In this document: one piece after another, positions 1-64,000 of the stretch
How the letters are laid out: each line of letters begins with the position of its first letter
Numbering within the stretch: the first letter of the stretch is position 1
Assembly: GCA_003635255.1 (NCBI GenBank)
Contig: PYJC01000068.1
Span: 1-64,000, forward strand
Length of the DNA stretch: 64,000 bases
Direction of reading: 5' to 3'
DNA from: Candidatus Poribacteria bacterium
Lineage (GTDB): Bacteria > Poribacteria > WGA-4E > WGA-3G
Program-made: the position numbers and the translations under genes
Notes under the pieces: generated by a model
Told to the model about the DNA's origin: nothing
Databases searched by the model: none
The model's input: only the letters and a program-made list of their open reading frames with translations

Positions 1-404
1 GTCTTCTGACCTCAAACATAAAATGGATTTAACAAAAAACTAATAGTAATTATATTATACTATACAGATATAGATATGTCAAGAAAAATCTGACTAATGC
101 TAAAAATTAGCCTAAAAGCCTAAATTAAAATATAGGCATCAGTTCAACCTACACTGCTTTATTAGAAGGAAAAAAAGAAGTATATCTAATAAAGGTTCCT
201 TGACATAATACGCCTATCTTTTAAAATTAATACCATACATCACGCAATTTGTCAAGTTTTTTCTTCTAAAACAGCGAATTTTTCATTCATAACGTTAGAC
301 GCCACCGAAATATTTGCTTTAAATGGTATGTTTGTGGTAAAATTATAAATTAAATCTTAACAAACGATTCTGCTTGAATAGCGGAATAGAGGAAAATATC
401 AGAA
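1..404. other. AT-rich non-coding left edge
   Basis: No credible coding region is visible here. The stretch is strongly AT-rich and lies between asd, transcribed rightward, and whatever gene lies off the left edge. It holds a near-perfect leftward promoter (annotated separately) and weaker rightward promoter-like pairs that could serve asd, such as TTGACA at 200-205 with TAAAAT at 222-227 (16-bp spacer). I see no riboswitch or terminator. Confidence 0.6.
54..82 (-). promoter_or_regulatory. consensus sigma-70 promoter pointing off the left edge
   Basis: Reading the minus strand, TTGACA (77-82) is followed after exactly 17 bp by TATAAT (54-59). Both hexamers match the consensus in all six positions. 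Transcription would run leftward out of the window, so a gene on the minus strand should begin just beyond base 1. The product is unknown. Confidence 0.75.
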
Positions 405-1403
405 ATGCGTGAGAGTTATCGTGTAGCGGTTGTCGGCGCGACGGGGGCTGTTGGAAATACTATGTTGCAACTTCTCGAAGAACGGTCATTTCCTATTGCT
501 GCCCTGAAACTTCTGGCATCGCACCGCTCTGCTGGTGAAATTTTGTCGTTTAAAAATGACCCTATTGTTATTGAGGAATTAACGCACAACTCGTTTGAAG
601 ACGTGGATGTTGTGTTTTCATCAGCAGGCGCATCCGTCAGCCGCGAATTCATCCCCACGGCTATAGAAAAAGGCGCGCTTGTCATTGACAATACCAGTGC
701 ATTCCGTATGGACGCAACCACACCCTTAGTTGTTCCAGAAGTCAATATGAATGCCGCACGTACCCACAACGGGCTTATCGCTAACCCCAATTGCTCCACT
801 ATCCAAATGATGGTGGCACTTAAACCAATTTATGATACCGCTGGCATCAAACGGATCGTTGTTTCCACCTATCAGAGCGTCTCTGGTAAGAGTGGACGCG
901 CTGTCTTGGAACTCGTCCAACAAACGACCGAAGCCCTTGAAGGTAAACCCATCACCTTGGACAAATTCCCACACCAGATGGCATTCAATGTCGCTTTTGA
1001 TTGGCCCTTCTTAGATAGCGGCGACAACGAAGAAGAAGTGAAAATGATCAACGAGACGCGGAAAATACTCAACGACGATACAATTGGGGTTTCCGCGACA
1101 ACCGTTCGAGTTCCAGTCTTTTTCGCACATTCCGAATCAATAAATATTGAAACTCACAAGAAACTCACTGCAGCTGAAGCCAGAGCGTGCCTTGCTGAGG
1201 CACCAGGTGTGAAACTTGTGGACGATCCAAGCAATCAGCAGTATCCGCTTGCTGTTGATGTCGCCGGTAAAGATGATGTTTATGTAGGCCGGATTCGAGA
1301 TGATGCATCCATAGAAAACGGTTTGAATCTCTGGGTAGTCGCGGATAACCTCCGCAAAGGTGCCGCCTTGAATGCTATCCAAATAGCCGAAAACCTGCTG
1401 TAA
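405..1403 (+). CDS. asd: aspartate-semialdehyde dehydrogenase
   Basis: This enzyme makes L-aspartate 4-semialdehyde from aspartyl phosphate with NADPH, the branch point to lysine, threonine and methionine. The N-terminal glycine-rich motif GATGAVG (residues 11-17) binds NADP. The catalytic cysteine is C130 in N-P-N-C-S-T, and the catalytic histidine is probably H242. At 332 residues it matches the usual bacterial length. A GAGGAAAA ribosome site lies about ten bases before the ATG. mtnK starts 15 bases downstream, so the two are probably co-transcribed; both touch methionine metabolism, one in synthesis and one in salvage. Cytoplasmic, intact. Confidence 0.95.
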   Translation: MRESYRVAVVGATGAVGNTMLQLLEERSFPIAALKLLASHRSAGEILSFKNDPIVIEELTHNSFEDVDVVFSSAGASVSREFIPTAIEKGALVIDNTSAFRMDATTPLVVPEVNMNAARTHNGLIANPNCSTIQMMVALKPIYDTAGIKRIVVSTYQSVSGKSGRAVLELVQQTTEALEGKPITLDKFPHQMAFNVAFDWPFLDSGDNEEEVKMINETRKILNDDTIGVSATTVRVPVFFAHSESINIETHKKLTAAEARACLAEAPGVKLVDDPSNQQYPLAVDVAGKDDVYVGRIRDDASIENGLNLWVVADNLRKGAALNAIQIAENLL

Positions 1404-1418
1404 CGCTGCTAAGGATAT

Positions 1419-2555
1419 ATGGAACTCAATCTTGCCACGCTGCCGGATTACCTGCATCAACGACATGAAAAAATTCGCATGTTTGAACCGGAGGTCCCAC
1501 TCCGTATAGAAGAAATTGGCGATGGGAATCTCAATACGGTTTATCGCGTCTCGGATGTCGCACATCCAGACCGTTCGCTTGTCTTGAAGCACGCACCGCC
1601 CTACATTAAGATATTGGGTCCCGATTACCCACTCTCCACAGAACGCTTGACTTATGAATCTCGCGCCCTTGAGATTTACAATCAGTTGGTAAGCGGCACC
1701 GTGCCTGCCCAATACGATTTTGATGAGGGGGTGTCAGTCATAGCGATGGAGGACCTCCGAGACGCAAGCGTGCTACGGGATGATCTGATCGCTGGCACGG
1801 TAGACACCGCTATCCCCGAACAGGTCGGGCGGTTTATGGGCATCGTACATAGCCAAACCTATGTGGATAACGTTCCAAAAACAACTGCACAGCACTATAA
1901 ACAGCAATTTGCGAACACTACTATGCAGTCGATAACTGCCGATTATGTCTTCACCTTCCCATTTACCGAACATGAGACAAACTTCTGGACACCGGGATTA
2001 GAACCCAATATCCGACAGTTAAAAGCAGATACCGACTTTTTGCAGCAAGCGAGACATCTCAAACACATTTTTCTAACAGCGCAGCAAGGCGTAACCCACG
2101 GCGACCTACATACAGGCAGCGTTCTCGTCCAAGGCGATACAGCCAAAATTATTGATGCCGAATTCGCCTTTTATGGTCCCGTAGGATTTGACATCGGATT
2201 ATATTGGGCGAACTATCTCTTGTCCTTTTTTTCGCATCAAGATACTTTGCCTGTACAATCCGCACTTAAAACGGCGATTGTGCAAACATGGCATACCTAT
2301 ACGGTTGAATTCAAATTAGATAATAGTGAATTGGAAGCACAAATATTACAAAACATTTTCCGCGATGCTATCGGATTTGCCGGACTGGAAATGCTGCGGC
2401 GTCTCATCGGTGCTGCACACGTCAAAGATATAGAAGGCATTGTTGATCTCTCTCGGAAATTAAGTGTAGAAAAGGCAGCACTTCAATTCGGAACTACACT
2501 TGTCAAACAGCACCAATCTTTGCGCGATATCACAGCAGTCATTACCATGCTGTAA
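1419..2555 (+). CDS. mtnK: S-methyl-5-thioribose kinase
   Basis: This is a kinase of the choline/APH fold that phosphorylates methylthioribose in the methionine salvage pathway. An N-terminal GDGNLNTVYRV nucleotide loop (about residues 34-44) and the catalytic H-G-D-L-H-T-G segment, with H227 and D229, are typical of MtnK rather than of aminoglycoside kinases. The length of 378 residues is close to the family norm of about 400. AAGGATAT precedes the ATG. It follows asd by 15 bases, which suggests an operon. No mtnA or other salvage gene is visible nearby, so the rest of the pathway must be elsewhere. Confidence 0.88.
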   Translation: MELNLATLPDYLHQRHEKIRMFEPEVPLRIEEIGDGNLNTVYRVSDVAHPDRSLVLKHAPPYIKILGPDYPLSTERLTYESRALEIYNQLVSGTVPAQYDFDEGVSVIAMEDLRDASVLRDDLIAGTVDTAIPEQVGRFMGIVHSQTYVDNVPKTTAQHYKQQFANTTMQSITADYVFTFPFTEHETNFWTPGLEPNIRQLKADTDFLQQARHLKHIFLTAQQGVTHGDLHTGSVLVQGDTAKIIDAEFAFYGPVGFDIGLYWANYLLSFFSHQDTLPVQSALKTAIVQTWHTYTVEFKLDNSELEAQILQNIFRDAIGFAGLEMLRRLIGAAHVKDIEGIVDLSRKLSVEKAALQFGTTLVKQHQSLRDITAVITML

Positions 2556-2592
2556 TTAATAAGTATACATCATACCAACTTTATAAAATATT

Positions 2593-3459
2593 ATGAGAGA
2601 TTACTATGAAACCCTCGGTGTGGACCGAGGGGCTACTCCTGAAGAAATTAAGAAAGCCTATCGTAAACTCGCAGTCCGGTACCACCCAGACAAGAATCCA
2701 GGCGACAAAGCGGCAGAAGAAAAATTCAAAGAGGCATCAAACGCCTATTCGGTACTCTCTGACCCTGAAAAAAGGCGTGCTTATGATACCCATGGGCATG
2801 CAGGTGTTCACGGGATGGGGTTTGAAGGCTACCGAACTATGGACGATATTTTCACGCATATAAACTTGGACGACATTTTTGGGCGCGGATTCGGGGGGTT
2901 CGGTAGATTCGACGATGCATTCGGCGATGTGTTCGGGCAGCGGCGCACAACGGGGCCTACCCGTGGGCGCGACATTCGCATGGACCTCAGTATCCCGTTC
3001 GCGGATGCCGTCTTGGGTTGTAGGAAAGAGGTCAATGTCCAAGGAAAACGTATTACCCTCACGATCCCGTCCGGCATTCAAGACGGGCAAACCTTACGTA
3101 TCCGTGGGCACGGTGAAACCCTCGGTGTTGGCAATTCCGGCGATCTACTGGTAACAGTCTCTGTACAGGCGCATCCAACATTGACACGCGAAGGTGCCGA
3201 TCTGTTGACAGATGCAAAGATCTCTATAACAACGGCGGCATTAGGGGGTTCCATCCGGGTGCAAACGCTGACAGGCGATGTGGATCTGAAAGTCCCAGCA
3301 GGCGCGCAACCTGGGCAACAACTCCGTTTACGTGGACAAGGCGCGGCAGATGCTTCTGGACGGAAAGGAGATTTGCGGGTGCGGTTGGTCGTGGAAATCC
3401 CGAAATCCCTGTCCCGGAAACAACGGAACCTGCTGAAAGAACTTGACAAAACACTCTGA
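2593..3459 (+). CDS. CbpA-type J-domain co-chaperone
   Basis: A DnaK co-chaperone of the type II (CbpA/DjlA-like) class. The J domain covers residues 1-66 with the HPD triad at 31-33. A Gly/Phe-rich linker follows (about 75-120), then two C-terminal beta-barrel substrate domains (about 125-280). The CxxCxGxG zinc repeats of true DnaJ are absent. It should stimulate ATP hydrolysis by DnaK and hand over unfolded client proteins in the cytoplasm. No strong ribosome site precedes the ATG. It is 37 bases after mtnK and may be read through from it. No dnaK or grpE is in the window. Confidence 0.88.
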
Positions 3460-3499
3460 AACACATAAGTCATCGGCTCATGTAAAAAGCACATACTTT

Positions 3500-4417
3500 A
3501 TGCAAAATATCTTACACGAATTTTGGGAAAACTTACCGCACAACCGGTTCGACATCGTGAGTAAAGACATCTTCGGAACATTCGCCGAAGATTTATTGAG
3601 AAAACTAACCAATATCCCCGGACTGAAGCTCGTAGAACAACTTGAGACAGAACTGCCAACGGTTGAAATACGACGCATGGATACTTTATCGAAGGCAGAA
3701 ATTGACGATAGAGAGGTCTTGGTGCATATTGAGTTCCAAGTGAGTCGCGAGAGTGCACCAGAGATACTGAAGCGTAAGGTCAGCTATTTTGGAAGGTGCT
3801 TTGAAAGATACGGTTTGCCGATTTTGTCTTTTACCGTCTATCTCCGTTCAGATGCCGGTGGGAACGACCCGGGCAAGTATAGCCAAAACTTTCCGGGACA
3901 CAAAGTGCTAATAGAGTATCAGGTGGTCAGGTTGAGCGAGTTTGATGGACAATCCATTTTTGACACGGATCAGACCAATCTGATGGCGTTTACGCCGTTG
4001 ATGCAATCCCCTGAAGGCGTATCCGGGGTTGGATGGATTGAGCAGTGTCATAAAATGACACTTGCCCTCCCACTTGCTCCGGATCTACAGAACAATTTAT
4101 TGATATGGCAATGGATTTTGAGCGGTTTGATAGTCAATCCTGCCGAAATTCGTCATCTGTTGGAGGGCCCCATGTTAGAATCATCAACTTACCGATATAT
4201 CCTACAGCAAGGTATCGAGCAAGGCGCACGAGAAAGCACCATTGAAGGCATTCTTGAAGCCCTGGAGATTCAATTCCACGAGAGCGGTGCGCAAACATTA
4301 AAGCCGATGCTTGAATCCATTGAAGAGTTGCATCGTCTCAAAGATTTGCGACGCGCAGTATTTCAGGTAAATAGCCTTGATGAATTCAAAACCCTTTTGG
4401 CATCAAATGGGAGTTGA
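3500..4417 (+). CDS. Rpn/PD-(D/E)XK nuclease-family protein (transposase-related)
   Basis: A 305-residue protein resembling the Rpn/YhgA-like family of recombination-promoting nucleases. The N-terminal third contains the expected PD-(D/E)XK pattern: an acidic residue in the segment TLSKAEIDDREVLVHIEF, followed by E-F-Q in place of E-x-K. The C-terminal part is helical, as is usual in this family. An in-frame ATG at 3443 would overlap the preceding gene by 17 bases, so I prefer the ATG at 3500; neither has a strong ribosome site. These genes are often multicopy and horizontally mobile. Whether this copy is active is unclear because the catalytic Lys is replaced by Gln. Confidence 0.6.
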   Translation: MQNILHEFWENLPHNRFDIVSKDIFGTFAEDLLRKLTNIPGLKLVEQLETELPTVEIRRMDTLSKAEIDDREVLVHIEFQVSRESAPEILKRKVSYFGRCFERYGLPILSFTVYLRSDAGGNDPGKYSQNFPGHKVLIEYQVVRLSEFDGQSIFDTDQTNLMAFTPLMQSPEGVSGVGWIEQCHKMTLALPLAPDLQNNLLIWQWILSGLIVNPAEIRHLLEGPMLESSTYRYILQQGIEQGARESTIEGILEALEIQFHESGAQTLKPMLESIEELHRLKDLRRAVFQVNSLDEFKTLLASNGS

Positions 4418-4423
4418 ACCTGA

Positions 4424-4627
4424 GTAGGAGAAGTATGTATCCGTGCTTTTACGGAACCGTCTCTTATCCTCTACTATTTAGCGAAAACGGAGGAAGTGGA
4501 GGCATATCTTGAACGCGTGAGGCAACTTGATAAGGAAGCAGAGCAGGAACAACTGCGGAATCCTTCGCCTTTCGTAATTGAATTGCCGGAACGTTTTGCA
4601 AAGGCTTCCAAGGAATTGCTTACTTGA
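4424..4627 (+). pseudogene. 3' remnant of a DUF433-type small protein
   Basis: An open frame with no start codon, bounded by a TGA at 4421-4423 and a stop at 4625-4627. It encodes about 67 residues whose segment L-I-L-Y-Y-L-A-K-T-E-E-V-E-A-Y-L-E-R resembles the C-terminal helices of DUF433 proteins (antitoxin-like winged helix family, normally about 75-115 aa). The N-terminal half is missing or out of frame. It lies between an Rpn-type nuclease gene and a macrodomain gene, consistent with an eroded accessory segment. The family assignment rests on pattern similarity only. Confidence 0.5.
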
Positions 4628-4700
4628 GGAAAAAAGAAAACCTACCAAACCAGTGGATGCCCTATGATACTTAGGTTTCTCCTTGATGAAGTGGAATTAA

Positions 4701-5297
4701 ATGGGGCGAAAGATAAGACCTATGCAAACCCGGCTTGAACTCATTCATGGTGATATAATGGACGCAGAGGTTGATGCTATTGTAAACCCGACCGATCTTG
4801 TCCTCAGCGGCGGCGGAGGCTTGGATTTCGTGATCCGTCAGGCTGCCGGTAGCGAGGTAGATCGTGAATGTGAGGAAATTCTCGAAAATCGTGGCGGTTG
4901 TCAAACAGGCGAAGCTGTTCCCACCTCGGCGGGTAATTTGTCTGCAAAGTACATCATTCATACCGTCGGACCGATTTGGATTGGAGGCGGAATTGGAGAG
5001 CCGAAGCTGCTTGAGAGTTGTCACCGAGAATGCCTCCAATTGGCTGTGGAAAAAGGAATTCAATCCATAGCATTTCCTGCGATTAGTACTGGAACGTTTA
5101 GATACCCACTTGAAAAAGCAGCACCTGTTGCACTGAAAACCGTGAAAGAATTTGTAGAATATGCCCAGCAACGCGGTGACCGGGCACCGGAACTCATCCA
5201 ATTCTTCTTGTTCCAAGAGAAAGCTTATGTTTGTTACGTGAAGGCACTTTCAGACCTCGGATTTCGTTTATCGTGCCTTCTCGGAGAAGATACTTAA
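4701..5297 (+). CDS. macrodomain protein with altered active-site motif
   Basis: A macrodomain (ADP-ribose/O-acetyl-ADP-ribose binding) protein of 198 residues. Typical elements are HGDIM (16-20), G-G-G-G-L-D (37-42), the H-T-V-G-P-I-W stretch and S-T-G-T-F-R-Y-P. The usual V-N-A-A-N-S active-site segment reads V-N-P-T-D-L here: N29 is kept but the second Asn, catalytic in YmdB-type deacetylases, is Asp32, while the Asp after the glycines (D42) remains. It may therefore bind ADP-ribose with altered hydrolase activity. A more usual macrodomain gene lies at 14181-14735. An ATG at 4722 (MQTRLEL) is an alternative start that fits the family better. Confidence 0.85.
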   Translation: MGRKIRPMQTRLELIHGDIMDAEVDAIVNPTDLVLSGGGGLDFVIRQAAGSEVDRECEEILENRGGCQTGEAVPTSAGNLSAKYIIHTVGPIWIGGGIGEPKLLESCHRECLQLAVEKGIQSIAFPAISTGTFRYPLEKAAPVALKTVKEFVEYAQQRGDRAPELIQFFLFQEKAYVCYVKALSDLGFRLSCLLGEDT

Positions 5298-5369
5298 AAT
5301 CATTCTCGAAAATCTGTTGCTTGTACCGCAATTAGTTTTTGGCATAATACGATATAGGAGCAATTAAAC

Positions 5370-6656
5370 GTGCCAAATGTCTACAATGTTAGCGAAATAA
5401 CAACTATATTATCGGGTACTATACAGAAGGAAGATGCCCTTCAAAATGTCAGAGTACAGGGTGAAGTATCAGTAGATAACGACACAAGAGTTTTTTGGCT
5501 CACAGATGGCACAAACAAGATTAGATGTTTCATACCTGGCGGCAAGGCTCAATTCGGAGCTTTATTGACAGCAAGCAATACAGTGACTGCGATAGGGGAT
5601 ATTGGTGTTTTCTCTAGCTTCAGTGAGTATCAAATTAGCGTTAACAATGTTCAGCCACCTAGCATTAACAGAACGTTTACAGTGAGTGAAATCACACAGC
5701 AATTATCGGGCATCATAGAAAATACTCCTGAACTCACAGATATTCATGTACGAGGTAAAATTTCAGAATTAACCCGACAGCCCGCAGCACATCTTTGGTT
5801 TCTCAAGGAAACTGGATTGCAACAAATTCATTGTGTCTTTTTTGGTGTTGATGGAATGGCAGCCGGTAACGGAGATCAAGTACGGGTAGACGGAAACATT
5901 CAAATCTGGGGTGCCCAGAGTCGCTATCAAATTAACATAGCAGAGGTACGACTTGACGGATGCAAGTGCTGTGGATGTGGATCATGTAAAAAAATACCTG
6001 CTGCCCCGCAGTGCAGTGCGCTTCCTGATCCGGAATATGAATTGTGCTCAGTATGTTATGTAAACAGTCCAGACTACGAAGGAAGAGTTGAAGAAGCAGT
6101 TGAAACTTATTTTTCCAATCTCAAGGTTAAGGGATTTTCTCCAGAAACACAACACGAGATTCAGATAGGATCTGACAACCGGAAACCCGATGTGGTACTG
6201 ATTGATGAATATGGGAGTTTTGCTGCTATTGCAGAATGTAAGGGAGCTGGATTTATAGGAGACGGAATTGATCAGTTGAAGTCCTACCTCTCTGCAACTG
6301 ATACACGATTTGGTGTCTTTGCGAATAGGGCAGATCCTAAGCATTGGGAATTTTATGAGAATCGGAGGCGAAACCGATTTGATAAGATCAACCGTTCTGA
6401 ATTTGAGGCAGGTGTTGTTGAGGGAATAACCAGTCGCGAACGGCTTGGAGATGAGATCGCAAATCTCACACATCAGATCGAAGCACTAGAAAATCATAAA
6501 ACCGGACTGTACGAAGAAATTTACAACAAATTAGACAAACTTTTTGAAAACAAGATGCAAAGATTAGAAAAGCCCCTTTCGGACCTGAAAACCGAATTGC
6601 AAAAACATGGCATCGTAAATTGGTTTAAAAACTTATTTTCAAAGGAGTACAAATGA
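5370..6656 (+). CDS. tandem OB-fold, zinc-cluster, HsdR-N-like nuclease, coiled-coil fusion
   Basis: I know no named family with this layout. Two repeats resembling the N-terminal OB-fold of exonuclease VII large subunit (V-S-E-I-T start) occupy residues 3-95 and 102-195. A cysteine cluster follows, C198/C200/C201/C203/C206 then C215 and C226-x2-C229, likely zinc binding. Residues about 235-350 resemble the N-terminal nuclease domain of type I restriction HsdR: D274, E289-C-K291 and a following Q-L-K-S-Y. The C-terminus (about 360-428) is coiled coil. This predicts binding of single-stranded nucleic acid and cleavage. Translation starts at GTG 5370, with AGGAG nine bases upstream. The stop overlaps the start of the aminotransferase gene (ATGA), so the two are translationally coupled although functionally unlike. 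Confidence 0.7.
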   Translation: MPNVYNVSEITTILSGTIQKEDALQNVRVQGEVSVDNDTRVFWLTDGTNKIRCFIPGGKAQFGALLTASNTVTAIGDIGVFSSFSEYQISVNNVQPPSINRTFTVSEITQQLSGIIENTPELTDIHVRGKISELTRQPAAHLWFLKETGLQQIHCVFFGVDGMAAGNGDQVRVDGNIQIWGAQSRYQINIAEVRLDGCKCCGCGSCKKIPAAPQCSALPDPEYELCSVCYVNSPDYEGRVEEAVETYFSNLKVKGFSPETQHEIQIGSDNRKPDVVLIDEYGSFAAIAECKGAGFIGDGIDQLKSYLSATDTRFGVFANRADPKHWEFYENRRRNRFDKINRSEFEAGVVEGITSRERLGDEIANLTHQIEALENHKTGLYEEIYNKLDKLFENKMQRLEKPLSDLKTELQKHGIVNWFKNLFSKEYK

Positions 6657-7840
6657 TCTTATTATCACAACGGAGTCAAAACGTAACGCCATCGTCCACT
6701 TTGGCGATCACCGCGAAGATTAACGCGTTGATCGCTGATGGCGTAGATGTCGTCAAATTCGGGGCAGGCGAACCCGATTTTGATACACCCGATTATATCA
6801 AAGCCGCCGCAATCGCAGCACTCGATGCCGGTTTTACAAAGTACACCCCTGTCCCCGGCACCCCCGAACTCCGCGAGGCAATCACCGAGAAATTCAAACG
6901 CGATAACGGATTGAGTTATGAATCCTCCGAAGTTATCGTCTCATGCGGTGCCAAGCACACCATCTATAACATCTTACAAGCCATCTGCGACCCGGGTGAC
7001 GAGGTTATCTTCGCCGCACCGTATTGGGTCAGTTACCCAGAACAGATTAAACTCGCAGGCGCAGTACCGCGCGTCATTGAGACGACACCCGCACAGAACT
7101 TCTGCATGGCACCAGATCAGGTCGAAGCAGCGATAACCCCAAAGACAAAGGCGATCCTCGTTAACAGTCCGAGCAATCCCACCGGTACCACCTACGATCT
7201 GGACACCCTGAAAGCGATCGCTGCGCTTGCCGTCAAATATCAGGTCTACCTCATCTCCGATGAAATTTATGAGGCACTACTCTACGACAGCGCGACGCAT
7301 CAGAGTCCCGCTTCCTTCAACGAGGAGACGAAAGCGATCACCTTTGTTGTCAACGGTGTCTCTAAAGCCTACTCAATGACAGGTTGGCGAATCGGATATA
7401 CCGCCGGTCCCGAAGACGCAATCTCAGCGATGTCGCGTATCCAATCGCACAGTACTTCAAACCCGACATCCATCGCACAGAAAGCCGCTGTCGTTGCGCT
7501 CAATGAACCCCAAGATGCTGTTGAAGAGATGCGGAAAGCGTTTGAAGAACGCCGAGACGTTATCTGTCAACGTTTTGACGAGATCAATGGTGTCAGTTAC
7601 GTTAAACCGCAAGGCGCGTTCTACATCTTCCCCGATTTCTCTGAACACTACGGCAGGACAATTGACGGACAGAAGATTGAAGGTTCAATGGATATCACCG
7701 ATTATCTACTCAATTCGGCAGGTGTCGGTGTTGTGCCGGGCAACGGGTTCGGTGCAGATAACCATTTGCGACTCTCTTTTGCTACCTCATTGATAGAGAT
7801 CAACCGCGGGTTGGATCGAATTAAAAAGGCGTTGGCATAA
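6653..7840 (+). CDS. class I aspartate aminotransferase
   Basis: A PLP-dependent fold-type I aminotransferase of 395 residues, closest in pattern to bacterial subgroup Ib aspartate aminotransferases (AspC/AatA of thermophiles and Bacillus). Visible motifs are S-P-S-N-P-T-G-T and the PLP lysine K238 in V-S-K-A-Y-S-M-T-G-W-R. It should exchange amino groups between aspartate/glutamate and their oxo acids. Its ATG overlaps the stop of the upstream nuclease-like gene by four bases, and a strong intrinsic terminator lies 110 bases after its stop. Exact substrate range (aspartate, aromatic or prephenate) cannot be told from sequence alone. Confidence 0.9.
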   Translation: MILLSQRSQNVTPSSTLAITAKINALIADGVDVVKFGAGEPDFDTPDYIKAAAIAALDAGFTKYTPVPGTPELREAITEKFKRDNGLSYESSEVIVSCGAKHTIYNILQAICDPGDEVIFAAPYWVSYPEQIKLAGAVPRVIETTPAQNFCMAPDQVEAAITPKTKAILVNSPSNPTGTTYDLDTLKAIAALAVKYQVYLISDEIYEALLYDSATHQSPASFNEETKAITFVVNGVSKAYSMTGWRIGYTAGPEDAISAMSRIQSHSTSNPTSIAQKAAVVALNEPQDAVEEMRKAFEERRDVICQRFDEINGVSYVKPQGAFYIFPDFSEHYGRTIDGQKIEGSMDITDYLLNSAGVGVVPGNGFGADNHLRLSFATSLIEINRGLDRIKKALA

Positions 7841-8123
7841 CGTTATTTTTTCTTGTAGGGCGGGGTCCCTGTGCCCCGCCATTGTCTGAATCTCGGATTA
7901 TACGGATTACACAGATTACGCGGATTTTAAGAGTACCCGCGTTTGTAGTGGCGCAATTCATTGCGCCTTTTATATTAGTTGATAGTTTAGGTTAAATATG
8001 TGAAACATAACACATAAATTAACCGATATTTTGACAACCCTTTTCTGATATGGTAAAATAAAATCACCGCTTACCAACAAAACATACGATTTTTAGGGTT
8101 CATTTATTCAGTCAAGGGAAACA
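7841..8123. repeat. intergenic repeat modules downstream of the aminotransferase
   Basis: No gene. Three modules stand in a row: a GC-rich hairpin with arms GGCGGGG/CCCCGCC (7859-7865 and 7874-7880); a short direct-repeat tract built on GGATTA units (about 7897-7925); and a hairpin terminator (annotated separately). The first two have the look of dispersed bacterial intergenic repeats, but only single copies occur in this window. Confidence 0.5.
7950..7971 (+). terminator. intrinsic terminator after the aminotransferase
   Basis: A perfect 7-bp stem, GGCGCAA/TTGCGCC, with a four-base loop (TTCA) followed directly by TTTT. It probably ends the transcript that includes the aminotransferase. Confidence 0.7.
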
Positions 8124-8597
8124 ATGATGTTGAACACACAAGCAACGCTTCGGAGCATTTTCGGAATACTCTTTATCCTTTCGATCACTTTTACTGCTTT
8201 TGCACAACAAGAGCAACCGTCAGGCGCTGCCCTCTCACAATCCCAATTTATGCAGATTCTTGATAAAATAGACGAATCTGAAGATGAAATGCGTAAGCAT
8301 GTTGACAAGAAATTTGATGAACTTAACAAGAAATTTGATGAAAAATTCGATGAACTTGACGAGAAAGTCGCTGAAATTAAGACAGATGTTGCAGTGCTAA
8401 ACGCCAGAGTAAATCTTTTACAATGGGTTATTGCCATAATTGGCACGCCTTTTCTTATTTCTATTATAGTGCTTTTCGTGCAGATCCGCCTTAACCAGCG
8501 GAACAATGTCGAGATAGCTGCCGAAAGCAAAGAAGAATCGGATGAAGGCATTATGCAAAGAATTTTAAAAGATAATAGACCATCCGAACCGGTATAG
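8124..8597 (+). CDS. exported coiled-coil membrane protein
   Basis: 157 residues, function unknown. A hydrophobic N-terminal segment (about 9-26) ending at T-A-F-A-Q looks like a signal peptide. A long heptad-rich coiled coil with tandem K-K-F-D-E-L units spans about 40-100, followed by one transmembrane helix (about 103-126) and a short charged tail. The arrangement suggests a periplasmic oligomerisation rod anchored in the inner membrane. AAGGGAAAC precedes the start. The TPR gene follows after 10 bases, so the two are likely one transcription unit. Confidence 0.7.
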   Translation: MMLNTQATLRSIFGILFILSITFTAFAQQEQPSGAALSQSQFMQILDKIDESEDEMRKHVDKKFDELNKKFDEKFDELDEKVAEIKTDVAVLNARVNLLQWVIAIIGTPFLISIIVLFVQIRLNQRNNVEIAAESKEESDEGIMQRILKDNRPSEPV

Positions 8598-8607
8598 GAA
8601 AAGCCAG

Positions 8608-9300
8608 ATGAAAAAAGATAATTCCGCTAAGAAAGCCGCCAAATCTGTTCAGAACTACATTGAGAAAGGTAAAAAGTTATGCGATCAGGAAGATTATGGT
8701 ACTGCTATTTCTGCTTTTGACGCTGCTATTCGTTTAGACCCTAATAACAGGGATGCTCATAATAACAGAGGTAACGCAAAATACCTTTTAAAACAATACT
8801 TTGAAGCGATCGCGGATTATGACGAGGCGATCCGTTTAGACCCCAACTGCTCTTTCGCCTATTATAACAGAGGCCTTGCGAAGTACAATTTAGGACACCC
8901 CAAAGATGCTATTCCTGACTTTGACGCTGCTATTAGACTTGATCCTGAATTTGTGATTGCCTACCGTAATCGTGCCGTTGCGAAAAGCACCATAGGACAA
9001 TATTTTGAATCGATATCCGATTTAGACGTGGTTATTCGTTTAGACCCTGAAAATGATATAGCATACAATGATAGAGGAAGTGCTAAGGCAAACCTTGGAC
9101 ACCATGATTCCGCAATTTCTGACTATGACGCGGCTATTTTCATAAATCCTGGTTATCTATTTCCATATTTCAACCGAGGGATTTCTAAAAAAGAATTAGG
9201 GCGGGATGCAGAGGCAGAACAAGATTTTCAGAAAGCACTCAGTTTAGCACAAGAAGCAGGAGATGCAGAACTTATAACGACAATTAAGAAACATATATAA
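8608..9300 (+). CDS. tetratricopeptide repeat protein
   Basis: 230 residues made almost entirely of about six TPR units of 34 residues, each carrying the N-R-G / A-I-x-D-x-D-x-A-I-x-L-D-P pattern. No signal peptide or catalytic domain is visible, so it is probably a cytoplasmic scaffold for protein-protein contacts. It lies 10 bases after the coiled-coil membrane protein and is presumably expressed with it; a physical partnership is an inference from this spacing. AGGAAAAGC precedes the ATG. Confidence 0.85.
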   Translation: MKKDNSAKKAAKSVQNYIEKGKKLCDQEDYGTAISAFDAAIRLDPNNRDAHNNRGNAKYLLKQYFEAIADYDEAIRLDPNCSFAYYNRGLAKYNLGHPKDAIPDFDAAIRLDPEFVIAYRNRAVAKSTIGQYFESISDLDVVIRLDPENDIAYNDRGSAKANLGHHDSAISDYDAAIFINPGYLFPYFNRGISKKELGRDAEAEQDFQKALSLAQEAGDAELITTIKKHI

Positions 9301-9358
9301 TCTGCCCGGTAATTTCACCTATCTTGTAGGAGGGATTCAACCCCGATAACAAAACCCT

Positions 9359-9541
9359 ATGAACGTCCAAAACCGAACCATCTTCTCAAATGACAACTTA
9401 CCTGTCTTGCGAGGCATAGACCCAGAATCCATCGATCTGATCTATCTTGACCCTCCCTTCAATTCCAATCGTAATTACGCAGCACCCATCGGCAGCGACG
9501 CAGCAGGCGCAGCCTTCAAAAATGCTTGGCCCCTCTCAGAT
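9359..9541 (+). pseudogene. N-terminal remnant of a site-specific DNA methyltransferase
   Basis: The first about 60 codons match the N-terminus of N4/N6 amino-methyltransferases of the beta type: the segment D-L-I-Y-L-D-P-P-F-N-S-N-R-N-Y contains the D-P-P-F catalytic motif IV. After about 9541 the similarity stops, the frame runs on without meaning to 9646, and the sulfatase gene begins. The SAM-binding F-x-G-x-G motif, target recognition domain and the rest of the enzyme are absent, so this is a broken gene. The breakpoint lies about 60 bases before the sulfatase start, suggesting that a rearrangement joined the two. Confidence 0.75.
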
Positions 9542-9599
9542 TATTGCGTAATTTCATCAAAATGCACTTATCAAAGAAAAAATGAAGGAGATATTAATC

Positions 9600-11330
9600 G
9601 TGACACAGCAAAATACACCAAACCTCGTTTTTGTCATCACGGATGACCAAGGCTACGGCGATTTAGGATGCACCGGAAACCCCGTGATCAATACGCCGAA
9701 TCTTGACGCGCTCGCTAATGAGAGTGTGCAACTACAGAACCTACACGTCGGTCCCACCTGTTCACCGACGCGAGCAGGCATCATGACGGGACACTACTGC
9801 AACTCCACAGGCGTATGGCATACCATCGGCGGACGTTCGCTCCTCCGCAGCGACGAGGTCACGATGGCAGATATCTTCCGGCGCAACGGCTATAAGACCG
9901 CTATGTTCGGGAAATGGCACCTCGGCGACAACTACCCGTTCCGGCCACACGATAGAGGTTTCGACGAAGCACTCTATCACGGTGGCGGCGGTATCAGTCA
10001 AACTCCTGACTATTGGGGCAACGACTATTTTGACGATACATACTTTCGCAACGGTTCCGAACAACCTTTTGAGGGTTACTGCACCGATGTCTGGTTCCAA
10101 GAAGCGATGGCATTTATTGAGCGGCAGGCTGAAGGCGATCAGAACCGTCCGTTTTTCTGCTATCTCTCGACGAATGCACCGCACGGTCCGTTCCGCGTTC
10201 CTGAGGCTTATGGCGATGTCTACCGAAGGAAAGATGTACCGGGAGAACGCGCGAATTTCTACGGCATGATAACCAATATTGACGACAATATGGCACGGCT
10301 ACGGCATCACCTCCGAGTCTTGGGACTTGAGGAAAACACCATCCTAATCTTCATGACCGATAACGGTTCCGCAATGGGATGTAATCTGGATGCCCAGCAG
10401 TTCGTTAGGGACGGTTATAATGCAGGGATGCGCGGGAAAAAAGGTTCCGCTTATGAAGGTGGGCATCGTGTACCGCTGTTCATGCATTGGCCCGGCGGCG
10501 GGTTCACCGAAAAGCAAGAGGTTCATGAACTCACGGCAAACATTGACCTGCTCCCTACATTGATAGACCTTTGTGATCTCGAAATCTCCGAAAATACGAC
10601 CTTCCACGGCTCCAGTATTGCCTCGTTGTTGAGAAATGAACCGGAGACGTGGGAAGAACGCGTAATCGTTACGGATTCACAGCGCGTCGAAAACCCGATT
10701 AAGTGGAAAGACAGCGCAACGATGTCACAACGGTGGCGACTCATCAACGGCAAGGAACTCTACGATATTCAAACCGATCCGGGACAGCAGCACGACATTG
10801 CTGACACACACCCAGAGGTTGTTGCTGAACTCCGCGAGCATTATGAAGCGTGGTGGAAAATTGTCTCAGAACGGTTTGATGAAGACTGTCCGATTGTCAT
10901 CGGAACACAGAACGAACCTGTAACATGTATCACAACGCACGATTGGCACGGGGAAGCACACGCGTGGAATCAGGGGATGATTCGCCGCGGCATGGAGTGC
11001 AACGGTTATTGGGCAATTGAGGTACCAGAAGACGGTCAGTATAGTTTTGAACTACGCCGGTGGCCCCTCGCCGAAGACAGAGCGATAACCGATGGTATCC
11101 CGGGTGAGCATATTGATCTTTACAACGGCGGAAAGGCGTTGGCTTTAACAACAGCACAAATTCGCGTTGGCGAGCAGATAGCGACGCAAGCGATCCCACC
11201 CAATGCGAAAAGCGTGACGTTTACGTTCAATCTTACCGCCGGTCAGACACGCATGCACACCGAATTCACAGACGAATCCGGTGAACTCGCTATTGGGGCG
11301 TATTATGTGTATGTGAAACGGGTGATTTAA
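9600..11330 (+). CDS. arylsulfatase-family sulfatase
   Basis: A formylglycine-dependent sulfatase (S1 family) of about 576 residues. The signature C-S-P-T-R, with its Cys at position 54, is the site oxidised to formylglycine. D-D-Q-G-Y-G-D near the N-terminus supplies metal ligands, and G-K-W-H-L-G is the conserved active-site segment. Residues after about 425 form an extra beta-rich domain. I see no signal peptide, so it appears cytoplasmic, acting on desulfation of an imported sulfated ester or sugar. I choose GTG 9600 because AAGGAG sits ten bases upstream; the in-frame ATG at 9582 would place that ribosome site inside the gene. Confidence 0.88.
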   Translation: MTQQNTPNLVFVITDDQGYGDLGCTGNPVINTPNLDALANESVQLQNLHVGPTCSPTRAGIMTGHYCNSTGVWHTIGGRSLLRSDEVTMADIFRRNGYKTAMFGKWHLGDNYPFRPHDRGFDEALYHGGGGISQTPDYWGNDYFDDTYFRNGSEQPFEGYCTDVWFQEAMAFIERQAEGDQNRPFFCYLSTNAPHGPFRVPEAYGDVYRRKDVPGERANFYGMITNIDDNMARLRHHLRVLGLEENTILIFMTDNGSAMGCNLDAQQFVRDGYNAGMRGKKGSAYEGGHRVPLFMHWPGGGFTEKQEVHELTANIDLLPTLIDLCDLEISENTTFHGSSIASLLRNEPETWEERVIVTDSQRVENPIKWKDSATMSQRWRLINGKELYDIQTDPGQQHDIADTHPEVVAELREHYEAWWKIVSERFDEDCPIVIGTQNEPVTCITTHDWHGEAHAWNQGMIRRGMECNGYWAIEVPEDGQYSFELRRWPLAEDRAITDGIPGEHIDLYNGGKALALTTAQIRVGEQIATQAIPPNAKSVTFTFNLTAGQTRMHTEFTDESGELAIGAYYVYVKRVI

Positions 11331-11338
11331 GCGCGGAG

Positions 11339-11827
11339 TTACCGATAGACAGGGGAGGTTGTCACGCGAGAGAATAAACGTGCTAATTCATCCATTGACA
11401 CGCCAAGCCGCTCTTCAAGGTCTGTTTGGGTTAACCCAAGTTGTTGAACACCGAGGCTCTCTTCAAAGTCGTCTTGTGTTAACCCAAAATCCTTGTATCC
11501 TTGGATGACAATTTGTAGATACCATTTTGACGGCGGCACCAAATCCTCAGACGCATCTCTCATCCGATAGAACATGACCTCGTCTTCGTAATATTTGCCG
11601 TAGTACGTAGGGTAACCTTCGTACATATCGAGAGCGATTTCGTGATCTTCTGTGATATTCCAGAGTCCACCGTGAACGATACACGCCTCCGCGGGGACAA
11701 TATCGGCGTGGTAGTTAAAAATAAGGCGAAACCCCTTAAGTTGATATGTCCCTATACGAGTGATACCGGGGCACCGTTGTTGCGTCTGCGAAACGTTCAT
11801 GTTGGACCCGTACGCAAAGTATTGCAT
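11339..11827 (-). CDS. gamma-glutamylcyclotransferase-like (AIG2) protein
   Basis: A 162-residue protein of the GGCT/AIG2 fold. The N-terminal M-Q-Y-F-A-Y-G-S-N-M substrate-binding loop and an acidic residue in the Y-E-G-Y-P strand fit gamma-glutamylamine cyclotransferases, which release 5-oxoproline. The C-terminus has two copies of an L-G-L-T-Q-x-D-x-E-E-x-L-G-V unit not typical of the family. AGGAGG lies a few bases before the ATG at 11827, so this start is preferred over an upstream one at 11878. It runs towards the sulfatase gene and ends nine bases from it. The true substrate is unknown. Confidence 0.78.
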   Translation of the reverse strand: MQYFAYGSNMNVSQTQQRCPGITRIGTYQLKGFRLIFNYHADIVPAEACIVHGGLWNITEDHEIALDMYEGYPTYYGKYYEDEVMFYRMRDASEDLVPPSKWYLQIVIQGYKDFGLTQDDFEESLGVQQLGLTQTDLEERLGVSMDELARLFSRVTTSPVYR

Positions 11828-11886
11828 CGGCACCCTCCTGCTGTGAAAGCGGTCCCAAGCAAAGCAATGAGACCGCAAAATTATTG

Positions 11887-12633
11887 CTACTGTGACTTCA
11901 GTTTGCCCCAGAGCACAGGCAATTTTTCCGACGGATCCACAGCGAAAGCGGTGAAAAGGATACCATCATTCATAATACCCTGAACCTCATCTTCGGTGAG
12001 TCCATCGTTAAAGAGACCGACCTCGTCCATAATAGTGGCAGACAGAAAGCCTACCCCTTTATCCGTAGCAAGCCAGGCTGTTTGATCCTGATCTTGGAGT
12101 TGGAACTTCGGCACCTTTTGAGAAACTTTCTCTTCGCCATCAACATAGATTTTACAGGTCTCTCCGTCGTAGACATTGGCGACATGATACCATGTCCCCG
12201 CCTTAACAGTCACACCGCTGGTAACATTCCAAGTGTTCGTCCAACTACGAAGAACATTTGCCCCCTCTTTGTAAGGGACATAGCGGTTGTTGCTCTGATC
12301 CCATATCGAGAAGTAGTTCTGTTGACCCCCGATGTCGGTAAAGTTTAGCCACAAGATGAAGGTCACTTTATCTTCGATAATGCCTTTACCAAGCGGAATG
12401 GTGACAGTCCCTCCCTTTTTGATTTCAAGGGCACCATCGAACTTCCCTTTTGCCCATTTCGCGTTCGTAATTGTGCCTTCACGTCCGTTTTCGGACGCGT
12501 CTTCAGCGGTATCACCTTTACCTTCGTCCAATAACCAGATACCGACGATCCTATCCGGATCAATCTCGGCCTGACTGTAACTCACTGCCAGACTTAGCGC
12601 GAGCATCGCGCATAGCAATATTTTTACGCTCAT
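11887..12633 (-). CDS. exported LamG-domain protein
   Basis: 248 residues. A signal peptide (1-22, ending S-Q-A-E) precedes a concanavalin-like LamG jelly roll: I-W-L-L-D-E-G-K-G-D at the start, W-Y-H-V-A-N-V-Y-D-G and Y-V-D-G-E in the middle, and M-D-E-V-G-L-F-N near the end. Such domains bind carbohydrate or other ligands outside the cytoplasm. The tail K-L-P-V-L-W-G-K-L-K resembles the tail of the second LamG protein (40246-41079). AGGAGT precedes the ATG. The upstream region is shared with the tRNA-Leu gene on the other strand. Confidence 0.82.
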   Translation of the reverse strand: MSVKILLCAMLALSLAVSYSQAEIDPDRIVGIWLLDEGKGDTAEDASENGREGTITNAKWAKGKFDGALEIKKGGTVTIPLGKGIIEDKVTFILWLNFTDIGGQQNYFSIWDQSNNRYVPYKEGANVLRSWTNTWNVTSGVTVKAGTWYHVANVYDGETCKIYVDGEEKVSQKVPKFQLQDQDQTAWLATDKGVGFLSATIMDEVGLFNDGLTEDEVQGIMNDGILFTAFAVDPSEKLPVLWGKLKSQ

Positions 12634-12786
12634 AGATTGGTACTCCTTTTTTTATCATGTGAAGAATCACGACCACAGTCCAACACTACAACCAAAAATG
12701 TGATTGACATATTAATGACATTAGACTTGCCAAGTGTGTTATAAGTTTAATCCGATTTCTTTTCGATGATTTCTCCAAATTTTAAT

Positions 12787-12815
12787 TTGACAATCCACCA
12801 GAATTGGCGTATACT
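12787..12815 (+). promoter_or_regulatory. sigma-70 promoter of tRNA-Leu(CAG)
   Basis: TTGACA (12787-12792), a 17-bp spacer, then TATACT (12810-12815). The tRNA gene starts eleven bases after the -10 box, as expected for a promoter whose start site lies at or just before the mature 5' end. Confidence 0.75.
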
Positions 12816-12825
12816 ATAATTGCTC

Positions 12826-12911
12826 GCCGGGATGCTGGAATTTGGTAGACAGGCTAGGTTCAGGGTCTAGTGTGCATTATGCGCGTAAGGGTTCGAGCCC
12901 CTTTCCCGGCA
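12826..12911 (+). tRNA. tRNA-Leu (CAG)
   Basis: Acceptor stem GCCGGGA/TCCCGGC with discriminator A, anticodon stem CTAGG/TCTAG around loop TTCAGGG (anticodon CAG), a long class II variable arm, and T arm GGGTTCGAGCCC. CCA is not encoded. It reads Leu CUG codons. Confidence 0.93.
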
Positions 12912-12960
12912 TCTATGAATATTTTATTATAGGCGCGCCTTCCAAGCGTGCCTATGTGCC

Positions 12961-14139
12961 TTACTCTTTCTTTAAAGTCTCCGGTACCAACCACAAGAAA
13001 ATTCCCACCGCCAGATAACCGATACCTCCCAACGCGAAACCGGAATAGCTTAACCCAAACAGATCCGCAAGATTCCCGACAACAACCGGGCCCGCCGAAC
13101 CCCCAAAATCTCCTGTGAGCCGCCACAGACCTAAAAACTCACCCGTCCCCTCTCGTGGCGCTAAGTCAGCACCGAGGGTCATCATTGTCCCTGAAGCGAT
13201 ACCGTTACCAAGTCGCATCAAAACCGCTGCAAGCAACAACCACGTAAATGTCCCTGTAAACGGCATCAACACCATGCCAGTCGCAAAGATGCAGATACCA
13301 GGGACTGTCGCATATCTTCGACCAAACCGATCCATCATAGATCCAGCAATCGGAAACATTGACATGTCTACCGCTGAGGATATCATGACGACTGAGCGGA
13401 CTTGCTGCGTGCTTAATCCAACAATCTCATCGGCATAGAGTGGAATAATGATATGACACCCGCGGCGCAGCGTTTGTACGCAGACCTGTCCTACGCCTGC
13501 TGTGGCGAGAAGTCGCGCGTGCTGACGTGAAACCTGGAGAAGGTGTTTCAGGTACGGAACTTTCTTATCGGTAGTTTGACTTGTACCGCGACGTGTCTCT
13601 GGAATGAAGAAGATACAGAGAAAGAAATTCAGTACCACAATACCAGCATAGATAAAAAACGGAAGACGTAGGTTCACACCGAGGAAGATAGAACAGAACT
13701 GCCCTGCGAAGGTCCCCATCCGATTTACGCCCCCGAACAACGCAATCGCTCGCCCGCGATTCGCCATCGGAATTACATCCGTCATATAGGCATGCCGAGC
13801 GAGCATCCACAACGCATTCCCGATGCCGCCAATCAGTTGCGCACCGATGAGTTGAATAAAATCCCTTGCCATCCCCATACCAATGGTTGACAACCCTATC
13901 ATCACCAGACCGAACAACATTGACGGCTTGCGACCAAGCCGCTCCACCAAAATACCCGCGGGGATATTCCCAAGTACACCGACAGCAAGAACGACTGTCG
14001 TCAATGTATAGGATAACTCAAACGATTTGACATAAATCGAGAGGGTTGGGGAAACAATACCGCCGCCTGTTGCCAATAAAAACGCAGGAATGTAGATGGG
14101 AAGAATCAGCGAGACTCGGCTAAATTTGCGTGTGTTCAA
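12961..14139 (-). CDS. MFS transporter
   Basis: 392 residues with about twelve transmembrane helices. Major facilitator motif A appears twice, as L-G-R-K-P-S between helices 2 and 3 and as D-R-F-G-R-R-Y between helices 8 and 9, showing the usual two-half structure. It resembles the drug/metabolite efflux branch (DHA1-like), but the substrate is not predictable. It ends near tRNA-Leu and starts 41 bases after the macrodomain gene that precedes it on the minus strand, so it may be read from that gene's promoter. Confidence 0.85.
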   Translation of the reverse strand: MNTRKFSRVSLILPIYIPAFLLATGGGIVSPTLSIYVKSFELSYTLTTVVLAVGVLGNIPAGILVERLGRKPSMLFGLVMIGLSTIGMGMARDFIQLIGAQLIGGIGNALWMLARHAYMTDVIPMANRGRAIALFGGVNRMGTFAGQFCSIFLGVNLRLPFFIYAGIVVLNFFLCIFFIPETRRGTSQTTDKKVPYLKHLLQVSRQHARLLATAGVGQVCVQTLRRGCHIIIPLYADEIVGLSTQQVRSVVMISSAVDMSMFPIAGSMMDRFGRRYATVPGICIFATGMVLMPFTGTFTWLLLAAVLMRLGNGIASGTMMTLGADLAPREGTGEFLGLWRLTGDFGGSAGPVVVGNLADLFGLSYSGFALGGIGYLAVGIFLWLVPETLKKE

Positions 14140-14180
14140 TTTTGGACAACTTTCAAGCGTAAATAACTTTTTAGCACGCT

Positions 14181-14735
14181 TTATTTCGGGAAGACAGTGG
14201 ACAGAGCGTCCTCATAACACGTCCGAGTAGCCGCATCAAACAAGATAAACTGAATAGTTGTTGGCGCGGTGTTGTTCTGCTCCACAAATTCTTTCACCGC
14301 GGTTAACGCAACGACTGCCGCTTTTTCCATTGGATATCCATAGATACCGGTGCTAATAGACGGAAAAGCAACACTCTGAACACCATTTTCTACAGCAAGT
14401 CGGAGACTCGACTGATAACAACTCGCAAGCAGTCCCGCTTCACCCGAATCGCCGCCTTCCCACACCGGTCCGGCTGTATGAATCACATATTTCGCGGGCA
14501 GGTTACCACCAGTAGTGATAACGGCTTTACCTGTAGGACAGCCACCTTCGCGTTTGCGGATTTCCGCGCAGGCTTGTTCTATTTCATCACCACCAGCACG
14601 CCGTATTGCGCCATCTACACCGCCACCGCCGATAAGTTGGCTGTTCGCCGCATTCACGATAGCATCGACCCGAGCTTTCGTTATATCACCTTGAACCAGT
14701 TCCAAGTCTGTTTGTAGTATCTGTGTTTTCATCAA
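14181..14735 (-). CDS. macrodomain protein (YmdB-like)
   Basis: A 184-residue macrodomain with the full canonical active-site segment V-N-A-A-N-S (27-32) and G-G-G-G-V-D-G (36-42), plus H-T-A-G-P-V-W and S-T-G-I-Y-G-Y-P. These residues fit the deacetylation of O-acetyl-ADP-ribose or removal of ADP-ribose from targets. It is the closer relative of YmdB in this window; the copy at 4701-5297 differs at the second Asn. It lies 14 bases after DUF58 on the same strand, so the two are likely co-transcribed. Confidence 0.9.
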
Positions 14736-14749
14736 ATATCTCCTGATCT

Positions 14750-15697
14750 TTACCGATTTCTCTGAATGAAACCCGCCTTGTGAAGTTCCTGTAGGATAAA
14801 AGACTCTATAGGTGTATCACTTTTTAGTTGGGCATAGTTGATCCCTTGGTCGGTACAGAAGCGTTGCAAAGTTTCGCAAAATGTCTGCTGTTGCGCTTGG
14901 TATTGTGCAAGGGTTTCCGCATTAACCGTGACGGCTCTCGTTTCTCCCGTCTCGGCATCTTCCACCAGCCAATCCCCGCTGGCAAGTGTATCGTCTAAGT
15001 GCGCTTGCGGATCCATTTCTTCTCGACTTATCAAATGGATCGCTGTGAGGGAGAACCCGCGTCCTGAGAGTAATTTAAGCCCATCCGCGTAACCATTCGG
15101 TTCCAAAAAATCTGAAAGTATAACAACCATACACGGATATCGCTGGTACATCCGGAGCTGCTTGAAACATTCCATCAACCGTGTTTCTCCGGATGCTGCA
15201 ATTCGGTCAAGTGCTTTTGTCAAACGTGGGAATTGTGATTTGCCTGATGTTGGTGACAGCGTTGACGAGAGGCGTTCACTGCAAGTGTAGACCGCAATAC
15301 TATCGGCATGTGCCAAGGCGATATACCCTAATGCAGCGGCAACCTGCTTCGCACACATCAATTTAGTGGGCGAACCGAATTCCATGGAACGGCTATTATC
15401 AATGAGAAACACAAGGGGTAAACTTTCGTCAGTATGAAAGAGTTTAATAAAGAGTCGATCTAAGCGTGCGTAGATATTCCAATCAACATGCCGCAGGTCA
15501 TCGCCGGGTTCATAGACACGATAATCGGCAAATTCCATACCTGTGCCGCGATTCAGGCTTCGCCGTTCGCCTCTGAATTTACCACGGAACGAGTGCTTCG
15601 CGCGAATATGGAAAGGATCAAGTTGTTTCAGGAATTGGGGTGTCAGCAGCATCGCTATCAATATCTGGAATAGGAGAAAAATGGGTGCGCGAGGCAC
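14750..15697 (-). CDS. DUF58 (VWA-like) protein
   Basis: 315 residues. The DUF58 core (about 40-110) has the typical R-G-x-G-M-E-F-A-D-x-R-x-Y-x-P-G-D-D-x-R-x-D-W pattern; a following von Willebrand factor A-like part carries the D-N-S-R-S-M metal site (MIDAS). Such proteins normally work with MoxR AAA ATPases in chaperone-like assembly of other complexes, but no moxR gene is nearby. The start could also be at 15652 (MLLTPQFL), which would remove a hydrophobic leader. A macrodomain gene follows closely. Confidence 0.82.
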
Positions 15698-15772
15698 AAA
15701 AATTCCGTTCTACAATCATGCCAGCATTATAGCACGGTTCGTCGAAAAAACACAAGGTTTTTTCATATTAAT

Positions 15773-15801
15773 TTGACATACCCTAGAAAATAGTGTATAA
15801 T
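15773..15801 (+). promoter_or_regulatory. sigma-70 promoter of the six-tRNA cluster
   Basis: TTGACA (15773-15778), a 17-bp spacer and TATAAT (15796-15801), a full consensus match. The first tRNA begins about 115 bases downstream, so a 5' leader would be removed during maturation. Confidence 0.8.
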
Positions 15802-15915
15802 TTAAAAACTAAAAAGTGGTGTTTAAAGAGTATCTTGGGAGCGTGTATTATACCCCCTGCTGGTGTTTCTAACAGCGTCCCAACGGCTTGTAAATCTATG
15901 CTCTGTATGCCTTTT

Positions 15916-15990
15916 CGGGGCGTAGCGCAGCCCGGCTAGCGCGTCTGCTTTGGGAGCAGAAGGTCGGAGGTTCAAATCCTCTCGCCCCGA
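15916..15990 (+). tRNA. tRNA-Pro (TGG)
   Basis: Acceptor stem CGGGGCG/CGCCCCG with discriminator A, anticodon stem TCTGC/GCAGA with loop TTTGGGA (anticodon TGG), T arm GGAGG-TTCAAAT-CCTCT. The first member of the tRNA cluster. Confidence 0.93.
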
Positions 15991-16011
15991 TCCAAAAAAT
16001 TTCTAACACAA

Positions 16012-16085
<74 letters not shown>

Positions 16086-16123
16086 CTTTTTATTTATCGC
16101 GCACGAAGACAAAGTCAAAATCT

Positions 16124-16196
16124 GGTGGATGTAGCTCAGGGGCAGAGCGCTTGACTGTGGATCAAGAGGGCGTGGGTTCAAATCCCATCATCCACC
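16124..16196 (+). tRNA. tRNA-His (GTG)
   Basis: The extra 5' G (position -1, base 16124) opposite C73 (base 16196), the identity mark of tRNA-His, is encoded. Acceptor GTGGATG/CATCCAC, anticodon GTG within TTGAC-TGTGGAT-CAAG. Confidence 0.93.
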
Positions 16197-16203
16197 CTCA
16201 TGA

Positions 16204-16276
16204 GCGTCCGTAGTTCAATGGATAGAGCAATAGTCTTCGGAACTATAAGTTGGGGGTTCGAATCCCTCCGGACGCG
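16204..16276 (+). tRNA. tRNA-Arg (TCG)
   Basis: Acceptor GCGTCCG/CGGACGC with discriminator G, anticodon stem ATAGT/ACTAT with loop CTTCGGA, anticodon TCG. Only seven bases separate it from tRNA-His, supporting a single primary transcript. Confidence 0.92.
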
Positions 16277-16374
16277 AATATCTTTGGAGTATCAGGTGCG
16301 CGCCTTGCGCACACAAAAGCAATCAGCGAGTGGGTGCTTACAAAGCGCGTCTACGATTCAGGGCAGCGAGCAAC

Positions 16375-16447
16375 GCGCCGTTAGCTCAATTGGCAGAGCA
16401 TCTGACTCTTAATCAGGCGGTTGAAGGTTCGATTCCTTCACGGCGCA
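16375..16447 (+). tRNA. tRNA-Lys (CTT)
   Basis: Acceptor GCGCCGT/ACGGCGC with discriminator A, anticodon CTT in TGACT-CTTAAT-CA, T arm GAAGG-TTCGATT-CCTTC. A 98-base spacer separates it from the preceding tRNA-Arg. Confidence 0.92.
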
Positions 16448-16471
16448 TCTGTAATAGGATACACGGAATTT

Positions 16472-16556
16472 GGGCGGGTGCTGGAATTGGTAGACAGGAT
16501 AGACTTAGGATCTATTGGGGTTACACCTCGTGAGGGTTCAAGTCCCTCCTCGCCCA
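16472..16556 (+). tRNA. tRNA-Leu (TAG)
   Basis: Class II tRNA with a long variable arm. Acceptor GGGCGGG/CTCGCCC (one G-U), discriminator A, anticodon stem ATAGA/TCTAT with loop CTTAGGA, anticodon TAG. Last member of the cluster. Confidence 0.92.
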
Positions 16557-16768
16557 TCGTCGTATTTAAGGGGCGTAGGGACCAGCAAAATTGATTGCCC
16601 TAACGAAAATCAACCGTACGCACCATAGCAGCAGATCGGTTTAATCAAAAATCGGGGTGTGCTATCAAAGCACAGTTTGTCTTTCTTGGCATTCCAGCAA
16701 AACGACACCTAAGGTGAACTGTGATGTAAGGTATCCTCACTTTGGATACCCAGCATGAGGACAAAAGT

Positions 16769-18073
16769 TTGAGAGTTCAAATTGAAAGATTAGACACTAC
16801 GCGAGTCCGTCTGGACATAGAGGTGCCTCCTGAAGATGTTAATGCAGCTTTAGAGGAAACTTATGAAGCGTTGCGTACCCAAGTCTCCATTCCGGGGTTC
16901 CGGAAGGGACGTGTACCCGTAGCAATCCTCAAATCAAGATTTCCTGATTACGTCAATAGTGAGGCTGCTCGTTATCTCATCGCTCCTGCTTATGAAGATG
17001 CTGTCCATAGAGAAAAACTGAATCCGCTCTCCCAGCCAACTTTCACACCGCCTCTCAACGAATTACAGGTTAAGGAAAACGAACCCCTCCAATTTTCAGC
17101 CACAGTTGATATTCGACCCAATATAGACCTCCCACCTTATGATGAACTTGTAACCGATAAAAATCCGGTTGACGTGCCGCGTGAAGATGTCGATGCTTAT
17201 ATTACACGGCTGCAGGCGCAATCAGCAACTTATGAACCACTTGACATTGAACGTCCAGTTGAGGAGAAAGATTGTGTCCGCGTGGATTGGGAATGCTTGC
17301 TCAATGGTCAACGAATTGATGATGAATCAAGGAAAGATGTTGATATAGAACTCGGTATTAAGGCTATACATGAGAAACTTGAACAGGTATTGATCGGTAT
17401 GCAAATTGGGGAGACAAAATCCGTGGATATTGATTTCCCACAAGAACACCATAACCCTGAACTCGCAGGAAAATCTGTTCAATATGAGATTACACTGCAC
17501 GCCATCACACAAAAGCATCTTCCACTCTTAGATGATGAGTTCGCTAAAGATTTGGGGTACGAAAACTATTCTCAACTTTTCGGCGTGATATGGAACAATC
17601 TCGTTGAGGAAGAAACAAGCTTACAAGTTGATAAACAGAAGGCGGAATTGTTGGAGCAACTCATTGAAAAAATCGATATTGCCATCCCGGAACCCTTGGT
17701 CGATCAATACGTACAACAGACGCTTCAGAACGTCAAACAACAATTGGCAAACGAACGGAAAACACCGGAAGACGCTGGAATTAACATGGATACCCTGCCT
17801 GATGAACTCCGACGAGATGTTATTCAACAAACAAAGCAATCATGGATCTTCAATACGATTGCTGAAGCGGAGAGTATCTACGTATCTGACGATGAATTGG
17901 AATACGAAATCCGACGTGCCGCTGAACAACAAAACCGGGACGCTCAAAAATATGCTGAATTACTGAAATCAAGCAACCGATTGGAAGATTTTCGCGGTCA
18001 ACTCCAACAAGAAAAAATCTATCAGTTCCTCATTCATCGAGCGTCTGCTAAACAATCACTCATAATTACCTGA
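16769..18073 (+). CDS. tig: trigger factor
   Basis: The ribosome-bound chaperone that meets nascent chains at the exit tunnel. The N-terminal ribosome-binding domain has the signature G-F-R-K-G-R-V-P; a central FKBP-type prolyl isomerase domain (about 150-240) and a helical C-terminal arm follow. About 434 residues, normal length. I choose TTG 16769 because GAGGA lies seven bases upstream and translation then starts M-R-V-Q-I-E, like other trigger factors; an ATG at 16755 opens only a five-codon frame whose TGA overlaps this TTG. clpP, clpX and lon follow, the classical gene order. Confidence 0.93.
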   Translation: MRVQIERLDTTRVRLDIEVPPEDVNAALEETYEALRTQVSIPGFRKGRVPVAILKSRFPDYVNSEAARYLIAPAYEDAVHREKLNPLSQPTFTPPLNELQVKENEPLQFSATVDIRPNIDLPPYDELVTDKNPVDVPREDVDAYITRLQAQSATYEPLDIERPVEEKDCVRVDWECLLNGQRIDDESRKDVDIELGIKAIHEKLEQVLIGMQIGETKSVDIDFPQEHHNPELAGKSVQYEITLHAITQKHLPLLDDEFAKDLGYENYSQLFGVIWNNLVEEETSLQVDKQKAELLEQLIEKIDIAIPEPLVDQYVQQTLQNVKQQLANERKTPEDAGINMDTLPDELRRDVIQQTKQSWIFNTIAEAESIYVSDDELEYEIRRAAEQQNRDAQKYAELLKSSNRLEDFRGQLQQEKIYQFLIHRASAKQSLIIT

Positions 18074-18108
18074 TTTTTTAAATATTGGGTTTCTGCTCCG
18101 ATTTTTCC

Positions 18109-18125
18109 GAGTTGATCATCAACTC
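18109..18125. promoter_or_regulatory. palindrome between tig and clpP
   Basis: GAGTTGAT, one centre base, then ATCAACTC: a perfect 8-bp inverted repeat. It lies 160 bases before clpP with no following T-run, so it is more like an operator than a terminator. It does not match the CIRCE or CtsR consensus. Which protein binds it, if any, is unknown. Confidence 0.4.
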
Positions 18126-18286
18126 CCGCCTTACGCTATTATGTTCGGAGCCGAATTGATGGTCAAAAAATCGGGTTTTCTCTTAGCCCCTAGTGGTTAG
18201 CCTCGTAATGAACTGGAGAGGCGACTCCTTGACGAGAAATGTTCAAGTCACAAGTCGCTTGAGCACTCCGCAAGGTATTATAAAAA

Positions 18287-18883
18287 ATGAATCTTGTACC
18301 TATCGTTGTTGAACAAACCAGCCGAGGTGAACGGTCATACGATATTTATTCTCGTCTGCTTGAAGATCGGATTATCATGATCGGAACACCGATTGACGAT
18401 GATGTTATCGCAAATATCGTAACAGCACAAATGCTCTTCCTTGAAGGGAAGGACCCGGACGCAGATATTATTCTCTATATTAACACACCCGGAGGATCTG
18501 TTTCCGCCGGTTTGGCAATCTACGATACAATGCAGTACATCAAAGCAGATGTGCAGACTTGGTGTTTAGGGAGAGCATATAGTATGGGCGCAATCTTGCT
18601 CGCTGCTGGCGCGCAAGGCAAACGTTACGCGTTACCGCACGCAAAGACGCTTATTCACCAACCGATGGCAAGTGGTATTGGTGGTCAAGCCTCCGACATT
18701 AGCATTCATGCCAGAGAAATCTTACAGGAGCGAGATCGGCTGTATGCTATTTTAGCCGAGCATACCGGTCAGGATATTGGGAAAATCGCTACCGATGCTG
18801 ACCGTGATTTCTATATGACCGCCGAACAAGCATTGAAATATGGTCTTGTTGATCATGTTGTCGCGCAACGTGCCACAGAGTAG
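18287..18883 (+). CDS. clpP: ATP-dependent Clp protease proteolytic subunit
   Basis: 198 residues; the serine peptidase that forms double heptamer rings and degrades proteins unfolded by ClpX or ClpA. The catalytic triad is visible as S99 (in Y-S-M-G-A), H124 (in I-H-Q-P) and an Asp in D-R-D-F-Y near 172-174. The usual A-S-M-G-A reads Y-S-M-G-A here. The N-terminus L-V-P-I-V-V-E-Q is close to that of processed ClpP, so little or no propeptide is present. tig lies upstream and clpX 119 bases downstream. Confidence 0.95.
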
Positions 18884-18885
18884 AA

Positions 18886-18985
18886 GAGTTGTCAGCGTCA
18901 GAGGTGTCAGTTTAGCGAACAGCTAACTGGACTACCACAAGCAGTTCTTAACTGAAAACTGATAACCGAGAACTGATAACTCCTA
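18886..18985. repeat. intergenic GTTATCAGTT-type repeat between clpP and clpX
   Basis: A tract rich in GTTGTCAG/CTGATAAC units, ending in three tandem AACTGATAAC-like units just before the clpX ribosome site. Related tracts occur at 23188-23340, 24915-24960, 32025-32058, 33440-33590 and 34775-34820. It does not code for protein. Confidence 0.55.
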
Positions 18986-19002
18986 AAAAAGGAGAAACCG
19001 TT

Positions 19003-20544
19003 ATGTCACAATCTGCCCATCGTGAAGTGTCCTGTTCTTTCTGTCAGCAGGACAGTACACAAGTCCGTCTACGACTTCTTCAGGGTAGGGAGGCAAATAT
19101 CTGCGTTGAATGTATTGTCCGCCTATCAGCATCTACAGCGGATACTGCTTCATGCACATTTTGTCGGCGTGATAATACCCATGTTGAGAGACTTTTTAAT
19201 GGACTTGAGGCAAATATCTGTGAGAGGTGTCTTTCTGAATGTATTGATCTGTGTAATGACATTCTTAATCGCAAACCAGATGGTAGCCTTGATTTCTCTA
19301 TGGAGGCCCTTAAAGAAACAGAGGGATCACACGAACAGTCTGAGCTTGAGAAGGACCGTGAGAAACCTCAGCAGGAGAGTGGACGTGGTGCTCGTGAACG
19401 AACGGATACCAATACAGCAAGCAGTACAGTAAACGCCGAAACAAATGACGAGGGGAACACACTCGCGGAACCGCCTTCACCTGAAGATATTAAAGCAAAA
19501 CTTGATGAATATGTAATAGGTCAAGAACACGCCAAAAAGACATTATCTGTCGCAGTTTACACGCACTACAAACGCTTGCATCATAGCAATACAACTGATG
19601 ATGTTGAATTAGACAAGAGCAACATTTTACTTATCGGACCGACCGGCACGGGAAAAACACTCCTCGCTCAAACGCTTGCTAAAGTTTTAGATGTACCTTT
19701 CGCGATTACCGATGCAACAACGTTGACCGAGGCTGGATACGTCGGTGAAGATGTCGAAAATATCATCCTGAAACTGGTTCAAGCAGCGGATGGCGATGTC
19801 GCACGCGCTGAAACGGGTATCATTTATATTGATGAAATTGATAAGATTACGCGAAAATCCGAAAACCCATCTATTACGCGCGACGTATCCGGCGAAGGCG
19901 TTCAGCAGGCGTTGCTCAAAATTCTTGAAGGCACAACAGCGAATGTTCCACCGCGCGGCGGCAGAAAGCATCCGCATCAAGAGATGATTGAGGTAAATAC
20001 CAAAAAGGTATTATTTATCTGCGGCGGAACCTTTATTGGGTTGGATAAAGCAATTAAAGATAGACTCGGAAAGCAGAGTATCGGGTTCGGTTCACCTATC
20101 CAGCCGAAAAGCGAGACAAAAATTCACGAAATCCTTGCGCAGGTAACGCCAAAAGATCTCATTAAATACGGATTTATACCCGAATTGATTGGACGGCTTC
20201 CGGTCGTTACAACGCTACATGAATTGGACGCATCCGCACTCGTCCGTATCCTCACAGAACCGAAGAACGCTCTTGTCAAACAGTATCAGCATCTTTTGGC
20301 TTATGAAGGCGTACAATTCCACGCAACCGACGCAGCGTTAGTTGCTATTGCCGACGAAGTCATTGAACGTGAAACAGGCGCACGCGGGTTGAGAGCCGTC
20401 TTTGAAAAGATTATGCTCGATACGCTCTATCGGCTGCCATCGCTTGACGATGTTGAAACGTGCCAGATTACCGAAGACTCCGTGCGCAACAGTGAACCTC
20501 CTGAACTCACTTATAGGAAATCTGAAGAATTGAAGACTGCTTAG
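19003..20544 (+). CDS. clpX: ClpX unfoldase with two zinc-binding domains
   Basis: The AAA+ partner of ClpP that recognises and unfolds substrates. 513 residues against about 420 usually. The surplus is explained by two tandem C4 zinc-binding domains, C11/C14/C34/C37 and C51/C54/C73/C76, where other ClpX have one, plus a long charged linker (about 100-160). The AAA+ core carries Walker A G-P-T-G-T-G-K-T, Walker B Y-I-D-E-I-D-K and the sensor R-L-P-V-V region. The IGF loop that docks on ClpP is represented by S-I-G-F-G. AAAGGAG precedes the ATG. The doubled domain may widen adaptor or substrate binding; that is inference. Confidence 0.93.
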
Positions 20545-20713
20545 CCACAGATTTGTAAATGAGTCGTTTGCCACTTTGGCAAAATTAATAGTATTTCATT
20601 CCCATAGATAGTAAGGTGCTGTCCGCATTCTCTTTAGGGTGTAGTTCTAAGACCCTTATGAACAGAAATGCAGACCTCCACAGCACATTGAAGTCTAAAA
20701 ATGCTGGTGTTTG

Positions 20714-23185
20714 ATGCCCAGCACTGGAACAAAAACTATGAATTCGACAGCAACAACAGAACACGGAACCGTAAGTTTGCCGGTTATTGATTTGCCTCCG
20801 GATTTCGATAGGTATTCGCCTTTCCCGAAGACAAAATCTTTTTTAATTGCCGTTCGTAAGATGGGAGTCCACGCAACTCATGCTGCGCTTCAGTCAAATA
20901 AGCGGGTACTCCTCCTCCACCAAAAAGTGGAGATAGAGGAAGGAAAAGATGTCACACCTGAACATCTACAAACCATTGGTGCTGTCGCACATATAATTGA
21001 ATCTTATGAACCTGGTGACGGCACTATCCGCATCGCCGTTGCCGCTGAACACCGCGCGATTGTCCTCCGCTATACAAAGGCCGCAGATTTTTTGCAAGCA
21101 GATGTGCAAATTGTCCATGAAGAGATCGGATTGGCAGACGCTGCTGGCTCTCTCGTCAAAGATACCAAGAAACTTTTCAGTGAATACGCAAAAACACGGC
21201 CAAAGGATCAAGGGCGCAGCTCACAACCCCATGTCTTGACATTAGAAGAAGTCAAACGCGCCATCAAAGAGCAAGACGAACCCGGACACCTCGCCGATAT
21301 TATCGCCGGGTTTCTCGACCTTACCGCACCAGAACGCCAAAGTGTTATTGACGAACTCAACCCTATTAAACGGCTGCAACTTGTCGTCCAATTCTTGAAC
21401 GAGGCATTGGAGCGGAATGAACTCCGAGATGATATTCACAATCAAGTCCGTGAATCCGTCCAGAAGACACACCGAGAATTCTACCTTCAGGAACAGATGA
21501 AGGTCATACAAAAAGAACTTGGCAGAGATGACATCGCCGAAGTTGATGAACTCCGAGAACAGGTGAAAAATGCAGGGATGTCTGAAGAGGCGGAAGAAAA
21601 GGCACTCAAGGAACTCGATCGGCTCGCACAAATACCACCTCAATCCGCTGAATCCGGTGTCATCCGTACTTATGTCGATTGCATACTCGCACTCCCTTGG
21701 AAAGAGAGCACCGAACACCAACTCCAACTTCCCGAAGCCCAACGCATACTTGACGAAGATCACTACGGCTTGGAGAAACCGAAAGAGAATGTCCTTGAGT
21801 ACCTCGCTGTTTTACAACTCGTCAAACATCTTAAGGGGCCCATTATCTGTCTCGTCGGGCCACCCGGAGTGGGGAAAACTTCACTCGGCAAATCGGTTGC
21901 CCGCGCAACGGGTAGGAAGTTCGTCAGAATGTCGCTCGGAGGGGTTCGAGATGAAGCAGAAATCCGGGGACACAGACGCACCTATATCGGCGCAATTCCC
22001 GGACGTATCATTCAAGGACTCCGTGATGTGAAATCGAAAAATCCGCTCTTCCTACTTGATGAGATCGATAAACTCAGCTCGGATTTCCGAGGCGATCCCG
22101 CCTCCGCACTCCTTGAAGTTCTTGATCCTGAACAGAATTCCACGTTCCGAGACCATTACATGGATATTGCCTTCGATCTTTCCGACGTCATGTTCATTAC
22201 AACTGCTAACACCCGTGTTACCATTCCACCAGCACTCCAAGACCGGATGGAAATCATTGAATTGCCGGGGTATACCGACTTCGAGAAGCATAATATCGCC
22301 ACCTTTACACCGAATGGCCTTATCCCCAAGCAGCTTGAACGGCATGGACTTTCAGGCGACAACATCACCTTCACAGATGAAGCCCTCTACGAGATGATAC
22401 ATAAGTATACGCGCGAGGCAGGCGTGCGAAACCTTGAACGCGCAATCACTACTGTCATGCGGAAGGTCGCCAGAGAGATTGTTACCGAAGAAACACCAGA
22501 TCTCAATATTGAAGTAACACCGGCGAATTTGAGCGACTATCTTGGACCCGCTAAGTGGACGCGCACAAAAGCCGAAGAGCGGGACGAAGTCGGCGTCGCT
22601 ACTGGGATGGTATGGACACAGATCGGGGGCGATATCGTCTCCGTTGAAGCAACGACGATGCAAGGTGAAGGTAAACTGAATATGACTGGACAACTTCAGG
22701 AAGTCATGCGTGAATCTGTCCAGACCGCTGTCGCCTATATCCGTTCCCGCGCAGAATTCTTCGGGCTTCCTGATAAGCAGTTTGAGCAGCAGGATATTCA
22801 TATCCACATTCCAGAAGGCGCAGTTCCGAAAGACGGTCCCTCCGCTGGAATTACCGTCGCTACTGCGATTCTCTCCACGCTGACAGGTAAGTCTGTTCGT
22901 AAAGATATCGCGATGACTGGCGAAATTACGCTCCGAGGTAGAGTACTGCCGATCGGCGGCTTAAAAGAGAAAGCACTCGCTGCCTACCGAAACGGTATCT
23001 TTGACATCATTATTCCTGTGGACAACGAGAAAGATGAAGTTGACATCCCTACAGAGATTCGTGAAGGGATTCGTTTCCATAAAGTCAACGATATGATGGA
23101 GGTACTAGAATTGGCACTAACAGAATCTATCGTCGACCCCGAAGTTCCTGTAGAAATGCCAGTCGCCTCCCAACCATCTGTGTAG
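20714..23185 (+). CDS. lon: Lon protease
   Basis: ATP-dependent serine protease of about 823 residues, full length for LonA. An N-terminal substrate-binding domain with coiled coil (about 25-320), AAA+ module with Walker A G-P-P-G-V-G-K-T, Walker B L-L-D-E-I-D, and the C-terminal protease domain with the Ser-Lys dyad S710 (G-P-S-A-G) and K753 (G-L-K-E-K). It degrades misfolded and regulatory proteins in the cytoplasm. The start is uncertain between 20714 and 20738 because neither has a clear ribosome site. It completes the tig-clpP-clpX-lon block, with its own 166-base upstream gap holding a small hairpin (20567-20583, arms TTTGCCA/TGGCAAA). Confidence 0.95.
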
Positions 23186-23187
23186 GA

Positions 23188-23340
23188 TAGTTGTCAGTTG
23201 TCAGATCGGTTTTTCTCCGAAAAACCTTTCAGTTATCAGTTAAGAGGATAACGCTGATAATAAAGTCTTTCTCTTAACTGACAACTCTCACTGCGAGGCA
23301 AACCGAAAGATTTTTTGAAAAAAAATCGTACTGAAAACTA
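23188..23340. repeat. palindromic intergenic repeat after lon
   Basis: Inverted arms CAGTTAAGAG (about 23237) and CTCTTAACTG (about 23273) form a perfect 10-bp stem, preceded by tandem GTTGTCAG units and followed by a module ending AAATCGTACT. The latter and a TCACTGCGA motif recur at 33520-33570. This is a mosaic of the same intergenic repeat family seen near 18.9, 33.5 and 34.8 kb. Confidence 0.6.
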
Positions 23341-23347
23341 CTAAAAA

Positions 23348-23635
23348 ATGCGATTAGACAAATTCCTGCAGGTGAGTCGCCTCGTAAAACGACGAACGGT
23401 TGCTAATACCCTCTGTAGCAAAGGCGCAGTGAGTGTCAATGGACACGTCGCAAAAGCTGGGAAGATGCTTGCTATAGGTGATGTGATTCGCATGCCGGGG
23501 GCATCGACTACCGCGGAAGGGCATTCAACAGGCATTGAAGAGCCTCCTGAAGCTGAGTATGAGGTTCTTGAACTACCCACCGGAAACGTCTCACGCGCCC
23601 GGGCGACAACGCTTTACCGCCAATTAAACCGGTAG
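23348..23635 (+). CDS. S4-domain RNA-binding protein (RqcP/Hsp15-like)
   Basis: A 95-residue protein whose first 60 residues are an S4 RNA-binding domain (M-R-L-D-K-F-L-Q-V-S-R-L-V-K-R-R, then V-S-V-N-G). Small stand-alone S4 proteins of this type bind 23S rRNA or the 50S-peptidyl-tRNA complex; RqcP works in ribosome quality control. Its place after Lon, a protease, is at least compatible with a role in clearing stalled products, but that link is inferred. No ribosome site is obvious. Confidence 0.8.
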   Translation: MRLDKFLQVSRLVKRRTVANTLCSKGAVSVNGHVAKAGKMLAIGDVIRMPGASTTAEGHSTGIEEPPEAEYEVLELPTGNVSRARATTLYRQLNR

Positions 23636-23686
23636 TCATCTCCCATTCGGGATCGCACCCTACTCAATCAAGAAAGAGAAATTGCC

Positions 23687-24781
23687 ATGACTCGCAAAGA
23701 GTTCCAGGTCCAATGCAGAGATGCCACGCACCAATCAGGTAGTAGGATCGTTGAAAATAGACCCAAAATTGGTATAACGATGGGAGATGCAGCCGGCATC
23801 GGCCCCGAAATCATTGTCAAGGCACTTGCACGCGAAAGCATATATTCAATGTGCCAGCCAATTGTGATTGGGAGTCCTGCTATTCTTCAGGAGGCTTGCC
23901 AATTTATACCCACCGGCGCACCGCAGCTAAAAATTAATACCATCAAGACCCTGACGCAAGCAAGCGCGATGCATGGAACAATTGATGTCCTTGAAACATC
24001 TTCAACCTCTCCTGAAGACATTTCCTTGGGTACCATAGATGTTCGTGCCGGTGCCGCTGCTGTCGAAGCGATAGAGGTAGCAACGCGCCTCGCGATGCAG
24101 GGTGAACTTGATGCGATCACTACTGCTCCAATATGCAAAGCCGCCATAAACCGAACGGGCGCACCCTATCCGGGACACACGGAGATGCTTGCAGCGTTTA
24201 CGAATACACCCGATGCAGTGATGATGCTCTGTACACATGAGGCATTGGATAGCTGTCAGCCGACTGCCATTCCAGCAGTCTCTTTTGTGACAAATCATAT
24301 ACCATTGGCTGACGTGCCAAAACGCCTCTCTGTCCAAAGAATCGTGAAGGTTATCCGTATCACGCAACAAGCACTGATCCGCTGTGGCATTTCTGAACCT
24401 CAACTCGTCGTTGCGGGATTGAACCCTCACGCAGGTGAAGAGGGTATGTTCGGAGAAGAAGAGACGCGTTTTATCCGTCCAGCCATCGCACACGCACACG
24501 CACAAACGGAGATGCCAATAGAAGGGCCCCTTCCTGCTGATGTGCTGTTTGCCAAAGCGAATCAGGGGCAGTGGCACGCTGTTATCGCTATGTATCACGA
24601 CCAGGGTAATATTCCGATAAAACTTCTCGGCTTTGGAGAACTTGTAAATGTTACCTTAGGTCTACCAATAATCCGTACCAGTGTGGACCACGGCACAGCA
24701 TTTGACATAGCCGGTAAAGGTATCGCCAGCGAAACCAGTCTTGTGGCAGCATTAAAGTGCGCTTCACGACTCACGAATTAG
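23687..24781 (+). CDS. pdxA: 4-hydroxythreonine-4-phosphate dehydrogenase
   Basis: 364 residues. The family opening I-G-I-T-M-G-D-x-A-G-I-G-P-E begins at residue 27, giving a modest N-terminal extension. Metal-binding histidines are expected in the G-H-T-E-M-L and M-Y-H-D-Q-G segments, both present. It oxidises 4-phosphohydroxy-L-threonine with NAD for pyridoxal phosphate synthesis, or acts as a PdxA2-like relative in D-threonate or similar breakdown. No other pdx gene is in the window. Cytoplasmic and intact. Confidence 0.9.
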   Translation: MTRKEFQVQCRDATHQSGSRIVENRPKIGITMGDAAGIGPEIIVKALARESIYSMCQPIVIGSPAILQEACQFIPTGAPQLKINTIKTLTQASAMHGTIDVLETSSTSPEDISLGTIDVRAGAAAVEAIEVATRLAMQGELDAITTAPICKAAINRTGAPYPGHTEMLAAFTNTPDAVMMLCTHEALDSCQPTAIPAVSFVTNHIPLADVPKRLSVQRIVKVIRITQQALIRCGISEPQLVVAGLNPHAGEEGMFGEEETRFIRPAIAHAHAQTEMPIEGPLPADVLFAKANQGQWHAVIAMYHDQGNIPIKLLGFGELVNVTLGLPIIRTSVDHGTAFDIAGKGIASETSLVAALKCASRLTN

Positions 24782-25029
24782 CCATCGGTTTCCGTCATGT
24801 TTCACAGTGAGAACAGCAAATTGCTAATTATGGTAGATTTTAAAATTAAAGTGACATTGTAAAGCAACAAACTTAAAAAAACTTGCGAGCGGAGGCGGAC
24901 CGTTTTTGCTGCGGTCTACAAGTTATAAGTTAAGAGGTTATAAGTTAATCCCTTGTGGCAGTAACAGAATCGGTAACCGCCACAACATATCTCTTAACCA
25001 ACCATTTAGAACCAACCACTTAGAACCCT
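24782..25029. other. non-coding leader of the C25 protease gene
   Basis: No gene. It contains a nested inverted repeat: outer ACTTG/CAAGT and inner GGACCG/CGGTCT (about 24879-24923), then two GTTATAAGTTAA-like units (24920-24955), then imperfect direct repeats of an AACCA-based unit just before the start codon. A promoter is not evident. Confidence 0.45.
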
Positions 25030-28000
25030 ATGAAAAAGACCCTTATTTTTTTCGCTATACTCCTTACGTTTTCTACTGTTCCGATGCTGGCTGCCGTAGG
25101 TCAAACACAGTCGGGGTCCCTACCTGTTACTGGGAACAAGGTGCCACCGCTTCAGATGCTTACGACCACAGCAGATACTTTTACAGCACGGTTTACCCTG
25201 CCAGAGCTTAAGATAACGACGCGTGCCGCTGCCACCGTGGACGATGCCAGAGATATCGGAACTGAAATTCATTTTGCGGGTGCGAATTGGACACTTGACG
25301 TAGGCAAACCCCGCCTGCCAATTTACACGCAGCGCATTGGAATCCCTATAGCAGGAACCCCAGTTGTTACCATCATTCAAGCGCGTTCAGAAACCAGGAC
25401 AATTGGAAAGGTGCGTGTCACACCTGATGATCCGGTCTTTCCGACGCTGGTTTCCGAGAACCCGCCGGTTTCTCAAAAATTCTATCCCACACACCTTGTA
25501 GAGGTTATCCCCAGCGGCTTGGTCCGAGATCAGCGTATTGGCAGTTTACAAATCAACCCGGTGCAATACAATCCAGGGACAAAGCAATTAAAAATCTTCG
25601 CGTCCGTGACGTTTCGAGTCCACTTTCCGGGTGCTGTAACTGCTGGCGGCACCGTCCCTACTGTCCCCCTTTCTACTCGAGAATCTCCGCGCGTTTTCGA
25701 GGACATGTTCCAAAGCACATTGCGAAATTACGAGCAAGCAAAACCGTGGCGGAAACAACGCCAATCGCTTTATGGGGGTCTTACGGACAGGAACCATGCT
25801 CCCAGCGCACCAACACCAATAACAGCAAACACACGTCGTTTTAAAATTTCTGTCATCAAAACAGACTTATATCGCATCACCTATAACAACATCAAGGCTC
25901 ACACCGGCATTGAACCAGAAACCATAAATCTTGACACACTTCAATTGGAAAGTAGCGGAGTGAAGCAGGGTCTCTATATTTTTGATGAGAATGAGAACAA
26001 TACGCTTGACCCTGGCGAGCAGATCGTCTTTTACGGGCGCGCATTAGCAGACAACAAATTTACCGATGAAAACGTCTACTGGCTGCGTTTCGGATTGATT
26101 GGAGAACCCGCTGCAGGTCTTGAGACATCCCGTGTGACGACACGAGACGTAACACCGAAACTGAAAAATTTAGTAGTACCCACCGCCTTTTTTGCACGGA
26201 CCCGTTTTGAGGAGAATAGACATCATGATGTCCTGAACGGCAATGACGTTAAATCCGAACTCGCAGACCACTATTTCGGAACCGCTTTCCGTGGGGGAGA
26301 CCGAAAAGATTTTCCTATAGAACTGCCTAATGCAGCACCGCGACTCGATCAGCGACTCGAGGAGAGCAAAGCAATCTTACGTATTAAATTCCAAGGTGCC
26401 TCCCGCAGGGGAAACGCGCTCCACCGAGCGCATATCATTTTCAACAACGTCCAACTTGGCAGATCTGAGCAATGGAAACGTCAAACTCAACAGGTGGCAA
26501 CCCGGGACATTCTGCACAAACGCATCTTTAATAACGAGACGAATTATATGCGCATTGAAGCACGGGATAGAAACGACACACCCCCGGGATCCTACGACTT
26601 CTATATCGACTGGTATGAACTGGACTATTGGCGAAATTTTCAGGCGGAGAGGAATCGCCTTGAATTTAATACCAAGACTGAACCCCGCAATCGCGGGCAA
26701 GTTCAGTACCGAGTCGGAAATATCTTTAGTGAAAAAATAGACGTATATCAGTTGGACGAAAATGGCATTAGCAGCAAACTCATTGGCGGCGAAGTTACCA
26801 GAGCCGGTGCCAGTCGCCAGATTCGCTTTGAAGATACCGTCAACCAGTATACGCGCTATTTTGTAATAAGTCGCGGTGCCTATCAAAGCATTAACGCACT
26901 CGTGCCAACACCACCAACACCATTAAGAAACCCCGCTAACCAAGTTGACTATGTCGTTATTACACACTCGACCTTCACTGAGAGTATTGAACCACTCGTC
27001 GAATTCCGGCGTTCGCAAGGCTTGACAACCATGGTCGTTGATATTGATGACATCTACAACGAATTTAGCGACGGTCTTTTCAATCCTTTCGCAATCCAAA
27101 AATTCCTACGTTACGCCTATAACAATTGGCAGCAGCCCGCACCGACTTATGTCCTCCTTGTTGGCGACGCACATTACGATTACAAGAGAGCCACCGTTGA
27201 GATTCACCGCCGAGAGTTTGGCGAAACCTATAATCTCTATCCGATCTTCGTACCCACGTACCATGGGTGGGCACCTGAAAGTGGTGAAACTTCTATGGAT
27301 CAGCGTTTTGTCAACGTGAGTGGAGACGACCCATTGCCCGACATGCTTATTGGAAGACTCTCGGTGCAAACCCCCAAAACCCTTGACGATATGGTTGAAA
27401 AAATTATCAACTATGAAAAAAATCTTCGGACAGGATTGTGGCAAGGTACATTAATCCAAGTCGCAGACGACCACACAGATAAGCCGAACGATAGCGTTTT
27501 TGAGGAATCACGCGACGAACTGATACAAGAGATTATACCTTTCGGATATGACACCCGCCAAATCTATCTCCGAAAGGTTAAAAGTCCTGAACTCACACGT
27601 TCAATGATCAAATCCGCAATTAATAAAGGCGCACTCGCCATTGAATACACAGGGCACGGGGGCATCCAGACATGGGCGGATGAGTCTATTTTCCGAATTG
27701 AAGATGTCGTCAATTTGCGGAACTCATACTTACCTTTTGTCATCACAACGACCTGTCTCAATGGACAGTTTGATAAACCGCAACAAGCTGGAAATTTTTG
27801 CCTCAGCGAACAATTTCTGTTCGGAAAATACGGTGCCATTGCAGCACTCTCCGCGACTCGGCTAACCTACGGCTCAGCAAATGCTGAATTTGATAGAGAC
27901 CTCTTTGAAGCCTTTTCCCGTGTGGCACCGGAGTCTCCAGAACTCGCAACTAAAAGTATTCCCTTACCGCCGACGATAGGACATATTATTGCTGATGCCA

Positions 28001-31000
28001 AAATTAGTTTTCTCAATCGGATTCGCAATCCCAGTTGGATTCCTGGCACCGAACAATATACGCTTTTCGGTGACCCAGCATCCCGCCTTGCGCGTCCGCA
28101 GCTCAACGTAAAGGTCGAGTTGGAACGCGTAGCACTCAGCAGTCAACACCAGATCATTATTAAGGCAAATGAGGTGGGCATCGTCCGAGAATCAGAGATT
28201 GGGGGCACTGGCAGCTTAAGTTTCACGCGTATCGCCGATTTTAGCACAGAAGCATTCTCTGCTTTCGCAATTTTCGCAAATAATTTTGATGATAACCTCC
28301 GCAATGATATCACACTACGCACTGGTGGTAGAATTTGGCAAGGCGAATACGGCACCATTCGGATTGATGTGCCAAACAGGGCACTGCCCGGGGGGGGGAT
28401 TGCACGTATCTTTGCTTTTGATGACACCCACGCCGCTATCGGAGGCACGCAATTCTGGGTAGATTCACCTGTCCTATACGACCTCCAAGAAACGCTTGAT
28501 ACTAAAATCACGGATACCCTTAATATCAGTGCACTTGTCCTTGACGACAAAGGAGCAGCAGGAATACGCAGCATCAGGGTTGTATGGGATAACACAGATG
28601 ACTTTGAAGTTATGACAACCCCTATGGTTCCAGCACGCACACCGCTCGGTGATGTTCCACCCGGTGGACAATGGTACGAACTCGAAACCCCTATCTTTCT
28701 CCCGCGAGCCGGAATACAGATACGCTACCAGGTCTTCATCACCGATAGTAGCGGGCACGAAATCATTATCCCATCAAAATTTGAACGGAACATCGTCAGG
28801 GCACCTCTAGGCCCCAATATTGCAATCGGCACAGACAAGACAGACAGAGCACCGATTCGATACGTTTTTGACGAAAAGAAAGACGGTTATCAACTCGTCG
28901 CAGAGCTAATCAATAACGGGGGACGTCCCGTCATCGCTGATATTGAGGTTGTATTTGCCGAAGGAAATCCGGATCCAGATGGAGATTTCATAGTTGACGA
29001 GGACGCAAACATCCTTGGGACTGTCATCGTCAAACCCACCGACTGGGTAGAGGGAACATACGTGTGGCAACGTGCAACGGCTATCCTGGATCTCAAGGCA
29101 CCCCTTAAGACAGGACCCCACAAGATTTATGTCCTCGCGGACCCAGAGAACCCGGATATTGACGACGACATTGCTGATGGAAACGTCGAAGAAGCACGCG
29201 TCTTTGATAACAAGCAGCATGTCTCTTTTGTCGTCAACGACTTTAACTATCTACCCGAGGAAGAGCTACTCGCCTTTAGTTTAGATAGGGTGTTCGACAT
29301 CCATTTCCCTCCAAACGTACTTGAAGTCGAAACACGGGGTACGGCAGGTATCCCCCTCTCCGTTACATCACAATTGCCAACCGACCCTTTCCAACCTGAC
29401 CTTCACTTTGCCCCAATTCCGCGTGTCGCTGCACTCCGGCGTGGACTTATTCGGCAAGGGACAGCGGTTGCGCAATACTATGAACCCGCGTTTCGTACGA
29501 ACGTATCAGTACTCGCAAAGCCTGCCGAACTCAAGTTCCGTTTTGATGTGAGTGCTTTGGAAGACATCGTACGGAAAGAAACCGAAATTCAACCTGAAAA
29601 TCCCGCATTTGAATATGAATTTACGCAGGTCACAAACCAAGTCGCAATTTATGCGTGGCAGACAGATTTAGCATCAAGGGCGAAACAGGATGCCACGTCC
29701 ACACCGGCAGAAGTAGATGTTAAGCTGTCTGCATGGCGCCGCTTGCCTTCACAGATTAACTACACCCCTGAAGGCGATTTTCTGCTCGAAAATTACGTCA
29801 CACCAACACAGATAGAGAACGCAAGTGAACAGAAATTAGAAACCGATGCTATAACTATCAACTCGAACCTCACCCCCGCAGGCACTTGGATTATCATGTT
29901 CCTTGATGCTAATGAATATGAAGTCTTTTTCAAGCGAAAAGGGGTACAACGGACCGAAATCGAAAAACTTGATCAAACCGGACAACTCGATAATCCGTTC
30001 AGAGTGGAGGTGTACGGTTTGGAACTGCGGATCCCGAGTCAAGAGAATCCGTCTTCTGATGTCAATTATGCATTTGAATTTGCCGATATACTCGCTTTTA
30101 AGACCAATAATAATCCGCAGGGCGATATTATCCTTGAGGGCACATGGAATGCTAATCTCGGCAACGGCACTGCAACCGTGAATAACAAACTTGGACCCAA
30201 AAAGGAATTTGAAACAGGGGACTGGTTCCTCTTTTTTATTGATCCTAATTATTATGAACTTCGTGATGCATCTAATGAACCTGTCCATTACCCCAATGGT
30301 GTCAAAGTCCATGGAAAGGTAAACGAACCGCTTTTCCTAAGCCACCTCGGTTTTGAAATCATCGTCAATGCAGGTCCCGAAGAATTTGGGTTCGGCGATA
30401 AAGTTAAGTTCAGCAGTGCTCGCGTCGCTACGATTACAACGGAGGTCAGTGAACTCACGCGATTTGCCCTCATGCGTAGCACCGATAACCAGCCACCTGC
30501 TTTTAACCTCTGGGTGGATGGGGTCCAACCACAGACCGGCAGCGTCATTCCACCGCGGCCTGCTATCTCTATTGTTATAGAAGATGCAAACGGCGTTGAT
30601 GTGGAATTTTTTACCTTTGATAAACAAAAAAATGATGGACCTTTTGAACCTGTCACCGATTATCAACTCCGGACACAGAGTAGCATTGACACGGTGCCGA
30701 TTGATTACCGACCCATCCTCTTCCCGGGTGAGTACACTTTCAATATCGGCGCACAAGATTTCAACGGTAACGCTATCGGCGGCGATGCAGGGATTGTCAG
30801 TTATCGGTTCGTTGTTATTGAAGAACCTGACATTACGCCTCCCACTATTGAGGTCCAGGTCACTGGATCGGGCACTGGGGCTGCAGATGGACTGCTTGAT
30901 GAATCTTTAACAAACGGCGCAGTACTCACAGAGCAACCTCGCTTCAAGATTGTCCTCACGGATGATAGTGCGCTTGATGAAACTACTTTTCAAGTCAACT

Positions 31001-31494
31001 TTGGGAGTGTGTATGAAACGCTAGAACTTTTGGATCCAAATAGTTACACCGAAACCTTCGATCCAGATGTACCCGCGGATGCCGCTATCACGTATGCACC
31101 GGACCTTGCCAACGGGGAATATCAACTCCAAGTTACCGCTGCAGATACCAGTGGGAATATAGGAGAACTTGTTACCGCCTTCACCTTAAATGAGGAAGTC
31201 ACACTCAGTGAGGTATTCAATGTTCCAAATCCTACGTATGATGGAAAGACCTTTTTCACTTATCACCTCGCGCAGGCACCAGATACTGTCACAATCAAAA
31301 TTTACACTATTAATGGCAGACTTCTCCGAACGCTTGATGATGCAAGGGCAAACCGAGGCACCAACGAAACCGGTTGGGATGGCAAAGATGAAGATGGGAT
31401 ACGGTGTGCTAATGGCGTGTATCTTTATCGCGTCACTGCCCACACGGAGAATAGAAAAATACAACAGGTCGGAAAACTCGCCATTTTACGATAA
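25030..31494 (+). CDS. giant exported C25 (gingipain/PorU-like) peptidase with FlgD-type C-terminus
   Basis: 2154 residues. A signal peptide (about 1-23) is followed by an N-terminal region like that of PorU, then a C25 cysteine peptidase domain (about 640-1010) with catalytic H876 (T-G-H-G-G) and C909 (T-T-C-L-N). Beta-rich domains of unknown class follow (about 1030-2060), and the last about 90 residues form a FlgD-like Ig domain (F-N-V-P-N-P ... T-G-W-D-G-K-D-E-D-G ... G-V-Y-L-Y-R-V), the type used as sorting signal or cell-surface tail in type IX-like systems. It could be a sortase-type maturation protease or a secreted protease. No por genes are in this window. No obvious ribosome site; start chosen for the signal peptide. 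Confidence 0.8.
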   Translation: MKKTLIFFAILLTFSTVPMLAAVGQTQSGSLPVTGNKVPPLQMLTTTADTFTARFTLPELKITTRAAATVDDARDIGTEIHFAGANWTLDVGKPRLPIYTQRIGIPIAGTPVVTIIQARSETRTIGKVRVTPDDPVFPTLVSENPPVSQKFYPTHLVEVIPSGLVRDQRIGSLQINPVQYNPGTKQLKIFASVTFRVHFPGAVTAGGTVPTVPLSTRESPRVFEDMFQSTLRNYEQAKPWRKQRQSLYGGLTDRNHAPSAPTPITANTRRFKISVIKTDLYRITYNNIKAHTGIEPETINLDTLQLESSGVKQGLYIFDENENNTLDPGEQIVFYGRALADNKFTDENVYWLRFGLIGEPAAGLETSRVTTRDVTPKLKNLVVPTAFFARTRFEENRHHDVLNGNDVKSELADHYFGTAFRGGDRKDFPIELPNAAPRLDQRLEESKAILRIKFQGASRRGNALHRAHIIFNNVQLGRSEQWKRQTQQVATRDILHKRIFNNETNYMRIEARDRNDTPPGSYDFYIDWYELDYWRNFQAERNRLEFNTKTEPRNRGQVQYRVGNIFSEKIDVYQLDENGISSKLIGGEVTRAGASRQIRFEDTVNQYTRYFVISRGAYQSINALVPTPPTPLRNPANQVDYVVITHSTFTESIEPLVEFRRSQGLTTMVVDIDDIYNEFSDGLFNPFAIQKFLRYAYNNWQQPAPTYVLLVGDAHYDYKRATVEIHRREFGETYNLYPIFVPTYHGWAPESGETSMDQRFVNVSGDDPLPDMLIGRLSVQTPKTLDDMVEKIINYEKNLRTGLWQGTLIQVADDHTDKPNDSVFEESRDELIQEIIPFGYDTRQIYLRKVKSPELTRSMIKSAINKGALAIEYTGHGGIQTWADESIFRIEDVVNLRNSYLPFVITTTCLNGQFDKPQQAGNFCLSEQFLFGKYGAIAALSATRLTYGSANAEFDRDLFEAFSRVAPESPELATKSIPLPPTIGHIIADAKISFLNRIRNPSWIPGTEQYTLFGDPASRLARPQLNVKVELERVALSSQHQIIIKANEVGIVRESEIGGTGSLSFTRIADFSTEAFSAFAIFANNFDDNLRNDITLRTGGRIWQGEYGTIRIDVPNRALPGGGIARIFAFDDTHAAIGGTQFWVDSPVLYDLQETLDTKITDTLNISALVLDDKGAAGIRSIRVVWDNTDDFEVMTTPMVPARTPLGDVPPGGQWYELETPIFLPRAGIQIRYQVFITDSSGHEIIIPSKFERNIVRAPLGPNIAIGTDKTDRAPIRYVFDEKKDGYQLVAELINNGGRPVIADIEVVFAEGNPDPDGDFIVDEDANILGTVIVKPTDWVEGTYVWQRATAILDLKAPLKTGPHKIYVLADPENPDIDDDIADGNVEEARVFDNKQHVSFVVNDFNYLPEEELLAFSLDRVFDIHFPPNVLEVETRGTAGIPLSVTSQLPTDPFQPDLHFAPIPRVAALRRGLIRQGTAVAQYYEPAFRTNVSVLAKPAELKFRFDVSALEDIVRKETEIQPENPAFEYEFTQVTNQVAIYAWQTDLASRAKQDATSTPAEVDVKLSAWRRLPSQINYTPEGDFLLENYVTPTQIENASEQKLETDAITINSNLTPAGTWIIMFLDANEYEVFFKRKGVQRTEIEKLDQTGQLDNPFRVEVYGLELRIPSQENPSSDVNYAFEFADILAFKTNNNPQGDIILEGTWNANLGNGTATVNNKLGPKKEFETGDWFLFFIDPNYYELRDASNEPVHYPNGVKVHGKVNEPLFLSHLGFEIIVNAGPEEFGFGDKVKFSSARVATITTEVSELTRFALMRSTDNQPPAFNLWVDGVQPQTGSVIPPRPAISIVIEDANGVDVEFFTFDKQKNDGPFEPVTDYQLRTQSSIDTVPIDYRPILFPGEYTFNIGAQDFNGNAIGGDAGIVSYRFVVIEEPDITPPTIEVQVTGSGTGAADGLLDESLTNGAVLTEQPRFKIVLTDDSALDETTFQVNFGSVYETLELLDPNSYTETFDPDVPADAAITYAPDLANGEYQLQVTAADTSGNIGELVTAFTLNEEVTLSEVFNVPNPTYDGKTFFTYHLAQAPDTVTIKIYTINGRLLRTLDDARANRGTNETGWDGKDEDGIRCANGVYLYRVTAHTENRKIQQVGKLAILR

Positions 31495-31543
31495 GAATAG
31501 CTACCAGTGTGCTTCGCAGCGAGAACGAAAGCCGGTGATACAT

Positions 31544-31873
31544 CTATTGTAAGGGCGAATAATCTGTCGGTTCTATAATCTTTGAACTCGCTACATTTAC
31601 CAGCGGACCACCGATTTCCGTCAGACGTTTCGCCGCTTGCCATTCGGGATCGGCGATAAACGCATCCCACGCATGTTGATAATGTCCTAAGTCTTCAAAC
31701 GCCAACATGTAGATAAGTTCTGTGGTCGTTGCCTCACCGATAGCAGTTTCCCAAAATCCGATGACTTTCATACCGTGCTTCTCAAACAGCGGAACGGTGA
31801 TATTGGCAAATCGGTCATTCAAATTTTTCATCTTCCCCGGCACAACTTGATACGTTCGCAATTCATAAATCAT
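31544..31873 (-). CDS. NIPSNAP-family protein
   Basis: 109 residues with the family's opening M-I-Y-E-L-R-T-Y and the later A-x-D-P-E-W motif. NIPSNAP proteins have a ferredoxin-like dimeric alpha-beta barrel; their bacterial roles are mostly unknown. AAGGAAA lies upstream of the ATG. It is convergent with the C25 peptidase gene and separated by 49 bases. Confidence 0.85.
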   Translation of the reverse strand: MIYELRTYQVVPGKMKNLNDRFANITVPLFEKHGMKVIGFWETAIGEATTTELIYMLAFEDLGHYQHAWDAFIADPEWQAAKRLTEIGGPLVNVASSKIIEPTDYSPLQ

Positions 31874-31984
31874 TTTTTTAATTTTCCTTGCGGTTCGGTC
31901 AGGCAGGTTTCGCGAAAAACGTTCCTCTCCGTATATCCAGCCCGGCCCGTTGGTTGGGCTTACGCGCTTTTTCTATCTCAGATT

Positions 31985-32058
31985 TACCAGCCATCAGTGA
32001 AGAGAGACTCGAATAGTCAAACAACTTCTTTAACTGATAACTGATAACCGACAACTAT
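31985..32058. repeat. short intergenic repeat before RraA-like gene
   Basis: Carries AACTGATAACTGATAACCGAC-type units related to the repeat tracts at 18.9 and 33.5 kb; a TTACGCGC motif nearby (about 31962) recalls the TTACGCA ends of the element at 34869. Nothing coding. Confidence 0.45.
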
Positions 32059-32061
32059 TCC

Positions 32062-32745
32062 TCACAGAATCCCGTATTTATCATAAACCTCGCGCAGTGT
32101 TGCACCGGCTCGGAGTTCGTCGCGAGTACGGTTCTCGCCGCTCACCTTTTCCAGCGCGGCTTCAATCACTGTTGTTTCCACTGCTTGTGGGATAATGACA
32201 ACGCCATCTGCATCACCGAACACAATATCCCCAGGATTAACCGTGACACCGCCACACTCAATCGGAACGTTATACGCGATCACATCGCCGCGTCCGTTAG
32301 AGTCAACAGGCGACAGCCCCGTCGTAAACACTGGAAACCCCATCGCCAGGATCTGGCGCGCATCTCGGATAAATCCGTCAATGACAGCACCTCGCGCACC
32401 TCGCGCGAGTGCCGCCGTTGAGAGAAGTTCGCCCCAAAAGCAGATTCGAGTACTCTCATTAGTTGAGCAGACAAGCACATCGTCCTGTTTGAGGCTATCC
32501 ACCGCCGCGATTTCCTGCTGATACGGCTCATCTGGCACCTCGTAGACCTCTACACACAACACCGGCATCGCACGACCTACCACGACCGTTGTTGGAGTAA
32601 GGGGACGGATGGTGTGTCGCAGGACTTGTTCGCGGTAACCGGCTGCGTCCAATGCGTCCGAAACCACAGCAGCGTATAACTGCTCTTTCATCATATCAAA
32701 CAATTCCGTATCGTTAGACCACTGTCTATTGTTTTCGTTTTCCAT
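32062..32745 (-). CDS. RraA-family protein (HMG/CHA aldolase-like)
   Basis: 227 residues of the RraA/menaquinone-methyltransferase-like fold, which in most bacteria are aldolases for 4-hydroxy-4-methyl-2-oxoglutarate or related oxo acids. Diagnostic segments are G-A-R-G-A-V-I-D-G-F-I-R-D and P-G-D-I-V-F-G-D-A-D-G-V. I place the start at the ATG at 32745 (M-E-N-E-N-N) with AAGGAAAA in front; a longer frame to 32796 adds a poorly supported tail. Exact substrate unknown. Confidence 0.82.
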   Translation of the reverse strand: MENENNRQWSNDTELFDMMKEQLYAAVVSDALDAAGYREQVLRHTIRPLTPTTVVVGRAMPVLCVEVYEVPDEPYQQEIAAVDSLKQDDVLVCSTNESTRICFWGELLSTAALARGARGAVIDGFIRDARQILAMGFPVFTTGLSPVDSNGRGDVIAYNVPIECGGVTVNPGDIVFGDADGVVIIPQAVETTVIEAALEKVSGENRTRDELRAGATLREVYDKYGIL

Positions 32746-32892
32746 AGTTTTCCTTAAAGTCCCCCTGATAAGGGGCGGGGAATGCCCATAAGGCATTCAT
32801 ACCATTGATTCTTTAGGGGGTTTAAAGGGCGGAAATTTCCACGTTTTGCATCGAAATGTCCAATATTTCCTTAATTTGCGTAAGTTCTAACC

Positions 32893-33420
32893 TTAATAAT
32901 TCTCGTAACCCACTTCTTGGAGACGCGCTGCTTTCTCGGCAACACCATCACTCAATTTTGCTTTATATGCCAACAACTTTGCCTCCAATTCGGGGAATTG
33001 GAGTGCCAAAATTTGGACAGCAAATAGTCCTGCATTTCTCGCACCACCAGAGCCAATTGCCATTGTACCGACAGGAATGCCCGGAGGCATCTGGACTGTT
33101 GCATAGAGCGCGTCCACGCCGTTGAGGGGTCCACCGTCAATCGGCACACCGATAACCGGCAGGGTCGTATGCGCTGCGATGACACCGGCAAGATGTGCTG
33201 CACGTCCCGCACCAGCAATAATGACCTTTCCACCTTCCGCTTTAATCCTTTCTGTCCAGGCCATCGTCCGTTCCGGCGAACGGTGCGCCGAGGAGATTGT
33301 TATTTCAAATGGAACTTCAAATTCCTCTAAAACCTTCGCGGCTTCTGCCATCTTTTCCAAATCAGAATCACTCCCCATCACAATACCAACAAGGGGAGTT
33401 TTGTGTGCTTGTAACGACAT
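32893..33420 (-). CDS. purE: N5-carboxyaminoimidazole ribonucleotide mutase
   Basis: 175 residues. The class I PurE motifs G-S-D-S-D-L, S-A-H-R-S-P and G-R-A-A-H-L are all present. It moves the carboxyl group from N5-CAIR to C4, giving CAIR in purine synthesis. purK, its usual partner, is not adjacent. Cytoplasmic octamer. It lies between repeat tracts and appears to be a single-gene unit. Confidence 0.95.
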   Translation of the reverse strand: MSLQAHKTPLVGIVMGSDSDLEKMAEAAKVLEEFEVPFEITISSAHRSPERTMAWTERIKAEGGKVIIAGAGRAAHLAGVIAAHTTLPVIGVPIDGGPLNGVDALYATVQMPPGIPVGTMAIGSGGARNAGLFAVQILALQFPELEAKLLAYKAKLSDGVAEKAARLQEVGYENY

Positions 33421-33439
33421 ATCTGTATCTGTACCTCTT

Positions 33440-33590
33440 TTAGAGTCGTCAGTTATCGGTTGAATTAGTTAACAGTTATCAGTTACAAGAGGTTTTGGAT
33501 AGTTTCAAAGTCTCTTTCTGAAAACTGAAAGATTTTTCGCAGAAAAAATCGTACTGTTCTCACTGCGAAGCATGATAACTATTGATAAAT
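33440..33590. repeat. mosaic intergenic repeat upstream of purE
   Basis: Contains GTTATCAGTT units (about 33471-33485), GAAAACTGAAAGA, a hairpin-like GATTTTT/AAAAATC pair (about 33527-33550) ending in CGTACT, and TCACTGCGAAGC. The last modules also occur after lon at 23290-23335. It overlaps the last codons of the MBL-fold gene by a few bases. Confidence 0.5.
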
Positions 33591-34370
33591 AATATGTGAA
33601 TTTCTTTCAATAATCAACGGTTCGGGACCACCTGACGGAAACTGCGCTGCCCACTCATTCGGATCATAATCACGGGTGACGAAACAGGCGCGATGCACCG
33701 GAACCGCATGCTTCAGTCCGATGCGCGTTGCCATTTTCACACACCCATCATAGAACGGAAACTCACCCTCAGTCGGATGGTTCGTCAAGAAACCGATGTC
33801 CGGTTTATGTGCTGCCACCGCTGAAATTAGTGCGTCATGTTCTGCAAAATTGTTGATAGGATCGCCGCTGAAGTAAAGCACTACACCGTTGCTGACTACG
33901 ACGTATCCCAAATGCGTAACATCGGGAGGTGCTATGTCAGCAGATGCATCGCCATCAGGCGGTTTGGCATAGACGGCATGTACGGTGAGACCATTGAGTG
34001 CCGTTGATTCTCCAGCACGAATCTCCGAGACGTTCGCTGAGGCGACATCTGTTTCGGCGGAGATTTGGCGCACACTCTCTTCAGGCCCTACAAATCGTGT
34101 TTCATTGGAGGTTTCCCAGATACGGCGAATGGACTCTGGACAAGTGTGATCTCCGTGCGCGTGTGTTAAAAGCACAAAATCCGTCGGGAGTGCCGATTCA
34201 TCAAGCGGTGGTTCGGTATGAATAAAACGATCAGCCGGACGTTCCCGTGGAAAATAGGAATCAATTTGGACAATAGTGCCAGCGGAATCTTTTAACGCAA
34301 AGCTGCTCTGTTCAAACCAATGAACAGCGACAGAACCCTCCGGCACCTTCAATTCAACAAGTGGATGCAT
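33579..34370 (-). CDS. MBL-fold metal-dependent hydrolase (UlaG-like)
   Basis: 263 residues. The metallo-beta-lactamase signature T-H-A-H-G-D-H is present, with a later Asp (S-G-D-P) and a C-terminal His (V-H-R-A) as further metal ligands. The overall layout is that of UlaG/YtnP-like lactonases or phosphodiesterases, acting in the cytoplasm. AAAGGAAC precedes the ATG. The true substrate cannot be told. Confidence 0.82.
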   Translation of the reverse strand: MHPLVELKVPEGSVAVHWFEQSSFALKDSAGTIVQIDSYFPRERPADRFIHTEPPLDESALPTDFVLLTHAHGDHTCPESIRRIWETSNETRFVGPEESVRQISAETDVASANVSEIRAGESTALNGLTVHAVYAKPPDGDASADIAPPDVTHLGYVVVSNGVVLYFSGDPINNFAEHDALISAVAAHKPDIGFLTNHPTEGEFPFYDGCVKMATRIGLKHAVPVHRACFVTRDYDPNEWAAQFPSGGPEPLIIERNSHIIYQ

Positions 34371-34393
34371 ATTAGTTCCTTTTTTATTCGCTA

Positions 34394-34777
34394 TCAGCTA
34401 TCGGCTGACGGCTGATTGCTTCTATAATAGAGATAGACCGCCAGCACTCCGGCGATTGATCCAAGCACATCTGCTACCCAGTCTGCAAGCGTAGCGAATC
34501 TACCCGGGACGAAGGTCTGATGCCATTCATCGCTTGCACCATAGAGAATTGAGAGCACCGCTGCGACAAGCCATATAAGTTTTGATGGAATTACCGCGGG
34601 TTTCGCCTTTACAAAGGCTATGGCGAGCAGTCCACCCAGTATGGCATATTCAATAAAATGGTAGAGTTTGTCAATCGTCAGCCACTCAAATTCTGGCATC
34701 GGCAGCGGCGGTTGCTCCAAAGACGAGACCCAAAAAATAAGTGCCATATACAGCAGAGACAGTATCCAATATCTCAT
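34394..34777 (-). CDS. VanZ-family membrane protein
   Basis: 127 residues with about four transmembrane helices. The family pattern D-K-x-x-H-F-x-E-Y and the following S-D-E-W-H-Q-x-F-V-P-G-R are present. VanZ-type proteins are linked to cell envelope stress or glycopeptide tolerance, but most bacterial members are uncharacterised. It ends 23 bases upstream of the MBL-fold gene on the same strand, so the two may be co-transcribed. Confidence 0.85.
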   Translation of the reverse strand: MRYWILSLLYMALIFWVSSLEQPPLPMPEFEWLTIDKLYHFIEYAILGGLLAIAFVKAKPAVIPSKLIWLVAAVLSILYGASDEWHQTFVPGRFATLADWVADVLGSIAGVLAVYLYYRSNQPSADS

Positions 34778-34868
34778 TAGTAGTTATCAGTTGTTAGTTG
34801 TCGGTTGTTGGTTAAGAGCGGTTTGTAACAATATCCCCAAACTCGGAGTACTCCAGAAAGCCTTAATC

Positions 34869-34949
34869 GGACTTACGCATTTTTTCATGAGTCTCTACAT
34901 AATAAGCGGGGTTACAAAACCCCTATGCAAAGCGGATTGCGTAAGTTCT
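34869..34949. mobile_element. short inverted-repeat element (MITE-like)
   Basis: About 80 bases bounded by GGACTTACGCA and TGCGTAAGTTC (a perfect 9-bp core inverted repeat), with an inner hairpin GGGGTT/AACCCC. Half-ends with the same TGCGTAAGTTCT motif occur at 32877-32889 after purE. The look is that of a non-autonomous insertion element; no transposase is in the window. Confidence 0.5.
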
Positions 34950-35014
34950 CCCTAACAACTCGACTCTGCCATACATATTATAGTGAAGCCCATAAATAAG
35001 TGGACATCTTTGTA

Positions 35015-35151
35015 GCATAAACTTTATGAAGATTAATTTATTAATTCGGTAATTCCCTATTCTGCACGAGGCGGGTGTCCCCCCCTGCAGGCGAGGATTG
35101 TATCCTCGCCTAATTACCGATATATTTTTTTAAACTTCATTTAGTTTATGC
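35015..35151. mobile_element. inverted-repeat element A with conserved 30-base arms
   Basis: Arms at 35026-35055 and 35111-35140 pair as inverted repeats (ATGAAG ... CGGTAATT). The inverted symmetry continues outside the arms in GCATAAACT (35015-) and AGTTTATGC (ending 35151), so the element may sit in the loop of a pre-existing hairpin. Related arms occur at 47.3 and 54.1 kb. The inside (about 55 bases) has a hairpin GGCGAGGAT/ATCCTCGCC. No coding. Confidence 0.6.
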
Positions 35152-35152
35152 C

Positions 35153-35183
35153 AGTCTGAATGCCTGTTATAGGCATTCAGACT
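35153..35183. terminator. strong 12-bp hairpin downstream of the dehydratase gene
   Basis: AGTCTGAATGCC, a 7-base loop, and GGCATTCAGACT. It lies 60 bases past the stop of the minus-strand dehydratase gene. A T-run is missing, so it may be a transcript stabiliser or a dispersed hairpin repeat. The GAATGCC/GGCATTC core also forms a hairpin at about 32780-32798. Confidence 0.5.
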
Positions 35184-35242
35184 GTTTGAGAGTGCCCTAT
35201 TAATTATAGGTTTTACTATAAAACTCGAGTTGATGGTTAAAA

Positions 35243-37207
35243 CTATTTCAGTGCATTGAGGATCGCGTCTACATCGTAGACACAGCCGCCCCATGTCCCA
35301 CCACCGACCGATTGCAGTGCTGCCCAGAGTCGCGTGTCATCCGGCAACGCTTCATCCGACGAAAGATCAGGGCGAGGTTGTCGTTCCGCTAATACATGTT
35401 CACCCGCTTCGGCACCAAATTGATCGCTATCATGCCCAACCAGATCAATGCTTCCTACCAGTTGCTGGGTATCAACCTCAATCTGGATTATGTCGCCATC
35501 AAGCACCTTCCCGATGGGACCACCAGCGAGTGCCTCCGGTCCAACGTGTCCAATACATGCGCCCGTTGAGACTCCAGAGAACCGGGCATCCGTGATCAAG
35601 GCGATATTTTTACCGAATGAAAGGTGTTTCAGTGCTGCGGTTATCTGATAAACTTCCTCCATGCCTGTGCCTTGCGGACCGCGGCAGCACAAGACCATGA
35701 TGTCTCCCGGTTGGATCTTAACTTTTCCCTGACCTTTGAGTGTCTGTATTGCCTCAGATTCCCGAACAAAGACACGCGCCGGTCCCGTCATCCGATACAC
35801 ACCGTCTGCATCAACAACGCTCGGATCAATGGCAGTGCTTTTAATAACGGATCCTTCGGGGGCGAGGTTGCCACGGGGGAATGTGACGGTGCTTGTCAAT
35901 CCCGCTACCTGCGCAGCATCTGGACTCAGGATGACATCATCCGGAGCAATGTTATCGCGTTCTTCCAAAGTTTCACGGACGCGCGCACGCCGTTCAGAGG
36001 CTGCCCACCAATCAAGGTTGCTACCCAGGGTTTCGCCTGTTGCCGTGAGTACGTCTTCATTGAGACATCCCAGTTCACGTAGATGGAGCATAACCTCAGG
36101 CACACCACCAGCAAGAAAAACACGGACTGTCGGATGTCCAACCGGTCCATTCGGTAGAACATCAACGAGACGCGGGACGCTTTGGTTCACTTTAGTCCAA
36201 TCATCCACTGTCGGACGCTCAAGCCCAGCAGCGTGTGCAATCGCGGGAATATGTAGTAAGAGGTTGGTTGAACCGCCAAACGCTGCATGCACCACCATAG
36301 CATTCCGAATCGCATCCGGTGTAACGATGTCATTCATCGTCAACCCCTTCGCGGCTAAATTCACAACAGCACGCGCCGAACGGAGTCCCATATCCGACCA
36401 GATGTTCTGACCAGACGGTGCCAATGCCGTATGTGTCAAACTCATTCCCAACGCTTCACCAACAACCTGTGAAGTTGCCGCAGTTCCCAAGAATTGACAG
36501 CCACCGCCGGGAGTTGCGCAGGCACGGCATCCCATGTCCGCTGCGTCTTGCAGGCTAATCTCACCGTGTGCGAAACGCGCACCAATCGTCTGGATTTTCC
36601 CAGCGTCTTCGCCTGTGGTAGGGGGCAACGTCACGCCACCCGGCACGAGGACAGCTGGTAAACCTCGCATGGAGGCGAGTGCCATCATCATCGCAGGCAA
36701 GCCTTTATCACAAGTCGCAACACCGACAACGCCTTTTCGTGTCGGTAAAGAGCGGATGAGTCGGCGGAAGATCTGCGCCGCATCGTTGCGGTAAGCGAGA
36801 CTGTCCATCATCCCGACGGTACCTTGTGTCCTTCCATCGCACGGATCCGAACAATAACCAGCAAACGGAATCGCTGCGAGTTTCTTCAATTCGTACGCGA
36901 CCGCCTGCATGAGAAGTCCGACCTCCCAATGTCCTGTGTGATATCCGAGGGCAATCGGGCTGCCATCAGGGGCGCGGATACCCCCTTGTGTGCTGAGAAT
37001 CAGAAATTCCTCTCGCCGCAGCTCCGCCGGAGCCCAACCCATAGCAGCATTGTGCGTCAAGCCAAATACATCGCCACTCGGTCGATTGAGAAGCATCTCC
37101 GCCGTGAGCGGCAGACTGCCTTCGGGACCGGTGGCGTGCGTCTGAATATCATAAATCTCGCTATCACCGGTTTCTAAGATGTCTGTGTAGTTAATCTGTT
37201 TTGCCAT
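35243..37207 (-). CDS. IlvD/Edd-family dehydratase (YjhG/YagF-type)
   Basis: 654 residues, longer than IlvD (about 560-615) and equal to YjhG/YagF D-xylonate dehydratases. Iron-sulfur cysteines are visible in the segments S-D-P-C-D-G, A-T-C-D-K-G and T-P-G-G-G-C-Q-F. The sugar-acid dehydratase branch removes water from C2-C3 of an aldonic acid to a 2-keto-3-deoxy acid. The upstream Uma2 gene ends 18 bases before it, so it is probably the last gene of a cotH-uma2-dehydratase unit. AGGAGGAG precedes the ATG. Substrate is inferred from length and pattern only. Confidence 0.85.
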
Positions 37208-37225
37208 TATTAGTTTTCACTCCTC

Positions 37226-37801
37226 CTATTCAAACAACTGAGCAACTGGGCATGTAAACCCTTCAACGACATCTTCACCCGTCAATGTGTCTTCATAAGC
37301 CAGCAGCGTGAAATCTGTTTCGGAACGATAGACCATCACTGTCTTTGCGACCGGTTCGATAACCCAGACGAGTTGTGTTCCCGCTTTCAGATAGGCGAAC
37401 GCTTTTTCAGTGATATCGTAGTGTTTGTCTGACGGTGAAACTATTTCAACGGCGAGGTCCGGGGGTACAGGCGACCCCTGACGCCTGTCCTCGGGCAGCC
37501 GGTTTGTTGAAACAAACGCAACATCTGGTTTCACGACGCGGTCCCCCAATTGAAACGTTGTTTCAGCAGTATACAGATGTCCCAACTGATGTGTATGAAC
37601 ATGTAAATCCAAATACCGAATCACCTTGATACTTATTTCACCATGTTCCATGGATGGAGGTGCCATAGGAACTAATTCTCCTTTTATATATTCATAACCC
37701 TCAAAGTCATTTTCAAGGAATTCCTCCAATGTCATTGTACGAGGTACTGGTATCTCCTGAATAGATTCAGGGTTGGTCTGCGAGTTATGCATCCGTTTCA
37801 C
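37226..37801 (-). CDS. Uma2 (DUF820) PD-(D/E)XK-fold protein
   Basis: 191 residues. The family core V-K-P-D-V-A-F-V, then P-D-L-A-V-E-I-V-S-P-S-D, gives the acidic residues of the nuclease fold; the lysine normally expected follows in T-E-K. Uma2 proteins are common in cyanobacteria, Chloroflexi and Poribacteria, often multicopy; no role is proven. GGGAGG stands nine bases before the ATG. It lies 14 bases after the CotH-ankyrin gene and 18 bases before the dehydratase gene on the same strand. Confidence 0.85.
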   Translation of the reverse strand: MKRMHNSQTNPESIQEIPVPRTMTLEEFLENDFEGYEYIKGELVPMAPPSMEHGEISIKVIRYLDLHVHTHQLGHLYTAETTFQLGDRVVKPDVAFVSTNRLPEDRRQGSPVPPDLAVEIVSPSDKHYDITEKAFAYLKAGTQLVWVIEPVAKTVMVYRSETDFTLLAYEDTLTGEDVVEGFTCPVAQLFE

Positions 37802-37815
37802 CTCCCGTGTTGGGT

Positions 37816-40050
37816 CTATCTTCCATTGTGTTGGGTAATGAGTTTTATAACTTCGGTTCTGCCCGATTTGACCTTTGCTTTGTCGACCTCAATTTGTAGC
37901 ATACCGATTATGACCTCGGTAAACGCCCAGTCCAACTTTGCCCCATCTATCGCTGCGCTACCGGTATTATTTCGGAGTGTCGTATCTGCGCCTTTCTCAA
38001 GGAGCAGTTCTACTGTTTCAGCACGTCCCAGGAATGCCGCCGAGTGCAGAGCCGTTCCACCGTCCCGGCTTTTCGCATTGACATCTGCGCCGTGTTCAAG
38101 GAGGAGTGCTACAATTTCCGTATGCCCCATCAGTGCAGCAATGGATAGCATTGTGCTTCCAGATTGCGGGTCCTGCGCATTAGGGTCTGCTCCATCTGTG
38201 AGTCCTTGTTTAACCGCCGCGAGATCTCCGATAAAAACTGCGCCCGGTAGATCATTGGCGGAGGCTATGTCCTTGCTATCAAATTCTTTGACCCCAAAGA
38301 GTTTCGCAATTTCGTTCCTACCGCTTTGCATGACAGGAATATTTTCCCTCTCGACCTCTACGCCCATCAAACCGCCAATAAAGCCGGTAGTTCTCCAATC
38401 GAGATGCAAGGCATCCGCTGGTGTTCCGCCATCGTCGTTGCGTACCTGTAGGTTTGCCCCGTTCTCGACAAGAAGTTTCGCGACCTCTGCTCTACCGAAA
38501 ACTACGGCACCGTGCAAGGGTGTGCTGCCGTTATCGTCTTTTATATTAACATTAGCACCGTTTTCGATAAGGAGGCGAGTCGCTTCGGTTTGTCCGTGAG
38601 ACGCGCTCCATGCCAAAGGGGATATGTTCATACTCTCGTCTGGTGCGTTGACATCAGCACCTTCAGCGATGTAGCGTTTCATCGCTCGGAGATCACCGGT
38701 GCGTGCGGCATGCCACAGCCCCTCCTCGGGCAATTGAATGAATTTTTTCATGTCAAAGCCTTCAGGTCCCATAACGAACGGCGGATTCGGTTTCCTACGC
38801 CAGACAGGCATCCCATCGCCGATTTCTTGTAGTATGTCGTTTTTACGGGTACGGATGAAATCACGAACGTTCGCGAGTTGGTCCTCAAAGGTCTGTTTTT
38901 TGCCTCTTCCCCCCCATTCTTCCTTTCGAAATTCACGTTGTTCGGGTAAGAGGTAAGGCTGAATCATTACAGCGACCCTGTCCAGCTCAGCAAGCAGTTC
39001 TTCCTCATTCCAGTGGCTTTTAAGGAGCTCCATCATTGTTTTTGCGTACCGCTCGCGTCCTGCCTCCAGTTGATACAATCTGTATGCAATCAACCCTTGC
39101 GTCTTGACGGAGATCGGTCCTTGTGTATTTCTCCGGAAGTCCATCTTGAAATTTGTAAATAGCGAATCCGCGCCCCACGGTAAAAAGTGAAACTTGTCTG
39201 TATCAGGATTAAGGTAAATGAAATAATTGTTACCATTTCCAGAATAGCCATCCCAGAAACCGAGTAGACTTTCTATTGCCCAGAATCGGTAAAAGCGATC
39301 TAAATCAACGAACTCACCGATGGCTGCTTCCGTTACTTGGTTATCCGCAAGCACATCAATTAACGCGATGATTTTTTCTCTGCCAAGGGCATCGTCGCCT
39401 CTTTTATGTTCAAAACTGTTTTCCCATTCCTCGTTAAAATCGACGACAGTGCCTTCATAGAGTGGGCCGTCGTCATTTCCGAACGCACGTTTCAAAAGTG
39501 GTTTGCGAAAGGTTTCCACATGAGAATATATCCCTAAACTTTTGCCGTTCACCGTTACCTTCGCATACGCGCATCGCGGCGCGGGAGAACCGATCGCGTT
39601 AAACAACGCATACCCCACAAATTGACTCACTTGGCTTGTATCCTGTTTGTTATTATTAAGCGTCAGGTTTGTCAACCCTTCAATTCCACTCTTTTTGTCA
39701 ACGTGATTTAATCTAATTTTAAGAGAGGGGCGTGTATGACTTTGCGAACCGATGAACCCTTTTTTACGGAGCCCAACTTTCGGGAAAACCACACCGTCAA
39801 TACTCACACTTGCATCGACATAGGTATACGGATGATCCAGCGGCCCGAACTGCCGCTTCTCGTTGAGTGCACTCACAAAATCCCGTGACTGATACCGGAT
39901 TGTGTCCCAATCCTTCTCCGAAACAGTAATCTGCACATCTATCACCCGATCCGTTGGGAAAATATCGTCTAATGTCAGTTCTTTTGCGCTGCTTTGAGCA
40001 GCAATCCCGAAACAGAGGATTGTCGCTAAGCATAGTATCCATTTTATCAT
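37816..40050 (-). CDS. secreted CotH kinase-ankyrin fusion
   Basis: 744 residues. A signal peptide (1-22, ending S-S-A-K) and a CotH atypical kinase domain (about 35-385) with the Y-E-G, F-W-D-G-Y-S-G-N-G-N-N-Y and P-W-G-A-D-S-L-F segments. Ankyrin repeats follow in two blocks (about 445-560 and 615-735), with N-A-P-D, G-A-D-V-N-A-K and T-A-L-H-S-A-A-F-L-G-R consensus turns. CotH proteins phosphorylate spore coat or surface proteins in some bacteria. A CotH-ankyrin chain suggests a surface kinase with a protein-binding arm; its target is unknown. GTAGGAG precedes the ATG. Confidence 0.8.
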   Translation of the reverse strand: MIKWILCLATILCFGIAAQSSAKELTLDDIFPTDRVIDVQITVSEKDWDTIRYQSRDFVSALNEKRQFGPLDHPYTYVDASVSIDGVVFPKVGLRKKGFIGSQSHTRPSLKIRLNHVDKKSGIEGLTNLTLNNNKQDTSQVSQFVGYALFNAIGSPAPRCAYAKVTVNGKSLGIYSHVETFRKPLLKRAFGNDDGPLYEGTVVDFNEEWENSFEHKRGDDALGREKIIALIDVLADNQVTEAAIGEFVDLDRFYRFWAIESLLGFWDGYSGNGNNYFIYLNPDTDKFHFLPWGADSLFTNFKMDFRRNTQGPISVKTQGLIAYRLYQLEAGRERYAKTMMELLKSHWNEEELLAELDRVAVMIQPYLLPEQREFRKEEWGGRGKKQTFEDQLANVRDFIRTRKNDILQEIGDGMPVWRRKPNPPFVMGPEGFDMKKFIQLPEEGLWHAARTGDLRAMKRYIAEGADVNAPDESMNISPLAWSASHGQTEATRLLIENGANVNIKDDNGSTPLHGAVVFGRAEVAKLLVENGANLQVRNDDGGTPADALHLDWRTTGFIGGLMGVEVERENIPVMQSGRNEIAKLFGVKEFDSKDIASANDLPGAVFIGDLAAVKQGLTDGADPNAQDPQSGSTMLSIAALMGHTEIVALLLEHGADVNAKSRDGGTALHSAAFLGRAETVELLLEKGADTTLRNNTGSAAIDGAKLDWAFTEVIIGMLQIEVDKAKVKSGRTEVIKLITQHNGR

Positions 40051-40201
40051 TTTTTTCTCCTACTACTCCGATTATAATCTACAATTAGTATAGCATATTT
40101 TCGATTTTCATGCTTGCAAATACGGCAGGAAACGAGATTGAATTAGTCAAGTGGATTGTTTGGCGAAATTGCTGGACCTCGTTCTATTCGCAATTGAGAT
40201 A

Positions 40202-40223
40202 GGTGCGGTTTCAAAACCGCACC
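40202..40223. terminator. 10-bp hairpin after LamG gene
   Basis: GGTGCGGTTT, two loop bases, AAACCGCACC. It stands 22 bases after the stop of the minus-strand LamG gene but lacks a T-run. The same half-site flanks element B at 47307 and 47600, where the loop is occupied by an inserted element. Confidence 0.5.
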
Positions 40224-40245
40224 AGTTTAGCCGGAAAACCATTTA

Positions 40246-41079
40246 TTACCTTGTCTTAAGAGCACCCCATGTCGTCGTCAGTTTACCAGCGATATCCACA
40301 GTCAGAATGTCTCTCGCGTTCATGACTGTCTCAACTTCTTCCGCCGTTAACGCCCGGTCATATACCGCCAATTCATCAAGCATGCCTTTGTAGAGATTAG
40401 CACCGCCATTCGTATCGGGTCGCCCCCCGATTTCGATGTTATTATCGTTCCAGACCATCACAGGACCGTTCTTTGGCGTCGCTTTCTCACCGACAAGTTC
40501 ACCATCAACGTAGACTTTAAGGCTTTCATCATCAAAAGTCCCGACGACGTGATACCAGTTTTTCGGTTTTAATCCTAAATTTGGTAGTGAAACCGTCGTA
40601 TCGACATCAGCACCATTAAACGGTCCCATCTTCTTTTGACCGGAATTGATATACCAATACAACCCCTCACCGCTACCGAGTCCAAATTCGACGTTATCGT
40701 CGCTTTTACCTGATTTGTCGTAAAAGATGTTCCCATAGACGTGTCCGTTGCCGAGAGCGACATCCGATATTTCAAAAGGATGTATCCAAACCGCAACAGT
40801 CAGATGCTCCACATACAATTCACTCTGACCCCCCGGATCCATGATCAGTGCAGGTCCGCCTGAGAATTCTATTGCACCACCGACCTTGCCTTTCGCAACA
40901 AATTTCGCGCTGTCGTGGAGTTCCGCTTCAAATCCTTTCGGACCGACATCCTTCGCAACATCACCTTTCCCTTCGTTGAACGGCAGGTAGAAGTGTAAAC
41001 CTTTCGTAACTTGTGCTGTAGCATTGAGAGTTGCAACACAAAAAGCAAAAACTGCGAAAATCAAGAACAGTCTTTTCAT
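40246..41079 (-). CDS. exported LamG-domain protein
   Basis: 277 residues from the ATG at 41079, which has AAAGGAGTG upstream; a longer frame to 41124 is less likely. A signal peptide (about 1-23) precedes a LamG jelly-roll domain (F-N-E-G-K-G-D, V-A-V-W-I-H-P-F, W-Y-H-V-V-G-T-F-D-D, Y-V-D-G-E-L, L-D-E-L-A-V-Y-D-R-A-L). The last residues K-L-T-T-T-W-G-A-L-K match the tail pattern of the other LamG protein (11887-12633), so they may share a cell-surface fate. Confidence 0.82.
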   Translation of the reverse strand: MKRLFLIFAVFAFCVATLNATAQVTKGLHFYLPFNEGKGDVAKDVGPKGFEAELHDSAKFVAKGKVGGAIEFSGGPALIMDPGGQSELYVEHLTVAVWIHPFEISDVALGNGHVYGNIFYDKSGKSDDNVEFGLGSGEGLYWYINSGQKKMGPFNGADVDTTVSLPNLGLKPKNWYHVVGTFDDESLKVYVDGELVGEKATPKNGPVMVWNDNNIEIGGRPDTNGGANLYKGMLDELAVYDRALTAEEVETVMNARDILTVDIAGKLTTTWGALKTR

Positions 41080-41324
41080 CTTTTTCACTCCTTTCATTTT
41101 TTGGCATCCGTTCAAAATGAGCAAAATTGTCGTGATAAGTGTTCCATTTTAATACCCGTGCCAATCTTAATCAAGAAAAACTCGACATCTAAAGGAATTG
41201 CGTGTGCTACCTTGAGGCCCACGGAGCGACGTGTGTAGAGTTGTCCCACCCTTTCACCGAAAACCGAAAATTAAATTTCCCAAATCTGAAACCGATCCGT
41301 AAACCTAACGTTTTATGCTTGCAC

Positions 41325-41353
41325 ACATGTATACATGTTTGCATGTGCACATG
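41325..41353. promoter_or_regulatory. twin palindromic operators before the RHH gene
   Basis: ACATGTATACATGT (41325-41338) is a perfect 14-bp palindrome; CATGTGCACATG (41342-41353) is a perfect 12-bp palindrome with its centre 16 bp away. They stand just before the ribosome site of the RHH gene, as expected for sites at which an RHH protein represses its own promoter. Confidence 0.6.
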
Positions 41354-41371
41354 TGTGGAGGCATAAACATT

Positions 41372-41611
41372 ATGAAAACAGTAGCGATTCTGTCAGGTGA
41401 AGGCGAGATTGCTGTCGGGACAACACCGGAACCCGTCGCAACGATACCGCCATCCCGCCAAGGCAAAAAGATGATTTCAGGGCATTTCGATAAAGACGTA
41501 CATCGGCAGTTGAAGATGCTCGCCATTGAGAGGGACACGAGTATCCAAAATCTGCTAAGTGAAGCGTTGAATGCGCTGTTTGAGCGGAATAACAAGCCGC
41601 CAATAGCGTAA
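41372..41611 (+). CDS. ribbon-helix-helix DNA-binding protein
   Basis: 79 residues from the ATG at 41372, with GGAGG ten bases upstream (a longer frame to 41315 would run across the operator). The second half, G-H-F-D-K-D-V-H-R-Q-L-K-M-L-A, then S-I-Q-N-L-L-S-E-A-L, is a classical RHH fold as in ParD-type and CopG-like regulators. It is probably a dimeric DNA binder that acts on the palindromes just upstream. The next gene follows after 18 bases, suggesting a two-gene operon. It could be the antitoxin of a toxin-antitoxin pair. Confidence 0.75.
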   Translation: MKTVAILSGEGEIAVGTTPEPVATIPPSRQGKKMISGHFDKDVHRQLKMLAIERDTSIQNLLSEALNALFERNNKPPIA

Positions 41612-41629
41612 AAATTTCGGAGGGATACC

Positions 41630-41827
41630 ATGATTTCAAATACGGATTGGAGAATCTTAGAAAAAACCAACCAGATGCTGGCATTGAGTTGGGAAGCACT
41701 CAGACGCGCACGTGAAAACGAAGATACGCACACAATCAAAATGGCTGAGATGAGTTATTTTCAGGCATTACAAAGTGTGATTGTAGCAACCCAAAACGCG
41801 GCCGCCCAACGGGGAGTCTCAAAGTAG
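41630..41827 (+). CDS. small helical protein of unknown function
   Basis: 65 residues, no recognised domain, predicted mostly alpha-helical (L-E-K-T-N-Q-M-L-A-L-S-W-E-A-L-R-R-A). Not toxic by any visible motif. GGAGGG lies six bases before the ATG, a strong ribosome site. It follows the RHH gene closely and precedes an intrinsic terminator, so the two genes make a closed unit. Confidence 0.6.
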   Translation: MISNTDWRILEKTNQMLALSWEALRRARENEDTHTIKMAEMSYFQALQSVIVATQNAAAQRGVSK

Positions 41828-41874
41828 GTAGCCATCTTCAGTGCCGTTTGTGTCTGCTTTAAAGTTGCGATAGG

Positions 41875-41898
41875 GGGAACAATCTTGTTGTTCCCTTT
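41875..41898 (+). terminator. intrinsic terminator of the RHH operon
   Basis: GGGAACAA, a 5-base loop, TTGTTCCC, then TTT. A perfect 8-bp stem about 50 bases past the stop of the small helical protein gene. A second imperfect copy (GGGAACA/TGTTGTTC) stands at 41943-41964. Confidence 0.55.
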
Positions 41899-41967
41899 AC
41901 ACCGCGGCTGGAAAACCCACGGCATTTGTCCATTATCTTTAAGGGAACAGCGTAACTGTTGTTCTGC

Positions 41968-43173
41968 TTACTTTGCGTGTATTATCGCCGATGCATGTGT
42001 GCTATTAATTTCAAATTTCGGTTCTGGATGCCCCGCTTCTGCCAGCAACCTTCTCGCTATTCGTATGCCCACACCAAAACGTTGCACAAGTTCAAAAGTC
42101 CGCATCGCTTCCGCCAAATTAGGGTTTCGATAGTCAACAAACCCGGGCTTCCCAAAATTTTCAGCCGTTATACTACCAAATACACCGCCCGGACTTAAAA
42201 CCTCAATCCGGTCGTTGTACCAATACACATGAACCGGGGCATTCGTGCCTTCGTAGGTCCGGTGCATAATAGCATTTCGGGTGATCTGTTGCACCGCCTC
42301 TATTGGATAAAGTGCTGTCCGTTTTTCAATGGGACCGGATATAATATCAACTGCGATGCGGTTATGTGCTATCAGTTTATCGTCTAAACGGCGGATCTGG
42401 TCAGAAATCGCCCCGCGTACTGCAAGACTGTCAACAATATCATCCGTGAGTTCGTTCCCATCAACTCTGAGGAATTGCACATAAGCCCCGGGTAGGAAAT
42501 CCTGTGGGTTCTTTCCAAGCGTGAGGATTCCGAGTACCGTTGCTGTCGGATCATCTGCAGCGGCGATCATCTTTGTGGCTGCGAGCTGTTCATTCAAACT
42601 CCGATCATTGGCATCCAATATTTCCGCAGAAAACGCTTTGGGTAGGTATTCATAGCTAAACAAAGCCAAGTTAAGGTCGGAAATCTGACTTGACAAGACA
42701 GGATAGAGGTCAAACGGGTGCTCTAAATATCGCCGTTTTTCATTGAGTATCCGCTCATCCTGTGCTGCGGCGGTATCTCGACGCGGCCCTGTTCGGATAT
42801 GAATCGCCCCTCTGCATCTAACCGGAGGTGAATTGGACGGTTCTACTTTGACCACTGCCACTTCTTTGCCTTGCAGTAAACGCCTTTCCACCGTCAGAGA
42901 TGGCGGAGGCACAATATTCCCGTCGGTTTTCATATCCGCCAATTGCCGGAGCAATTCGTCTGTAACCGATAGACCGACAATAGTTTTGTCCCATCTCACT
43001 CCGACGAAAACAAATCCAGGTTTTTCATAATTGGGCAAATCGTTGGTAAAGGCGCAAATCGCCTCTCTAATTCGTTCCGGAGCATTACCAGACAAAGACT
43101 CCTTGAACTCAACCCTGTCAGATTCATCGTCCTCAATAATTTGTAGTAATTCTGCATCTGTGAAATACCGCAT
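41968..43173 (-). CDS. Schlafen/AlbA_2-domain protein with HATPase-like C-terminus
   Basis: 401 residues. The N-terminal AlbA_2 (Schlafen-like) domain shows E-F-K-E-S-L near residue 22 and I-R-E-A-I-C-A-F-T-N-D. The C-terminal half has N-A-I-M-H-R-T-Y and the D-R-I-E-V-L-S-P-G-G-V-F-G segment of the HATPase_c_4-like part of these regulators. The family is often annotated as transcriptional regulators or linked to defence; the biochemical role is not settled. It runs convergent with the RHH unit. No good ribosome site is visible. Confidence 0.8.
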   Translation of the reverse strand: MRYFTDAELLQIIEDDESDRVEFKESLSGNAPERIREAICAFTNDLPNYEKPGFVFVGVRWDKTIVGLSVTDELLRQLADMKTDGNIVPPPSLTVERRLLQGKEVAVVKVEPSNSPPVRCRGAIHIRTGPRRDTAAAQDERILNEKRRYLEHPFDLYPVLSSQISDLNLALFSYEYLPKAFSAEILDANDRSLNEQLAATKMIAAADDPTATVLGILTLGKNPQDFLPGAYVQFLRVDGNELTDDIVDSLAVRGAISDQIRRLDDKLIAHNRIAVDIISGPIEKRTALYPIEAVQQITRNAIMHRTYEGTNAPVHVYWYNDRIEVLSPGGVFGSITAENFGKPGFVDYRNPNLAEAMRTFELVQRFGVGIRIARRLLAEAGHPEPKFEINSTHASAIIHAK

Positions 43174-43287
43174 TGTGATTTACACTCATTTATGTACGTA
43201 TTTTCTACAATCACGGATCATTGTCCATACAATGAGTATAAAATAGAATAATGACATTTGTCAAGATTGATTTTTATGCTACGAAAA

Positions 43288-44988
43288 TCAATACAACACA
43301 TGCACGCGGTTTTTCCCACGCACCGTCTCATCTGGCATCGTCATTGGCACCTCAACGACAACAATTAACGCGCCATCCTCACTGATCGCAAGCGTATCAT
43401 AAGGCAGCTGCCCTTCCGTTCGATAGGTGTACAGGTATTTTGATAAACCGCTGCCTTCCGCCATCAGGTCGAATACTGACACGCCATGGAGGCTCTCATT
43501 TGGGTCCTGTGTACGCTTAGAAACAGACAACACGGCGTAACGATCCATTGCATCAATACGTAAACCCTGCGGCATATTCTCAAGTTTCCACTGCCAGATT
43601 TTTTCTCCACCCCATGAATAAGCAAATAGCGTCATCGCATTCGGATGTGATGCCGACGGTCTTTGCGCCCCCTTCCGGAGATGATACGGGATATAGGTGA
43701 CCCCGGTAACGAAGAGTGCCGCCGCATCTGTTGCACCAATCGTACCAGCAGTCGCGACGACAGGAACACCACTCACCTCCAATGGTGTCGTCAAGTTCTC
43801 CTGCCATATCGATTCCGACTTGTTCGTATCGAAAATGAACGCACGACCATCGTCCGCTGTTACGTTTATGAATTTACCGTCGGCTGACATGCTGACCCCC
43901 CGCCAAAACGTGACCTGTGGGAAATACTCGCGCAGCGGTTCAATATCCGCTTGCCACTTTTCCGCGCCGTCTTCCGCGTTAAGAACAACGAGTTTTCCGT
44001 TACCAGCATCATTTCCATCGGTTGCGCTCCCTTGTAGATTATGTCCCGCATCTGCTACGAGGGCGAGTGTTTTCCCGTCAGCACCTACATCAAACCAGCG
44101 TATTATCTTCCGAGTCGCACCGTCGCGCGGCCATTTCCAGATAACATCTCCGGTTTCACTGTTAAACCTATAAAGTTGCGATTTCTTAACCGGCACCTCG
44201 TTTTGTTTCCACGAATGCACACCCGCAACCAATAGGTCCCCGTTCGCCAATGTTCGCATACATGATGGACCAGGGTAACTGACCCACGCAAAGTTGCTGT
44301 CGGGATTGCTCGGCGTAGAGGTCTCAATGTCATCGGCGGTGCGATATTTCCAGCGGAGTGTCGGATTCTCAGATGTGAAATCGTAACAATAGATGAACCC
44401 GTCTGCCGCCTGCTCACCGATATAGAGCAAGTTACTATCTGGACTGAACACCATTCTTCTGACATAGCCTTCCGAAATCCGAGTTTTCCAGAGTGTTTCG
44501 CCTGTAAGTGCTTGGAGAACTGCGATGTGTCCGCTATCCGTAGCGATTGCCAATTTATGGGTAGATGGTGCCTTTCGATGTCCTAAAGCAATTGCGGTCG
44601 GTTTCGCGGGTTGACGGAGGCTTTCCATGAGCGACAAAAGTCCATCTAATTCAACCGTCCGAATAAGGTATGATGTCGGCTTCAGCGGCGAGGTCGTTGT
44701 TACTTCGCTATCGTCTAAGCGAAATTGATAATCCTTGTTCGGTTGCCACGTGAATTGCAGTAGAATGCGATTGGTATCAAGTCGTTGGACTGCGGGTACT
44801 TCGGTTAATTCCTGTGCCGTGCCGTTAAATACCATCGCGACATTGATTTTGTCTGATATACCCTCTTTATGTTCAGTTTCAACGACTACGCCTGTCCGAA
44901 CCCAAGTGACACGCATATCGGCTGTCGAAATACCAATCGGTAAAATAACAAACAGACAGAGAAAAGTAAAAAATTGAATTCGCTTCAT
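43288..44988 (-). CDS. exported beta-propeller protein (PQQ/WD40-like)
   Basis: 566 residues. A signal peptide (about 1-23, ending S-T-A-D) is followed by a short N-terminal beta domain (about 25-100, V-P-A-V-Q-R-L, then F-T-W-Q-P-N-K-D-Y-Q-F) and a beta-propeller (about 120-566) with PQQ/WD40-like blades such as L-T-G-E-T-L-W-K and D-G-A-E-K-W-Q-A. It lies downstream of the lipoprotein/ECF-S-like gene on the same strand, with a 277-base repeat element between them. The N-terminal domain resembles that of that protein. AAGGAACA precedes the ATG. Confidence 0.75.
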   Translation of the reverse strand: MKRIQFFTFLCLFVILPIGISTADMRVTWVRTGVVVETEHKEGISDKINVAMVFNGTAQELTEVPAVQRLDTNRILLQFTWQPNKDYQFRLDDSEVTTTSPLKPTSYLIRTVELDGLLSLMESLRQPAKPTAIALGHRKAPSTHKLAIATDSGHIAVLQALTGETLWKTRISEGYVRRMVFSPDSNLLYIGEQAADGFIYCYDFTSENPTLRWKYRTADDIETSTPSNPDSNFAWVSYPGPSCMRTLANGDLLVAGVHSWKQNEVPVKKSQLYRFNSETGDVIWKWPRDGATRKIIRWFDVGADGKTLALVADAGHNLQGSATDGNDAGNGKLVVLNAEDGAEKWQADIEPLREYFPQVTFWRGVSMSADGKFINVTADDGRAFIFDTNKSESIWQENLTTPLEVSGVPVVATAGTIGATDAAALFVTGVTYIPYHLRKGAQRPSASHPNAMTLFAYSWGGEKIWQWKLENMPQGLRIDAMDRYAVLSVSKRTQDPNESLHGVSVFDLMAEGSGLSKYLYTYRTEGQLPYDTLAISEDGALIVVVEVPMTMPDETVRGKNRVHVLY

Positions 44989-45022
44989 TATCGTGTTCCT
45001 TATGTTGTTTTCATCATTGATC

Positions 45023-45343
45023 GGTGTAGTTAGGAAATAACACCATAAGTGTCAATTTAAGAGAAAATAACAGCCTCGGCCCCAGGCCCGGTAGGTTCGG
45101 TTTCCCAACCGAACCGGATACTACGCGAAAACCTTGAAGGCTTCAAAAACCTCTTCAGTCCCGTAGGGTTTATTTGCTTGGGTGTTTCTTCAGTATTTGT
45201 GTAGAAATGTGTATCGACCAAAGACCCAAGCCCCAGAGGGGGTTTTTGATAGGGTGTTTCTGCGGCATTTGTAGAGATGCTACTACGAAATAACGAGAAA
45301 TATCCCTAAATTGACACCTATGGTGTAGTTAGGAAATAACACC
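45023..45343. mobile_element. 277-base inverted-repeat element flanked by 22-base direct repeats
   Basis: A 22-base sequence beginning GGTGTAGTTAGG stands at 45023-45044 and again unchanged at 45322-45343. Between them, 45045-45321 has inverted ends (ATAAGTGTCAATTTA on the left; ATAGGTGTCAATTTA as reverse complement on the right). It looks like an inserted element, with the direct repeats as target duplication, though 22 bases would be very long. Inside are hairpins, including GGTTCGGTTT/AACCGAACC, and a T-T-G-C-T-T-G-G-G-T-G-T-T-T-C-T-T motif shared with 53.9 kb. No ORF. Confidence 0.6.
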
Positions 45344-45355
45344 TATCGGTCTGAA

Positions 45356-47287
45356 CTAATCCGCCACACGCCATAAACCCCGTCCTAATCTCGCACCGAG
45401 AAGTACACCGATAAATGTATAGACAAACCCTTCTATCAGAACTCGAAGCACAATATACCAATCGGCATAGAAAAGTCGATAGAACAGCATAGAAAGTTGG
45501 AAATCGACATAGACAGCGAGCGCGTCGCAGATCCCCAGCACAACAGCCCACGCCAATATACTCCGTCCCCGCACAAACAGGAATCCTGTTTCCAACAGCA
45601 AAACACTCGTGCCGGTATAGACAATCGCCATCGGTGTGAAAAGTCCGAACGTAACGCCGCTAAGCAGTAGACGCACCGCAGAGACAAGCAGGATTACGCC
45701 GCTCCCTTTATTGTGCCGTTTCGCGTCGGTGCGATCGGAACTCGTCGGATCCCCGTTAATATAAATTAGCAAGGCAGTCAGCAAGGCGTAATAGAGCGTC
45801 TCATTAATCAAACCACTCACCAGCACAGAGATCGGACCGAGGAGCGCACTGATTAAGTTGAGGAACAGCGTTGACGGGACCATCACCGCTACAAAAACCG
45901 TCGTACCGAACAGCGAGATCACAATAATCTGTTTTGTTGTAAAGCCCGAAAAAATTCGCTCGTGAAATCGTCCAACGATCGCAAAGCCGATACTACTGCT
46001 AATAATCGCCAATAGACTAATGAGCAGCGCTTGTTGGTTTGGAACGACCAAGTGTAGTGGACGTTGTTCGCGCAGAATCGTCGCGTCACTGCCCCAAACT
46101 TTCACCGCAATATCACGCATATACGCCCCAGGGATCGCCTGTTCTGGCTCACCTTGCCTCATATATACTGGATGAAAATAGATAGGCAGTGGGATCTCCG
46201 TAACCACTCCCGCCGGTAGGCTCGCAAACGCTATGCTCCGATTTGTACCGCCGTTCGTTGTTTCTGGAGGCGCGAGAAACGCAACAGTTGCACCACTCTT
46301 CATATCTGTGTTGACCGATGAGACGACCACATGGATCGTCTCTTCACCCGTATTCCGTAGCCGTATGGCCTGATAGGTCATCGGTTCAAACGCATTCGTC
46401 GGTGGTGTTCCGAGCCAACTGAATAATGGACGCGCATGGTAGATAGTATCTTCTCGCTGTCTCGGGTCCACTATCCCTGTTGCATCTGTAGGCATCTCAA
46501 TCGATGCTATGGAGAGGTGCTCGGCGATCTCTGGAACAGTTGCTATCCGCAGCTGCACCCTTGCCTGCTGCTCCCACATCTGCCCTGTATCTGTTCTGAA
46601 ACGAGCAATACCCGAAATTTCTTGATTATCCGTTTGGCTCACCTCGGATGTCTTCAAAACTAACTCCCGATACCAAACTTCCGAGGCAACCTTAAATCTG
46701 TCCGTCGTCGAGAGACAGGTCTCCCCGCCGACTATTTCACTTTTCCAGTCTGCAGGTGATCTAACAATAGTTAACGTCCGGGGCAAGCAGAGTTTGAGAT
46801 CAAAAGTTGTTGGGACATTCCCGTTTGTAACGAGAACTGTGGCTGTCATTTCGCTTTCGTGCAAAACAAGTGCCTTTTGATTGCTACCCGACACATTTTC
46901 CGGATCCGACTGCATCGCAGCACCGTACGGAATAGCAATGTCCAAGTTTCCTTGTGTGTATACGCGCGGCGCGGTTACCCTTTGCTTATCAACGCTTCCT
47001 GTCGACAAGATCGCTTCAAATCTATAGGTCTCTCCCGCATCCCATTCAAAATAGAGTGGCTCTGTCTGCCGAGGTGATGTAGGGAAGTTAAGTTGTGCGA
47101 CCATTACATCGTCCGCATTAAAAGCGTTCAGACGCTGGACCGGTGCTTCTGCACTGAACTGCACCTTGGCACCCAACGAAAAGAACGTCACTTTCCATGA
47201 AAGTGGTTCCTCTTTGGAGGTTGAAGCACAACTGATTAGGAAAATGAGCAGTGACAGGCACCAGACTGCTTTTTTTATCGCTGTCAT
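45356..47287 (-). CDS. lipoprotein with ECF S-component-like membrane domain
   Basis: 643 residues. A lipobox L-I-S-C (Cys 20) marks a lipoprotein signal. A beta-rich exported part (about 25-400) contains A-P-V-Q-R-L and E-W-D-A-G-E-T-Y-R-F near its start, similar to the next gene. From about residue 420 come seven or eight transmembrane helices whose pattern recalls ECF transporter S components. A lipoprotein signal with a C-terminal membrane domain is unusual. No EcfA/EcfT genes are present here. Function unknown. GGGGAAAA precedes the ATG. Confidence 0.6.
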   Translation of the reverse strand: MTAIKKAVWCLSLLIFLISCASTSKEEPLSWKVTFFSLGAKVQFSAEAPVQRLNAFNADDVMVAQLNFPTSPRQTEPLYFEWDAGETYRFEAILSTGSVDKQRVTAPRVYTQGNLDIAIPYGAAMQSDPENVSGSNQKALVLHESEMTATVLVTNGNVPTTFDLKLCLPRTLTIVRSPADWKSEIVGGETCLSTTDRFKVASEVWYRELVLKTSEVSQTDNQEISGIARFRTDTGQMWEQQARVQLRIATVPEIAEHLSIASIEMPTDATGIVDPRQREDTIYHARPLFSWLGTPPTNAFEPMTYQAIRLRNTGEETIHVVVSSVNTDMKSGATVAFLAPPETTNGGTNRSIAFASLPAGVVTEIPLPIYFHPVYMRQGEPEQAIPGAYMRDIAVKVWGSDATILREQRPLHLVVPNQQALLISLLAIISSSIGFAIVGRFHERIFSGFTTKQIIVISLFGTTVFVAVMVPSTLFLNLISALLGPISVLVSGLINETLYYALLTALLIYINGDPTSSDRTDAKRHNKGSGVILLVSAVRLLLSGVTFGLFTPMAIVYTGTSVLLLETGFLFVRGRSILAWAVVLGICDALAVYVDFQLSMLFYRLFYADWYIVLRVLIEGFVYTFIGVLLGARLGRGLWRVAD

Positions 47288-47306
47288 TATTTTCCCCAGG
47301 CCGGTA

Positions 47307-47653
47307 GGTGCGGTTTGATGAAGTTTAATTATTTAAATCGGTAATTCTGATCGCTTTTCTGTCTGAATCGCGGAAGGCACAGAGGACACCGAGGACGCGG
47401 AACTAAGAGATTGTTTTCTTTCCGCCCACATCTCTTAGGAAGTGCCATGCAGAATTTAGCGTCGCCTTTTCCGCGTTCTCCGCGTTCTCCGCGCACTCCG
47501 CGATTCAGACGACAAGATAACGCACCTCACACAAGAAAACATAAACAAGATATCTATGATTCGCAAATTACCGATTTATTTAATCTTCATCAACCGCACC
47601 GGACTGCCCCAAAGAATTACCGAATTAATTTTTTAATCTTCATCAAACCGCGC
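47307..47653. mobile_element. nested inverted-repeat element B
   Basis: The left arm (47307-47347, GGTGCGGTTTG then ATGAAG ... CGGTAATTC) pairs with two right arms, 47565-47600 and 47614-47651, which suggests a duplicated end. A further inner inverted repeat of 14 bp (GTCTGAATCGCGGA, 47361-47374 against 47497-47510) encloses a tract of CCGCGTTCT units. The outermost GGTGCGGTTT/AACCGC parts equal the intact hairpin at 40202. No coding. Confidence 0.6.
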
Positions 47654-47666
47654 TGCAGATGCTAAG

Positions 47667-48992
47667 TTAAAGTCCTTGTCCTATCAGCACCAGATCAAGG
47701 ATATTCACCACTTCGTCACCATTAACATCGGCGATGATACCAGGTCCCTCATCACCCAAGAACCGAGCTGCAATTACCAAATCTGACGCATTGACAAACC
47801 CGTCGTTGTTTAGGTCTTCGCGGCGCGGTATAATCGTTGCGAACTCCAAATTATTGGCACCGTGACCAACGTGATAGGATCGTAAAAGTGACGCATCTGC
47901 CACGTCCATGACGCGAACGTAATTCTGTCCGCTGCCCCCCCAGTCAGGTTGTGTGATATAGAGACTTCCATCTGGCGCAAAGGTCAAGCCGCCACTGACA
48001 GATGTATCTGCATCGTTGCTGAAGTTGGCAATCGTGTTATCTTCGTCACGGATCCAGTCTCGCGCGACGATATCGTAGATAAGCAAGCCGGGGTTTCGCC
48101 AACTGCCTTGCATAAACAACTGTTTTTCTGAATTGAGAGCGATGGAACCGGGTGTGAAATCGAGTTTAACCGTTTCCACTACCTCATCAGTATTCGCATC
48201 AATCAGAACGAGATGCCCGAGGACATCGTTGTAATTGCCTGTCGTCTTAACAATAACAGTCGATTCACCATCGTTGAGGATTTGACCCGCGTTCGTCGGT
48301 ACCGGAATAGATTTCAATATGATATCTGTCTCTGTATCAATCACTGTGACACTACTATCATAATAACTTACTCTCCCGGCAACGGGATCCCACTCCCATG
48401 CGGGGTTCGAGACATAGGCTTTGCCGTTGAGAAGCGTGATACCCGTCGGTTTGTTGAAAGAACCCGTGAGGACCTTCGTCACATTGCGATTCGGAATGTC
48501 AACGACATGCACCTCATGCGCCGCGGCACACGTAACGTATAACTTCTGATCACTGACCAAAGCGACCTGCTGTGGGGTTGTACCCGCTTCCATCGGGATT
48601 TCGCCAACAAACTCTCGATCTTCCAAGTTAATAATCAAAATATTGTCACCGGAACTCATTCCACCCGTGATAGGTAAGTTGAAACTCGTGACATAGGCGA
48701 GATGCCCGTGAACAGAGAGACCAATTGCCCGCCGCCGCAATCTCGGAGCAAAGCCGATGGAGAGTATCTCGTTGTCAACAGCCTGTCTCTCATTTGGCTC
48801 TTCCAGATCAATGAGTGAAACTGAGGCGATGATGCCCAAATCCGGATGCGTCAGCGCATTTATGACAACAGCCGTGTTCGCCTCTTCTGTTTGTCCTAAA
48901 GCAGGATTAAGGGTGAGAGTGAAAAGGATCGCGCCTATAAACAGGAGCGAATAGCGCGAGAAATGTCGCCAAGTGAAAAAAAATCTGTTCAT
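47667..48992 (-). CDS. exported beta-propeller-dockerin protein under cobalamin control
   Basis: 441 residues from the ATG at 48992, which has GGAGG upstream; a frame to 49031 would start inside the terminator hairpin. A signal peptide or N-terminal anchor (about 15-35) is followed by a YncE-like beta-propeller (about 40-380), with repeated V-I-D-T and L-V-L-I-D-A-N-T-D-E-V blade edges. The C-terminus has two calcium-type loops, D-L-N-N-D-G-F-V-N-A-S-D-L and D-V-N-G-D-E-V-V-N-I-L-D-L, a dockerin type I pattern. The gene is directly behind a cobalamin riboswitch and terminator, so it is presumably repressed by B12 and may help capture corrinoids. Confidence 0.8.
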   Translation of the reverse strand: MNRFFFTWRHFSRYSLLFIGAILFTLTLNPALGQTEEANTAVVINALTHPDLGIIASVSLIDLEEPNERQAVDNEILSIGFAPRLRRRAIGLSVHGHLAYVTSFNLPITGGMSSGDNILIINLEDREFVGEIPMEAGTTPQQVALVSDQKLYVTCAAAHEVHVVDIPNRNVTKVLTGSFNKPTGITLLNGKAYVSNPAWEWDPVAGRVSYYDSSVTVIDTETDIILKSIPVPTNAGQILNDGESTVIVKTTGNYNDVLGHLVLIDANTDEVVETVKLDFTPGSIALNSEKQLFMQGSWRNPGLLIYDIVARDWIRDEDNTIANFSNDADTSVSGGLTFAPDGSLYITQPDWGGSGQNYVRVMDVADASLLRSYHVGHGANNLEFATIIPRREDLNNDGFVNASDLVIAARFLGDEGPGIIADVNGDEVVNILDLVLIGQGL

Positions 48993-49012
48993 TAAAACCT
49001 CCGTAATGAAAC

Positions 49013-49045
49013 AAAAAACCCCTGCTTTCATTGAAAAGACAGGGG
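49013..49045 (-). terminator. riboswitch expression-platform terminator
   Basis: On the minus strand CCCCTG ... CAGGGG forms a bulged stem (49019-49045) followed by TTTTTT (49013-49018). It lies between the cobalamin riboswitch and the start codon of the propeller-dockerin gene, the normal place for ligand-controlled termination. Confidence 0.8.
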
Positions 49046-49186
49046 ATGCGGCGACACTCTATGTATGCTAAATCCTGCAATTGTGTCCGAAGATATTGTA
49101 CCTTACACGGGTTCTTCTATACTAACAGGATACTGCTGCGCGCTGTTCCACCGCTTTCCCGCGAAAGCAGATGCGTGAAACACGAT

Positions 49187-49352
49187 CCAGGCAGGTCTCC
49201 TGACTTCCGATCTTGCGTCCCCTGAACCTTCCCATCAGTTGGTTGACAGTGGTTTTTTCAGCGGATATTTGTGATCGTTCACAGTGGCGGGGCCGTGGCG
49301 GATTCTCACCGCACTTCCCTATTCTCCGGCTTTCTCCGGCACCTGAACCGTT
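49187..49352 (-). promoter_or_regulatory. cobalamin (B12) riboswitch
   Basis: On the minus strand the conserved blocks occur in the known order: GGTGCC near 49340, AATAGGGAA, GAGAATCCG, then the B12-box core CCGCCACTGTGA, and finally GTCAGGAGACCTGCC (49188-49203). The aptamer is followed by a terminator and the propeller-dockerin gene. High B12 would stop transcription. Confidence 0.92.
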
Positions 49353-49376
49353 AATTTATTCTATTGTAATGCATAT

Positions 49377-49405
49377 ATTATATCACATTACGACATTTTT
49401 TGCAA
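49377..49405 (-). promoter_or_regulatory. promoter of the riboswitch transcript
   Basis: Minus strand: TTGCAA (49400-49405), 17-bp spacer, TATAAT (49377-49382). The start site would fall about ten bases before the aptamer. The same TTGCAA/TATAAT pair with 17 bp is found before sucC. Confidence 0.65.
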
Positions 49406-49444
49406 ATTTTTTGCGAAGTGTGGAAAAATAAAAATATAAAAAAT

Positions 49445-49473
49445 TTGACAACACAAATTAGATGTGGTATTAT
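49445..49473 (+). promoter_or_regulatory. promoter of the hisI-trpEG leader
   Basis: TTGACA (49445-49450), 17-bp spacer, TATTAT (49468-49473). It faces the leader peptide whose ATG is at 49519. Confidence 0.7.
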
Positions 49474-49518
49474 TAATAGCAGTGTTCAAAATCAAATATT
49501 TTGTTGAAAGTGAGAAAA

Positions 49519-49620
49519 ATGATACTTGTACGCTCACACTCCAACCCGCATAGCGTATCTAACCATTGGCATTGGTGGCGGTCCAGTTGCTTGTGGGGGA
49601 GTGTGCGCTCAAACGGATAA
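49519..49620 (+). CDS. 33-residue His/Trp-rich leader peptide
   Basis: A small ORF of 33 codons ahead of hisI-trpE. It contains four Trp (W17, W19, W20, W26) and four His (H7, H11, H16, H18), with the run H-W-H-W-W at 16-20. This is far richer than normal protein and typical of attenuator leaders. A stem between CACACTCC (49535-49542) and GGAGTGTG (49598-49605) would be opened by a translating ribosome. An intrinsic terminator lies 50 bases past its stop. GAAAGTGAG precedes the ATG. The arrangement predicts that scarcity of charged tRNA-Trp, and perhaps of tRNA-His, raises expression. Confidence 0.72.
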   Translation: MILVRSHSNPHSVSNHWHWWRSSCLWGSVRSNG

Positions 49621-49672
49621 CTGAAATAGAGATTGAAAATCGTCGTTTTTCATTTTTAAGTCCTGTTGAAGC

Positions 49673-49711
49673 CTTATGCACACCGATCCCGGTAGCATAA
49701 GTTTTTTTTTT
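49673..49711 (+). terminator. leader terminator before hisI
   Basis: CTTATGC (49673-49679) pairs with GCATAAG (49695-49701), followed by ten T (49702-49711). It lies between the leader peptide stop and the hisI start, where an attenuator should stand. Confidence 0.8.
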
Positions 49712-49764
49712 GCATAGCTCACAGGTTACCAAAACTTGCTATTGAAAATAAGAGGAGAATCCGA

Positions 49765-50145
49765 ATGAAAATTTTGTCGGAACTCAAATATGACAGTGAT
49801 GGCTTGGTCGCCGCAGTCATTCAAGATCGCACAAACAATGAAGTCCTAATGGTCGGCTATATGAACGCCGAAGCAATAACGGAAACGCTGACAACCGGGC
49901 GCGTCTGCTTCTGGAGCCGTTCCCGCCAAAAACTATGGATCAAGGGGGAGACTTCAGGGCATACACAGACAGTGGAATCTGTCGCAGTCGATTGCGACGG
50001 CGATGCCCTGCTCATAAAGGTTGAGCAAAAAGTCGCAGCGTGCCATGTCGGCTATCGCTCCTGCTTCTTTCGGGAAGTCTCCCCCGACGGAGAGTCAACG
50101 CGTGTGGTAGGTGATAAAATTTTCGAGGCTGATACGGTCTATTAG
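49765..50145 (+). CDS. hisI: phosphoribosyl-AMP cyclohydrolase
   Basis: 126 residues, the single-domain form without a HisE part. The zinc-binding pattern D-C-D-G-D-A and C-H-V-G-Y-R-S-C-F is present, and the early segment V-G-Y-M-N-A-E-A. It opens the purine ring of PR-AMP, the third step of histidine synthesis. AGAGGAG precedes the ATG. trpE and trpG follow, so His and Trp genes share one unit with one leader, which may explain the mixed leader peptide. Confidence 0.95.
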   Translation: MKILSELKYDSDGLVAAVIQDRTNNEVLMVGYMNAEAITETLTTGRVCFWSRSRQKLWIKGETSGHTQTVESVAVDCDGDALLIKVEQKVAACHVGYRSCFFREVSPDGESTRVVGDKIFEADTVY

Positions 50146-50319
50146 ACTCCAAGTTGTGGGAGGGCTTTGTAAGCCCGATTTCGTATCTTGGCATCCCTTC
50201 GGAAGTTATTTGATTTAGTTCACCTATCGTTACTATTTTATACAGATAAGAGCAGTATCGCTGCGTGTGGTACTATAGAACGAAAAACTGTGATGCTAAA
50301 GGTATGAAAAGGGGTTATA

Positions 50320-51828
50320 ATGTATTATCCGACGTTAGAGGACTTTCGCGAGGCAGCGAAATTAGGAAACACCATACCGGTATACCGATCAATTCTGGCA
50401 GATATGGAGACACCAGTGTCTGCCTTTTACAAGTTGATGCCAGACAATTATGCGTTTTTGCTCGAAAGCGTTGAAGGCGGCGAAAACGTTGCGCGCTACT
50501 CTTTTTTGGGGAGTCAACCCTCAGTGCTTTTCCACAGTAAAGGGCATCAGGTTACCATTGAATACCTGGAAAAAGGCGAAACCGTAGTTCAGGAATACGA
50601 AGACCCGTTAAGTGCCCTTGAAGAAGTGATGCAGGATTACCGACCTGTTAACAATCCTGAGTTACCGAAATTCCACGGCGGCGCAGTCGGTTATATGAGT
50701 TATGACATGGTCCGATTTGTCGAGGAGCTGCCAGATAATACTGAGGATGAGCTACAATTGCCAGATTGCTTCTTCATGATTGCCGAGACCATCCTGATAT
50801 TTGATCACGTCAACCACCAGATCAAGGTTGTGGCGAACGCGCATATTGATGGAGATGTAGATACCGCTTATGCCGACGCTATTACGAAAATTGAAGCGTT
50901 GGTCGAAAAACTCATGGCTGCTTCCGAACCGCATTTACGCGCCGATAGGGGTGAACATCAGGGACGGTATGATAAAATCATAGCCGATCCCCAATCGAAT
51001 TTCACAAAATCCGATTACGAAGCCGCCGTCAGACACGCGAAGGAATACATAGCCGCAGGCGACATTATCCAGGTCGTACTTTCGCAGCGGTTCAGTTGTC
51101 CGGTATCTGTAGATTCATTTGATGTGTATCGGGCGTTGCGAGTGGTCAACCCATCGCCCTACATGTATTATCTGAAATTTGATGATTTTGATATTGTGGG
51201 GGCATCACCGGAGATGATGGTAAGAGTGGAAGATGGGCTCGTCCAAACGGTTCCAATTGCGGGCACACGCCCGCGCGGCACGACTCCAGAAGAAGACAAA
51301 GAGCTGGAACGGATACTCCTTGCTGATCCAAAGGAACGCGCCGAGCACGTTATGCTTGTGGATTTAGGACGCAACGACCTTGGTCGGGTCTGTGAATATC
51401 ACACTGTTGAAGTCACCGAACTCATGATAGTTGAACGCTTCTCACATGTGATGCACATCGTTTCGCACGTTATTGGACAGCTGCGCGAAAATTTTACGGC
51501 TTTTGATGTCCTCCGGTCATGTCTTCCCGCTGGCACCCTCTCCGGCGCGCCGAAGGTACGGGCAATGGAAATTATTGACGAACTTGAATCTACACGGCGC
51601 GGCACTTACGGCGGGGCTGTCGGTTATTTCAGTTTTTCCGGTAGTGCAGACACAGCGATTACCATCCGAACCGCGGTTATCAAAGACGGCACCGCTTATG
51701 TGCAAGCCGGTGGCGGGATCGTCGCAGATTCAGTACCTGAAACTGAGTACTACGAAACTCTCAGTAAAGCGAAAGCAATGCTCAGTGCCATCGCATTGGC
51801 TGAAGAACAGTTAGCGGTTTTCAGTTAA
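50320..51828 (+). CDS. trpE: anthranilate synthase component I
   Basis: 502 residues. The N-terminal L-L-E-S motif (47-50) is the site of Trp feedback inhibition. The chorismate-binding half has G-T-R-P-R-G, G-T-L-S-G-A-P-K and A-G-G-G-I-V-A-D-S. Together with TrpG it makes anthranilate from chorismate and glutamine. It lies 174 bases after hisI; the gap holds a hairpin GGGCTT/AAGCCC (50162-50176) with no T-run, so read-through is likely. trpG starts 36 bases after its stop. Confidence 0.95.
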   Translation: MYYPTLEDFREAAKLGNTIPVYRSILADMETPVSAFYKLMPDNYAFLLESVEGGENVARYSFLGSQPSVLFHSKGHQVTIEYLEKGETVVQEYEDPLSALEEVMQDYRPVNNPELPKFHGGAVGYMSYDMVRFVEELPDNTEDELQLPDCFFMIAETILIFDHVNHQIKVVANAHIDGDVDTAYADAITKIEALVEKLMAASEPHLRADRGEHQGRYDKIIADPQSNFTKSDYEAAVRHAKEYIAAGDIIQVVLSQRFSCPVSVDSFDVYRALRVVNPSPYMYYLKFDDFDIVGASPEMMVRVEDGLVQTVPIAGTRPRGTTPEEDKELERILLADPKERAEHVMLVDLGRNDLGRVCEYHTVEVTELMIVERFSHVMHIVSHVIGQLRENFTAFDVLRSCLPAGTLSGAPKVRAMEIIDELESTRRGTYGGAVGYFSFSGSADTAITIRTAVIKDGTAYVQAGGGIVADSVPETEYYETLSKAKAMLSAIALAEEQLAVFS

Positions 51829-51864
51829 TAGCAACTCTACCTAACCGCAAGGAAAATTTAAAAT

Positions 51865-52428
51865 ATGGTTTTAATGATTGATAACTACGACTCTTTTACC
51901 TATAACTTGGTGCAGTATTTGGGTGAACTCGGTGCTGAACTCGAGGTCCATCGGAGTCGAAAGATAGGATTGGATACATTAGACGCACTGGCACCCGAAC
52001 GGATTGTCATTTCACCCGGACCTTGCACACCGAAAGAGGCGGGTATATCCAACGATACTATACAACACTTCGCCGGGAAAATCCCGATCTTAGGCGTCTG
52101 CCTTGGGCATCAGTGCATCGGAGACGTATTCGGTGGTGATGTCGTTCGTGCGGATCGGTTGATGCACGGCAAAACCTCAATGATCCACCATAACGGCACC
52201 GAACTCTTTGAGGGATTGGATAACCCGTTTGAAGCGACACGCTACCACTCACTCATCGTGAAAAAAGATACGTTACCCGATTGCCTTGAGATTACCGCGT
52301 GGACAGATCAGGACGAAATCATGGGACTCCGGCATAAGAGTTTGCCTATTTGGGGCGTACAATTCCACCCGGAATCCATTCTGACAGCCGCCGGGAAAAG
52401 TCTACTCAGCAATTTCTTAACGCTATAG
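51865..52428 (+). CDS. trpG: anthranilate/aminodeoxychorismate synthase glutaminase
   Basis: 187 residues, class I glutamine amidotransferase. The nucleophile C79 sits in G-V-C-L-G-H-Q, and the His-Glu pair in Q-F-H-P-E-S. It supplies ammonia to TrpE and, in many bacteria, also to PabB. Neighbouring trpE makes the tryptophan role the first choice. AAGGAAAA precedes the ATG. No trpD, trpC, trpB or trpA follows. Confidence 0.93.
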
Positions 52429-52448
52429 ACCAACAGAAAGGTTTAATA

Positions 52449-53207
52449 ATGACAAAACAGACAAGTGCTACGCCGGTCTTAGTTTCCTGGTCGTCAGGCA
52501 AAGATTCGGCGTGGGCACTTCATACCTTACGCCAACAACCTGAACGCTACGACGTACGTGGCATCTTTACGACCGTCACGAAGACGTTTGACCGGGTCTC
52601 TATTCATTCTACACCTGCATGGGTACTGAAACAGCAGGCAGAAAAACTCAGCGTGCCGTTATACGAGATACCGATCCCTTATCCGTGTTCCAACACAATC
52701 TATGAGGAGGCAATGCGAAAGTTCCTTGCTGAAGTCAAAGCGTTGCCTGAACATTTGACAGCGTCACATTTCGCATTCGGGGACCTCTTCCTGGAAGACA
52801 TCCGTGCATACCGCGAGGATAAACTCAAAGGCACCGGTTTCACACCAATTTTCCCAGTGTGGGGAGAGGACACACCGCTACTTGCGCAAAAGATGATTGC
52901 TTCTGGCTTGCGCGCTATCATCACTGCGCTTAATCCTACCAAAGTCCCCGCCGACTTTGCAGGACGATGGTTTGACGCGGACCTCCTCGCAGATTTGCCA
53001 GACGGCGTGGATCCACTCGGTGAAAACGGGGAGTTCCATACCTGCGTCGTGGATGGACCGATGTTCAGTTCACCTGTCGCCGCGAAACCGGGCGAAGTCG
53101 TCCAGAGAGACATCGTCTCTAAAAAGGATAAAGATGACAAAATTCACACAAGCAGCAACACGTCACCGACTTATATCTATGCTGATGTGGTACCTATAGA
53201 TGAATAA
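52449..53207 (+). CDS. Dph6-like PP-loop ATPase (first copy)
   Basis: 252 residues. The PP-loop pyrophosphatase motif S-S-G-K-D-S-A is at the N-terminus, and the later G-E-N-G-E-F-H-T is typical of the diphthine-ammonia ligase (DUF71) family. In archaea and eukaryotes it amidates diphthine on elongation factor 2; bacteria lack diphthamide, so the substrate here must be different. AAAGG precedes the ATG at 52449; an in-frame ATG at 52350 lies inside trpG. Its stop overlaps the next gene by eight bases. Confidence 0.85.
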   Translation: MTKQTSATPVLVSWSSGKDSAWALHTLRQQPERYDVRGIFTTVTKTFDRVSIHSTPAWVLKQQAEKLSVPLYEIPIPYPCSNTIYEEAMRKFLAEVKALPEHLTASHFAFGDLFLEDIRAYREDKLKGTGFTPIFPVWGEDTPLLAQKMIASGLRAIITALNPTKVPADFAGRWFDADLLADLPDGVDPLGENGEFHTCVVDGPMFSSPVAAKPGEVVQRDIVSKKDKDDKIHTSSNTSPTYIYADVVPIDE

Positions 53208-53850
53208 TTGGAAGAAAGCAGCTGTGCTGTGGACAGGCGGAAAAGATTCCGCACTCGCATTTCAAGTCTCCTTGAATCTTTACGATATAGGGAGGCTTGT
53301 CTGTTTTGTGCCAGCGGACAACCGACAATTCTACGCGCATCCAACGCAACTCATGGAACTACAAGCACAAAAGATCGGGATGCCAATTGAATTCGTGCCG
53401 ATTTCCGAACCCTATAAACAGAGTTACTGCCAACAAATTGAGGCGATTAGAGACAGTGGTACTGAAGTGTTAATTACCGGAGATATTTCTACTGTCGGTG
53501 GGATGCCGAATTGGATAGAGGAAGTCGCAGCAGGTTTGGTGGAAGTCTACAAACCGTTGTGGGAATCGGATCGGCATACAATATTGGATACCCTCATCGC
53601 CAACAAATTTAAGGTCGTCTGTTCCCTCGCTTACAAAAAGCACTTCCAACCGACTATTGCCGGTAGGTATTTCGATGCTAAACTCATTTCAGAACTGAAG
53701 CAACTCCCAATTGACGCATGCGGTGAACAGGGTGAATACCACACATGGGTATTAGACGCACCGTTCTTCAAGGAGTCAGTGCAGTTAGAAGGCACACGTG
53801 TAGTTGATGTTGACGAGTATTGCTACCTCACCTACGAACAAGCAATTTAG
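53200..53850 (+). CDS. Dph6-like PP-loop ATPase (second copy)
   Basis: 216 residues of the same fold: W-T-G-G-K-D-S-A (10-17) and C-G-E-Q-G-E-Y-H-T at about 190. Its start overlaps the last eight bases of the first copy, pointing to translational coupling and perhaps a heteromer. The two proteins are diverged, so this is an old duplication. The substrate is not known; both follow trpG, which carries a glutaminase domain that could hand on ammonia. Confidence 0.82.
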   Translation: MNNWKKAAVLWTGGKDSALAFQVSLNLYDIGRLVCFVPADNRQFYAHPTQLMELQAQKIGMPIEFVPISEPYKQSYCQQIEAIRDSGTEVLITGDISTVGGMPNWIEEVAAGLVEVYKPLWESDRHTILDTLIANKFKVVCSLAYKKHFQPTIAGRYFDAKLISELKQLPIDACGEQGEYHTWVLDAPFFKESVQLEGTRVVDVDEYCYLTYEQAI

Positions 53851-53933
53851 CGATGTGAATTTTGTTGGTGGTAGGTTCTTCTGTATAGGGTCATTTGGTG
53901 GAGCTCACGTTATATAGACCTACTCCTATTAGT

Positions 53934-54267
53934 ATAATCCAAGTTGTTACTTAAGAGATGTTGGTGTTTTTGCTTGGGTGTTTCTTCTAAGCAAAAACGG
54001 TATTTCTGCGGATTTCAAAAGCGTTTTCAAGTCCTTTCCTCACCCCGTAGGGGTGCTATGTCTATAGAAACGGCATATTTAAGCGACTGCACTCCGTATG
54101 AAGTTTAATAAATAAATTGGGTAATTCAGGCCTTGCGACGTGCGATGAATCGCACTACTACGAACCGATCTGTTTGTTATCACACGTCCTAAAAATTACC
54201 CGATTAAATTCTTCTTAATCTTCATTAGGAGTGCTATGTCTCATAAATAGGTGGCAACTTGGATTAT
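53934..54267. mobile_element. nested inverted-repeat element C
   Basis: Outer arms ATAATCCAAGTTG (53934-53946) and CAACTTGGATTAT (54255-54267) are a perfect 13-bp inverted repeat. Inside lies an inner element, 54089-54234, with the same ATGAAG ... GGGTAATT arms as elements A and B, framed by GCACTCC/GGAGTGC. It also has CCCGTAGGGG and a segment shared with 45.2 kb (TTGCTTGGGTGTTTCTT). A cytidine-rich hairpin GTGCGAT/ATCGCAC stands inside. No gene in this 480-base gap. Confidence 0.6.
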
Positions 54268-54332
54268 TATAGAATTATGCACCCGTTTCGCCGTTTCGTG
54301 GTGTCACTATAGGGTGAAATCGGAGGTGAGCC

Positions 54333-57239
54333 ATGAAAAACAGTGATGCCCAGTTAATCCATCGTGTTCTCAACGGCGATGAAACCGCTTTTTCAGAACT
54401 TGTGGAAAAATATCAAAAACAGGTGCACGCACTCGCGTGGCGAAAAATCGGTGATTTTCACATCGCCGAAGAAATTACACAGGATACATTTTTGAAAGCC
54501 TATCAGAAACTCCGAACGCTGAAGAAGCCGCAGCGTTTTGCAAGTTGGCTTTATGTGATTGCCACAAACCGCTGCAACACATGGTTGCATAAAAAGCATT
54601 TTCGGACGCAGTTATTGAAAAACAAGGGCGGTGCACAACCTAAAAAAGCGTCGTATTCTGAATATGTCGTTGAAGAAAACGAGCGCATCTCTGTAGAGGC
54701 ACAACGCGAGGTCGTCAAAAAACTGCTTGCGAAACTTGAGGAGAGCGAACGCACTGTAATGACGTTACATTACTTCGCAGAGATGTCGTGTACGGAGATC
54801 GGCGCGTTCTTAGGCGTATCCGCAAATACGATTAAGAGTCGACTGCGCCGTGCCCAACAGCGTTTAAAAAGGGAAGAACCCGTCATAAGAGAGGCTTTAG
54901 AGAATTTCCAAATCTCACCGAATCTTACTGAAACCATCATGCGTGAAGTTTCACGTATCAAACCGATGCCCCCGTCTTCTGGTAGTAAACCGTTCGTACC
55001 GTGGGCAGTTGCAGCTTCCACATTGGCCGTTATGTTGCTCGTACTCGGTTTTGGAAACCAACAATACTTCGTGCGCTTTCAGAAACCTTATAGTTTAGAT
55101 GCGACTTCGGAAATGACAGTTGACATCATTGACGCACCTATCATCGCGAACCTTGAATCAAAAATAGATGTGCGGACACAAATAGGAAGGACCAACGCAG
55201 TGGGTAAGCGTCATACCCCTAAACAGCAACCTAACGATGCGCCCGCAACAATTGCAGAGTCACAAACGGAGGAAACCGTGAAAGATTGGACACAATGGGA
55301 ATTGCCTGAAAAGGCAAAAGCGCGTCTCGGAAAAGGCGGAATCAACGTACTTCAATTCTCACCGGACGGCACCCAACTTGCCGTAGGCAGTAATATTGCG
55401 GTGTGGCTTTACGATGTGGAAACAGGAAAAGAAGGGTCCATGTTCCCCGGTAGGTGCCAATCCCTCGCATTTTCGCCAGATGGACGATTCCTTGCCCATG
55501 GAGGCGATGAGTACAGTGGAAAGGCACTTCAGCTGTGGGAAGTCGCTACCAGACAGAAAGTGGATCTTCCAGTATTGCAGTTCTCTGCCGCAGTATTGCA
55601 GTTCTCTGAGGACGGCAAAACGCTTATCAGTTTGGCAAATCATGGGCACTCAATTAGACATTTAGATATTGATACCAAAAAGGGAAATGTGAAGAAGATC
55701 AAAGACCAATCTTCACATTTTTCCCCTGCCCCCGATGCACTCACTTACAATAAATTTGCTGTCGGCAGGAAGGACGGAAGAATTGAGTTGTGGGATACAA
55801 TAACCGGTGAAAAATTATTCACGCTCAGCGGACATGCGGAACTATCTGCTCATTCTGAAGAACGCGCCTTCTCCGAGGGATGTGTCTTAGCCTTGGCATT
55901 TTCGCCCGATGGAACCCAACTCGCCAGCGGCGGTGGAGACACAACCGTACGATTATGGAATGCCACCAGCAACGATGAACCGACCATTCTCCACCAGCAC
56001 CACGAAGGTTGGGTAAATGTGTTAGCATTTTCGCCGGACGGAAAAATGCTTGCAAGCGGAAGCACCGATAAGACCGTGCTTTTGTCGGATACCACCACAG
56101 GTAAACGACTCGCCGCACTCACTGGACATATTAACGGCATTACTGCCCTAACGTTTTCATCCGACGGTAGTAGGCTTGCAAGTGCAAGTGCAGACGGCAC
56201 CGTACGATTTTGGGATACCAAGACCGGCAAATCGCTTGCTATGCCTATCAACGGACATACACAATGGATAAAGGCGGCTACTTTCTTGAGAGAGAATTCG
56301 ACGCTTGTTAGCGCGGCATCTAACGGCATAATTACCTTTTGGGATTTAAAAACACCACAAAATCCAACGCTTCAGATGGGAGAACATCGGGATTGGTTCA
56401 GGAGTTTAGTGTTTTCACCAGATGGCACGAGGCTCGCCAGTATCGGTGTAGAACGTGCAAACATGATCTTCAAAATAGGGAGTGCCGTTCTTACCTTAAC
56501 AACACCTGATAACTTGATCCGTTTAACTGACACCCGCACGGGGCATGAGGTAACTTTGAAAGAGACATCTTCTCCCTCAAATCCAACATTTTCAACTGAT
56601 GGAAAAATGTTAGCCTTCAGCGGTTCGGATAAGATCCATTTGTGGCATACAGAAACAGGGCACACACTCGACATTTCCTTCTTTGATCCGAACGATCATC
56701 CCGGATCATCTTATCGCCCTGAAATCAGCGCACTGGCATTTTCCCCGGTTAGAAAAGAACTTGTCAGTTCTACTGAGACAGGAAAAGTTCAAGTATGGGA
56801 TACGGAAACCGGTGTTGCATTAGCGACCCTTCTTGACGGACAGAATTTGGATGAGTTCGCAAATACTATTGAGGAACCAATTACAGCATTGACATTCTCG
56901 CCAGATGGAACGTTGCTTGCCGTGGGAAGTAATCAACGAATTCGCCTGTTCAGAAGTGAGAAATATATTGGCATGAAGGAAGAAATACCTCATGGTTCCG
57001 AAGTATTGGTATTTTCGCCGGATAATGGCGTGCTTGTGAATGGACGTATAAGTGGCGATATCCAGTTATGGGATGTTATAACTGGGAACAAGCTCACCAC
57101 ACTCACCGGACATACAGCTCGCGTGGAGACGTTGAAATTCTCTCCCGATGGGAAAACAATTGTCAGTACAGGAGCAGATGGCACAATTCTTTTGTGGGAT
57201 TGGGAGGAAGTCCTTGAAGGTATAAAGGTAGGAGAATAA
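54333..57239 (+). CDS. membrane ECF sigma factor-WD40 propeller fusion
   Basis: 968 residues. Residues 1-190 are an ECF sigma factor: region 2 (A-F-S-E-L-V-E-K-Y ... E-E-I-T-Q-D-T-F-L-K-A-Y) and region 4 (L-E-E-S-E-R-T-V-M-T-L-H-Y ... T-I-K-S-R-L-R-R-A). A single transmembrane helix lies at about 223-242, then a linker and a WD40 propeller of about ten or more F-S-P-D-G-T-x-L-A-x-G blades (330-965). Sigma is on the cytoplasmic side and the propeller outside. Similar fusions are known in planctomycetes. It may sense an external signal and be released by cleavage. CGGAGGTGAG precedes the ATG. Confidence 0.88.
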   Translation: MKNSDAQLIHRVLNGDETAFSELVEKYQKQVHALAWRKIGDFHIAEEITQDTFLKAYQKLRTLKKPQRFASWLYVIATNRCNTWLHKKHFRTQLLKNKGGAQPKKASYSEYVVEENERISVEAQREVVKKLLAKLEESERTVMTLHYFAEMSCTEIGAFLGVSANTIKSRLRRAQQRLKREEPVIREALENFQISPNLTETIMREVSRIKPMPPSSGSKPFVPWAVAASTLAVMLLVLGFGNQQYFVRFQKPYSLDATSEMTVDIIDAPIIANLESKIDVRTQIGRTNAVGKRHTPKQQPNDAPATIAESQTEETVKDWTQWELPEKAKARLGKGGINVLQFSPDGTQLAVGSNIAVWLYDVETGKEGSMFPGRCQSLAFSPDGRFLAHGGDEYSGKALQLWEVATRQKVDLPVLQFSAAVLQFSEDGKTLISLANHGHSIRHLDIDTKKGNVKKIKDQSSHFSPAPDALTYNKFAVGRKDGRIELWDTITGEKLFTLSGHAELSAHSEERAFSEGCVLALAFSPDGTQLASGGGDTTVRLWNATSNDEPTILHQHHEGWVNVLAFSPDGKMLASGSTDKTVLLSDTTTGKRLAALTGHINGITALTFSSDGSRLASASADGTVRFWDTKTGKSLAMPINGHTQWIKAATFLRENSTLVSAASNGIITFWDLKTPQNPTLQMGEHRDWFRSLVFSPDGTRLASIGVERANMIFKIGSAVLTLTTPDNLIRLTDTRTGHEVTLKETSSPSNPTFSTDGKMLAFSGSDKIHLWHTETGHTLDISFFDPNDHPGSSYRPEISALAFSPVRKELVSSTETGKVQVWDTETGVALATLLDGQNLDEFANTIEEPITALTFSPDGTLLAVGSNQRIRLFRSEKYIGMKEEIPHGSEVLVFSPDNGVLVNGRISGDIQLWDVITGNKLTTLTGHTARVETLKFSPDGKTIVSTGADGTILLWDWEEVLEGIKVGE

Positions 57240-57250
57240 GCAGAGACATG

Positions 57251-58081
57251 TTAACGCTCTGATTTTAGCCACTTCTGCACTCGCGCCAACTTGTCAGCAG
57301 CGATATGAACGACATTATCATCTGTTGGAAAATCCCCATTTTCTACCTCATTTGTGTATTGCAATATTGCCTCAAAGGTGCAATAGTCGTAATCCTGATA
57401 GCGTTTGGCGTGTTTGAAAAGGGGACCGATGCCTAATATATCGTTGATAACAAGCACCTGTCCATCACAAAATCGTCCGGCCCCGATGCCGATCGTCGGA
57501 ATATCGACAGTCTCAGTTATGATTTGACTGATCTCTTCAGTGATTTTCTCAAGGACGATGAGTTTCGCGCCAGCATCGGCAAGTGCTGCAGCTGCTTCAA
57601 TGAGTCGTTTCGCTCTGGTAAAGGTTTTTCCGTGCGTCGCCGCTTTGGAGCCATGGATTTGCGGGTTATGTCCTATGTGCGCGCAAGTCTCTATGCCTTG
57701 TTCAACCAATGCCGTAACAATCGGAACTTTCTCTATACCGCCTTCCAATTTAACACCGTCTGCCCCATCTGCTAAGAAAAGTTTCGCATTGGCAACAGCA
57801 TGCTTGACATCGCGATCGGCAGCATAAGGCATATCAACGAGGAGGTAGGCATCCGTCACACCGCGACGCACTGCTTTAAGGTGATGACGCATATCTGCCA
57901 TCGTCACCTCCGTCTCGCTTTTATAACCGAGGATATTCGTGCCGACGCTATCCCCAACAAAAACGATGTCAATCCCCGCTTCGTCCTGCCAGCAAGCGGT
58001 AGGATAATCGTAACAGGTCAGCACAGTGATTGGTTGCCGTTCCTGTTTTTTAGCGTGTAGGTAAGCGATGTCTTTCTTCAC
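57251..58081 (-). CDS. panB: 3-methyl-2-oxobutanoate hydroxymethyltransferase
   Basis: 276 residues. The family segments V-G-D-S-V-G-T-N-I-L-G-Y, V-K-L-E-G-G and G-I-G-A-G are present. It transfers hydroxymethyl from methylene-tetrahydrofolate to make ketopantoate for pantothenate and CoA. Translation starts at GTG 58081. It follows sucD by 20 bases and is the last gene of the sucC-pgk-proS-sucD-panB row. panC and panD are not near. Confidence 0.95.
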   Translation of the reverse strand: MKKDIAYLHAKKQERQPITVLTCYDYPTACWQDEAGIDIVFVGDSVGTNILGYKSETEVTMADMRHHLKAVRRGVTDAYLLVDMPYAADRDVKHAVANAKLFLADGADGVKLEGGIEKVPIVTALVEQGIETCAHIGHNPQIHGSKAATHGKTFTRAKRLIEAAAALADAGAKLIVLEKITEEISQIITETVDIPTIGIGAGRFCDGQVLVINDILGIGPLFKHAKRYQDYDYCTFEAILQYTNEVENGDFPTDDNVVHIAADKLARVQKWLKSER

Positions 58082-58101
58082 TTTCCTATTTTGCCTCCGT
58101 C

Positions 58102-58974
58102 TTAAGCCAAGACCTCTGCCACGGTTTCCCCGATCGTGGCGAGGCTATCGGCAACGGCAATTCCAGCACCTTTGAGTGCCTGAATTTTGTCCGCAGCGGT
58201 GCCTTGTCCACCAGAGATAATTGCCCCCGCATGTCCCATCCGTTTACCCGGCGGCGCGGTCTGTCCAGCAATAAACCCAACAACAGGCTTCGTCATTTTG
58301 TCCTTCACGAACTCCGCAGCCGTTTCCTCAGCCGTTCCACCGATTTCACCAATTAAAACAACGGCGTGTGTGTCGTCGTCCACTTCAAAGAGTTTCAGGA
58401 CATCAACAAAGCTCGTCCCAATCACCGGATCCCCACCGATACCGACACAGGTGGACTGTCCAATGCCGAGCCGTTTCAGTTGATAGGCTGCTTCGTATGT
58501 TAGTGTTCCACTCCGAGAAACGATCCCAACGTTACCAGGCGTATATGCAAACTCAGGCATCACCCCGATTTTGCATTCGCCTGGAGTAATCACACCGGGA
58601 CAGTTCGGACCAATTAGCCTTGTCGGTTTCCCTTTCAGGAATGCCTTCGCTTTCACCATGTCAAGCACAGGAATATGTTCGGAGATACAGACAATCAACG
58701 TAACACCCGCCGCCGCGGCTTCCATCACCGAATCCGCCGCATTGAAACGCGCGGGAACGAAAATCAACGAGGTATCCGCGCCTGTCGCTGTGACACCTTC
58801 CGCTACAGTGTCAAACACCGGAATACCATTTACATCAGTTCCGCCTCTACCGGGGACCGCACCAGCAACAATTTGGGTCCCATAAGCCGCACACTGCTCC
58901 GTATGAAAACGTCCAGAACGTCCTGTGATGCCTTGAACAATCACTTTTGTATTTTTGTTAACAAGTATACTCAT
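58102..58974 (-). CDS. sucD: succinate-CoA ligase alpha subunit
   Basis: 290 residues. The N-terminal CoA-binding Rossmann part (G-I-T-G-R-S-G) and the phosphohistidine loop [14 protein letters not shown] are present. It is the catalytic alpha chain that, with SucC, makes succinate and ATP or GTP from succinyl-CoA. Unusually, sucC is not adjacent but 2.8 kb away behind pgk and proS on the same strand. Confidence 0.95.
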
Positions 58975-59006
58975 ATTTTTTTATCGTTGTCGGTTAGATA
59001 ACTAAT

Positions 59007-60443
59007 TTAGTATGCCCGAGCAAAAACTGCGATGTCTTCCGCAGATTTACCGCAGACGATACACTCACCATCTCCACCCGGTTGTTCCATCGGGAGGCAT
59101 CGGATCGTCGCTTGTGTCTCCTCGCTAACCTGATCCTCACATGCGGCATCACCACACCAACGTGCGCGCGCAAATCCGTTCTCAATGACCTCCTTGAACG
59201 CGTCGTAAGTGTCGAGTTCAAATGTATTCGCATCGCGGAAATCCGTCGCCCGTTTGAGCATATCCGCTTGAATAGTCTCAAGCATCTGTGTTACCGTTTC
59301 CGCGACGTTATCAATCGGAACAAACGTTTTGCCCTCTTTACCCGGTATATCACGACGTGCAAGCACAATCTGCTGGTTGCTCAGATCACGGGGACCGATC
59401 TCAATACGAAGCGGCACGCCTTTAAGTTCCCATTCGTTGAATCGCCATCCGGGTGAATACTCGAACCTATCGTCAATGTGATAACGGACACCGTTTAGGG
59501 TCTCACAAATACCGTCAACGGCTTGCATGACTGCTTGCTTATCATCGTCTCTATTCTTAGGAACGATTGGCACAATGACGAGCTGCGTAGGTGCGAGTCG
59601 CGGGGGTAGGACTAACCCTTGGTCATCCCCATGCGTCATAATAATCGCGCCGATTATTCGAGTGCTTACCCCCCAACTCGTTGTCCAGCAATGTTGCTGT
59701 TTCTGATTGGCATCGAGATATTGAATATCAAAGGCTTTTGCGAAGTTCTGCCCGAGGTCGTGTGATGTCCCAGCTTGTAAGGCGCGTTTATCACCCATCA
59801 TCGCTTCAATCGTATAAGAGGTCAGGGCACCAGGAAACTTTTCGCTTTCGCTCTTGCGACCAGGGATAACAGGTATCGCGGCTTCATTGACTGCAAAATC
59901 GGTATAGATATCCAGAATGCGGAGCGTTTCCTCTTCCGCTTCGGCGTGTGTAGCGTGTGCGGTATGCCCTTCCTGCCAGAAAAATTCTATCGTTCTGAGG
60001 AAAAGACGTGGACGCTGCTCCCAGCGGACGACGTTTGCCCACTGATTGATAAGTACAGGCAAGTCGCGGTAAGACTGGATCCACTGGCTATACATATAGC
60101 CGATAATGGTTTCAGATGTCGGACGCACCGCAAGCGGCTCCTCCAACTTTTTACCACCACCGTGTGTGACAATAGCGAGTTCCGGTTTGAAGCCCTCAAC
60201 GTGTTCTGCCTCTTTCTCAATAAAACTCATCGGAATGAAGAGCGGGAAAGCGGCATTTTGATGCCCTGTCTCCTTGAAACGGATATCTAACTGTTCTTTG
60301 ACATTTTCCCAGAGCGCGTAACCGTAAGGACGCACAACCATGCAACCGCGCACAGGCGTGTAATCTGCCATCTCTGCCTGACGGATGACTTGAGTATACC
60401 ATTTTGCGTAGTCTTCACTACGGGGAACTATTTTATCAAACAT
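59007..60443 (-). CDS. proS: prolyl-tRNA synthetase (short, archaeal/eukaryotic-type)
   Basis: 478 residues from the ATG at 60443 (AAAGGAAAAGAG in front); an in-frame extension to 60596 would overlap pgk. It is a class II synthetase of the ProS type that lacks the INS editing domain and carries a C-terminal zinc-binding extension (E-C-I-V-C-G). Motif 2 region R-W-E-Q-R-P-R-L-F-L-R and motif 3 are present. It charges tRNA-Pro. It starts 23 bases after pgk. This class occurs in a subset of bacteria. Confidence 0.95.
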   Translation of the reverse strand: MFDKIVPRSEDYAKWYTQVIRQAEMADYTPVRGCMVVRPYGYALWENVKEQLDIRFKETGHQNAAFPLFIPMSFIEKEAEHVEGFKPELAIVTHGGGKKLEEPLAVRPTSETIIGYMYSQWIQSYRDLPVLINQWANVVRWEQRPRLFLRTIEFFWQEGHTAHATHAEAEEETLRILDIYTDFAVNEAAIPVIPGRKSESEKFPGALTSYTIEAMMGDKRALQAGTSHDLGQNFAKAFDIQYLDANQKQQHCWTTSWGVSTRIIGAIIMTHGDDQGLVLPPRLAPTQLVIVPIVPKNRDDDKQAVMQAVDGICETLNGVRYHIDDRFEYSPGWRFNEWELKGVPLRIEIGPRDLSNQQIVLARRDIPGKEGKTFVPIDNVAETVTQMLETIQADMLKRATDFRDANTFELDTYDAFKEVIENGFARARWCGDAACEDQVSEETQATIRCLPMEQPGGDGECIVCGKSAEDIAVFARAY

Positions 60444-60466
60444 CTCTTTTCCTTTACGGATCCACG

Positions 60467-61657
60467 TTAATTGTCCGTTAAAGCGACGATGCCGGGTAAC
60501 GGCTTTCCCTCTAAAAACTCTAATGAAGCACCGCCGCCCGTTGAGATATGCGTCATCCGATCTGCGACACCGGCTTGTTGGATCGCTGCGACACAATCGC
60601 CGCCACCGATGATGCTCACCGATTCCGAATCTGCAATCTGTTTCGCCACCGCGATCGTGCCTTGGGCAAACTTCTCGAATTCATAGACCCCCAAGGGACC
60701 ATTCCATACCACTGTTTTTGCCACTGCAATCTGTTCACCAAACACTGATACCGTTTCGGGACCAATGTCTAACCCTTGCCATCCGTCAGGGATATCTCTT
60801 TCTCCAATAATCTGAGATTCAGTCTCAGGATCAAAGTCTTGTCCCACAACATGGTCCACCGGTAGTAATACAGTGTCTGCAAAGTCTGACCTATCAACCA
60901 ATGATCCCGCAACGTCAAGTTTCTCAGTTTCAACAAGCGAATTGCCGATACTGAGTCCTACTGCTGACAGAAATGTATATGCCATACCGCCGCCGATCAG
61001 GAGTTTATCTGCCTTTTCGAGGAGCGTTTCAATCAGCGTAATTTTGTCAGATATCTTCGCGCCTCCAAGAATAGCGACATAAGGACGTGCGGGGTTTTCA
61101 AGACTCGTGCTGAGATAGTAGGTTTCGCGTGCCAACAAGAGTCCCGCAACACATGGATTAAGATAGTGCGTTACACCCTCGGTTGAAGCGTGTGCGCGGT
61201 GCGCGGTGCCGAAAGCATCATTCACATAGACATCTGCAAGCGAAGCGAGTTGTTGAGCAAACACTGCGTCATTTTCTATCTCTTCAGCGTAAAAACGGAC
61301 GTTCTCAAGGAGCAGCACCTCGCCATTGCGCAAAGATTCTACAGCACTTTGCACCGATTCACCGATGCAATCGTTGACGTGTGCTACGCGTGTGCCGAGC
61401 TTTCTGCTGAGGGCTACGGCGATCGGTTCTGTAGAGAGGGTCTTTCGATCAGCAATCGAACCCACTTCGGGTCTGCCTAAGTGTGTCACCAAAATGATTT
61501 TGGCATCCGTATTAATGAGTGATAAGAGTGTCGGCAGCGCAGCCGTAATGCGGGTCTCATCTGTAATCTTTCCTTCCTTCATTGGAACGTTGAAGTCTAC
61601 CCGCACGAGAACGCGTTTTCCGGCAACGTCTATGTCCTTTAATTCAAGTTTTTCCAT
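60467..61657 (-). CDS. pgk: phosphoglycerate kinase
   Basis: 396 residues. R-V-D-F-N-V-P at the start, L-E-N-V-R-F-Y, V-N-D-A-F-G-T-A-H-R, L-G-G-A-K-I-S-D-K and the C-terminal S-T-G-G-G-A-S-L-E-F loop give a full set of family signatures. It moves phosphate from 1,3-bisphosphoglycerate to ADP in glycolysis. It lies between sucC and proS on one strand; no gap or tpi gene is near. Confidence 0.95.
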   Translation of the reverse strand: MEKLELKDIDVAGKRVLVRVDFNVPMKEGKITDETRITAALPTLLSLINTDAKIILVTHLGRPEVGSIADRKTLSTEPIAVALSRKLGTRVAHVNDCIGESVQSAVESLRNGEVLLLENVRFYAEEIENDAVFAQQLASLADVYVNDAFGTAHRAHASTEGVTHYLNPCVAGLLLARETYYLSTSLENPARPYVAILGGAKISDKITLIETLLEKADKLLIGGGMAYTFLSAVGLSIGNSLVETEKLDVAGSLVDRSDFADTVLLPVDHVVGQDFDPETESQIIGERDIPDGWQGLDIGPETVSVFGEQIAVAKTVVWNGPLGVYEFEKFAQGTIAVAKQIADSESVSIIGGGDCVAAIQQAGVADRMTHISTGGGASLEFLEGKPLPGIVALTDN

Positions 61658-61788
61658 ATTTTTTAGAAGTTGTCAGTAACCATCAACAACGGATAATGAT
61701 CTGGCAAGGACGTAAACTGTCAATACCACCTACTGAAAACTCAAGACCCTTTACCTGTCCAAGACCGGTTCCCCATCAATTCGGAAGG

Positions 61789-62973
61789 TTATGCAGCGTT
61801 CGCTGCCGTTACTGCGAGTTGTGCCGCTTCAGAGAGTCCCTCTGCTTGTTGAACATTCAAGTCCGACTCAGCGATAATTTGTTTGCCGAGTTCCACGTTC
61901 GTTCCTTCCAATCGAACCACGAGCGGGACGTTGAGTTCAACCTGTTTTGCCGCTTCAACAATACCATTCGCGATGGTGTCGCATTTCATGATACCACCAA
62001 AGATGTTGACAAGGACAGCCTTCACATTTTCATCCGCGAGGATAAGACGGAAAGCATGCGCGACCGCTTCTACGGATGCACCACCACCGACATCAAGGAA
62101 ATTCGCCGGTTCGCCACCGTTCTGTTTGATAATATCCATTGTTGCCATCGCCAACCCAGCACCGTTCACCATACAACCGATATCGCCATCAAGACGGATG
62201 TAACTCAAACCCGATTCGCTCGCTTCCAATTCACTCGGATCTTCTTCGTGGGGGTCCCGCATCTCAGCAATATTAGGATGCCGCCAGAGTGAGTTATCAT
62301 CAAAGTTAACCTTGGAGTCGAGAGCGACGATATCCAACGCGTTATCTATTCTTACAATTGCCAACGGGTTAATCTCTACGAGTGAACAGTCGCATCCGGT
62401 AAACGTATTGTAAAGTGACAAGATTAACTTAGTCGCATTGGCGATAACTGGACGGTACGCCGCGTCTGTAATCAATTTATAGACAAACGCCCGCGCTTGA
62501 AATTCGGTTAAATCGAAAGCCGGATCAATGTGTGTTCTAATGATCTTTTCGGGGGTTTTTGCTGCAACCTCTTCAATATTGACACCCCCCTCTTCACTAC
62601 CAATTAAAGTCAGTTGAGAAGTCTCGCGGTCCAGCAAGATAGCGAGATAGTACTCTTTCTCTATTTCTACAGCTGTGGCGATCATCACTTTACGGACGCG
62701 TTTTCCTTCGGGACCGGTCTGCGGTGTTACGAGCTGCATGCCGAGGAGTGTTTCAGCGTGCTGTCTGACTTCCGCGGGTGAATTTGCGACTTTGATACCA
62801 CCGCCTTTCCCGCGCCCGCCCGCATGAATTTGTGCTTTGACAACATATCTGTTACAATTAAGCTCCCGTGCAACGGTTTCGGCTTCTTCTGGTGTTTCTG
62901 CAACTTCACCGGGTAGCATATTGACACCATGGGATTCTAAAATTTGTTTGGCTTGGTATTCGTGGATATTCAT
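61789..62973 (-). CDS. sucC: succinate-CoA ligase beta subunit
   Basis: 394 residues. The ATP-grasp fold is shown by [17 protein letters not shown] and the C-terminal [10 protein letters not shown]. With SucD it catalyses the substrate-level phosphorylation step of the TCA cycle. It has its own promoter at about 63063-63091. The downstream gene is pgk, not sucD. Confidence 0.95.
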
Positions 62974-63042
62974 ATCTTTGGTGTGGTTCTTCGGTAAGAC
63001 TCCTTTAGCACTGGTAAGAACTGATGTATTTTGCCAATATAT

Positions 63043-63091
63043 CTTGAATTAATATATCAAGAATTATACTATATTTGGGAGAAAATTGCAA
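63043..63091 (-). promoter_or_regulatory. sucC promoter with downstream palindrome
   Basis: Minus strand: TTGCAA (63086-63091), 17-bp spacer, TATAAT (63063-63068). Immediately after the -10 box lies the inverted repeat CTTGA...TCAAG (63043-63061), a fair site for a repressor that would block initiation. The gene starts 90 bases beyond the -10 box. Confidence 0.6.
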
Positions 63092-63153
63092 GTTTTTCAG
63101 GTTCGCTAACTATGCTGCTAAAGCCTGTTTAGACCGCAACAGATAAAACAGGT

Positions 63154-64000
63154 TTAGACAAGTCCTGTTTCATTTGTAGGCCGTTCTTGTATCACTGGAA
63201 TCACGTAACTCCGAATTATCAATCCGTCTATGGTTTCTGTCTCCACACGTGGTTCCGGCGTGTTGCGATGGTCAAACACAACGTAGTATCCCTCTTCGGT
63301 ACCCTCTGATCTGACGTACGCTGCGAGCTGTGTTTTACCTGTCTGATACCGACTTTCTCCACCCCAGATTTTTGTTTCAACGATGTACTTTTGGTTTCTG
63401 TGGAGAATCAGGAGATCCATTCTACCGCGCCCTGTTGGCACCTCAAGATACATAGACCCACCTACAATTTGGACAAACTGCTCAAGATAAGCAAAAAGGA
63501 GATGTTGTCCGACATATTCCTGGGGGGTATCCGGGACTTGTAGAATTTTGAAACCCACACGGGCAATAAAGTCATTGAAGTTATCAAGGAGTGCCGCCAT
63601 CTGAATCTGCCCGTCCCGTGTGAGATAACCCTGAAAGCCTTCGCGATTGTCTTCTGGTAGATAGTCCTGTTCCAATCCATTCACTATCGGCTTAAATACT
63701 CGAATGATACGATACTGGTAAATCGGATTGACAATTTCACACATACCATCAGCACCTTCAGCAATAACGCCATAAGTAGCAAGTTCGCTGATAATGTCAC
63801 TGTCCAAGTTGAAGTCCACGCCTTCATCATAAGAAGCGATTTTCATGAGGAGTGCCTCAAATCGTCGGTCCCTGCGGATATTCGTTACCAGATGTTCAAT
63901 GTTTGTACTTCGTCCGCGCAGGAGCTGCACATGCGCTTGTAAAAAATGTTCCATTGTAATTGGTTCGCTTTTTGGAATGTCTAATTCCTCGGTAAGAATT
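63154..64000 (-). CDS. ATPase-type protein with C-terminal PD-(D/E)XK nuclease domain (partial)
   Basis: The open frame runs on past the ATG at 63954 to the right edge (I-L-T-E-E-L-D-I-P-K-S), so the N-terminal portion is missing from the window. The visible 280 residues match the C-terminal part of AAA_35-like ATPases (I-V-N-P-I-Y-Q-Y-R-I-I-R), followed by a PD-(D/E)XK nuclease fold with G-R-M-D-L-L-I-L and V-E-T-K-I-W. Such ATPase-nuclease proteins are scattered and possibly involved in mobile elements or defence. A small hairpin CCTGTTT/AAACAGG lies after its stop. Confidence 0.65.
   Translation of the reverse strand, partial: ILTEELDIPKSEPITMEHFLQAHVQLLRGRSTNIEHLVTNIRRDRRFEALLMKIASYDEGVDFNLDSDIISELATYGVIAEGADGMCEIVNPIYQYRIIRVFKPIVNGLEQDYLPEDNREGFQGYLTRDGQIQMAALLDNFNDFIARVGFKILQVPDTPQEYVGQHLLFAYLEQFVQIVGGSMYLEVPTGRGRMDLLILHRNQKYIVETKIWGGESRYQTGKTQLAAYVRSEGTEEGYYVVFDHRNTPEPRVETETIDGLIIRSYVIPVIQERPTNETGLV

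Follow-up and report, generated by a model that had tools for sequence, protein, structure and literature searches.

A cobalamin riboswitch heads a candidate corrinoid capture and uptake operon in Candidatus Poribacteria

B12 auxotrophy and the exchange of B12 shape microbial communities, including those of sponge holobionts. For B12 capture at the cell surface, the described counterpart of the locus reported here is the BtuB-BtuG loci of Bacteroides; BtuG was reported only from Bacteroidetes (Wexler et al. 2018, PMC6143338), and its structures are 8BLW, 8BMX, 8BMY, 8OKV, 8P97, and 3DSM (PMC10404256). For transport, the counterparts are YkoE, the thiamine S-component of the group I ECF transporter YkoE/YkoDC (5edl; PMC5037267), and ECF-CbrT, the B12 transporter of Lactobacillus delbrueckii, which was predicted by the same kind of reasoning as is used here (PMC5997447). 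A further counterpart is the cohesin-dockerin pair of cellulosomes.

The locus lies in the window, the 64,000-nt stretch of DNA that was analysed, from an assembly of the sponge-associated Candidatus Poribacteria (G000; 5.4 Mb, 82% complete) that was queried family by family and compared with 60 related genomes, 50 of its own order and 10 other members of the class. It resembles the Bacteroides loci in its cobalamin riboswitch, its exported propeller, and the profile match of that propeller to BtuG chains (E 1e-24), and operons of riboswitch, BtuB, and BtuG occur in class relatives of the window organism. However, it belongs to another phylum, and in its own order the propeller (gene A) has no TonB receptor as a neighbor and no lipobox, ends in a dockerin or a FlgD/T9SS-type C-terminus, and has two other genes, B and C, as partners. 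We propose, with a probability of roughly 0.6, that A-B-C is a cobalamin-repressed, diverged corrinoid capture and uptake operon of Candidatus Poribacteria.

The riboswitch leader and the genes behind it

Gene A occupies positions 47667 to 48992 on the minus strand, and the earlier note had described a full B12 aptamer with a promoter and a terminator upstream of it. All three elements were recovered. The sigma-70-like promoter (49377 to 49405, minus strand) consists of TTGCAA (49405-49400), a 17-nt spacer, and TATAAT (49382-49377); it agrees with the consensus at 10 of 12 positions and has TG before the -10 element, an assignment by consensus match only. The aptamer begins 16 nt downstream and was detected by cmscan as a complete RF00174 (49173 to 49361, minus strand; model positions 1-189 of 189) with 113.8 bits against a gathering cut-off of 31.5 and an E-value of 9.3e-28, so the match is not due to chance. 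Folding revealed an intrinsic terminator (49013 to 49045, minus strand) between the aptamer and the ribosome-binding site, a bulged 27-nt GC hairpin, CCCCTGTCTTTTCAATGAAAGCAGGGG, followed by TTTTTT; a pattern scanner gave no terminator match there because of the bulge. The same hairpin was present at eight loci of genus members. This expression platform precedes the start codon, as the hairpin and T-run lie between the aptamer and GGAGG-ATG. The likely translation start is the ATG at 48992, with GGAGG upstream, rather than 49031, since the first 13 codons of the longer open reading frame overlap the terminator and the Shine-Dalgarno sequence; the corrected product has 441 aa.

A genome-wide search for other B12 riboswitches in G000 returned only the RF00174 upstream of A. 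Among the related genomes, 56 of 60 contain RF00174, and the aptamer is retained in relatives of A: 47 of the 49 A genes of the order are preceded by it on the same strand at a distance of 127-375 nt, the two others being in G022, at a contig edge, and in G049. In a second group (51-56% identity to A), it lies upstream in 9/9 tested loci holding A. In G049, a HEARO RNA and an RRXRR/HNH (IscB-like) gene come after an RF00174 on L078 (G049:C394, 1263-3159), and A-B-C is found on another contig (L079), where the riboswitch was undetected; a mobile element may have separated the switch from the operon.

Downstream of A on the same strand lie gene B (45356 to 47287, minus strand), encoding a 643-aa protein with a lipoprotein ectodomain and a C-terminal transmembrane domain, and gene C (43288 to 44988, minus strand), encoding a secreted PQQ/BamB-type propeller of 566 aa. 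The named GTDB genomes hold 60 loci with protein B, all 60 titled Poribacteria; 57 of them have A 5' of B on the same strand, 58 have C 3' of B, and the exceptions lie at contig ends or belong to G038, where the cluster is split. Protein B was found in 47 of the 50 genomes of the order, compared with none of the 10 other class genomes, and only in Poribacteria. Intergenic gaps within the cluster are mostly below 320 nt in the relatives, and consecutive genes in G040 share one-base overlaps; the A-B gap of the window (379 nt) exceeds most of these. This gap (47288-47666) contains repeated stretches, for example at about 47300-47350 and 47570-47660, and is probably the site of a small inserted repeat.

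In G038, B-C is split from A, and there are separate RF00174 elements for A (L077) and for B-C (L076), an arrangement which argues that B and C are members of the B12 regulon independently of A. The initial picture of one gene behind the riboswitch with no adjacent transporter thus had to be revised: B and C follow on the same strand in a conserved cluster, B carries a transporter-like membrane domain, and A, instead of standing isolated, heads three genes that include a candidate transporter subunit.

Two other features of the window were recorded. Upstream of a divergent hisI-trpE-trpG cluster, the interval 49445-49730 (plus strand) contains a strong match to a promoter (TTGACA-17-TATTAT), an extended GC hairpin, and, just before hisI, a terminator-like stem with T10 (fold z-score -2.2); there is no Rfam match in this interval, and it is possibly an undescribed amino-acid operon attenuator. 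At 52350-53850 (plus strand) lie two adjoining ATP pyrophosphatase genes of the Diphthami_syn_2 type (PF01902, DUF71-type). A PF01902 gene also stands first under a cobalamin riboswitch in G051 (L074:5195-5860), ahead of a TonB receptor.

The exported propeller and its dockerin

Protein A begins with a signal peptide, MNRFFFTWRHFSRYSLLFIGAILFTLTLNPALG, followed by a YncE/BtuG-like propeller and a Dockerin_1 end, in agreement with its first description as an exported propeller with a C-terminal dockerin apart from the corrected start. Every genome of the order but G048 has a propeller orthologue. The signal peptides of A and of its orthologues in the order contain no lipobox, whereas those of the class-level homologues do, and no TonB receptor was found beside A in its own order. 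The profile built from A and its homologues matches the BtuG1, BtuG2, and BtuG3 chains with E-values of 1e-24 to 1e-20 over up to profile positions 8-343. The strongest PDB profile match is 1l0q, a generic YVTN surface-layer propeller (E 1e-53), so binding specificity is not readable from homology. In the printed alignments, A and BtuG1 both lack Trp194 and Trp272 of BtuG2, and within the pocket set Trp194/Trp272/Tyr316/Tyr335, A has a near-invariant D-W pair near Tyr335.

Class relatives that have no B provide the link to BtuG. In G052, G053, G054, and G058, RF00174 is followed by a TonB receptor and then by a propeller lipoprotein; CobT follows in the G052 operon, and BtuR accompanies that of G053. 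The G054 propeller matches BtuG1 with an E-value of 4e-32 (phmmer) and BtuG2/3 with about 1e-29, compared with 9e-8 for the generic 1l0q, and judged by sequence it is a clear BtuG. Given the order of riboswitch, TonB receptor, and propeller in these relatives and the match of the A profile to BtuG, A occupies the place of BtuG. The suggestion that A is a surface corrinoid-binding or scavenging factor is accordingly still the best reading that the sequences offer, as its homologues adjoin TonB receptors under the same riboswitch and BtuG is among its nearest solved relatives. A separate arrangement was seen in G051 (L061, G051:C51, 210-5675), where a cobalamin riboswitch is followed by genes for an intein-containing class III ribonucleotide reductase (NrdD), an NrdG-like protein, and a propeller lipoprotein, so that a B12-independent isozyme and a propeller share one unit.

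The dockerin type I domain of A (47682 to 47819, minus strand; residues 405-450 of the 454-aa open reading frame) has two DxNxD-type repeats, the paired calcium loops of the family, and matches Dockerin_1 (PF00404) with an E-value of 1.8e-7 and 31.7 bits against the Pfam cut-off of 22.9. The A proteins of its own genus and of genus g5 terminate in a dockerin; those of G038 and G049 have a FlgD/T9SS-type end after the dockerin, and those of families f2 and f3 have no dockerin. Dockerin-type ends are common in G000, which has 17 cohesin matches. A cohesin gene lies directly 3' of A in three family-f4 genomes (G038, G045, and G047), and its product has a FlgD/T9SS-type C-terminus in G045 and G047. 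It is a natural inference that A would be docked to a surface cohesin, and the earlier conjecture of a cohesin partner gains support from these gene contents. The arrangement resembles that of cellulosomes in its Dockerin_1 end, genomic cohesin domains, and adjacent cohesin genes. However, the cargo would be a vitamin-capture candidate and not a glycoside hydrolase, the docking is putative, and two of the three adjacent cohesin proteins carry a FlgD/T9SS-type sorting domain at the C-terminus.

Two further observations concern C-termini. Many exported Poribacteria proteins, among them dockerin-less f2/f3 orthologues of A, have a terminal motif resembling W-G-x-[LIV]-K with several residues after it, which may be a sorting signal; examples were noted at five loci. 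In G042, which lacks B, the gene after A (L114:4994-10255) encodes a leucine-rich-repeat protein of 1753 aa whose C-terminal domains are dockerin-like and FlgD/T9SS-type.

Protein B and the metabolic setting

Protein B has a lipobox cysteine, Cys20, that is invariant among 21 sequences. The predicted model and Foldseek indicate a beta-sandwich (Ig-like) extracytoplasmic part at about residues 31-414 (46046 to 47197, minus strand), one connecting helix, and a six-helix membrane domain at residues 441-643 (45359 to 45967, minus strand). As Foldseek with full-length B gave only integrin-like and other beta-sandwich matches with low TM-scores, the membrane domain was folded alone (pLDDT 80). The top Foldseek match of this model was YkoE (5edl; probability 1.00, E 0.011, TM 0.53), and the next match had a probability of 0.14. 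VIA aligned 169 residues of the model with 5edl at 3.0 Å and a Z of 12.7, a value at the edge of the chance level for helical bundles. The VIA-align Z values for other structures were 11.3 for 4hzu_S, 10.2 for TmRibU, 9.9 for 4huq_S, 9.4 for the metal transporter 4m5b, 9.1 for ThiT, and 8.5 for CbiMQO; other S-component structures were within the top 19, and pMMO/AMO subunits also reached about 10.

The cobalt-transport permease component PF09819, named ABC_cobalt in Pfam, was matched by two members of the alignment of this domain (best E 0.0015) and was not found in the window protein itself. No relevant NCBIfam match was obtained for B, and its profile matched no PDB sequence, including solved S-components. 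The fold match and PF09819 are two weak, independent lines that point the domain toward ECF-type permease components, and with moderate strength we assign the modelled domain a six-helix S-component fold. As a rejected candidate, homology of the N-terminal domains of B and C gave an hhalign P of only 0.011 (probability 3.8%) and is not claimed.

A narrower reading is that A alone is a B12 surface scavenger, B and C being co-transcribed envelope or adhesion proteins, and that the corrinoid enters through another TonB receptor and an unrelated inner-membrane carrier. It would fit the facts that only A has an independent link to BtuB operons, that the ectodomain of B is Ig-like and C is a common PQQ-type propeller, that each genome has 5 to 17 TonB receptor matches, and that in G047 and G042, RF00174 and A are present and B is undetectable. 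We nevertheless consider it unlikely, because the detached B-C of G038 has its own RF00174, the A-B-C trio is kept throughout the order, and the membrane domain of B resembles S-components in the model.

A B12 uptake operon is consistent with the metabolism of the order. CobS and CbiC were each found in none of 14 genomes of the order and are present in several class relatives; their absence makes de novo cobalamin synthesis very unlikely. B12-binding domains are present in the order, one of them in a MetH-sized open reading frame of G000. No clear FecCD permease was found in several genomes, including the single-contig G004, G009, G021, G028, and G044, and no full-length match to the profile of the riboswitch-linked TonB receptor (BtuB) was found in G009, G021, G028, G038, or G044. 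Within the order, such full-length matches (about 210-255 bits) occur only in G000, G004, G017, G036, and G037, and four of the five lie in the FecCD permease region. BtuFCD was judged an unlikely identity for the FecCD locus of G000, because the counterpart of that locus in G036 includes a TonB receptor and an ABM-family (heme-monooxygenase-like) gene and neither locus has an RF00174; where FecCD loci are present, their gene content looks like heme uptake.

EcfT was found in 12 of 14 genomes of the order and not in the incomplete G000. In G038 and G044, a fused double ECF ATPase (above the NCBIfam cut-off) lies beside EcfT with no adjacent S gene, a pair arranged like YkoD-YkoC, and no known riboswitch, including TPP, was found at the EcfT loci examined. 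The likeness to YkoE/YkoDC thus consists of this pair and of the best fold match of B. In contrast to that system, the S gene would stand apart from the ATPase and T genes, the riboswitch is for cobalamin and not TPP, B adds an extra helix and an ectodomain, and the substrate would differ. ECF-CbrT is similar in another respect, as it also involves an auxotroph without BtuCDF, a separately encoded ECF module, and a predicted cobalamin substrate; unlike it, B as the proposed S-component has no sequence match to solved S-components, is nearer to YkoE than to group II, and carries a 400-residue lipoprotein ectodomain.

B could also be an ECF-type transporter of another substrate needed at low B12, for example cobalt, a precursor of thiamine, or a compound related to methionine, with A and C serving the same substrate. 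The closest fold is a thiamine S-component, the weak family match is named for cobalt, and control of cobalt transporters by cobalamin riboswitches is established. However, the relatives of A include BtuB-linked propellers, no TPP riboswitch was found at the examined loci of the ECF module, and with no CbiC or CobS in the order, imported cobalt would not serve B12 synthesis; we consider this reading quite improbable. We would place equally far down the idea that A is an ordinary surface YVTN/YncE propeller that binds no corrinoid, its riboswitch reflecting a B12-dependent lifestyle switch in attachment or host interaction: the generic 1l0q match, the frequent dockerin-type ends of G000, and the lack of the BtuG2 pocket tryptophans suit it, but sister propellers lie within TonB receptor/CobT/BtuR operons under the same riboswitch, and the single riboswitch of an auxotroph is expected to serve uptake first.

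A proposed route for corrinoids

In the preferred reading, that of a corrinoid capture and uptake operon, plentiful intracellular B12 would make the riboswitch favor the terminator and turn the operon off, and A-B-C would be made when B12 is scarce. A would be exported to the cell surface and bind corrinoids as a diverged BtuG-type propeller; in its own genus, its dockerin would tether it to a cohesin protein at the surface, in place of the lipid anchor of BtuG. We infer an outer-membrane step of uptake after capture. B would be a lipoprotein of the inner membrane. Its six-helix domain would serve as the ECF-type S-component for the corrinoid, driven by an ECF module encoded elsewhere in the genome, and the beta-sandwich ectodomain of B, together with C, may receive the ligand or pass it on in the periplasm.

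It is a more tentative proposal, to which we give somewhat less than even odds, that the order replaced BtuB-BtuG-BtuFCD with a new form of cobamide uptake made up of a cohesin-docked propeller, a new class of ectodomain-fused ECF S-component, and a dedicated second propeller under a single B12 riboswitch.

The locus would extend BtuG-type capture beyond Bacteroidota, and it points to dockerin-cohesin pairs as possible anchors for a nutrient-capture protein instead of an enzyme. Many B12 auxotrophs have no recognised inner-membrane B12 transporter; B is a specific candidate for one, and it comes from a lineage in which several complete genomes have no clear FecCD permease.

Follow-up and report, generated by a model that had tools for sequence, protein, structure and literature searches.

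One leader before hisI-trpE-trpG in sponge-associated Poribacteria is most likely an RNA switch that senses shortage of histidine or tryptophan

Can a single leader transcript join the control of two unrelated amino acid pathways? The question is raised by a locus in a draft poribacterial genome of 5.38 Mb (G000), where a short open reading frame (ORF) crowded with His and Trp codons precedes hisI, trpE and trpG. The window, i.e., the whole stretch of DNA analysed, comprised 64,000 nucleotides (G000:C68:1-64000). The leader of these sponge-associated Poribacteria was found to be most likely one RNA switch that senses a shortage of either His or Trp and switches on the joint his/trp cluster. 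The order on the + strand is promoter, leader ORF, terminator and hisI-trpE-trpG (Table 1). The ORF of 33 codons with four His and four Trp codons, from which the original prediction had started, was present as described, and its regulatory codons are clustered between the promoter and the first gene, as expected of an attenuator. The promoter, a strong one as judged from its sequence, lies about 45 nt 5' of the leader ATG, and a sigma-70-like element was also seen 5' of the leader across the window's whole genus. The hisI and trpE genes were the sole copies found in G000. Its hisG, hisD, trpF and trpA genes were located on other contigs, and no His/Trp-rich ORF with a terminator was seen around those four loci, which makes the hisI-trpE-trpG locus the meeting place of the two pathways. 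The intergenic gaps in the window are 174 nt for hisI-trpE and 36 nt for trpE-trpG, and the hisI-trpE gap is about 20 nt in family f4. Transcription of the three genes as one unit is plausible but has not been shown, and the 174-nt gap leaves it open. Two Dph6-like ATP pyrophosphatase genes (52452-53207 and 53200-53850; PF01902, below the Dph6 equivalog cut-off) lie directly 3' of trpG and may share its transcript. On the other side, a cobalamin riboswitch (113.8 bits; 49173-49361, - strand) diverges from the leader promoter, and the gene downstream of it (47667-49031, - strand) encodes a dockerin-domain protein, an unusual partner for that riboswitch.

Table 1. Features of the leader and of the genes that follow it, in window coordinates.
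Feature	Position	Strand	Details
Sigma-70-like promoter	49445..49473	+	TTGACA, 17 nt, TATTAT, extended -10; consensus match 11/12
Leader peptide ORF, MILVRSHSNPHSVSNHWHWWRSSCLWGSVRSNG	49519..49620	+	33 codons and TAA; homologous ORF at ~70 distinct Poribacteria loci
Region 1, GCTCACACTCC, 5' arm of protector hairpin 1:2	49532..49542	+	1:2 fold z=-2.9 vs shuffles; native vs swapped p=5e-5
Regulatory codons CAT TGG CAT TGG TGG (His-Trp-His-Trp-Trp)	49564..49578	+	Column conservation in 64 aligned leaders; tracks hisI linkage
Region 2	49595..49608	+	Pairs with region 1 (49598-49608) or region 3 (GGGG 49595-49598, GUGUGC 49601-49606)
Intrinsic terminator	49673..49711	+	CTTATGC 49673-49679 / GCATAAG 49695-49701, then T10 49702-49711
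Region 3	49678..49690	+	GCACAC 49678-49683 (partner 49601-49606); UCCC 49687-49690 (partner 49595-49598)
hisI, phosphoribosyl-AMP cyclohydrolase	49765..50145	+	PF01502 124 bits; NF000768 above cut-off
trpE, anthranilate synthase component I	50320..51828	+	TIGR00564 600 bits, above cut-off
trpG, anthranilate synthase component II (glutamine amidotransferase)	51865..52428	+	PF00117, TIGR00566 above cut-off

The stem claimed within the coding part (49535-49542 with 49598-49605) was recovered and extends to 49532-49542/49598-49608; its arms, regions 1 and 2, are both situated within the leader ORF and flank the HWHWW core. The T10 terminator expected before hisI was also located, and its hairpin (z=-5.2 against shuffles) was equalled in stability by 0 of 200 shuffled sequences. 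The antiterminator, a pairing that the original prediction had been unable to confirm, was identified between 49595-49606 (region 2) and 49678-49690 (region 3). As region 3 includes the end of the terminator 5' arm, the helices 2:3 and 3:4 are mutually exclusive. Folding of the full leader yielded the 1:2 hairpin together with the terminator, and when region 1 was masked in silico the minimum free energy fold was the antiterminator (49595-49711, -28.1 kcal/mol). The leader stop codon (49618-49620) lies only about 10 nt 3' of region 2, so that a terminating ribosome would cover this region. The predicted layout, with a terminator between the ORF and the first gene, an exclusive antiterminator, a protector hairpin and a stop codon near region 2, is the classical attenuator geometry.

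Individual sequences gave unconvincing statistics. The 2:3 pairing within single genomes was often no better than in shuffles (median p 0.12; window p ~0.16), and the same applied to 1:2 in several distant families taken individually. Three loci (L003, L005 and L008) were dropped after the per-genome 2:3 shuffle test, the automated terminator finder having chosen wrong hairpins. Single-sequence folds and per-genome shuffles were replaced by comparative tests, in which partners were swapped among 21 representatives drawn from about 20 genera. Native 2:3 duplexes had a mean of -20.1 kcal/mol against -16.6 kcal/mol for partners swapped between genera, and the corresponding values for 1:2 were -21.1 and -17.2 kcal/mol (permutation p=5e-5 in both cases, uncorrected for relatedness). 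One representative (L016), which had a wrong region 2 in the 2:3 swap test owing to an early stop, was excluded from the 1:2 swap test and from the compensatory counts. When 20 representatives were aligned with MAFFT without structure, 12 both-sided compensatory cells were found in 2:3 and 22 in 3:4, and hardly any row permutation reached as many paired cells (p ~2e-4 both in the 2:3 core and in 3:4). Region 2 (AGUGUGC) is translated as S-V-R in the window's genus, as E-C-A-R in genus g20 and as S-V-P in family f4; it is conserved as RNA, given that its reading frame differs between genera. The mutually exclusive helices and their covariation across genera supported the attenuator reading, and the locus is very likely a classical ribosome-mediated transcription attenuator.

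The mechanism inferred from this layout would depend on where the ribosome halts. Under His or Trp starvation, a ribosome halted on HWHWW, between arms 1 and 2, would hold 1:2 open; region 2 could then pair with region 3, the terminator would not form and hisI-trpE-trpG would be transcribed. If neither amino acid is scarce, the ribosome would be expected to reach the stop codon and mask region 2, whereupon the terminator would form and transcription would stop at T10. Without translation, 1:2 would presumably form and transcription would likewise end. Because the His and Trp codons are interleaved, a shortage of either amino acid would halt translation within one and the same stretch of 15 nt, and the leader would act as an OR gate. 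Confidence in this ribosome-mediated OR gate is high, although there are no expression, ribosome or transcript-end data, and both the stalling and the termination are inferred.

Sensing of both amino acids was supported by a natural comparison of codon content with gene content. Each of the 70 leaders detected 5' of hisI has both His and Trp codons in its core; trpE was seen on the same contig for 66 of them, the remaining four being cut by contig ends. Four genomes (G060, G061, G040 and G037) have trpE without hisI in front and keep the homologous attenuator. The trpE leaders of G060 (FWRWWWRSVLVCPRQE), G061 (NWCWWWRNEVRVCPTPD) and G040 (KRWWYTSWGRSVPV) are Trp-based and have no core His, whereas that of G037 (SRWRHIDRSGSVPV), also Trp-based, retains a single His despite the absence of hisI in front and was scored as His reduced, not absent. 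Arg or Cys occupy the core His positions where hisI is missing. The leader codons largely follow the downstream genes, since among related attenuators His accompanies hisI and is absent or single before trpE alone; the regulatory codons match the downstream pathway as expected of an attenuator, with the exceptions of G037 and of a trpD leader in G051 described below. On the basis of this tracking of gene content, His is likely to be actually sensed, which remains to be shown. In the trpE tree the four hisI-less cases fell into two separate groups, and two changes were forced by well-supported branches. The sample is small, with two independent linkage changes only (two losses, or a gain and a loss), and the direction at the base is undecided because the tree was rooted at its midpoint: either the Trp-only form is ancestral and His codons arrived with hisI, or hisI disappeared on two occasions together with the His codons. 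A different hisI (~40% identical over the aligned part) occurs elsewhere in G037 and G040, and no comparable leader was found there. The leader is lacking in three hisI-linked lineages (G042, G062 and G063). The attenuator is gone with hisI-trpE kept at L248 and L249 (genus g18) and at L049/L208 (G042); the hisI-trpE gap of G042 contains AGTGTGCCTGT, which is similar to region 2 and is perhaps a remnant.

At the five core positions, the 64 aligned leaders contained H in 52, W in 64, H in 61, W in 64 and W in 59; the two invariant W columns anchored the alignment and are W by construction. His in the core is encoded by CAC as well as CAT, and in distant families the order of the core changes (HHHWCWW, RHWHWRS, GHWHWGW, RWWWHWRGH, YHRHW) with both His and Trp persisting. 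Each of the two amino acids is conserved in the control region, as expected of a multivalent attenuator. An attenuator that senses Trp only, its His codons being incidental or maintained by demands of the RNA or of the decoding context, is difficult to reconcile with the retention of His at two positions between and before the Trp codons, with the use of both His codons, with the persistence of His in a different order in distant families, and with the replacement of His by Arg or Cys at these same positions where hisI is absent. Its merits are that Trp recurs in every homologous leader irrespective of hisI, that linkage changed independently just twice, and that His occurs without a his gene in the G051 trpD-trpC-trpF leader and once without hisI in G037; it was judged unlikely, without being dismissed. 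In two loci (L026 and L028) HWHWW is interrupted by 39 inserted nt (EHWQCEAKTNSARVGRIWWHS), which are in frame and form a hairpin, and the ORF stays intact.

HWHWW is conserved as a peptide and the core is shared across families, but the N- and C-terminal portions differ from family to family, and the frame of the C-terminus varies between genera. A rival reading, in which the small peptide itself acts in trans and the arrangement of the genes is merely secondary, has a precedent in peTrpL of Sinorhizobium meliloti (PMC7298713); the retention of core codon identity alone, in varying order, renders this very improbable. Among homologous leaders before hisI the His and Trp codons were kept, and the outcome that would have refuted the original prediction, namely loci with no ORF or with random codons, was absent except in a few lineages that lost the entire element. 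The 15-mer CAYTGGCAYTGGTGG gave 56 matches in 85 Poribacteria genomes, about 51 of them leaders, against 4 for its reversed control pattern in the same genomes, so the leader is not a product of chance. The five matches outside hisI loci (G042:C409, G029:C132, G035:C51, G020:C48 and G024:C70) were discarded as unrelated coding sequence. The Rfam models of the Trp leader, the His leader and the T-box gave no match at the gathering cut-off, and a search of 49420-49780 with Rfam, T-box included, gave none up to E=10. A chance ORF near a standard terminator, or else a T-box or other riboswitch that involves no leader peptide, could be entertained given that the whole leader folded alone is unremarkable in stability (z=-1.45), but it matches no Rfam family and is already contradicted by the conservation of the core codons and both alternative helices across families, which leaves this explanation scarcely tenable. 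Outside Poribacteria, upstream scans of loci with hisI beside trpE (two in Micromonospora and one in Omnitrophota) revealed no such leader; for one Micromonospora locus (L127) the scan listed zero candidate ORFs.

Further members of the family were obtained with a covariance model of regions 2 to 4 (R1) searched over the phylum. The element precedes trpS in G060 (MEFIFTTLKKHLYKIGIWRWWCIDVQVCPKL), with Trp codons, and the trpS of G052 is also preceded by a Trp-rich ORF with a terminator. In G060 (MFNTTNYQINIRFWRWYWRFYRLVYPRHGG) and G061 (MLISFANQTNFNINNYWRWYWRFEILMCPDESV) it precedes genes for 2-amino-3,7-dideoxy-D-threo-hept-6-ulosonate (ADTH) synthase, trpC and a TrpB-like protein, and carries Trp, Tyr and Phe codons. 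ADTH synthase is the entry enzyme of an alternative pathway leading to dehydroquinate and to every aromatic amino acid, which the codons of these leaders fit. In G051 (MTTFGQKVYISHAYHWFWWWPGVGACPGRG) the element precedes a small Lrp-like gene, trpD, trpC and trpF; its two His codons weaken strict matching of codons to genes, as no known his gene was seen, the contig ending just beyond trpF. A single reprogrammable architecture before trpE, hisI-trpE-trpG, trpS, ADTH synthase-trpC-trpB and trpD-trpC-trpF, with codons rewritten to match the genes that follow, is somewhat favoured. If true, it would provide His plus Trp cross-pathway sensing as well as Trp plus Tyr plus Phe sensing, and codon content would record operon history.

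Enterobacterial trpL resembles the Poribacteria leader in its leader ORF with a Trp run, its exclusive 1:2, 2:3 and 3:4 helices and its terminator before trp genes. Unlike trpL, the Poribacteria leader interleaves codons of a second, unrelated amino acid, has hisI as the first gene, places arm 1 upstream of the regulatory codons and matches no Rfam leader model. Candidate trp and trpS attenuators of the trpL type are known from Corynebacterium and Streptomyces (PMC1262725), and Poribacteria likewise have a trpS leader. Enterobacterial hisL is similar in that a leader ORF with His codons and an alternative terminator precede a his gene. It carries a long His run, whereas the Poribacteria leader has two to four His mixed with Trp and would control hisI alone of the his genes. 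The leaders of ilvGMEDA and thrABC each combine codons of at least two amino acids, all from one pathway; such a combination is a trait shared with the Poribacteria leader, as is, by inference, derepression by shortage of any of them, but the His and Trp pathways are separate and meet only in gene order. The multi-amino-acid attenuators known to us all sense products of one pathway. Both operons are listed among the attenuated ones (PMC1183508). A T-box riboswitch is comparable in that one architecture with a changeable, codon-like specifier stands before different amino acid genes; it binds tRNA directly, in contrast to the translating ribosome proposed as the Poribacteria sensor. The best reading is that the dual His/Trp OR gate is a rewriting of the classical ribosome-mediated transcription attenuator, its response to both amino acids being inferred. 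Searches of the open-licence literature yielded neither a dual His/Trp leader nor any study of attenuators in Poribacteria, although a subscription paper on such a leader could exist. According to a survey from 2010, leader-peptide attenuators had until then been demonstrated solely in Proteobacteria and Actinobacteria, to which the survey itself added Firmicutes (PMC2965389). The Poribacteria locus adds a covariation-supported one in an uncultured phylum and appears to couple two unrelated pathways through one leader, and the phylum-wide comparison makes the retuning of a ribosome-based sensor upon a change of operon content directly testable.

Second copies of the attenuator were observed in the window's genus and family (L277, L278, L279, L282, L283, L284, L289, L290 and L294) and in its own genome (G000:C87:35485-35609). 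Their leaders have cores such as FKRWHNKRPN and FKPRPCGW in place of NHWHWW, and the large ORF that follows often encodes an ABC transporter at a distance of about 300 nt, the neighbours in the other cases being unrelated genes; whether these copies are decayed duplicates or a retargeted sensor is unexplained. In two loci trpE is followed, in the same orientation, by a trpS-like gene (L319, G048:C802:39-371; L310, G061:C337:2913-3365), where tRNA-Trp charging and Trp synthesis may consequently share an attenuator. The trpE match of G064, a near-complete genome, is in two pieces (L250, G064:C1:255217-256785), which suggests an insertion or interruption within the gene. Second PF04715 matches, e.g., in G044 and G052, resemble pabB.
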